IMG/VR virus record: IMGVR_UViG_3300006810_000396
Coordinates: 1 to 23,522 of that record
Length of the DNA: 23,522 nt
Strand: one strand, 5' to 3'
Origin: a virus
Position numbers and translations under genes: made by a program. The stretch's first letter is position 1. Every line of letters starts with the position of its first letter. Shown here piece by piece: positions 1 through 23,522 of the stretch. Under the pieces are notes generated by a model. The model saw only the letters and a list, made by a program, of their open reading frames with translations. It made no database searches and was not told the origin of the DNA.

Positions 1-2481
1 AAAAACCCAGAAATGGCTGGGCTTGCTTTGCCGCTTGAAGTTCTTGGGGCTGTCCCTTCAGGCGGGCTGCTTGTGAAAGGCTTAACAAAAGCAGGGGCTA
101 GTGTTGCTAAAGCAGGATTTGCAGAAGGCGCTTTGTATGGCGCAGGCACTGGAGAAACTTTTGAAGAGCGTGCTGGACTTGCAGCATTTGGCGGTCTTGC
201 AGGTTTAGCTCTTGGCAAGGTTGTTGATGCCGCTATAACCCCAAAGGCAAATGGGGGTTTAAAAACCCAAGCAGATGATATTGCAGAAGAGGCTTATGAT
301 ATTGATAAACAAGCCGCTGAGCGAGCTATTAATGAAGCAGAAGATGCCGCCATATATACAGAGGTTGATAACCCTGCTTATGCAATAAAGCCATTGTCTG
401 AGGCGCAGACTGCTGGTGAGTTATGGACGGGGCTAAAGGGGGCATTGCGTAACTTTTATAACGACAAGCTTACTGGCACATCGGACCGCCTTGGTCGTGA
501 GGTTGGCCCAGAAGTTATGGGTCGTCATCAGGCATCGGATGAAGCTGCGCTGCGCATCGTCAACAAAGAGCTAGACAACCTGTCGGAAGAGCTTGTTCCT
601 GTAATTAAAATAATTAATGAAAGCACCAGAGCAAAGGGAGTCTTGCTTGATTATGGAAAAGGTGACTTAGGAAAAAACTTTAATGAATCAATAAAGCGAA
701 TTGAGCAAGAGTTATCTGGAGAGCTTAATGCCGATCACATGAAAGTTCTTAAGCGATATCTTGGCTATAGCAAAAAGAAAAACGACGAGCTAAACGGGAA
801 AGTATTTGGCGCTAACTTTGGGGATCTTACTTATCTCCATACTAGAAACAGAGGGTATCGTGACAAGCTTAAACAGGAGGGCATGACAGACGCAGAAATT
901 GAAAAGATGTTTGAAGACCCTGCGTTTGAACAAAGAACTCGCGGCTCATATCTTAATGAGTCAGACCCAAGCAGGCCCGATCCTTTAGCTTATGAAAATC
1001 CAATTGTTTCTGACATGCGGCGTATATTTAAAATGCAGCGAATGGCAGAGTTACAACGAAAATTTGGGGTTCGCATTGATGACTATAAGGCTGGCCCCCG
1101 CAAGCAAAAAGCATTAGACAGGTCGTCAATGGTTATTGAATCTACGGGCGAAATGGCAACCGACCCTATGCTGCTTACTACAAATCTTCGTAAAGCAGCT
1201 ACTGATCCATTAACGCCTGATGAGTTTATGGACGCATTAAAGTTTACGTTAATAAAGAAAGGCATTAGCGAACAAGGCGCAACCTTTGCTGTCAAAGAAA
1301 TAACCGAGTCAATCATGGGGCAAGCCAAAGCGCCTCACCCACTAATTCAAGCAGCAAATTCCCTGGCATACGCATTAACTCTAGCTGGTCCATTGTCGGC
1401 TGTTCTTAACCTTGCAGACATTCCGTTGCTTGGAGCCAAGTATGGAGGCGGAGCAGTTAGAGAAGGGTTAAAAGCTGCCACCCCATTTAAGAAAGTGCCA
1501 AACGCAGATCTTAAAAAGATGGGTTTAGACAACCAAACAATGGGTGAGTTTGTAAATATTATTAACGATCAAGCAAGTGACTCAACAAACTGGATGGTTA
1601 CAACCGCAGAAAAAATGCGAAACACTGCTAACTTTTTAATGAAAGGCTCTGGTTTTGCTGCAATGGATAGAGTTGGAAAGCAAGGGGTTATGCGTGGCGT
1701 ATTAAAAAGTGCTGCTGACGATGCTCGCGCTGGCACTCTTAAGGAAAGCTGGGGGTTTTATTTTAACAAAGCAGAGCTAGATATTTTATCTGATCAATTG
1801 CAACGACATGGAATTGATTGGCAAAAATATACAGGCAAGGGAAAGGATCTTGTTGAAGAGCTTATGTTTGCTGGGCTTGGTCAACAGCAGTTAATTAGCG
1901 GGGCAGGCAGGCCATCAGCATGGGCGCGTCATCCAAACCTCAGACCTTTGTGGGCATTGAGGGGCTTCGTGGTTAAGCAGCAAGCGCTCGCGCTCCGCGA
2001 GGTAGTCGGCAATATAAAAGCAGGCAAGCCAGAAAAAGCCGCAGAGTTCCTGGGCCGCTACGCAGTTTATGGGGCTGGTGGTTATGCGGTTATTAATGAG
2101 GGCAGGCAGTTCTTGTTTGGCGATGGCGAAGCAAGTGCCGGCGGTCTTGCGCGAGGGTATGGGGATGCATGGGCATCATTACTAACAGCCAATACGCTTG
2201 GACTTAATGATTACCAATTCGGCAAAATAAAAGAAAACGGGATCATGCTTACGTTTGCTCAAGGTCTATTGCCAATAACAGTCACAAGGCCGTTCGACAT
2301 TGCAGGCACTACTGTTGGGGTAATAGATAGAGAGTATCCGGTAGCCCGACTTGCATCAGAGCTACCGCTAGTTAGGGACATAGGCAGGACATCTCGCAAC
2401 GTCGGAGAGCGTTTTGGAATTGAGCCGCTTGCAGAAGTCGGCGGGATGATGACTCAAAAGCGCTTGCCAGATGAAGACTAA
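1..2481 (+). CDS. Large internal virion (DNA-ejection) protein, 5' end outside window
   Basis: The frame is open from base 1. The first ATG (base 13) has no Shine-Dalgarno sequence, so the true start very likely lies upstream and only the C-terminal ~826 codons are seen. The visible protein opens with a Gly/Ala-rich hydrophobic stretch (about the first 70 residues after the ATG at 13). It continues with charged helical sequence, has a second hydrophobic segment near residues 446-478 and a third near 681-697. No enzymatic motif was recognised. Length, low complexity and scattered amphipathic or hydrophobic segments are typical of podovirus internal core or ejection proteins (gp15/gp16-like position in the late operon). 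That role is inferred from composition and from the phage context. It ends in TAA that overlaps the stop of the convergent minus-strand gene by three bases. It could also be a large polyvalent protein of another kind. Confidence 0.6.
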   Translation, partial: KNPEMAGLALPLEVLGAVPSGGLLVKGLTKAGASVAKAGFAEGALYGAGTGETFEERAGLAAFGGLAGLALGKVVDAAITPKANGGLKTQADDIAEEAYDIDKQAAERAINEAEDAAIYTEVDNPAYAIKPLSEAQTAGELWTGLKGALRNFYNDKLTGTSDRLGREVGPEVMGRHQASDEAALRIVNKELDNLSEELVPVIKIINESTRAKGVLLDYGKGDLGKNFNESIKRIEQELSGELNADHMKVLKRYLGYSKKKNDELNGKVFGANFGDLTYLHTRNRGYRDKLKQEGMTDAEIEKMFEDPAFEQRTRGSYLNESDPSRPDPLAYENPIVSDMRRIFKMQRMAELQRKFGVRIDDYKAGPRKQKALDRSSMVIESTGEMATDPMLLTTNLRKAATDPLTPDEFMDALKFTLIKKGISEQGATFAVKEITESIMGQAKAPHPLIQAANSLAYALTLAGPLSAVLNLADIPLLGAKYGGGAVREGLKAATPFKKVPNADLKKMGLDNQTMGEFVNIINDQASDSTNWMVTTAEKMRNTANFLMKGSGFAAMDRVGKQGVMRGVLKSAADDARAGTLKESWGFYFNKAELDILSDQLQRHGIDWQKYTGKGKDLVEELMFAGLGQQQLISGAGRPSAWARHPNLRPLWALRGFVVKQQALALREVVGNIKAGKPEKAAEFLGRYAVYGAGGYAVINEGRQFLFGDGEASAGGLARGYGDAWASLLTANTLGLNDYQFGKIKENGIMLTFAQGLLPITVTRPFDIAGTTVGVIDREYPVARLASELPLVRDIGRTSRNVGERFGIEPLAEVGGMMTQKRLPDED

Positions 2482-2861
2482 TTCCAGCTTACAATTTCAT
2501 AGCCAAGCTCAGCCTCTGCTTTTCTAAACTCAGCACGGTAGTGATTGCTAATTTCCTTACGCAAAATTTTATTTGTTTTAAGTACTGCGTTGCTTTTTTC
2601 TCGCAAGATATCCATATGTCCAGATCCATATAACTTTGTTAGCCAATCAGTAAAGGCAACTGGATTGGATCCAAACCAATTGTGGTGGTATCGGCATAGT
2701 GTAACTGCGTTATCCATACTCCAACGCACAGACTTTCGTGCTCTTCCATAAATATGAGCGCAGTCCGTGCCCTCTCCAAAGCAATACTGGCAGCGATGTT
2801 GATCTCTGTGTCGAACACACTTGCTAAACCACACATCGCAAGCTTCTCTTTTAATAGCCAT
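2478..2861 (-). CDS. ninG: NinG/Rap-like recombination nuclease (HNH-type zinc protein)
   Basis: A 127-residue protein with the layout of the lambda NinG (Rap) family. A zinc-knuckle pair C24/C27 is followed by an acid-Cys-Ala-His element around residues 33-36. A Ser/Arg-rich stretch leads to the conserved N51-A-V-x-L-C56 segment and the H59-H60 pair with a following Gly. This order is shared by NinG and by HNH endonucleases. NinG proteins act on Holliday-junction-like intermediates during phage recombination. The start is supported by AAGGAG seven bases upstream of the ATG. Its ATG shares one base with the TAA of the upstream NinB-like gene, so the two are translationally coupled. A generic HNH endonuclease is the main alternative, but the NinB-like neighbour favours NinG. 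Confidence 0.7.
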   Translation of the reverse strand: MAIKREACDVWFSKCVRHRDQHRCQYCFGEGTDCAHIYGRARKSVRWSMDNAVTLCRYHHNWFGSNPVAFTDWLTKLYGSGHMDILREKSNAVLKTNKILRKEISNHYRAEFRKAEAELGYEIVSWN

Positions 2862-3280
2862 TATGCTGACTCCTTTAGTTCGCTTGGGAATGGCACAAGA
2901 AATCCTTTATGTTCTGCAAGCCACCGTACAAGAACCTCTGCGGCTTCGCTAAGCTCCCTTCCAGACAGCCCTGATGTAGATTTTTTGTCGTACATAGCTT
3001 TGATGACGGGCTTGTACAGCATTTCTTTTACAAGCACCTCGGTAAAAGGTACTTCAACTTCATTGTTGAATGGATGAGTAGCGTGGTAGCCGCCATCATT
3101 TAACTTTTCAGCAATCTGCCTAAACCACAAGTGCATTGCATTGTTTTGCTTTTCGCTTCTTCCAGCTGGTTTAATTGAGTATAGGTGGTGACTGCCAGAT
3201 TGAAGTTCCGCAGTAATAAATGCAATAAAGAAATCAAGTTTATCTTTATGGTCTACAAGCCATTGATGTCCATCTGTCAT
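2861..3280 (-). CDS. ninB: NinB-like recombination mediator
   Basis: A 139-residue protein. The ATG at 3280 is chosen over the GTG at 3292: GGAG sits seven bases before the ATG, and the ATG forms an ATGA overlap with the stop of the preceding 30-codon gene. Residues near 36-60 carry the R-S-E-K-Q-N-N-A-M-H-L-W-F pattern (basic residue, QN, aromatic), typical of the NinB/Orf family. That family helps load recombinase or displace SSB in lambdoid phages. The rest is helical and charged and ends in a Pro-Phe-Pro segment. It lies directly before the NinG-like gene, the same pairing as in the lambda nin region. Sequence similarity is judged by eye from short motifs, so the family call is moderate. 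Confidence 0.6.
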   Translation of the reverse strand: MTDGHQWLVDHKDKLDFFIAFITAELQSGSHHLYSIKPAGRSEKQNNAMHLWFRQIAEKLNDGGYHATHPFNNEVEVPFTEVLVKEMLYKPVIKAMYDKKSTSGLSGRELSEAAEVLVRWLAEHKGFLVPFPSELKESA

Positions 3281-3369
3281 AACACGCTCCACATTTCGAT
3301 GATTTGAAAACTAATAGTAATTAGGATAACCGCAACTAACGCGATGATGTGTTCTCCTAAATCGTTCAT
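3277..3369 (-). CDS. 30-residue single-pass membrane peptide
   Basis: ATG at 3369 reads MNDLGEHIIALVAVILITIS and then FQIIEMWSVL before TGA at 3277-3279. After a short acidic head the peptide is almost entirely hydrophobic from about residue 8 to 24, enough for one membrane helix. Its TGA overlaps the ATG of the NinB-like gene (ATGA), which is the best argument that it is translated. The Shine-Dalgarno sequence is weak, because GGGCATTCTG repeats occupy the position where it would sit. The function is unknown. Tiny membrane peptides in phage early operons are often inhibitors or membrane anchors, but nothing here identifies this one. Confidence 0.5.
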   Translation of the reverse strand: MNDLGEHIIALVAVILITISFQIIEMWSVL

Positions 3370-3375
3370 ATCAGA

Positions 3376-3483
3376 ATGCCCAGAATGCCCAAGATGCCCT
3401 GCGTGCCCATAAAAAAGGGGGCGGGCAAGGGGAACCGGCCCCCTAAACCATGGGCATTAGAAGCAAACTGGGCATCCTGGGCA
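3376..3483 (-). terminator. Rho-independent terminator inside inverted arrays of 9-bp repeats
   Basis: On the minus strand, just after the helicase stop, a 7-bp stem AGGGGGC/GCCCCCT (3416-3444) is followed by five to six U (3411-3415), a standard intrinsic terminator. It is flanked by short repeats. ATGCCC or GTGCCC begins at 3376, 3385, 3394 and 3403, exactly nine bases apart. The reverse complement TGGGCA begins at 3451, 3469 and 3478, again multiples of nine. The arrays could extend the hairpin or be protein-binding iterons. The downstream NinB/NinG unit would need readthrough or its own promoter. Confidence 0.7.
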
Positions 3484-3492
3484 AACTGGATG

Positions 3493-4677
3493 CTAGAAAG
3501 ATTGCCATCGGTAAAACTTTTTACCATGTGCACCTCGTCGCTCTAGCTTAAGATAGTTATCTTTAAGTAAATCTATGCATGTCCGCAGTGTTTTTCTTGA
3601 ACATCCATTTGGATTAATGTCGTCATCATTTAACAAGCCAAACAAATCTGACTGCGAATATGAGCGACCATCTTTCATAACGCTTTGCAATAAAACAAAC
3701 TCATCTTCATATTTGCTTAACGCTTTCCCAATGTTTATTTGACCACGCTGTTTTGTTTTTAAGCCTGATATATCGTCGGGACTCATAAATTCTACAGAGT
3801 CTACTGATTCTGAATACCCGACTAACATTCCTGTTTGCTTATATTTAAACCCACCCTCAAAACTAACCTGACTTCTATCTTTTTCATTAATTACTAAAAG
3901 CTCTTGCCATTCTGAAAACTTATCATTAAGCGGATCAAGGCCAAACATGTTGTCAACGTCAGCTTTAAGATCGCCAACCCCCTCATATACAAGTCTGCCA
4001 TCCATTGTCCGATGCTTGTTGCAATGACCAAGCAATACAACTGTGCCGCCAGCTGCGGCAAACTCCCTGAATACGTGCAAAACCTCACGCATGTCAGCCT
4101 TGTTAAGCACTGGGGCAAACTTCTTTAGGGTGTCGCAAATAATTATTTTTCCATCGGCCTCGCCCTCAAGCCGAATCATATTCAGCAATCGCAAGGCGTC
4201 GGCAGTTGTGCGAAGGCTTGGATCTGGCGAGGTTGCCAAAGTCACCATGGTTATTCCGTGATCTTTGCCAAGCTTTGCTTTCTGAAGGACGCCTTTAGCG
4301 CCATCGTCCTCATTAAAATATATGACGTCAGATCCGCTAATTAAATTATTTCTAATAGATTGAAAAAGATTTCCAAGAATCCAGACAGTTTTGCCTGCGC
4401 CACTTGGAGCGTAGACCAAAGTGACAGTGCCTGTCGTAACCATGCCAGGAATTACATCCCTCTCCTTGGCAAGCCGCTCTTCTATTTCTTTTATTCGCCC
4501 GTTAACTGAGGCGTCTATAAGCCTGCTCAAGGACGATTTAACTGGGGCATGTGACTCCCCATTGATTAACTGATTGTTTACTGTAGAGCCATTGACGGGC
4601 TTCTCAGCTGTTGTAGTGGATGGCTGTAGATTTCGTCTGCTTTCTTCCAGACAATACAGCGCCCAATCATCTTGCAT
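3493..4677 (-). CDS. RepA-like replicative helicase (AAA_25/RecA-fold ATPase)
   Basis: A 394-residue ATPase. Residues 1-60 look like a flexible, Ser/Thr/Asn-rich linker. Walker A is APSGAGKT (90-97). The Walker B-like strand is KIIICDTLKKF (177-187, Asp182). A sensor-type strand VVLLGHCNK follows at 213-221, then a Gly-rich DNA-binding-loop region to about 245. This order matches the RepA/AAA_25 hexameric helicases and RecA-like ATPases of plasmids and phages. The last ~70 residues, with basic and helical segments ending in a Phe-Tyr-Arg-Trp region, look like a winged helix. The start at 4677 has GGGGAG upstream. It is the first gene of the leftward unit and diverges from erf, so it probably acts at the replication fork. 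A recombination ATPase is the main alternative. Confidence 0.8.
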   Translation of the reverse strand: MQDDWALYCLEESRRNLQPSTTTAEKPVNGSTVNNQLINGESHAPVKSSLSRLIDASVNGRIKEIEERLAKERDVIPGMVTTGTVTLVYAPSGAGKTVWILGNLFQSIRNNLISGSDVIYFNEDDGAKGVLQKAKLGKDHGITMVTLATSPDPSLRTTADALRLLNMIRLEGEADGKIIICDTLKKFAPVLNKADMREVLHVFREFAAAGGTVVLLGHCNKHRTMDGRLVYEGVGDLKADVDNMFGLDPLNDKFSEWQELLVINEKDRSQVSFEGGFKYKQTGMLVGYSESVDSVEFMSPDDISGLKTKQRGQINIGKALSKYEDEFVLLQSVMKDGRSYSQSDLFGLLNDDDINPNGCSRKTLRTCIDLLKDNYLKLERRGAHGKKFYRWQSF

Positions 4678-4703
4678 ATAGCTCCCCTTAAGCTAAGACC
4701 GGA

Positions 4704-4772
4704 ACCCTCAATCTTGACGGAAGGTGCCGAACCTGTCAACAATTACCGCCATGTTTTTTAATGTTTATAAAG
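4704..4772. promoter_or_regulatory. Divergent promoter region with operator-like dyad
   Basis: Between the helicase and erf. The dyad TTGAC-gga-AGGT-gccga-ACCT-GTCAA spans 4714-4739. On the minus strand its right half contains a perfect TTGACA -35 (4734-4739), followed after 17 bases by a weak CAAGAT -10 (4711-4716), directed at the helicase. On the plus strand TTACCG (4743-4748), a 17-base spacer and TATAAA (4766-4771) point at erf. A further TTGAC half-site lies at about 4774. A repressor binding the dyad would cover the leftward -35. The promoter calls are by eye. Confidence 0.5.
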
Positions 4773-4829
4773 GTTGACGAATGTTATCAAATGTGTCATC
4801 CTTCTTTTCGGTCAATCAAGGAGTCAGGA

Positions 4830-5240
4830 ATGAACGATAAAAAAACCACCGGCGATCTGCTTTATTTGCTTCTGGATGTACAGCGCGAACTGTCACACGC
4901 TAAAGCATCAGCAACCAACCCTCATTTTAAAAGCCAGTACGTTCCCTTTGAAGCGCTGTGGGATTATGCAAAAGAGCACCTCAACAACAAAGGGATTTTC
5001 ATACAGCAGATCAGTCATGAGTGTGAGGTCGGAGCCTGTATCGAAACTGTACTGCATGGGCATGGCGAGTCATTAAGCGCTGGCAAGATGATTGTTAGGG
5101 CAGACAAGCCAACAGCTCAGAGTTTTGGTAGCGCCGTCACTTACGCTAAAAGATATAGTTTATCTATGGCTTTAGGTATTGGTGCAGATAAAGACGATGA
5201 TGGAAACAAAGCAGAGTCAGGATCTAAAAGAGCATGGTAG
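4830..5240 (+). CDS. erf: ERF-family single-strand annealing recombinase
   Basis: A 136-residue protein of the ERF superfamily (phage P22 Erf relatives), which anneals complementary single strands for phage recombination and genome circularisation. Diagnostic motifs are N30-P-H-F-K-S-Q-Y (30-37), the W44 region with LNNKGIFIQQ (51-60), a beta strand plus H-G-x-G-E near 75-80, and the signature Q97-S-F-G-S-A-V-T-Y-A-K-R-Y (97-109) followed by L-G-I-G-A-D-K-D-D-D-G-N. The start at 4830 is chosen because AAGGAG lies seven bases upstream; the longer frame from 4761 lacks a ribosome site. A CAATCAA element directly abuts that Shine-Dalgarno sequence. It is shorter than P22 Erf (about 200 residues), lacking a long C-terminal domain. 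The next gene overlaps its stop. Confidence 0.88.
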   Translation: MNDKKTTGDLLYLLLDVQRELSHAKASATNPHFKSQYVPFEALWDYAKEHLNNKGIFIQQISHECEVGACIETVLHGHGESLSAGKMIVRADKPTAQSFGSAVTYAKRYSLSMALGIGADKDDDGNKAESGSKRAW

Positions 5241-5473
5241 AAACATATGAAGAGTTTATTGCGTACATGGAATCAGTGCGTGAAAACTTTGATTTTGTTT
5301 GTGATGTTAAAAGCGCAGTTGCTAATGAAGAATGGAATCTTCTTCGGGATATTGTTGAAGATACTCCAAATCATGTTAAGGAGGCATTAAACCTAGCGCC
5401 ATCCAAGGGTGGCATTTTTACTACCTATGAAAATAGGGTAATGAAAACTAATCCAAATAGGAATATACAATGA
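5234..5473 (+). CDS. Small acidic protein of the erf operon, unknown function
   Basis: A 79-residue protein starting inside the last codons of erf (seven-base overlap) and ending with TGA inside the ATG of the next gene (ATGA). This pair of overlaps is strong evidence that it is translated. The first half is acidic and aromatic (ETYEEFIAYMESVRENFDF) and probably helical. The end is polar and Asn/Lys-rich. No family was recognised. Its position between the annealing protein and an SSB-like protein suggests a recombination accessory role, but that is only guilt by association. Confidence 0.65.
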   Translation: MVETYEEFIAYMESVRENFDFVCDVKSAVANEEWNLLRDIVEDTPNHVKEALNLAPSKGGIFTTYENRVMKTNPNRNIQ

Positions 5474-5739
5474 GTGAAGAAAAAAACTTTGTTGATGGAA
5501 TGATTGTTAAGCTTCCCGATGGCAATGCGCCAGACTTTGTAAAGCTTAAGCTGTCATTAAAGCTTGATGAGTTAGGCCCATGGATTTCAACGCAGAAAAA
5601 AAATGATCCAGATATGGAATGGATTAACATAGAAATCAAAGAGGGTCGTTCTGGCAAATGGTATGCTGAGCGTAATATGTGGAAGCCGTCGGAGGACACA
5701 AAACCACCCGCATCGTCAACACAAGATGTGCCTTGGTAG
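5470..5739 (+). CDS. Small phage protein with SSB-like acidic/aromatic tail
   Basis: An 89-residue protein with AGGA seven bases before its ATG, which overlaps the previous stop. The core (about residues 6-70) reads as alternating short strands: F-V-D-G-M-I-V-K-L, the phrase NAPDFVKLKLSLKLDE, a W-I-N-I-E-I-K strand and a Gly-Lys-Trp-Tyr turn. That is compatible with a small OB-like or beta-barrel fold often found beside phage recombinases. The C-terminus is disordered (Pro/Ser/Thr) and ends Gln-Asp-Val-Pro-Trp, resembling the D-x-P-F tip with which bacterial SSB proteins recruit partners. I infer a ssDNA-binding or SSB-mimic role next to erf. No catalytic motif is visible. Confidence 0.6.
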   Translation: MSEEKNFVDGMIVKLPDGNAPDFVKLKLSLKLDELGPWISTQKKNDPDMEWINIEIKEGRSGKWYAERNMWKPSEDTKPPASSTQDVPW

Positions 5740-5762
5740 TTTTAATTTAAAAACCATGCTTT

Positions 5763-5785
5763 GCCTCGCTTGTCGGGGCTTTTTT
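5763..5785 (+). terminator. Intrinsic terminator after the erf unit
   Basis: Stem GCCTCG/CGGGGC (5763-5768 with 5774-5779, one G-U pair), five-base loop, then six T (5780-5785). It lies 24 bases after the stop of the SSB-tail gene and 15 bases before the next start, so the DUF4224-like gene would depend on readthrough. Confidence 0.75.
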
Positions 5786-5799
5786 ACTTGGAGAGTCTA

Positions 5800-6033
5800 A
5801 TGAACGATCAATCTGAATACCTGTATTACCGTCAACTTTTTGACATCTTCAAGGCTTACACCACGCCCAAACTTATTCGCGTGTTAGAAAAGCAGGGGAT
5901 TAAATATATGGTCGATGCCAAGGGCAAGCCATTCACCACCCGCAGTGCCATCGAAGGGGCATTGGAACCGGAGAGCACCGTCCCATCAACCGCTCCGGAG
6001 GGGCTGTCAGAAGTCGCACCATCGCTCAGCTAG
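5800..6033 (+). CDS. DUF4224-like small protein with G+C-rich 3' half
   Basis: A 77-residue protein. The start at 5800 is preferred over 5761 because GGAGAG lies five bases upstream and the longer frame would run through the terminator stem. Residues ~7-50 resemble the DUF4224 pattern: hydrophobic-acidic opening, Tyr-Thr-Thr-Pro, a helix L-I-R-V-L-E-K-Q-G-I-K-Y, then Asp-Ala-Lys-Gly-Lys-Pro. Small DUF4224 proteins are common in temperate and lytic phages, and the function is not established. From about residue 45 the codons become much richer in G+C and the tail turns Pro/Ser-rich, unlike the neighbours. The tail may be a shifted or recombined end that merges into the gene-free stretch behind it. 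Confidence 0.6.
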   Translation: MNDQSEYLYYRQLFDIFKAYTTPKLIRVLEKQGIKYMVDAKGKPFTTRSAIEGALEPESTVPSTAPEGLSEVAPSLS

Positions 6034-6186
6034 ATAGGGTGGAAGTGCCAGCCCTGCCATCGCAGCAACAACCTGCAAGCTCACCGCAGCGGGAGGATCG
6101 GAGGGGAGCGGCGATTTTGTCCATCGGGACGCCGCCAACCGACTCAATCAGGCTAGGAGTGTAAGCCCTGGACACGCTTGACTGTA
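6034..6186 (+). other. G+C-rich gene-free stretch with hairpins
   Basis: No credible reading frame. It is more G+C-rich than the flanking genes. One perfect stem is GCGGCG (6108-6113) with CGCCGC (6130-6135), with an alternative inner hairpin GTCC-ATCG-GGAC (6119-6130). There is also GTGT...ACAC around 6159-6175. No T-run follows. It may be the structured 3' end of the rightward transcript meeting the leftward operon, or a remnant of the same foreign segment that ends the preceding gene. Confidence 0.4.
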
Positions 6187-6408
6187 CTAGCAATCAGGAT
6201 CGAAGTCATGCCATTCATCAGCCTCACTTACGTCAGGCTCATCGTAATATTTTGATTGATGATCCAAATAATTATCCAGGCAATGATGACACCATATCTC
6301 GTTAGGGCCATCTTCAATTTTATTGTTAGCATGAATAAGCTCTACCCCGTTATCGAGGTAAAGCTCATCACATGAATCACAGTTGCGGTAGCTAAGCGCC
6401 GTTGACAT
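6187..6408 (-). CDS. Small CxxC...CxxC zinc-ribbon-like protein
   Basis: A 73-residue protein. The ATG at 6408 is chosen over 6438: GAGG lies eight bases before it and it overlaps only the last codons of the upstream gene. It has C10-x2-C13 near the start and C-H-H-C about 28 residues later, a likely four-ligand zinc site, followed by an acidic Asp/Glu/His/Trp-rich tail ending in Asp-Cys. Such small zinc ribbons are usual in phage early operons as protein or nucleic-acid binders. No named family was recognised. It is the last gene of the leftward operon. Confidence 0.6.
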   Translation of the reverse strand: MSTALSYRNCDSCDELYLDNGVELIHANNKIEDGPNEIWCHHCLDNYLDHQSKYYDEPDVSEADEWHDFDPDC

Positions 6409-6616
6409 TTTCTGCCTCTGTTTTCCACACCCTAACATTGTCCCCCTCTGCTCTTGTTACAACTTTAAATCCGCTACTTGTTAATGCAAACCTAAAACAA
6501 TTAGCTTCTTTAGTTGTTAACAAAACAGAATCGTTAATATCCATCTGCTGCCCTAGCTGTTGCCACTTGCCAGATCGTCCACGGGCAGGAATTGGAATGT
6601 TCTTTTCGATATTCAT
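6392..6616 (-). CDS. Conserved-looking small phage protein, unknown function
   Basis: A 74-residue protein with a strong AGGAGG six bases before its ATG. It opens with a short strand (NIEKNIPIP) and the phrase ARGRSGKWQQL. Then comes an M-D-I-N-D-S-V-L-L segment, an Ala/Asn/Phe-rich helix and a final strand T-R-A-E-G-D-N-V-R-V-W. This order (Arg-Gly-Lys-Trp, Gly/Asn-Asp-Ser, helix, T-R...V-R-V-W) recurs in small hypothetical proteins of many phages. It may be a compact nucleic-acid-binding fold. No active site is visible. Its end overlaps the zinc-ribbon gene. Confidence 0.65.
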   Translation of the reverse strand: MNIEKNIPIPARGRSGKWQQLGQQMDINDSVLLTTKEANCFRFALTSSGFKVVTRAEGDNVRVWKTEAENVNGA

Positions 6617-6625
6617 AATTGCCTC

Positions 6626-7048
6626 CTAAGCAATTGATATTAAGATAATGGTCATAGTGACCAAGGCTAAAAGACATCCGCCAGTAAGTACGGCTGTCCA
6701 TATCAGCAAGTTGCCGATTCTTTTATCAAACAATGCACCCTCGACTTCAACAGCTTTAGGCTCAGATTGTTTGGGAAACTTTTGATGAATTTTGTCAATG
6801 TTTACTGCTGATTTTTTACGCCGTGGTCTATTGGCATAAAGGTCAGCATCACTTATACCCAGCTTTCTTCTTTGCAATCTCATTTTATAAGCATGATTCT
6901 CTATAGATCTTTGAGATCTGCCAAGCGCAACAGCAACCTGTCCATATGTTTTACCTGCTTTCATAAGCTCATAAAACAAATCATTATCTTGCTTTGTCCA
7001 CTTAAGATTGTTGCATGCTGCATTTTCGTTAAAGTTACTGTTACTCAT
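6626..7048 (-). CDS. Membrane-anchored DNA-binding candidate (Myb/GcrA-like N-terminus plus one TM helix)
   Basis: A 140-residue protein. Residues 16-60 begin K-W-T-K-Q-D and continue L-F-Y-E-L-M-K-A-G-K-T-Y-G-Q-V-A-V-A-L-G-R-S-Q-R-S-I-E-N-H. This is the three-helix SANT/Myb or GcrA-like arrangement (Trp, acidic helix, 'IA..LG.s..sv..h' recognition helix). A basic linker (about 57-80, R-R-K-rich) follows. Residues ~112-138 are a clear hydrophobic helix at the extreme C-terminus, giving a tail-anchored topology with the DNA-binding part in the cytoplasm. The Shine-Dalgarno sequence is weak. Possible roles are anchoring phage DNA or a transcription complex to the membrane, or a regulator. Both are inference. 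Confidence 0.6.
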   Translation of the reverse strand: MSNSNFNENAACNNLKWTKQDNDLFYELMKAGKTYGQVAVALGRSQRSIENHAYKMRLQRRKLGISDADLYANRPRRKKSAVNIDKIHQKFPKQSEPKAVEVEGALFDKRIGNLLIWTAVLTGGCLLALVTMTIILISIA

Positions 7049-7077
7049 AACATACAGTCCAAGTCAGGTCTTATGTC

Positions 7078-7254
7078 CTAGAACTGGTCCATTATGTGGT
7101 CTTGATTGAAAAGCCAAGAGATATCCTTTTCTGGAAACCTGCCATTTGCATAGATCTTATCAATCTCTGCGCAGGGCGGATCGCCTCTAGTCCCAGGCTC
7201 ATAATAAAGAATTACAGTTACCTCTAAGCTAGGGTGCTCCCAATGTATCTGCAT
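7078..7254 (-). CDS. 58-residue protein, unknown function
   Basis: A short gene with an excellent ribosome site (GGGAGGTG five bases before the ATG at 7254). Its start lies inside the last codons of the preceding gene (26-base overlap). It reads MQIHWEHPSLEVTVILYYEP and then a Gly-Thr-Arg-Gly-Asp-Pro-Pro-Cys turn, an acidic-Ile-Asp-Lys-Ile helix and an Asp-Gln-Phe end. The N-terminal strand pair and turn look like a small beta-rich domain. No family was recognised. The start signal and tight packing are the evidence that it is real. Confidence 0.6.
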   Translation of the reverse strand: MQIHWEHPSLEVTVILYYEPGTRGDPPCAEIDKIYANGRFPEKDISWLFNQDHIMDQF

Positions 7255-7492
7255 TTACCACCTCCCTATCAATGGATGACTTAATCATCTCAATAATTTC
7301 TATTGACAAATCAAATGCTGTTTCTCTGCCCTTATGAAAATACTCCATATTTCCACACATGGTATGTTTGGAGTAATACGGGGACCGAGAATAGCGCCTC
7401 ATTTCTTTTATGTTATGTGCGCGCAAGTCTCTAAGGTTTTGTATTTTTTCGTTTAACCTTTCTTCTACTCGCTTAGCTCTTATCCAATTCAT
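7229..7492 (-). CDS. Helical basic protein, unknown function
   Basis: The start is taken at the ATG at 7492 (MNWIRAKRVEERLN...), not the longer frame from 7564. AAGGAGG lies seven bases before it, preceded by the CAATCAA element, and the longer frame would overlap most of the neighbouring gene. The 87-residue product is rich in Arg, Glu and Asn in the first half (long amphipathic helix, possibly coiled coil) and has a Tyr/Ser/His-rich centre with two Cys-free turns. The end is acidic and hydrophobic (I-E-I-I-E-M-I-K). The function is unknown. Confidence 0.62.
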   Translation of the reverse strand: MNWIRAKRVEERLNEKIQNLRDLRAHNIKEMRRYSRSPYYSKHTMCGNMEYFHKGRETAFDLSIEIIEMIKSSIDREVVNADTLGAP

Positions 7493-7682
7493 CAATTGCC
7501 TCCTTAATTGATTGAAACTTTGGGCCATAATCTTTTTTAAGAACGCTAAATCCTTGAACTTCACATATAAATTCGTGCATCATTTCAAAAGTTGGGCGCT
7601 CATCATTGGCTTTGCACCAATTAAAATAACCTTTGCACAAAACTTGGGGGTAATAAAGCTCCGTACTTTTAGACTGCCCCAT
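7473..7682 (-). CDS. Small protein, unknown function
   Basis: A 69-residue protein with GGAG eleven bases before the ATG at 7682. Its start overlaps the end of the upstream gene by 14 bases, and its end overlaps the next start by 20. The Tyr-Tyr-Pro, Trp-Cys-Lys-Ala-Asn and aromatic residues suggest a folded helical domain. The last helix (S-I-K-E-A-I-D-E-L-D-K) is amphipathic. No family was recognised. The CAATCAA-plus-Shine-Dalgarno element of the following gene is embedded in its 3' coding sequence. Confidence 0.6.
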   Translation of the reverse strand: MGQSKSTELYYPQVLCKGYFNWCKANDERPTFEMMHEFICEVQGFSVLKKDYGPKFQSIKEAIDELDKS

Positions 7683-8031
7683 CTGTAGACTCCATTCGCG
7701 AAACCTCAGCGCTCAAATAATGAATACAACACTGCACATCTAGCTGAACTTGCGCAACATCATCATTGTTTTTTGTACGTGAAAGCAACTCATCAACTTG
7801 CCGAAGCAAATTAACAGCCGCATTAATTGAATCTCGTCCATCAATAAACCTAACATTGTCAGCTGGTGCAGCTTGATATGGAAACAAACTCCTTGCAGCT
7901 TGCTTTACAACGCCAGGGTAAATCTCATTTGGTCTGTGAGTGTCAAGCACATGGTCATGCACTGCTTCTACTTCAGACCTAACAAGCTCAGGGCAAACTT
8001 TTGCAACGTATTCCAAACTAAAATCTGTCAT
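7669..8031 (-). CDS. Hypothetical early protein, helical
   Basis: The ATG at 8031 (MTDFSLEYVAKV...) is used. GGAG lies six bases upstream, whereas the TTG at 8043 has no ribosome site. The 120-residue product starts with an acidic/Val-rich helical part, has an H-R-P-N-E-I-Y-P-G-V-V turn and a central N-A-A-V-N-L-L-R-Q-V-D-E-L-L helix. A final Gln/Cys/Cys-Ile-His-Tyr helix closes it. No catalytic motif was seen. A CAATCAA element and a long hairpin (8060-8098) precede it, so it may be separately regulated from the ArdC-like gene. Confidence 0.6.
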   Translation of the reverse strand: MTDFSLEYVAKVCPELVRSEVEAVHDHVLDTHRPNEIYPGVVKQAARSLFPYQAAPADNVRFIDGRDSINAAVNLLRQVDELLSRTKNNDDVAQVQLDVQCCIHYLSAEVSRMESTDGAV

Positions 8032-8059
8032 TAGCAACTCCAATTAATTGATTGAGGCG

Positions 8060-8098
8060 GGAATCCGGTCCCCCCACCCACGGATGGGGGCCGGTTCC
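8060..8098 (-). repeat. Long intercistronic hairpin sharing a 13-mer with 3431-3443
   Basis: On the minus strand GGAA-CCGG-CCCCC pairs with GGGGG-a-CCGG-a-TTCC (two single-base bulges, ten-base loop). No U-run follows, so it is more likely an mRNA-stabilising or regulatory hairpin, or an operator, than a terminator. The arm GGGGGCCGGTTCC (8086-8098) is the exact reverse complement of bases 3431-3443 in the terminator loop behind the helicase gene. Confidence 0.6.
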
Positions 8099-8106
8099 AG
8101 CCGAGA

Positions 8107-8943
8107 TCACGCAGCTTCATTGACATACTGTCGCATCATTCGGAACTGACTCATGCAATACTCAGCTGCTTTTTGTGCGGCAGATGATGCAGTCAGTAGG
8201 TAATTAGCATCAGACTCAATAGCCTTTTGCCATGACTGAATGTAACTAGCATGTTGCTCTATGTTGTATTGAACACCAAGCTCTGCACACAAGAAGACAC
8301 TGCCAAGCTCAGCAACAAGCTCTTCTTTTGCATAGTCCTCGCTGCCGAACATGCCTGTTAACTCACGATCAAGTCGTTTGCTGTGACCAGTTGAATGAAT
8401 ACACTCATGGTAAAAAGTGGATTGATGTGAATCGTCAGACTCAAACTGCCCAGGCATCGGCATCTTTATCTTGTCTGTTACAGGTGAATAACAAGGGTTG
8501 TGAGATGAATTAGAATCAACCTTAACTTGTAACGCATCAGCCATCTCATATGGACGCTCAAGCTTTGTCTGCCTTAATTGAATAGGCGGAACCTCAATGC
8601 CTATTTGCTCAAGATTAAAGAGGTTGTATAGCTTGGCAAACTTGTAGGTTTTTTCGTTGTCTTTGTCCTCCCCAGTGCCGTAGAAAATTGCAGGTGTAGC
8701 GGTCTGCCCCTTAACGTTGCCGCCAAGATCCTGCGCTTGCTTGTACGTTACCCAATACGGGTTTTTATAATCATTCTTCCACGCGGATATCATCGTGGTA
8801 ATTTGATTGGTCCCAGAATAAGGCCGCTTGCTAATCCAATTCTGATGAAGGCCAGACTGCGACTGCCAGGTCTTCCGCCAAGTTAACTCATCTTGCATGG
8901 CTTCAGACACCAAGGCGACAATGCGCTTGAATTTGTTAGACAT
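8107..8943 (-). CDS. ardC: ArdC-like antirestriction protein (ssDNA-binding domain plus zincin-type metallopeptidase)
   Basis: A 278-residue protein with the two-part ArdC layout. The N-terminal domain (about 1-120) starts with a K-R-I-V-x-L-V-S-E-A-M helix, W22 and W26, and the conserved P-Y-S-G-x-N segment (41-46). These are typical of the ArdC_N ssDNA-binding fold. The C-terminal half has the zincin motif H179-E-C-I-H183-S-T-G-H187 and a downstream E207-E-L-V-A-E-L-G glutamate-ligand helix. Plasmid ArdC protects incoming single-stranded DNA from restriction; phage homologues are widespread and presumed antirestriction. All expected active-site residues are present. The start has AAGGAGTG before the ATG, with CAATCAA directly abutting, and an operator-like promoter (8997-9025) lies upstream. 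Confidence 0.85.
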   Translation of the reverse strand: MSNKFKRIVALVSEAMQDELTWRKTWQSQSGLHQNWISKRPYSGTNQITTMISAWKNDYKNPYWVTYKQAQDLGGNVKGQTATPAIFYGTGEDKDNEKTYKFAKLYNLFNLEQIGIEVPPIQLRQTKLERPYEMADALQVKVDSNSSHNPCYSPVTDKIKMPMPGQFESDDSHQSTFYHECIHSTGHSKRLDRELTGMFGSEDYAKEELVAELGSVFLCAELGVQYNIEQHASYIQSWQKAIESDANYLLTASSAAQKAAEYCMSQFRMMRQYVNEAA

Positions 8944-8989
8944 AAAACACTCCTTGATTGAAGGAAGGCCAAGGGAAACCCCTCAACCT

Positions 8990-9025
8990 TTTGCGAAGTT
9001 TACCAACCTTTTAAAAGGTATGCAA
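8990..9025 (-). promoter_or_regulatory. Candidate promoter with 14-bp palindromic operator in its spacer
   Basis: On the minus strand TTGCAT (9020-9025), a 17-base spacer and TAAACT (8997-9002) make a plausible sigma-70 promoter about 50 bases before the ArdC-like gene. The perfect 14-bp palindrome ACCTTTTAAAAGGT (9006-9019) fills the spacer, with flanking AAGTTT/AAACTT arms widening the symmetry. AAAAGGTTG is also directly repeated. This is a classic repressor-site geometry, though an RNA hairpin is possible. Confidence 0.45.
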
Positions 9026-9028
9026 ACT

Positions 9029-9211
9029 TTACTTTGTTGAACAGCTGATACACATCCTGCGATCAGTCTTTTCGCAGTAGATGTCGTCGTCGAAATCAAT
9101 CTGCTTTCCGCAGACATCGCAATCGAATGAAGCGCAGATTGGACAACAATCACCCAGCGTGTTGACCTCGCCGCAGTTGACACACCTACCACCAACAGTC
9201 GTAGTAGACAT
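9029..9211 (-). CDS. Small double zinc-ribbon protein
   Basis: The ATG at 9211 is used (GGAGGTG six bases upstream; the GTG at 9217 overlaps the Shine-Dalgarno sequence). The 60-residue product contains four CxxC-type pairs: C-V-N-C near residue 10, C-C-P-I-C near 22, C-D-V-C near 31 and C-I-S-C near the end. A single Cys in the acidic loop adds one more. That is enough for two zinc sites. The Asp-rich loop between them is acidic. No named family was recognised. Roles as an RNA/protein-binding adaptor are typical but not shown. Its start overlaps the end of the MGLDQYA gene by 26 bases. Confidence 0.65.
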   Translation of the reverse strand: MSTTTVGGRCVNCGEVNTLGDCCPICASFDCDVCGKQIDFDDDIYCEKTDRRMCISCSTK

Positions 9212-9596
9212 AGTCACCTCCCGAGATCTCTTCCCTGGCCCATGCGCAAAACTTTAAGTCTTGTTCTTTATAGTCATCAGCAGATTCATCCTGAAATTGA
9301 TGACCATAAAAACATCCTCCTCCAGACGACGGCATTGTCCTAGTCTTTAATGCCATTTCAAGATCATCAATGATTCCTATATCCAAAAGCACAGGATTAC
9401 AATTAAAGTCAGCGTCGTGGATCATGGGAACTAACCTTCCACTAGCTACTCGCCCTTCAAAAAACTCTTGCAGCTTGGCATGCTTTCGCCATTGAAATTC
9501 CTCACCATGAACACCTTTAATTGCTAACCGACCATCCTCATCTTTCTCGACAGTCAACGCTTCTGGTGCACTAAATGCATATTGGTCAAGTCCCAT
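9186..9596 (-). CDS. MGLDQYA-family conserved phage protein, unknown function
   Basis: A 136-residue protein opening Met-Gly-Leu-Asp-Gln-Tyr-Ala. It has W36-R-K-H, a central F-N-C-N-P-V-L-L-D segment, Gly-Gly-Gly-Cys-Phe-Tyr-Gly, and the hallmark end Tyr-Val-Tyr-Tyr-Asp-Cys-Trp-Trp. This family is widespread in phages and a few bacteria. It is sometimes labelled 'phosphoglycerate kinase' in databases, which nothing in the sequence supports (no nucleotide-binding motif, far too short). The conserved WRKH and terminal aromatic cluster suggest a ligand-binding or enzyme-like pocket. AAGGAG lies before the ATG, and the start overlaps the previous gene by eleven bases. Confidence 0.75.
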   Translation of the reverse strand: MGLDQYAFSAPEALTVEKDEDGRLAIKGVHGEEFQWRKHAKLQEFFEGRVASGRLVPMIHDADFNCNPVLLDIGIIDDLEMALKTRTMPSSGGGCFYGHQFQDESADDYKEQDLKFCAWAREEISGGDYVYYDCWW

Positions 9597-9927
9597 GGGC
9601 TTCTCCTTTGCCTACTAACGTGATTGCTTCTTTCATGGTGCATCCCCAGAACGCTTCGGTAACTTGGTCAATTAACTCTCTACCTTTGGCGTCTAAATGC
9701 GTACGTTGGGTTTGCGATTGAATGTATAACCTAGCTAACTGGTTAAGTTTGTGGGGTGTCCAGCGTACATAACCAGCGCCAGTAACTAGATGCTCACACC
9801 AATGCATACGATGTGAATCCAGCGTGTCATCAATTGCCAGGTCCGAATCCCCACAGTGAATAATGTAATTGCTACCTACGTCATAACAATATTCATCATC
9901 TCCCCATAAGCTATTTGTATTAGACAT
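9586..9927 (-). CDS. Hypothetical early protein, acidic N-terminus
   Basis: A 113-residue protein. GAGAGG lies six bases before the ATG at 9927, and the gene abuts the stop of the small membrane gene without a gap. The first 50 residues are acidic and aromatic with several Cys and His (Y-C-Y-D, I-I-H-C, M-H-W-C-E-H), possibly a metal site. The second half is helical and basic (L-N-Q-L-A-R-L-Y-I-Q-S-Q) and ends Gly-Lys-Gly-Glu. No family was recognised. Confidence 0.6.
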   Translation of the reverse strand: MSNTNSLWGDDEYCYDVGSNYIIHCGDSDLAIDDTLDSHRMHWCEHLVTGAGYVRWTPHKLNQLARLYIQSQTQRTHLDAKGRELIDQVTEAFWGCTMKEAITLVGKGEAHGT

Positions 9928-10101
9928 TTATTGCCTCTCTTTTTTTAAGTCAACATCAAATATCAGTGCGGCAATCATTACCATTGCCAACGTAAACAAA
10001 CCAACGCCATACAAAACGTGTTGATTATCCATCGTCATCAGGCCATGAATACAAAACCCAATTCCTGTTACCAAATAAATCTCTGGAAGAATTTTAAACA
10101 T
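9928..10101 (-). CDS. 57-residue two-helix membrane protein
   Basis: AAGGA lies seven bases before the ATG at 10101. The product starts MFKILPEIYLVTGIGFCIHG, a first hydrophobic helix (about 8-23). A short loop Met-Asp-Asn-Gln-His follows, then a second hydrophobic helix (about 29-49) and a charged tail Asp-Leu-Lys-Lys-Glu-Arg-Gln. The next gene starts one base after its stop. Two helices, a short loop and a charged C-terminus resemble small class II holins. It lies in the early-type operon, however, far from the M15 lysin, so a membrane-targeting early protein is as likely. Confidence 0.6.
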   Translation of the reverse strand: MFKILPEIYLVTGIGFCIHGLMTMDNQHVLYGVGLFTLAMVMIAALIFDVDLKKERQ

Positions 10102-10132
10102 CACCAAATCCTTTAATAATTGCGAGGGTTGA

Positions 10133-10159
10133 ATGCCCCCTCACTTGTGCGGGGGGCAT
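10133..10159 (-). repeat. Intergenic hairpin ATGCCCCC/GGGGGCAT
   Basis: A perfect 8-bp inverted repeat (10133-10140 and 10152-10159) with an 11-base loop lies between two minus-strand genes. No U-run follows on either strand, so it is a weak terminator, mRNA-end stabiliser or binding site. Its ATGCCC arm recalls the 9-bp repeats at 3376-3483. Confidence 0.55.
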
Positions 10160-10169
10160 GAAACGCGAG

Positions 10170-10310
10170 CTAATCTGCCAATAACTCGCCAAGTGAAGAC
10201 AGTGGCGGCAGGTCGTCATCAGCTACGTCATCATCTTTTGTCGTCAATTCAGGCTGCACAACGTGCACACCGTCATCCTTGTTTAAACACCAGATAAATA
10301 CAGTCTCCAT
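10170..10310 (-). CDS. 46-residue acidic peptide
   Basis: ATG at 10310 with AAGGAG nine bases upstream, directly behind the UUCG terminator at 10331-10350. It reads METVFIWCLNKDDGVHVVQP, then an Asp-rich run (K-D-D-D-V-A-D-D-D-L) and a final P-P-L-S-S-L-G-E-L-L-A-D helix. It is highly acidic and probably partly disordered. A strongly acidic small early protein could be a DNA mimic or an inhibitor of a host nucleic-acid enzyme. That is inference from charge only. Confidence 0.5.
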   Translation of the reverse strand: METVFIWCLNKDDGVHVVQPELTTKDDDVADDDLPPLSSLGELLAD

Positions 10311-10330
10311 AACTCACTCCTTACGAAAGA

Positions 10331-10350
10331 AAAAAGGGGCCGAAGCCCCT
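10331..10350 (-). terminator. UUCG intrinsic terminator after the first early gene
   Basis: On the minus strand the 6-bp stem AGGGGC-TTCG-GCCCCT (10350-10335) runs into TTTTT. It is a textbook terminator placed six bases after the stop of the 113-residue gene. It would attenuate the rest of the leftward operon and give the first gene its own abundant mRNA. Confidence 0.85.
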
Positions 10351-10356
10351 GGTTAA

Positions 10357-10698
10357 TCAAGCCACCTTCTTCTTGGCGGCTGTTCGCTTGATGTGATCGT
10401 CCTGTGACTCGTCGACCTTCACCATGTCGTCGCCTCGCTCTGGCTCGTCGCCTTCGCTTTTGTTGCGAAGGTAATTCAGCGTCCTCTCGGCTCGCTCGAT
10501 CTGAGCGGCGTGGGCGTCCTCGACTGCCATCGACAGCATCTTGTTGCCTGTCTTTGTCTGCCGTTCCCAGACGACAACCTCTAATCGTCGGCCTTCAAAC
10601 ATGATCTCGCCCTTGAAGGTCGGAGCTTTTTCGTTGCGCATGAGGCCCTTGGTGTTGTGGAAGGCAAGCCCTTGGTTGTTTTCGATGTTAAGTGCCAT
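10357..10698 (-). CDS. First leftward early gene, small beta-rich protein of unknown function
   Basis: A 113-residue protein with GAGGAAAT upstream of the ATG and a CAATCAA element before that. Residues 1-60 alternate short strands: A-P-T-F-K-G-E-I-M-F, G-R-R-L-E-V-V-V-W-E-R, K-T-G-N-K-M-L-S-M-A-V. This fits a small OB- or barrel-type fold seen in phage ssDNA- or RNA-binding proteins. The C-terminal 45 residues are a charged helix and an acidic/basic tail ending A-K-K-K-V-A. Codon use is G+C-richer than in the rest of the operon and matches the adjoining gene-free island. It sits between that island and its own terminator, so it is probably highly expressed. Confidence 0.65.
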   Translation of the reverse strand: MALNIENNQGLAFHNTKGLMRNEKAPTFKGEIMFEGRRLEVVVWERQTKTGNKMLSMAVEDAHAAQIERAERTLNYLRNKSEGDEPERGDDMVKVDESQDDHIKRTAAKKKVA

Positions 10699-10724
10699 GG
10701 TTATTTCCTCAGTTGATTGATTTG

Positions 10725-11370
10725 TGTCGTTGCCGACAGGAGTAGAACTCCACAGGCTGTGCCTGGTTGCAAGGGGGTAGTTGAGCGTGAATCGCGGAGG
10801 GTCACGGTGACTCTGTGGACGCCAGACCGCTTGCGGGCTGAAGCGGGAACTGAGTCAGCGGGAAACCGTTATTCTCGCGGCCCTTGCGAACAGGTGCGGG
10901 CTGTGGATTCGTTACGGATGTCAGGCTACGACGAGTACAAATCTATCGACTGAGGAAATGACCGTTTATGGTACTTGGGCGTCGGAAACAGCCGAGGGTG
11001 CGTGGAACAACGCCAAGGGTCGAATGCCAACGGAAAACGGAGACCGAAAGCGTGATGATGGTTGAAGGCCGGCCCGCTCCTCCGTCGGATGGGAATGGCA
11101 GGCGAAGACAGGTGGCAAGCTGCCGAACTGCACTCTGCTCGCCCCGATTAGTCGCGGGAGCCGACGGCGGTGGTATTAGTCGCTGCGCTCCAGCTGGATA
11201 GGGATGCAGATGTAACCAACCGGCTCTGGGGATGCTTTGTCGGCTCTCTCACTCGGCTCTCTCAGCGGATCGGCTCCAGTCGGCTCGATGCCACATCGAA
11301 CACTACTACCCAGCAGACACAGGTGGGTCGAATTTACTCGGCGGGGGGGCGACGGCAGCGGCGGCCAAAT
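10725..11370 (+). ncRNA. Candidate large structured noncoding RNA
   Basis: About 650 bases with no credible gene. Hand counts of 39/60 and 37/60 G+C (10801-10860, 11041-11100) compare with 21/60 in a nearby gene (7441-7500). Hairpins seen: GGAGT-AGA-ACTCC (10739-10751), CAGGC-TGT-GCCTG (10753-10765), AGGGTCA-CGG-TGACTCT (10798-10814), a CAG..CCG-CTTG-CGG..CTG stem (10823-10840), AGCGG-GAAA-CCGTT with a GNRA loop (10857-10870), and 10880-10901. Others are a long-range stem CTTGGGCGT/ACGCCAAG (10974-10982 with 11010-11017) closing CGG..CCG, 11143-11158, TCGATG-CCA-CATCGA (11285-11299) and ACCCA/TGGGT (11308-11325). Several pairs are G-U on the plus strand and would be A-C on the minus, so plus is the likely sense. 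Length and phage setting recall GOLLD- or ROOL-class RNAs, but no known family was identified. Confidence 0.5.
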
Positions 11371-11557
11371 ATATAGTTCCCACCCAGATACAAAAAACGG
11401 CAAAACTGAAAAGGCTGGAACCCTTTAAGAATAACCTTTTGGCTGTATATTCCATTTTGTTCTAAGTACCACTATTGCGGTTATGTGGAATTAGTATAGG
11501 ATAGGGGGGGTAAGGCGGGCTTAATAAGCCTTATTTAAAATAAACGAGGAGAGTTTT
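11371..11557 (+). promoter_or_regulatory. A+T-rich leader before the late operon
   Basis: No gene seen. The base composition switches abruptly from the G+C-rich island to A+T-rich sequence at about 11367. Weak elements are a plus-strand TTGCGG (11475) and TAGGAT (11497) 16 bases apart, a G-run at about 11503-11510, and a hairpin GGCTT-AAT-AAGCC (11518-11530) followed by TTATTT, which could end the upstream RNA or sit in the late 5' UTR. On the minus strand TATATT (11368-11373) could be a -10 for the early operon, with no good -35. None is convincing alone. Confidence 0.35.
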
Positions 11558-11725
11558 ATGCCAGTACGAAGATCAGGAAGGACAGTTCGGGGAAGCGGGA
11601 CAAGAACAGGATTGCGGGGATCTAGGCGACCGGCGGGTTACAACCCACCTAGACCGCCAGACCGGCAACCGCCAAGGACGCCACAAGAGGCGGTGCCTAA
11701 GCCCAGGAGAAAGAAAAAGAAATGA
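11558..11725 (+). CDS. 55-residue highly basic Arg/Gly/Pro-rich protein
   Basis: GAGGAGAG precedes the ATG by seven bases. The product has about ten Arg/Gly alternations in the first half (MPVRRSGRTVRGSGTRTGLR), a Pro-rich centre and an RRKKKK end. Low complexity and the extreme positive charge indicate a disordered nucleic-acid-binding peptide, like protamine-type or RGG peptides packed with DNA or bound to RNA. Its TGA overlaps the ATG of the next gene (ATGA). It is the first late gene, right behind the structured-RNA candidate. Function is inferred from composition only. Confidence 0.6.
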   Translation: MPVRRSGRTVRGSGTRTGLRGSRRPAGYNPPRPPDRQPPRTPQEAVPKPRRKKKK

Positions 11726-11919
11726 ACGAGAAGCCAGATCCCAGAGATAGCGTTGAATATCGCTCTATTGATTACTATTCAATGTGCGAGAAGTCTAAGA
11801 AGCAGGTTAAGTCTATGCAGGATGCGGGTTATTCTACCATGCATGATGCCAAGGCTACACCAGAAGAGACTGAATCCAAGGGTATGGGTGGATATTCTAT
11901 TATTATGATGGGCAAGTAA
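11722..11919 (+). CDS. Small hypothetical late protein
   Basis: A 65-residue protein whose ATG overlaps the previous stop and whose TAA overlaps the next ATG. AGGAG lies about twelve bases before the start, inside the basic gene. The first half is acidic and tyrosine-rich (V-E-Y-R-S-I-D-Y-Y-S), the middle a lysine/serine helix, the end G-M-G-G-Y-S-I-I-M-M-G-K. No family was recognised. Confidence 0.6.
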   Translation: MNEKPDPRDSVEYRSIDYYSMCEKSKKQVKSMQDAGYSTMHDAKATPEETESKGMGGYSIIMMGK

Positions 11920-12065
11920 TGCCTGTTGAAGACATTGATATCCACGACCAAATAGAAAGGCTGACCAACAGCCTTTTTTTGCTTTCGGATAGCTTATCTG
12001 CTATTGAGGAATCTTTAACCGAGCTTATTGAGCTAGCAAAGGACAGTAAAGAAGACGATGGATAA
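11919..12065 (+). CDS. 48-residue acidic coiled-coil peptide
   Basis: The frame from the ATG at 11919 (TAATG overlap with the previous stop) to TAA at 12065 reads MPVEDIDIHDQIERLTNSLF and then a Leu/Ser/Glu heptad-like helix ending K-D-S-K-E-D-D-G. Regular Leu/Ile spacing from residue 12 to 39 suggests one amphipathic or coiled-coil helix. It overlaps the start of the small terminase by eight bases, so it may be coupled to it. Function unknown. Confidence 0.55.
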   Translation: MPVEDIDIHDQIERLTNSLFLLSDSLSAIEESLTELIELAKDSKEDDG

Positions 12066-12489
12066 TGCAGAGATACCTGTACCCATAGATGATAAGTCAA
12101 AAAAAAGAACCCAATCATCGGGCAGGCCAACACAAAAAGACTTAGCTAGTAACTCCCGCCGTGGCAGGGGAAAGATAGGCAGGCCCAAGGGTGACGCGGG
12201 AATTATTAACGAGTATAAGGCTCGTATGCTGGCGTCCCCCAAGTCTAGGAGGGTGCTGGATACTATATTTGATGCGGCACTTGACCATGACCACAAGAAT
12301 CAAGCCGCAGCTTGGAAGCTGGTAATGGATAGAATCTTACCTGTAGCCGCATTTGAGAAGGACGTGGTACAAAGTGGTGGTAAATCTGCCATTCAAATTA
12401 ACATTACGGGCGTTGGAATGGCTGAGGTATCTGATAGCCCCACCATTAACCAGACCACAATAGACGGGGACTCTGGTGAAGTACTTTAA
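12058..12489 (+). CDS. terS: Small terminase subunit (TerS)
   Basis: A 143-residue protein. An N-terminal basic, disordered part (about 1-45, with G-R-G-K-I-G-R-P-K-G) is followed by a helical core with S60-P-K-S-R-R-V-L-D-T-I-F-D-A-A-L-D and H78-K-N-Q-A-A-A-W-K-L-V-M-D-R-I-L-P. This arrangement is the one I associate with small terminase proteins of marine podovirus-like phages. A beta-strand and polar tail (S-A-I-Q-I-N-I-T-G-V) end the protein. TerS recognises the packaging site and stimulates the TerL motor. The size (about 140) and a position two genes before TerL fit. The ribosome site is weak; translation is probably coupled to the coiled-coil peptide. Confidence 0.7.
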   Translation: MDNAEIPVPIDDKSKKRTQSSGRPTQKDLASNSRRGRGKIGRPKGDAGIINEYKARMLASPKSRRVLDTIFDAALDHDHKNQAAAWKLVMDRILPVAAFEKDVVQSGGKSAIQINITGVGMAEVSDSPTINQTTIDGDSGEVL

Positions 12490-12820
12490 TATTGAAGAGT
12501 TTAACTGTCAGGAAACAGGGGAAAATAAAATGAACCCTGAGTTTCTTGAAAAGCTTGATGAATTACGGCATGAGTGCAAGTTTCCCTTTACGATTACATC
12601 AGGATACCGCGATCCATCCCACAGCCTTGAAGCTAAGAAAGAGCACCCAGGCATGCATACAAAGGGTATAGCCGCAGACATATACGTCAGCAATGGGGTA
12701 GATCGCTTTAAACTACTAATTACTGCTTTTAATATGGGATTTACGGGGATTGGGGTAGCCAAGACGTTTATTCATGTGGATACTCGGACAAGTCAGCCCG
12801 TAGTCTGGACATATCAATAA
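12476..12820 (+). CDS. M15-family peptidase (D-Ala-D-Ala endopeptidase-type lysin)
   Basis: A 114-residue single-domain protein of the Peptidase_M15_3 type. It shows T41-S-G-Y-R-D-P-S-H, the zinc ligands H61-x6-D68 (G-M-H-T-K-G-I-A-A-D-I) and H100 in F-I-H-V-D-T-R, and the closing Trp-Thr-Tyr. These are all the ligands expected for an active zinc enzyme cutting peptidoglycan cross-links. It starts with GTG, with GGGGA six bases upstream, and overlaps the TerS end by 14 bases. It may be the phage endolysin or a virion-associated lysin; no signal peptide or membrane segment is present, so release would need a holin. Its position between the two terminase genes is unusual. Confidence 0.85.
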   Translation: MKYFNIEEFNCQETGENKMNPEFLEKLDELRHECKFPFTITSGYRDPSHSLEAKKEHPGMHTKGIAADIYVSNGVDRFKLLITAFNMGFTGIGVAKTFIHVDTRTSQPVVWTYQ

Positions 12821-13158
12821 TGCTATACACTAGGCACGCAACAGTTACCAGCACGGCAGAGGTTGTTATTTTAACAGTTCCAGCAGGATTTGTTGCTCAT
12901 GTAAGTTATTTGCTGGTGGCTAATAATGGCGGATCAACAAATGCCTGCACCCTGTACTTTGACGACGGCACTGACGAGCTTCACCTACTCGACGCTAAAA
13001 ACATTGGCAGTAACGACAGGGAAGAGTTTTCTAGCGGAATATTTGTTATGCAGTCGGGAGAACAGATCAAGGCTCAAACGGGATCATCAGGTGATGTTGA
13101 GTTTGCAGTAACGCTTGACCTTCTTGAAGCTCCATCTACGCTTGTAAACTTTTCCTAA
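12820..13158 (+). CDS. Small beta-rich virion protein candidate
   Basis: A 112-residue protein, translationally coupled on both sides by TAATG. It alternates hydrophobic strands and turns (A-E-V-V-I-L-T-V-P-A-G-F-V-A-H-V-S-Y-L-L-V-A-N-N, C-T-L-Y-F-D-D-G, and a G-E-Q-I-K-A-Q-T-G turn followed by V-E-F-A-V-T-L-D-L-L). This pattern is of a beta-sandwich, typical of head-decoration, stopper or fibre-associated proteins. It has no enzymatic motif. The exact structural role is not identifiable from sequence alone. Confidence 0.6.
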   Translation: MLYTRHATVTSTAEVVILTVPAGFVAHVSYLLVANNGGSTNACTLYFDDGTDELHLLDAKNIGSNDREEFSSGIFVMQSGEQIKAQTGSSGDVEFAVTLDLLEAPSTLVNFS

Positions 13159-14408
13159 TGTCTGATTTAAATGTAGAGTTATTGCCTTGGCAGCAGGATG
13201 TATATTCTGATCCTACTCGCTTTAAGGTAGTTGCCGCAGGTAGGCGCACAGGCAAATCTAGGCTGGCCGCATGGCTGTTAATCATTAATGGCCTTCAGGC
13301 CGATAGGGGTCATGTCTTTTATGTGGCCCCAACTCAGGGGCAGGCCAGGGATATCATGTGGCAAACTCTCCTAGAGTTAGGTCATCCAGTTATATCAGGC
13401 TCTCATATTAATAACCTACAGATTAAACTTGTAAATGGAGCAACAATCAGCCTTAAAGGTGCAGATAGACCCGAAACAATGCGGGGTGTGTCTTTAAAAT
13501 ACCTCGTAATGGACGAGTATGCCGACATGAAGCCTGATGTTTGGGAGCAAATATTGCGCCCAGCACTAGCAGATCAAAAGGGCGAGGCGCTTTTTATTGG
13601 CACTCCGATGGGTCGAAACCACTTTTACGATCTTTATAAGTATTCAGAGCTTGGAGATGACGAAACTTATAGGGGCTGGCACTTTACAAGCTATGATAAT
13701 CCTATACTAGACCCTAATGAGATTGATATTGCAAAGAAATCAATGTCAAGTTATGCGTTTAGGCAGGAGTTTATGGCTTCTTTTGAGGCTAGAGGCTCTG
13801 AAATGTTTAAAGAGGACTGGGTTAAGTTTGGTAATTGCCCAGATGAGGGTGATTATTATATAGCAGTTGACCTTGCTGGCTTTGAGGACGTTAACAAGAA
13901 GCGCACAAAAAGCACTAACCTAGATGAAACCGCTATTGCGGTTGCAAAAGTAAACCCAGATGGATGGTTTATAGAAAACATTATTTATGGGCGCTGGGAT
14001 TTAAATGAAACAGCAATGAAGATCTTTCAGGCTGTAAGGGATTATCGCCCTATTAGTGTAGGAATTGAGCGTGGCATAGCAAAACAAGCAGTAATGTCCC
14101 CGTTAACAGACCTTATGAAACGATATGGTATGTTTTTTCGTGTTGAAGAGTTAACTCATGGAAATAAAAAGAAAACCGACAGGGTCATGTGGGCATTGCA
14201 GGGGCGTTTTGAAAATGGTTATGTTACTTTAAGCAAGGGAGAGTGGAATACGCGGTTTCTTGACCAGCTATTTCAGTTTCCAGATGCCTTAACGCATGAT
14301 GACTTAGTAGATGCGCTGGCTTACATAGACCAGCTGGCTCAAGTTGCATACGATTACGAGTATGAAATTGACGACCACGAAATTTTAGATGTGGTATCGG
14401 GATATTAA
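13158..14408 (+). CDS. terL: Large terminase subunit (TerL): packaging ATPase and nuclease
   Basis: A 416-residue protein with both TerL domains. The ATPase has the adenine-binding W11-Q-Q, Walker A G28-R-R-T-G-K-S, Walker B Y115-L-V-M-D-E120 with catalytic Glu, and motif III-like L145-F-I-G-T-P. The RNase H-fold nuclease has its metal-binding acids at D238 (I-A-V-D-L-A-G), E304 (V-G-I-E-R-G) and D381/D382/D385 (H-D-D-L-V-D-A-L). All catalytic residues are intact, so it should package DNA at the portal and cut concatemers. At 416 residues it is short but full-length for podovirus-type terminases. The start is coupled by TAATG to the preceding gene. Confidence 0.93.
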   Translation: MSDLNVELLPWQQDVYSDPTRFKVVAAGRRTGKSRLAAWLLIINGLQADRGHVFYVAPTQGQARDIMWQTLLELGHPVISGSHINNLQIKLVNGATISLKGADRPETMRGVSLKYLVMDEYADMKPDVWEQILRPALADQKGEALFIGTPMGRNHFYDLYKYSELGDDETYRGWHFTSYDNPILDPNEIDIAKKSMSSYAFRQEFMASFEARGSEMFKEDWVKFGNCPDEGDYYIAVDLAGFEDVNKKRTKSTNLDETAIAVAKVNPDGWFIENIIYGRWDLNETAMKIFQAVRDYRPISVGIERGIAKQAVMSPLTDLMKRYGMFFRVEELTHGNKKKTDRVMWALQGRFENGYVTLSKGEWNTRFLDQLFQFPDALTHDDLVDALAYIDQLAQVAYDYEYEIDDHEILDVVSGY

Positions 14409-14409
14409 T

Positions 14410-16437
14410 ATGGCAGAAGATATTTACAATCCAGACCCAATAATGATTCAAGAATCTCTTGCAGAATGGGTTATGACCAAGTGTGAAAACTGGCGTGATT
14501 ACTATGAGTCAAACTACGAAGACAAGTTTGAAGAGTATTATAGACTTTGGCGCGGTCAGTGGGATCCATCGGACTCTCAAAGAGCATCTGAAAGATCCAG
14601 AATTATTGCTCCTGCGCTGCAACAGGCGGTTGAGTCAAATGTTGCAGAGCTTGAGGAGGCTACCTTTGGTCGTGGAAAGTGGTTTGACATTGCTGATGAT
14701 TTCACTGACGGTCAAAAGCAAGATGTTTTGTATTTACGCAAAAAGCTTGGAGAAGATTTTGAAGCCTGCATGGTGCGAAAGGCTGTTGCAGAGTGTCTTA
14801 TTAACTCGGCTGTATTCGGAACTGGCATTGGCGAAGTGGTCATTGAGGAAATTAAAGAAATGGCTCCAGCGTCTGAGCCGATCATGGGTGGCGACCTTCA
14901 GGCGGTTGGTGTAAATATTACTGACAGAGTTGTTGTAAAGCTTAAGCCTGTACTTCCGCAAAATTTTCTTATTGATCCCGTGGCAACATCAGTTGATGAC
15001 GCTTATGGCGTGGCAGTTGATGAGTTTGTAAGCAAGCACACCGTTGAGTTGCTGCAAGAGCAGGGCGCTTACATGGAGGGGCCAATCGAATCGGCGGCCC
15101 CAGACTCTGATCTTGAGCCAGACCAAGACTTTACGATATATAACGACGATAAAGTTCGATTAACAAAGTATTATGGCCTTGTTCCAAGAGAGCTTTTAGA
15201 AGCCGAAGATATTGAGGTTGAAGAAGACTCAAAGTATGTTGAGGCTATTGTTGTTATAGCAAATGGCGGAACATTACTTAAAGCATCTAAAAATCCATAC
15301 ATGATGGGTGATAGACCTGTTGTTGCTTTTCCTTGGGATGTAGTGCCAGGAAGATTTTGGGGTCGTGGTGTATGTGAAAAAGGCTATAACAGCCAAAAAG
15401 CGCTTGATACAGAGCTTCGCGCTCGCATAGATGCGTTAAGCCTTACAATTCACCCAATGATTGCAGTAGATGCAACAAGGCTTCCAAGGGGTGCTAAGCC
15501 AGAAGTGCGCCCCGGCAAGATGATTTTAACCAATGGAGATCCGCGTGAAGTCTTACAGCCTTTCAACTTTGGTCAAGTGGGCCAAATCACGTTTGCCCAA
15601 GCCGCAAGTCTTCAGCAAATGGTACAGCAAGCTACAGGGGCTGTTGACTCCGCTGGCATCGCGGGTCAAGTTAACGGAGAATCAACTGCTGCTGGGATTA
15701 GTATGTCTCTTGGCGCTATTATTAAGCGTCATAAGCGTACTTTAATTAACTTTCAGCAGTCATTTTTGTTGCCGTTTGTAACTAAAGCGGCTCATCGATA
15801 CATGCAGTTTGATCCCGAAAACTATCCGGTTGCAGATTATAAGTTTGTTGCAACCAGCACTCTTGGAATTATTGCAAGAGAGTATGAGGTAACTCAGCTA
15901 GTTCAGCTATTGCAGACTATGAAGCAGGACAGTCCAATGTATCCTGTTTTAATCCAAAGCATTATCGATAACATGAATCTTAGTAACCGAGAAGAGCTTA
16001 TTGCGACAATGCAGCAGGCGTCTCAGCCTAACCCACAGGCGCAGCAAATTGCTGAAATGGCTCAGCAGGCTCAGTTGCAGTTTCAACAAAGCCAGACAAA
16101 TGCGCTTAATGGTCAGGCCGCAGAGTCTCAGGCTCGCGCAGCTAAGATATCGATTGAAGCGCAGATTGCGCCTCAAGAACTGGAAATTGATAAGATTAAT
16201 GCAATCACAAGGAATCTTAAAGAAGGCGACTCGGAAGATAAAGAGTTTGAGCGCAGGCTTAAGATTGCTGACAGGCTTTTAAAAGAGCGTGAACTGGAGG
16301 GAAAGTCACCTAATGCTAATGAAGCAAACAGAAATCAACAGCCTGCTGGGGCAAATCAACAAGGCATTCCAAGACCAAACCGACAAGCTGGAGCAAGTCC
16401 AAGTCCGATTGCAGGCATTGGAGAGCAAATTCAATGA
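14410..16437 (+). CDS. Portal protein
   Basis: A 675-residue protein. The ATG at 14410 is chosen because it directly follows the TerL stop; the earlier frame start overlaps TerL and adds a meaningless peptide. The N-terminal region has W-R-D-Y-Y-E...F-E-E-Y-Y-R-L-W-R-G and S-R-I-I-A-P-A-L-Q-Q-A-V-E, the usual opening of podovirus-type portals. A central wing and stem region includes W-G-R-G-V-C-E and P-G-K-M-I-L-T-N-G. A helical crown follows. From about residue 540 the tail is Gln/Ala-rich helix, then a Pro/Gln/Asn-rich disordered end. Portals form the dodecameric vertex through which TerL pumps DNA. The length is typical. Its last ~125 bases are also read in a second frame by the next feature. 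Confidence 0.85.
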   Translation: MAEDIYNPDPIMIQESLAEWVMTKCENWRDYYESNYEDKFEEYYRLWRGQWDPSDSQRASERSRIIAPALQQAVESNVAELEEATFGRGKWFDIADDFTDGQKQDVLYLRKKLGEDFEACMVRKAVAECLINSAVFGTGIGEVVIEEIKEMAPASEPIMGGDLQAVGVNITDRVVVKLKPVLPQNFLIDPVATSVDDAYGVAVDEFVSKHTVELLQEQGAYMEGPIESAAPDSDLEPDQDFTIYNDDKVRLTKYYGLVPRELLEAEDIEVEEDSKYVEAIVVIANGGTLLKASKNPYMMGDRPVVAFPWDVVPGRFWGRGVCEKGYNSQKALDTELRARIDALSLTIHPMIAVDATRLPRGAKPEVRPGKMILTNGDPREVLQPFNFGQVGQITFAQAASLQQMVQQATGAVDSAGIAGQVNGESTAAGISMSLGAIIKRHKRTLINFQQSFLLPFVTKAAHRYMQFDPENYPVADYKFVATSTLGIIAREYEVTQLVQLLQTMKQDSPMYPVLIQSIIDNMNLSNREELIATMQQASQPNPQAQQIAEMAQQAQLQFQQSQTNALNGQAAESQARAAKISIEAQIAPQELEIDKINAITRNLKEGDSEDKEFERRLKIADRLLKERELEGKSPNANEANRNQQPAGANQQGIPRPNRQAGASPSPIAGIGEQIQ

Positions 16438-16552
16438 GCAAGAAAAAGGATCCAAAGTTGGCACGCGCGGGCGTAAGCGGATACAACAAGCCGAAGAGAA
16501 CACCGAACCACGCAACGAAGAAGTTTGTGGTAGTAGCCAAGAAGGGGGATAA
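16313..16552 (+). CDS. Overlapping coiled-coil protein encoded out of frame across the portal end
   Basis: The ATG at 16313 (a second at 16319) opens an 79-codon frame shifted relative to the portal and overlapping it for about 125 bases, then overlapping the next gene for 119 bases. GGAGGG lies about twelve bases upstream. The product starts MLMKQTEINSLLGQINKAFQ and continues with Leu/Val heptads (D-K-L-E-Q-V-Q-V-R-L-Q-A-L-E-S-K-F-N), a convincing coiled coil, then a basic and acidic tail. The coherent helix contrasts with the low-complexity portal tail in the other frame. That suggests the portal tail is the overprinted, freer frame. I rate it more likely real than not. Confidence 0.5.
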   Translation: MLMKQTEINSLLGQINKAFQDQTDKLEQVQVRLQALESKFNEQEKGSKVGTRGRKRIQQAEENTEPRNEEVCGSSQEGG

Positions 16553-16700
16553 AACCAAAACGATTCGATTTGGCGATCAAAAAATGACGATTAAAAAAGA
16601 TCAGCCAGCACGAAGAAAGTCGTTTAGGGCAAGGCACAAGTGCGATACAAGCCCACCAGACAAGCTAACAGCTAGGTACTGGTCATGTAAAAAGTGGTAA
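16434..16700 (+). CDS. Small basic conserved phage protein (possibly DUF6321/DUF5872-type)
   Basis: An 88-residue protein. GGAGAG precedes the ATG, which overlaps the portal stop (ATGA). It has G-Y-N-K-P-K-R-T-P, then F-V-V-V-A-K-K-G-D-K-T-K-T-I-R-F-G-D-Q, R-R-K-S-F-R-A-R-H-K-C and Y-W-S-C-K-K-W at the end. This R-x-S-F-x-x-R-H...A-x-Y-W pattern is one I know from small proteins of marine phages and some giant viruses. The two Cys could bind metal or form a disulphide. The function is unestablished. Its charge and head-operon setting fit a DNA-contacting virion or packaging protein. Confidence 0.7.
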   Translation: MSKKKDPKLARAGVSGYNKPKRTPNHATKKFVVVAKKGDKTKTIRFGDQKMTIKKDQPARRKSFRARHKCDTSPPDKLTARYWSCKKW

Positions 16701-16724
16701 CAATCAATCAATTAGGAGTGAGCT

Positions 16725-17429
16725 TTGAACAAACTAGAAAGTATTTACAAATTAAAAGTAAAAGAATCTCTCGACACCGCAGCAAAGTATCATAGGCTTT
16801 TAACCAAACGAAAAGAAAAGGTTATAGTTATGTACTCTGGCGGCATGGATAGCGTGTCGTTAGCATGGAGCTTGCTAGAGCATACACAGCATAACGTACA
16901 CATACACTCAATACACCTAGATAATTCTGAAGGTAGATTTAAAGCAGAAGCAAATGCTATTCATAAAAGCATAAACTGGCTTAAAGATAACCAACGAGAG
17001 TTTGAGTTTTCATCTTGCTTGTATTCTTACAAGGCTAAATATCCTGGGGGAAGGGACATGTCATTAGCTTTGTTTCAGGCTGGAAGGGTTATATCTACAA
17101 TGACTGAGCCTGTATGCGCTATATTTACCGGCGATTACAACATGAGCAAGGAAGAAAGCGCAGAAGCATATGGCGTCATGAGTGCTTTGTTTATGAATAA
17201 ACAATCAAAGCCGGTTTGGGCTGCGCCATTTGACTATATGAGCAAAACCCCTCTTGAAAGAAGCCTTGGGGTTTATTACGCTATGCCAGAGCAGTTGCAA
17301 AAAATGTATTGGTCGTGTAGAAGACCAAGTGAAACGCCAGACGGATTTTTATCCTGTGGCGAGTGCCATGCTTGTAGGCGGCAACATGCAATGAAGCAGC
17401 ACATTAAAAGGTTTGACAATGAAAGTTAA
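16725..17429 (+). CDS. queC: QueC-like PP-loop ATPase (7-cyano-7-deazaguanine synthase family)
   Basis: A 234-residue protein. The TTG at 16725 is the start: AGGAG lies eight bases upstream, a CAATCAA element precedes it, and no ATG is available before the catalytic loop. The PP-loop S38-G-G-M-D-S43 follows the first strand. The C-terminal half has the QueC zinc cluster: W-S-C198, then C211-G-E-C214-H-A-C217-R-R. QueC makes preQ0 from carboxydeazaguanine, ATP and ammonia. In phages preQ0 derivatives are inserted into DNA to escape restriction, but no QueD, QueE, FolE or DpdA gene is in this window. QatC-like and other PP-loop enzymes share this outline, so the substrate is open. It sits between portal and scaffold genes. 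Confidence 0.78.
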   Translation: MNKLESIYKLKVKESLDTAAKYHRLLTKRKEKVIVMYSGGMDSVSLAWSLLEHTQHNVHIHSIHLDNSEGRFKAEANAIHKSINWLKDNQREFEFSSCLYSYKAKYPGGRDMSLALFQAGRVISTMTEPVCAIFTGDYNMSKEESAEAYGVMSALFMNKQSKPVWAAPFDYMSKTPLERSLGVYYAMPEQLQKMYWSCRRPSETPDGFLSCGECHACRRQHAMKQHIKRFDNES

Positions 17430-17568
17430 AGCTCCTGATGGTTATCATTGGATGAAAAGCGGAAATAGTTATAAGCTTATGAAAAATCCTTCTGGCGGAT
17501 ACAAGCCACATAAGGGGGCTTCTCAATCTGCTAACTTTGAAGTTCAAAAAACTCACAAAGGCAAATAA
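17419..17568 (+). CDS. 49-residue basic protein
   Basis: The ATG at 17419 overlaps the end of the QueC-like gene by 11 bases. It reads MKVKAPDGYHWMKSGNSYKL, then a Gly-Gly-Tyr-Lys-Pro-His-Lys-Gly-Ala-Ser segment and a polar end (T-H-K-G-K). The D-G-Y-H-W-M...P-H-K-G-A-S pattern recurs in short proteins of aquatic phages. It is Lys/Gly/His-rich, without acidic stretches. Function unknown; part of a run of five small basic proteins. Confidence 0.6.
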   Translation: MKVKAPDGYHWMKSGNSYKLMKNPSGGYKPHKGASQSANFEVQKTHKGK

Positions 17569-17582
17569 GTAGGGAGATAAAA

Positions 17583-17648
17583 ATGGGCTATGGAAGTGGA
17601 GCATATTCAACAAAGCCAAAGAAAAAGAAAAAAAAGGTTAAAAAGTAA
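17583..17648 (+). CDS. 21-residue lysine-rich peptide
   Basis: GGGAG lies seven bases before the ATG, and the TAA overlaps the next ATG (TAATG). It reads MGYGSGAYSTKP followed by a Lys run broken by one Val. It is the shortest gene of the window. The good ribosome site and coupling to the next gene make translation likely. A DNA- or RNA-binding peptide is a charge-based guess. Confidence 0.5.
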   Translation: MGYGSGAYSTKPKKKKKKVKK

Positions 17649-17821
17649 TGGCAGCAAAAAAGACCTTGCCTAAAAAGAAAAGCAGTTCAACGCCAAAAAA
17701 CAAGGCGCTGTACTCTAGGGTAAAGTCTGAAGCTAAAAAGAAATTTGACGTATACCCTAGCGCCTATGCTAATGCGTGGCTTGTTCGGGAATACAAAAAA
17801 CGTGGTGGCACTTATGTCTAA
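17648..17821 (+). CDS. 57-residue basic protein with VYPSAYANAWLVREYKKRGG motif
   Basis: The start is coupled to the 21-residue gene. A lysine-rich N-terminus (A-A-K-K-T-L-P-K-K-K) is followed by L-Y-S-R-V-K-S-E-A-K-K-K-F and the motif D-V-Y-P-S-A-Y-A-N-A-W-L-V near residues 35-47. The end is Y-K-K-R-G-G-T-Y-V. The 'K-K-F-D-V-Y-P-S-A-Y-A-N' phrase is well conserved in marine phages and some giant viruses. Its role is undefined. It ends within the first codons of the next gene (ATGTCTAA overlap). Confidence 0.65.
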   Translation: MAAKKTLPKKKSSSTPKNKALYSRVKSEAKKKFDVYPSAYANAWLVREYKKRGGTYV

Positions 17822-18071
17822 GTCTAAAGGCGGCTTAACAAAGTGGTTTAAGGAAGAGTGGGTTGACATCAAGACCGGAAAAAAATGTGGTCGTAAAAAA
17901 GCTAAAGGATCTAGCCGCCCATATCCTGCATGTAGGCCCAAAGCAGTAGCCGCTAAGATGACAAAGGCAGAAAAAGAAGCAGCTAAGCGGAAAAAGACAG
18001 GGCCAAAAGCAATTAAGTACGCGGTAACGGCTTCAGGCAAAAGAAGGAAAACCGCAAAAAAGACAGCGTAA
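17814..18071 (+). CDS. DUF5872-like basic protein
   Basis: An 85-residue protein. The ATG at 17814 (MSKSKGGLTKWFKEEWVDI...) is used; the longer frame from 17745 overlaps the previous gene and lacks a ribosome site. It has W-F-K-E-E-W-V-D-I-K-T-G-K-K-C-G-R-K-K, then S-R-P-Y-P-A-C-R-P and a Lys/Ala-rich tail ending K-R-R-K-T-A-K-K. The two Cys spaced by about 15 residues and the 'EEWVDI.TGK.CGR' opening match DUF5872-type proteins of phages and giant viruses, from memory. The function is unknown; the charge and head-operon position suggest contact with packaged DNA. Confidence 0.65.
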   Translation: MSKSKGGLTKWFKEEWVDIKTGKKCGRKKAKGSSRPYPACRPKAVAAKMTKAEKEAAKRKKTGPKAIKYAVTASGKRRKTAKKTA

Positions 18072-18087
18072 TTAGTGAGATAACCAA

Positions 18088-18336
18088 ATGGCCTCGATGG
18101 AAAAAGAAGTTGAAGAGTATTACAACAAGTATTTTGATTTGTTTACAACCGATGGTTGGAAGCAGTTACTTGAAGAGTTAAAGCACAATGCTATTTCTGT
18201 TAATAGCGTTGAGGCAGTTAAAGACAGTGACGATATGTATTTTCGGAAAGGCCAGCTAAACATTTTGGCTTTTTTGTTGAATTTAGAGTCTACTGTTAAC
18301 AACAACTTTGAAGAGTTGCAAAAAGAAGATGAATAA
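18088..18336 (+). CDS. Acidic helical protein of the head operon
   Basis: An 82-residue protein with a weak GTGAGAT before the ATG. It reads as two or three helices: E-V-E-E-Y-Y-N-K-Y-F-D-L-F, then T-D-G-W-K-Q-L-L-E-E-L, then R-K-G-Q-L-N-I-L-A-F-L-L-N-L-E-S. It ends in an acidic Q-K-E-D-E. The 'GWK.L..EL' plus 'rkGql..l..ll.le' pattern recurs next to zinc-ribbon and scaffold genes in related phages, possibly as an assembly factor. It overlaps the next start by eight bases. Confidence 0.65.
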   Translation: MASMEKEVEEYYNKYFDLFTTDGWKQLLEELKHNAISVNSVEAVKDSDDMYFRKGQLNILAFLLNLESTVNNNFEELQKEDE

Positions 18337-18574
18337 GATATTTGACTTTCGTTGCGAAAACGGTCATATATTTGAAGAGTTTGTAGCGGGCGGAACCACA
18401 GCCACTAGGTGCGGATGTGGCGCTAATGCTAGAAAGATCGCTTCAGCATCAAATTTCGTGCTGGATGGGTCTACTGGGGATTTCCCTGGCAGGCACATTA
18501 GGTGGGTGCGAGAGCATGAAGAAGCGGGAAGACGAGGACGGGAAGCTCAACGAGAGGAGAGTCAAGCCCAATAA
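18329..18574 (+). CDS. FmdB-like zinc-ribbon protein
   Basis: An 81-residue protein starting at the ATG at 18329 (MNKIFDFRCENGHIFEEFV). The frame from 18308 overlaps the previous gene further and has no signal. The first zinc half-site is C-E-N-G-H, and the second is R-C-G-C-G about 20 residues on. The rest, K-I-A-S-A-S-N-F-V-L-D-G-S-T-G-D-F-P-G, is typical of phage FmdB-like ribbons. The last 20 residues are an Arg/Glu-rich helix. Usual position before the scaffold gene; the role is not known. Confidence 0.7.
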   Translation: MNKIFDFRCENGHIFEEFVAGGTTATRCGCGANARKIASASNFVLDGSTGDFPGRHIRWVREHEEAGRRGREAQREESQAQ

Positions 18575-18604
18575 TTCCATAACCATTAGGCGGAATGAGT
18601 TTAA

Positions 18605-19408
18605 ATGATGTCAAGAGCAACAATTATTGATGAGCGTCAAGATGAAGAATCTTCTGATGCTTTGCAGGACACAGCGCAAGAATCCGTTGAGGCTCCAGTA
18701 AAGGAGAAACCTCAAGATTTTGACATTCCAGAAAAGTATCGTGGTAAGTCTGTACAAGATTTGGTGCAGATGAACCAAGAGCTTGAGAAGTTTTCGGGCA
18801 AACAGAGTACGGAAGTAGGCGAGCTGCGAAGATTAGTTGACGGATACATTCAGACAGAACTCGACAACAAGCAAGCACCTGAAACACAGCAAGAAGATAG
18901 CAACACAAATGATGTTGATTTTTTTGTTGACCCACAAAGTGCTGTTAATCGGGCTATAGACAATCATCCTAAAATCAAAGAGGCAGAAACGTACACTAAA
19001 CAGTACAAACAACAGGCCACTCTTGCACAGTTAAGATCAGATCACCCTGATATGGATCAAGTTTTGCAAGACCCTAAATTTGCTGAATGGATAAAAGGAT
19101 CAAAGGTTAGAACGCAACTGTTTGTTAATGCAGACCAAGCGTATGATTATGATTCGGCAAATGAGCTATTTTCGCTTTGGAAAGAACGAAGCAGTATAGT
19201 TCAGCAAACTGCAATAGCAGAGCGCGCAAGTCGTAAGAATGCGGTTAGGTCAGCAACAACAGGCAATGCCCGAGGTACAGCGGAAAGGTCAAACAAAAAA
19301 GTTTATCGTCGTGCTGACATTATTAAACTTATGAAGACTGACCCAGACCGTTATAACGCTTTATCAGATGAGATACTGAAAGCATACGCGGAGGGTCGAG
19401 TTAAATAG
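18605..19408 (+). CDS. Head scaffolding protein
   Basis: A 267-residue protein (MM start). The acidic, Glu/Asp/Gln-rich N-terminus contains the phrase D-F-D-I-P-E-K-Y-R-G-K-S-V-Q-D-L-V. It is followed by E-V-G-E-L-R-R-L-V-D, an acidic linker, helical middle segments and a basic, helical C-terminus (R-R-A-D-I-I-K-L-M...Y-A-E-G-R-V-K). Acidic helical body plus basic C-terminus directly before the capsid gene is characteristic of podovirus scaffolds, which shape the procapsid and then leave. The start lacks a strong Shine-Dalgarno sequence. No protease motif was seen. Confidence 0.8.
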   Translation: MMSRATIIDERQDEESSDALQDTAQESVEAPVKEKPQDFDIPEKYRGKSVQDLVQMNQELEKFSGKQSTEVGELRRLVDGYIQTELDNKQAPETQQEDSNTNDVDFFVDPQSAVNRAIDNHPKIKEAETYTKQYKQQATLAQLRSDHPDMDQVLQDPKFAEWIKGSKVRTQLFVNADQAYDYDSANELFSLWKERSSIVQQTAIAERASRKNAVRSATTGNARGTAERSNKKVYRRADIIKLMKTDPDRYNALSDEILKAYAEGRVK

Positions 19409-19425
19409 CCTAAAGGAGAACTATC

Positions 19426-20415
19426 ATGGCTACAGCAACTTATCCCGGCGCGGGTGGTAATACCGCATTAACAGAAGCGGCAACATTTGTACCAGAAATT
19501 TGGTCAGATGAAATTATTGCTGCCTACCAAAAGAACTTGAAGATGGCTCCCCTTGTCAAGCGCATTTCTATGTCTGGCAAGAAGGGTGACGTTATTCATA
19601 TTCCTAAGCCTACTCGCGGCGATGCCAATGCTAAAGCGGCTGATACTGCGGTAACTATCATTGCCAATACAGAGTCAGAGTTGACGATTACTATTAACCG
19701 TCACTTTGAATACTCGCGCTTAATTGAGGACATTGTAGAAGTTCAGGCTTTGTCTTCTTTGCGTCAGTTTTACACTGAAGACGCTGGTTATGCTCTGGCT
19801 GTACAGGTTGATAATGACCTGCACTCTTGCGGTACTGGCTTTGGTGACGGTGGTGCAGTTGTATTTTCTGGATCAGTAGCTCCTACTGACTACCAGCACA
19901 CTGGCTGTTTTATGAATACTAATGACTCAACGACTCAGTACACTGACGATACCATTGACGGTATTGCTGGTGATAAGTTTACTGATCGTTTTTTCCGAGA
20001 CATGATCCAAAAGTTGGATGACAACAATGTCCCAATGGAAAATCGTTATTTTGTTATTCCCCCTGGAGTACGGAATGAAATTATGGGCATTGACCGATAT
20101 GTTTCATCTGACTTTGTAAACGGCGGAGTAGTAAATAGCGGGCTTATTGGTAACCTTTATGGCGTAGATGTATACGTGTCTGCTAACTGTGCGACTATCG
20201 AAGCTGCTGCTGCTAACACTGCGGCAAGTGTTGATACTCGCGCGGCGTTGCTTTTCCACGCTGATGCAGTTGTGATGGCTGAGCAAATGGCCGTTCGATC
20301 ACAGACACAATACAAGCAAGAGTACCTGTCTACTCTGTACACTGCCGACACGCTTTATGGTGTCCAAGTGTATCGTCCTGAAGCTGGGTTTGTGCTCGCA
20401 CTACCATCTGCTTAA
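19426..20415 (+). CDS. Major capsid protein
   Basis: A 329-residue protein with the best ribosome site of the late operon (AAAGGAGA before the ATG). It follows the scaffold by 17 bases and is followed by a strong terminator. Features are F-V-P-E-I-W-S-D-E-I near residue 22, a long-helix region, K-G-D-V-I-H-I-P-K-P near 54-63, an E-loop-like segment, and a C-terminal P-domain with Y-G-V-D-V-Y and A-D-T-L-Y-G-V-Q-V-Y. This fits an HK97-fold capsid protein of T7-like or marine podoviruses. No propeptide is evident, so it is probably not cleaved. Codon and signal strength suggest it is the most highly translated gene here. Confidence 0.88.
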   Translation: MATATYPGAGGNTALTEAATFVPEIWSDEIIAAYQKNLKMAPLVKRISMSGKKGDVIHIPKPTRGDANAKAADTAVTIIANTESELTITINRHFEYSRLIEDIVEVQALSSLRQFYTEDAGYALAVQVDNDLHSCGTGFGDGGAVVFSGSVAPTDYQHTGCFMNTNDSTTQYTDDTIDGIAGDKFTDRFFRDMIQKLDDNNVPMENRYFVIPPGVRNEIMGIDRYVSSDFVNGGVVNSGLIGNLYGVDVYVSANCATIEAAAANTAASVDTRAALLFHADAVVMAEQMAVRSQTQYKQEYLSTLYTADTLYGVQVYRPEAGFVLALPSA

Positions 20416-20422
20416 TCTTTAC

Positions 20423-20446
20423 GGGGGCTTCGGCCCCCCTTTCTTT
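20423..20446 (+). terminator. UUCG terminator after the capsid gene
   Basis: GGGGGC-TTCG-GCCCCC (20423-20438), then CTTTCTTT. A stable tetraloop stem directly after the capsid stop, comparable in position to the T7 terminator behind gene 10. The broken U-run suggests partial readthrough into the tail-fibre gene. Confidence 0.8.
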
Positions 20447-20474
20447 ATATCCAATGTTTTCCTTGGAGTAGTTC

Positions 20475-23441
20475 ATGGCAACCACAATTAAGCTTAAAAA
20501 TGGATCGGGTGCGCCCTCAGCTAGTGATTTAGTCCAAGGCGAACCAGCAATTGATTTAACAAACAAAAGACTTTATACCGAAAATGGCAGTGGTGCTGTT
20601 ATCGAAGTGGGGTCAAACCCAAGCAGCCTTTCTATTGCGGGGACTGCAATTACCGCTACAGCGGCAGAGTTAAACATTCTTGATGGCGTAACCTCTACTG
20701 CGGCGGAGTTAAATATCCTTGACGGAGTTACTGCTACTGCCGCAGAACTTAATATTATGGATGGCGTTACATCCACTACAGCCGAACTTAATATTTTAGA
20801 TGGGGTTACCAGCACAGCGGCTGAGCTTAATATTTTGGACGGAGTGACTTCTACTGCGGCTGAGCTAAATATACTAGATGGTGTTACTTCGACAACGGCA
20901 GAATTAAACATTCTTGACGGGGTTACAAGTACAACCGCAGAGTTAAATATACTAGATGGAGTAACAAGTACAGCCGCAGAATTAAATGTGCTTGATGGCG
21001 TTACAGCTTTTGTTGACGAAGATGATATGTCTAGCGACTCAGCTACATCTATTCCCAGCCAGCAATCAGTAAAGGCATATGTTGATTCTGTAGCAACAGC
21101 ATCAGACTTAGACTTTCAAGCTGACAGCGGTGGTGCTTTAAATATTGATCTTGACTCAGAAACCATGACGTTTACTGGCGGCACTGGTATTGATACGTCG
21201 GGTTCTGGTAATGCCGTTACGTTTGCGATTGATTCGACGGTAGCAACGCTTACTGGAAGTCAATCTCTTACAAACAAAACACTAACATCGCCTGTTTTAA
21301 ACACGGGCGTTTCTGGCACTGCGGTTCTTGATGAAGATGATATGTCTTCAGACTCTGCAACTCAACTCGCTACCCAACAATCTATTAAGGCATATGTCGA
21401 TTCTCAGGTTGCATCTGCGGATACACTTGCCGAGCTTACAGATACAAATGTTACAAGCCCTGCTGATGCCGCCGTTTTGTTTTATGACACAGGCACATCA
21501 AAGTGGATTGACAATGTAGTCTCTGGCGACGTTACGATTGCCGATACTGGCGTAGCGGCTATTGGCTCTGGGGTTATTGTTAATGATGATGTTAACGCCA
21601 GCGCTGCTATAAGCGTTTCTAAGACCGCTTTGACGGCAGGTACGGGTATTACCCTTAGTACGGACACTTTGTCTGTGGATGCCTCTCAGACGCAAATAAC
21701 GGCAGTTGGAACAATTGGCACAGGAACCTGGCAAGGCTCGGTTATCTCTGACACCTATGTTGCCAATGACTTAACCATATCTGGCGGCACAATCGAAAAC
21801 ACAATTATTGGTGCATCTACAGCCGCCGCAGGCACGTTTACTACGTTTACCTCCACAGGCATCGACGATAACGCCACAAGCACTGCAATTACGATTGACT
21901 CAAGTCAGAACGTGGATGTAGATGGCAACCTCACTGCTGGTGATGGCACTGATATCAGTATGTCGGGAACACCCACTGGTCAGATCAGGATTGATGGCAA
22001 TGGCTACGATGGCGCAATCGCATTAGACGCCACAGGTATGCACATTTACCACAACAGTGCTTCACGCTCTTTGATCTTCGGCACAAATGAAATAGGGCGT
22101 ATGCTTATCGACTCCAGCGGCAGGGTTGGCATTGGCGCTACATCCCCTTCAACTTATAGCAATGCTTCAGAGCTTGTTGTGGATACTGGTGTTTCTGGAG
22201 GTATTACGGTAGTCAGTGATTCTACGTCTGGCGGTTATGGTGCTTTGTACTTCGCCGATGGCACAACAGGTGACGAGCAGTACAGGGGGTTCATTCAATA
22301 CAACCATAACAACAGCGGAACCGATGAAATGCTTATTGGTACTGCTGGCGCGACACGCATGGCGATAGATAGCTCTGGCGGTGTTATTTTCAAAGGGTCT
22401 TTAGCAAGTCACCAAACCAATGCGGGCGTTGTTGAGTACAGCAGTAACCTAGTCTCAATACACAGTTATGGCGCAACATCTGGTACAGGATCAATTCGCT
22501 TTTTAACTGGCGGTGGTGGTGGGAGCGGTACGTCAGAAGCCATGCGTATTACTGCTGGTGGTTCCGTACTAGCCGGCGACTCGTCTACCAGCGGCGCTAC
22601 GGCTTACGCGATCAATTACACCAACGATGACCTCTTAAACATATTTGGATCAGTGAGATCATCGGGCTATACCACACTGACTTATGGTGCAAAGCCATCA
22701 ACAACTACTTCTCACGGATATGTTTCAGCGGCGGGTAATTTTTCCTTTGCAAAATCGGCCCTAGAAATTGGTAATTGCAGTCTAGAATTTAAGACAAGCG
22801 CGTCTGGTACGGATACCATTGGCGATGCAGTGACCATGACGAATAGGTTTTCTATCGACTCTAGCGGCAACTTGCTGGTTGGAACAACTACCTCTGGAAG
22901 TTCACGCTTAGTTGCTAGTAAGAGTGTTGCAACAGGCGTTTATACCGCAAAGCTGATAGACACAAATACGAATACCGCAAACTGTTTTGGCCTTAATATT
23001 GATTATTCGGCGGCGGCTCCTAACGGCAGTGGTAATCAGTTTATTTATTGTGAAGATAGCTCCGCATTGAGGATGTCGGTTACCTCAAATGGAGGAATCA
23101 GTAATTATCAAGCCTTTGATTCAAATTTATCAGATCAACGCGCCAAAAAAGACATTGTTGAATCTGGTGATTACCTTGAAAAACTTTGCAGTATTCCGGT
23201 TAAAAACTTTAGATACAATGAGGACGAGGAAAACAGCAAACTTCACTTAGGTGTTATTGCACAGGACGTTGAAGCTGTTGCGCCAGAGTTTGTAAGCAAA
23301 GCATCTTGGGAATACAACGAGCAACAGATGGACTCCGTGTTTAACACTGATCTTATGTTCGCCATGATGAAATCTATTCAAGAACTTTCAACACAAGTAA
23401 ACGAACTCAAAGCCGAAGTAGCGGCACTTAAAGGAGCTTAA
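20475..23441 (+). CDS. Tail fibre with tandem repeats and S74 auto-cleaving chaperone
   Basis: A 988-residue protein. The short N-terminal anchor (T-I-K-L-K-N-G-S-G) is followed by nine 13-residue repeats (residues 61-177). Two D-E-D-D-M-S-S-D-S-A-T...A-Y-V-D-S modules follow at about 179-207 and 284-312, with one L-T-N-K-T-L-T-S-P-V-L between them. A long Gly/Ser/Thr-rich beta-structured shaft then carries I-D-S-S-G repeats. The last ~103 residues are an S74 intramolecular chaperone: S886-D-Q-R-A-K891-K-D-I (Ser/Lys dyad), then H-L-G-V-I-A-Q-D-V-E-A-V-A-P-E and a C-terminal coiled coil. Homologues trimerise and cut just before the Ser. It binds the host surface. The ribosome site is weak (TTGGAGTAGTTC). 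Confidence 0.9.
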   Translation: MATTIKLKNGSGAPSASDLVQGEPAIDLTNKRLYTENGSGAVIEVGSNPSSLSIAGTAITATAAELNILDGVTSTAAELNILDGVTATAAELNIMDGVTSTTAELNILDGVTSTAAELNILDGVTSTAAELNILDGVTSTTAELNILDGVTSTTAELNILDGVTSTAAELNVLDGVTAFVDEDDMSSDSATSIPSQQSVKAYVDSVATASDLDFQADSGGALNIDLDSETMTFTGGTGIDTSGSGNAVTFAIDSTVATLTGSQSLTNKTLTSPVLNTGVSGTAVLDEDDMSSDSATQLATQQSIKAYVDSQVASADTLAELTDTNVTSPADAAVLFYDTGTSKWIDNVVSGDVTIADTGVAAIGSGVIVNDDVNASAAISVSKTALTAGTGITLSTDTLSVDASQTQITAVGTIGTGTWQGSVISDTYVANDLTISGGTIENTIIGASTAAAGTFTTFTSTGIDDNATSTAITIDSSQNVDVDGNLTAGDGTDISMSGTPTGQIRIDGNGYDGAIALDATGMHIYHNSASRSLIFGTNEIGRMLIDSSGRVGIGATSPSTYSNASELVVDTGVSGGITVVSDSTSGGYGALYFADGTTGDEQYRGFIQYNHNNSGTDEMLIGTAGATRMAIDSSGGVIFKGSLASHQTNAGVVEYSSNLVSIHSYGATSGTGSIRFLTGGGGGSGTSEAMRITAGGSVLAGDSSTSGATAYAINYTNDDLLNIFGSVRSSGYTTLTYGAKPSTTTSHGYVSAAGNFSFAKSALEIGNCSLEFKTSASGTDTIGDAVTMTNRFSIDSSGNLLVGTTTSGSSRLVASKSVATGVYTAKLIDTNTNTANCFGLNIDYSAAAPNGSGNQFIYCEDSSALRMSVTSNGGISNYQAFDSNLSDQRAKKDIVESGDYLEKLCSIPVKNFRYNEDEENSKLHLGVIAQDVEAVAPEFVSKASWEYNEQQMDSVFNTDLMFAMMKSIQELSTQVNELKAEVAALKGA
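20655..21005 (+). repeat. Nine tandem 39-bp (13-residue) repeats in the fibre gene
   Basis: Nine in-frame units of the pattern [SA]-T-[AT]-A-E-L-N-[IV]-[LM]-D-G-V-T without gaps. Protein identity is near complete, but the DNA of the units differs at many synonymous positions (for example Leu as tta, ctt or cta and Gly as ggc, gga, ggg or ggt). This is an old or codon-diversified repeat, not a recent expansion. Confidence 0.9.
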
Positions 23442-23445
23442 AAGA

Positions 23446-23522
23446 ATGCCATATATAGGACAAGAACCTGTTGCTGGTAACTTCGTACTTTTAGATGCGA
23501 TTACAACATCTGCAACAGCTAC
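23446..23522 (+). CDS. Second fibre-type protein, 3' end outside window
   Basis: The ATG at 23446 has AAGGAG nine bases upstream and starts five bases after the fibre stop. The 25 visible residues begin MPYIGQEPVAGNFVLLDAIT and continue T-S-A-T-A. 'MPYIGQEP...GNF..LD.IT' is a recurring opening of fibre- or shaft-type proteins in marine phages. The frame is open to the end of the window. The full domain content cannot be seen. Confidence 0.7.
   Translation, partial: MPYIGQEPVAGNFVLLDAITTSATA

Follow-up and report, generated by a model that had tools for sequence, protein, structure and literature searches.

The window, by which we mean the whole 23.5-kb stretch of DNA analysed here, is an IMG/VR virus record that codes for a terminase, an SU10/P22-like portal protein and a Phage_capsid_2 capsid protein. 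The early genes, which run leftward, diverge from the rightward late genes at an island spanning positions 10725-11370, where the GC skew flips sign, and a single block of rightward late genes lies directly downstream of the island in all relatives. The features of the locus are listed in Table 1. ARAGORN found no tRNA or tmRNA genes in the window. Neither the island nor the SSB-like gene on its left matched annotated phage records, and the best terminase matches in those records were at ~36-44% over part of the length only. The carriers of the locus are a family of uncultured, apparently marine phages. Closer terminase relatives (L079-L085, 64-82%) sit in MAG bins and are most likely stray phage contigs that were mis-binned; given that the MAGs belong to unrelated phyla, no host can be named. 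Motif 1 (see below) is absent from all bin relatives checked. A search of six contigs for a phage-type RNA polymerase (PF00940), which might have used motif 2 (Table 1) as its promoter, gave no match, nor did the positive control of the same search.

Several other genes of these phages deserve mention. The protein encoded at 8107-8943 combines an ArdC N-terminal domain with a zincin-like peptidase and is of the antirestriction type. The product of 16725-17429 contains an SGGMDS PP-loop motif and by eye resembles an ATP pyrophosphatase, possibly a nucleotide-modification enzyme; it is present in some relatives and was not found in others. A tail-fibre-like ORF at 20475-23441 contains about ten near-identical TAAELNILDGVTS repeats, and by eye its C-terminus resembles the S74 self-cleaving chaperone. 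One 35.4-kb contig of the group (L051+L052, G009) has a 127-bp direct terminal repeat and is probably a complete genome.

The island has stop codons in all three plus-strand frames and its small ORFs match no PHROG family. Thus it is gene-free, as a sequence-only reading of the window had proposed, and we rejected a coding explanation. The same reading had called the genome gap-free elsewhere, which is loose: the stretch 9928-10356 contains little beyond small conserved minus-strand frames and the terminator of the SSB-like gene. The high G+C content noted for the island is real with respect to the late genes on its right (0.56-0.62 versus 0.42-0.46) and to the sequence left of 10400 (~0.36-0.49), but the SSB gene side, which belongs to the same structure, is similarly rich (0.55-0.58).

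Table 1. Sequence features at the early/late divergence point of the window.
Feature	Position	Strand	Description and evidence
Rod 5' arm	10487-10809	+	Antisense of SSB codons 1-~70 (10487-10698) and SSB 5' leader (10699-10809); RNAalifold and pair counts (14 genomes), self-inverted match
Apical loop region	10810-10855	+	Length varies among relatives from ~15 to >100 nt; alignments
Rod 3' arm	10856-11126	+	Non-coding mimic of SSB leader and 5' coding region; A-to-G and C-to-T departures correspond to plus-strand G-U
Apical domain, most conserved	10742-10915	+	Covariance model R1
SSB-like gene, 113 aa	10357-10698	-	Its coding strand faces the 5' arm; matches phrog_18154 (single strand DNA binding protein) at E 4.9e-6; conserved in relatives
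Intrinsic-terminator-like hairpin of SSB gene	10335-10350	-	Kept in relatives
Outer part, poorly conserved	11127-11367	+	Can lengthen the rod in the window to ~10338-10372; alignment gives no support
G-run, then motif 1 GTTCCCACCCAGATACAAAAAA (11376-11397)	11343-11397	+	One copy in each genome; bounds the island on its right side in all relatives
Motif 2 TATAGGATAGGG(A/G)GGG and short hairpin with U-rich tail	11495-11540	+	Just 5' of first late gene; single copy

Architecture of the rod-like hairpin

Folded by itself, the island is no more stable than shuffled sequence (z = -1.0 with 20 shuffles, -1.08 with 60). The earlier description of it as densely folded does not hold, and the shuffling test proposed with that description would have refuted a structure confined to the island. 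Used as a query against its own contig, the island matched not only itself but also, in inverted orientation, the adjacent minus-strand gene. Local alignment of island positions 10866-11356 with the antisense sequence 10797-10339 scores 564, against 247 for the highest-scoring of 100 dinucleotide shuffles. Addition of the SSB antisense sequence (10357-10698) brings the native folding energy of the plus strand far below that of shuffles, with z values of -11.9 for the window and -11.7, -12.6 and -8.6 for the relatives L008, L010 and L043; the corresponding minus-strand values are -7.7, -1.5, -7.0 and -4.7. In a scan of 33 windows of 700 nt along the contig, the plus strand of 10501-11200 is 121 kcal/mol below its shuffles and the next best window 36 kcal/mol below.

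The RNAalifold consensus of the relatives is a single rod, in which 10487-10491, 10550-10698 and 10699-10809 are paired with 11122-11126, 10968-11109 and 10856-10963, respectively. By these predictions the true object is one rod-like hairpin of 10487-10809 paired with 10856-11126, with a core of ~640 nt (10487-11126); the RNA-like hairpin reaches up to ~1000 bases in the phage family, and the structured region around the core extends to motif 1 at 11376. A further extension of the rod by pairing of 10338-10486 with 11127-11367 is energetically favourable in the window; we rejected it because the alignment does not support it. The small local stems that had been proposed within the island are not kept in the consensus of relatives. 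Instead of a GNRA-capped hairpin at 10857-10870, the comparative structure pairs 10856-10878 with 10785-10809, and the supposed stem between 10974-10982 and 11010-11017 gives way to pairing of 10968-10998 with 10669-10698 and of 11002-11012 with 10650-10660.

Positions 10487-10698 are the opposite strand of the SSB gene, and the 5' arm is complementary to the start region of the SSB mRNA, including the ribosome-binding site and start codon. An ATG at 10968 in the 3' arm mirrors the SSB start codon. The internal loops of the rod are at fixed places in all lineages, and the intergenic apical domain is conserved as well as coding sequence. The covariance model R1 matches all strong rod phages as well as the held-out sequences L036, L049 (G006), L078 and L017, and gave no match in phages with other island types. 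L026, L032 and G006 have kept the apical domain, but their distal arms are short or weak and show little or no fold excess; the apical part is thus seemingly more constrained. Near the right-hand boundary of the island, the G-run and UUCCCACC (11343-11397 region) are able to form a small hairpin. Motif 2 and its hairpin look like a promoter, terminator or attenuator.

None of 4227 Rfam models matched at gathering score in the window or in 10 relatives, GOLLD, ROOL and OLE included; at E<=10, a search of 10690-11560 returned a chance P10 match alone.

Conservation of pairing among relatives

A protein search with the SSB-like sequence found 13 IMG/VR loci, and exact copies of motif 1 GTTCCCACCCAGATACAAAAAA were found in 35 viral contig stretches, many of them overlapping. 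Fourteen sequences with clear arms, duplicates removed, were used for alignment A2. Across 190 consensus pairs in these 14 sequences, 92.6% of all cells are paired. Changes on both sides of a pair are seen in 72 of the 190 pairs (201 cells), and 0/500 shuffles reach any of these measures. Because these shuffles take no account of relatedness, and because the structure comes from the same 14 sequences, weight must also be given to the cross-pairing test below and to slid controls, in which moving the partner by 1-3 columns lowers the paired share to 38-43%. The 3' arms of relatives carry frame-shifting indels. What the homologues conserve is therefore compensatory base changes and not reading frames, and we regard conserved plus-strand pairing as practically certain.

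The 3' arm follows the version of the gene that its own genome carries. When the antisense start region of SSB was paired in silico with 3' arms, energies were -49 to -108 kcal/mol within a genome and -0.2 to -21 kcal/mol between diverged lineages (the group of the window, L007, L009, L010 and L042; L047; L008; L043). Strong pairing is thus confined to the genome's own gene, even where the genes are 40-65% identical. In L047, the clearest example, the apical domain shares 95-97% identity with the L042 domain, the SSB-like protein has only 39-54% identity to the others, and the 3' arm is matched to the gene of the same genome. A held-out locus with a gene of this type, L036, behaves likewise.

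Departures from Watson-Crick pairing are biased towards one strand. Mismatches that are G-U on the plus strand outnumber those that are A-C by 288:90 (3.2:1), where base composition predicts 1.57, or ~1.6:1; the genomes being related, these totals are not independent counts. In strand-symmetric self-alignments, read from gene sense to island, A>G changes exceed G>A by 184 to 49 and C>T changes exceed T>C by 104 to 41. L008 alone contributes 52 G-U and 10 A-C; L009 shows no significant bias. The held-out L036, which has an L047-type gene, shows 27 G-U versus 3 A-C and folds to -314 kcal/mol on the plus strand versus -217 kcal/mol on the minus strand. The fold energies and the G-U bias across genomes agree with the earlier assignment of the plus strand as the structured one. 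Strand-biased deamination might produce a similar G-U excess, but the 3' arm contains more A (0.25) than T (0.17), opposite to the trace expected of it.

The longest perfect Watson-Crick runs in 15 genomes are 8-12 nt, growing to 10-35 nt once G-U pairs are counted. As no perfect run exceeds 12 nt, nothing points to recent copying between the arms; gene conversion in the recent past was rejected on the same absence of identity tracts. The two arms are only ~60% identical as DNA, yet through G-U pairing the RNA can form a near-continuous helix.

Exchange of gene and island

A near-identical phage provides a natural comparison. G004 is 93% identical to the window over 8126-9937, mixed over 11325-11921 and 96% identical from 11918 onwards (flanks 93-98%). 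Across 9938-~11324 there is no nucleotide match; G004 has another gene and another island there. Alternative structured islands of types b1 and b2 lie next to different small genes in phages that are near-identical or closely related, namely L024/L061 (G004), L022, L021, L044, L018, L046, L048 and L028. Their plus-strand z values are -3 to -8, and their minus strands are often equally low. For type b1, 38 of 195 pairs covary (0/500 shuffles; slid controls 35-43%). The b1 and b2 islands show no pairing with their own adjacent gene and no R1 match; a function shared by all islands can thus not lie in hiding an antisense arm. Judged by these comparisons, near-identical phages seem to exchange gene and island together, as a cassette bounded by motif 1.

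All island types end at motif 1 GTTCCCACCCAGATAC; motif 2 (TATAGGATAGGGAGGG) and a short hairpin then lie between it and the first late gene. Sequences of the motif 1 set were chosen for an exact match, which in part accounts for the invariance of the motif among them; in L014, which was found by protein search, motif 1 has one change. The island-adjacent genes of the window, L024, L010, L022, L044 and L047 have wholly different N-terminal parts and a common basic C-terminal tail (for example KRRKVA, KRQRKIA, KTRKIA), suggesting swapping of the N-terminal domain.

Possible roles of the predicted RNA

The comparative data point to a new family of large plus-strand phage RNAs that overlap SSB in antisense. 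The suggestion that the island encodes a large structured phage RNA thus stands as to kind, with compensatory changes and no conserved frame, but not as to extent and architecture: the predicted RNA is one long rod, and its 5' half is antisense to the SSB-like gene. We envisage a discrete plus-strand RNA whose transcription would run rightward across the SSB gene and which would fold on itself meanwhile. Self-folding would conceal the antisense arm from the SSB mRNA, allowing a long RNA and an opposite-strand gene to coexist, and the conserved apical domain would be the part that binds something. With G-U pairs and arms only ~60% identical, the genome would avoid the instability that a long palindrome brings, and the G-U pairs may also protect the RNA from RNase III. 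The folded RNA might serve as a scaffold, a decoy or a regulator. Given the analogy to other giant phage RNAs, a trans-acting structural RNA made during infection is the favoured role; most likely it would act on its own, as a structural or regulatory RNA that by pairing with itself holds the antisense part off the SSB mRNA. We put the probability of this whole chain, a discrete, self-folding, trans-acting RNA that hides its SSB antisense arm, at roughly 0.6. Two observations count against a discrete RNA: a sigma-70-like plus-strand promoter could not be found immediately 5' of the rod, and there are relatives in which only ~40 nt lie between the SSB terminator and the start of the next gene. 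A more far-reaching idea, which we offer tentatively, is that the antisense strand of a protein gene serves as one arm of a giant self-complementary RNA, that the partner arm co-evolves with the gene version, and that both travel as a cassette and act together in infection, for instance to control replication or to escape a host defence that recognises SSB or dsRNA.

Could the rod instead act in cis? In all relatives the single block of rightward late genes follows it directly, and the window has no plus-strand terminator between the two, as would suit a leader or antitermination element at the 5' end of the late transcript that, like put RNAs, works on RNA polymerase or on the expression of late genes rather than as a free RNA. 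We consider this unlikely, as the promoter-like motif 2 (TATAGGATAGGGAGGG), conserved just 5' of the late genes, suggests that the late mRNA starts after the rod, and the rod far exceeds known cis-acting antitermination RNAs in size.

Two further explanations strike us as rather improbable, to a similar degree. The first places the function in DNA, as a replication origin or a hairpin of plus-strand ssDNA, in which the pairing would be identical with G-T in place of G-U; our data do not distinguish such ssDNA from RNA. The location is suggestive, being a single-copy site at the early/late divergence and GC skew sign change, adjoining an SSB-like gene, with the AT-rich, A-tract-containing motif 1 occurring once per genome. 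There are, however, no iterons or dense short repeats. We found one short direct repeat only, and rejected a simple repeat-based origin on that ground. A DNA hairpin of this size usually needs an arm identity above ~60%, and many internal loops and G-U pairs in long rods are typical of RNA. The second is an antisense repressor, a plus-strand RNA that pairs with the SSB mRNA to turn the early gene off, the hairpin switching between a free and a self-paired state. The 5' arm has, by definition, full complementarity to the translation start of that mRNA, ribosome-binding site and start codon included; but the self-pairing kept in evolution would compete with pairing to the mRNA, and there are phages with alternative islands that lack complementarity to the gene.

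We strongly disfavour a decaying inverted SSB duplication without function, with arms kept alike by template switching or gene conversion, although the 3' arm is recognisable as a copy of the SSB gene with leader and mirrored start codon: 15 genomes contain no long identity tract (longest perfect run, 12 nt), the internal loops are fixed in all lineages, the bias runs to G-U and not to identity, and conservation of the intergenic apical domain equals that of coding sequence. Correction of quasi-palindromes is itself a known mutation process, described in the abstract of PMC3820800.

Among known large RNAs, GOLLD, ROOL and OLE are structured non-coding RNAs of ~600-1000 nt, the first two found in phages and prophages (PMC12286853). 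The rod resembles them in being a large, structured, non-coding RNA in a phage setting with deep covariation support, and by its predicted properties is of this general kind; judged by model match, it lies outside all three families. It differs further in that GOLLD and ROOL are associated with tRNA genes, which the window lacks, in being a single rod rather than a multi-branched pseudoknotted cage, and in having one half that runs antisense to a protein gene and follows the changes of that gene. The nearest conceptual neighbours that we found are in the excerpted text of PMC7567579: phage ICP1 makes an abundant ~800-nt non-coding RNA, and PLE a transcript between inverted repeats with antisense matches to gene leaders. 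The likeness (a long phage non-coding RNA; inverted repeats and antisense matches to leaders in the PLE transcript) is conceptual only, as those RNAs were found by expression and that excerpt does not describe a covarying rod that spans a gene. In the open-access subset of the literature we found nothing comparable to a gene-overlapping giant phage RNA, which given this scope is weak evidence of novelty.

The rod, if transcribed, would share with the cis-encoded antisense RNAs of phages and plasmids its position opposite a coding gene and its complementarity to the start region of that gene. Known cis-encoded antisense RNAs are mostly short, and the rod differs from them in having a dedicated 3' arm that would sequester the antisense part over ~190 bp. 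Hepatitis delta virus and obelisks have rod-shaped RNAs of ~1 kb with a protein gene along one side, which the rod resembles in both respects. It differs in being a DNA phage locus whose gene is on the strand opposite to the folded RNA, with no evidence of circularity, a ribozyme or RNA replication.

Few large structured phage RNAs are known, and the rod adds an evolutionary signature to them: a co-evolving gene, covariation over ~190 pairs and swappable alleles in near-identical phages. Owing to this combination, its function should be testable by breaking and restoring the pairing. G-U pairs would let the genome encode a near-continuous RNA helix without a DNA palindrome. Finally, ORF-centred annotation conceals half of this predicted structured RNA beneath a gene on the opposite strand.
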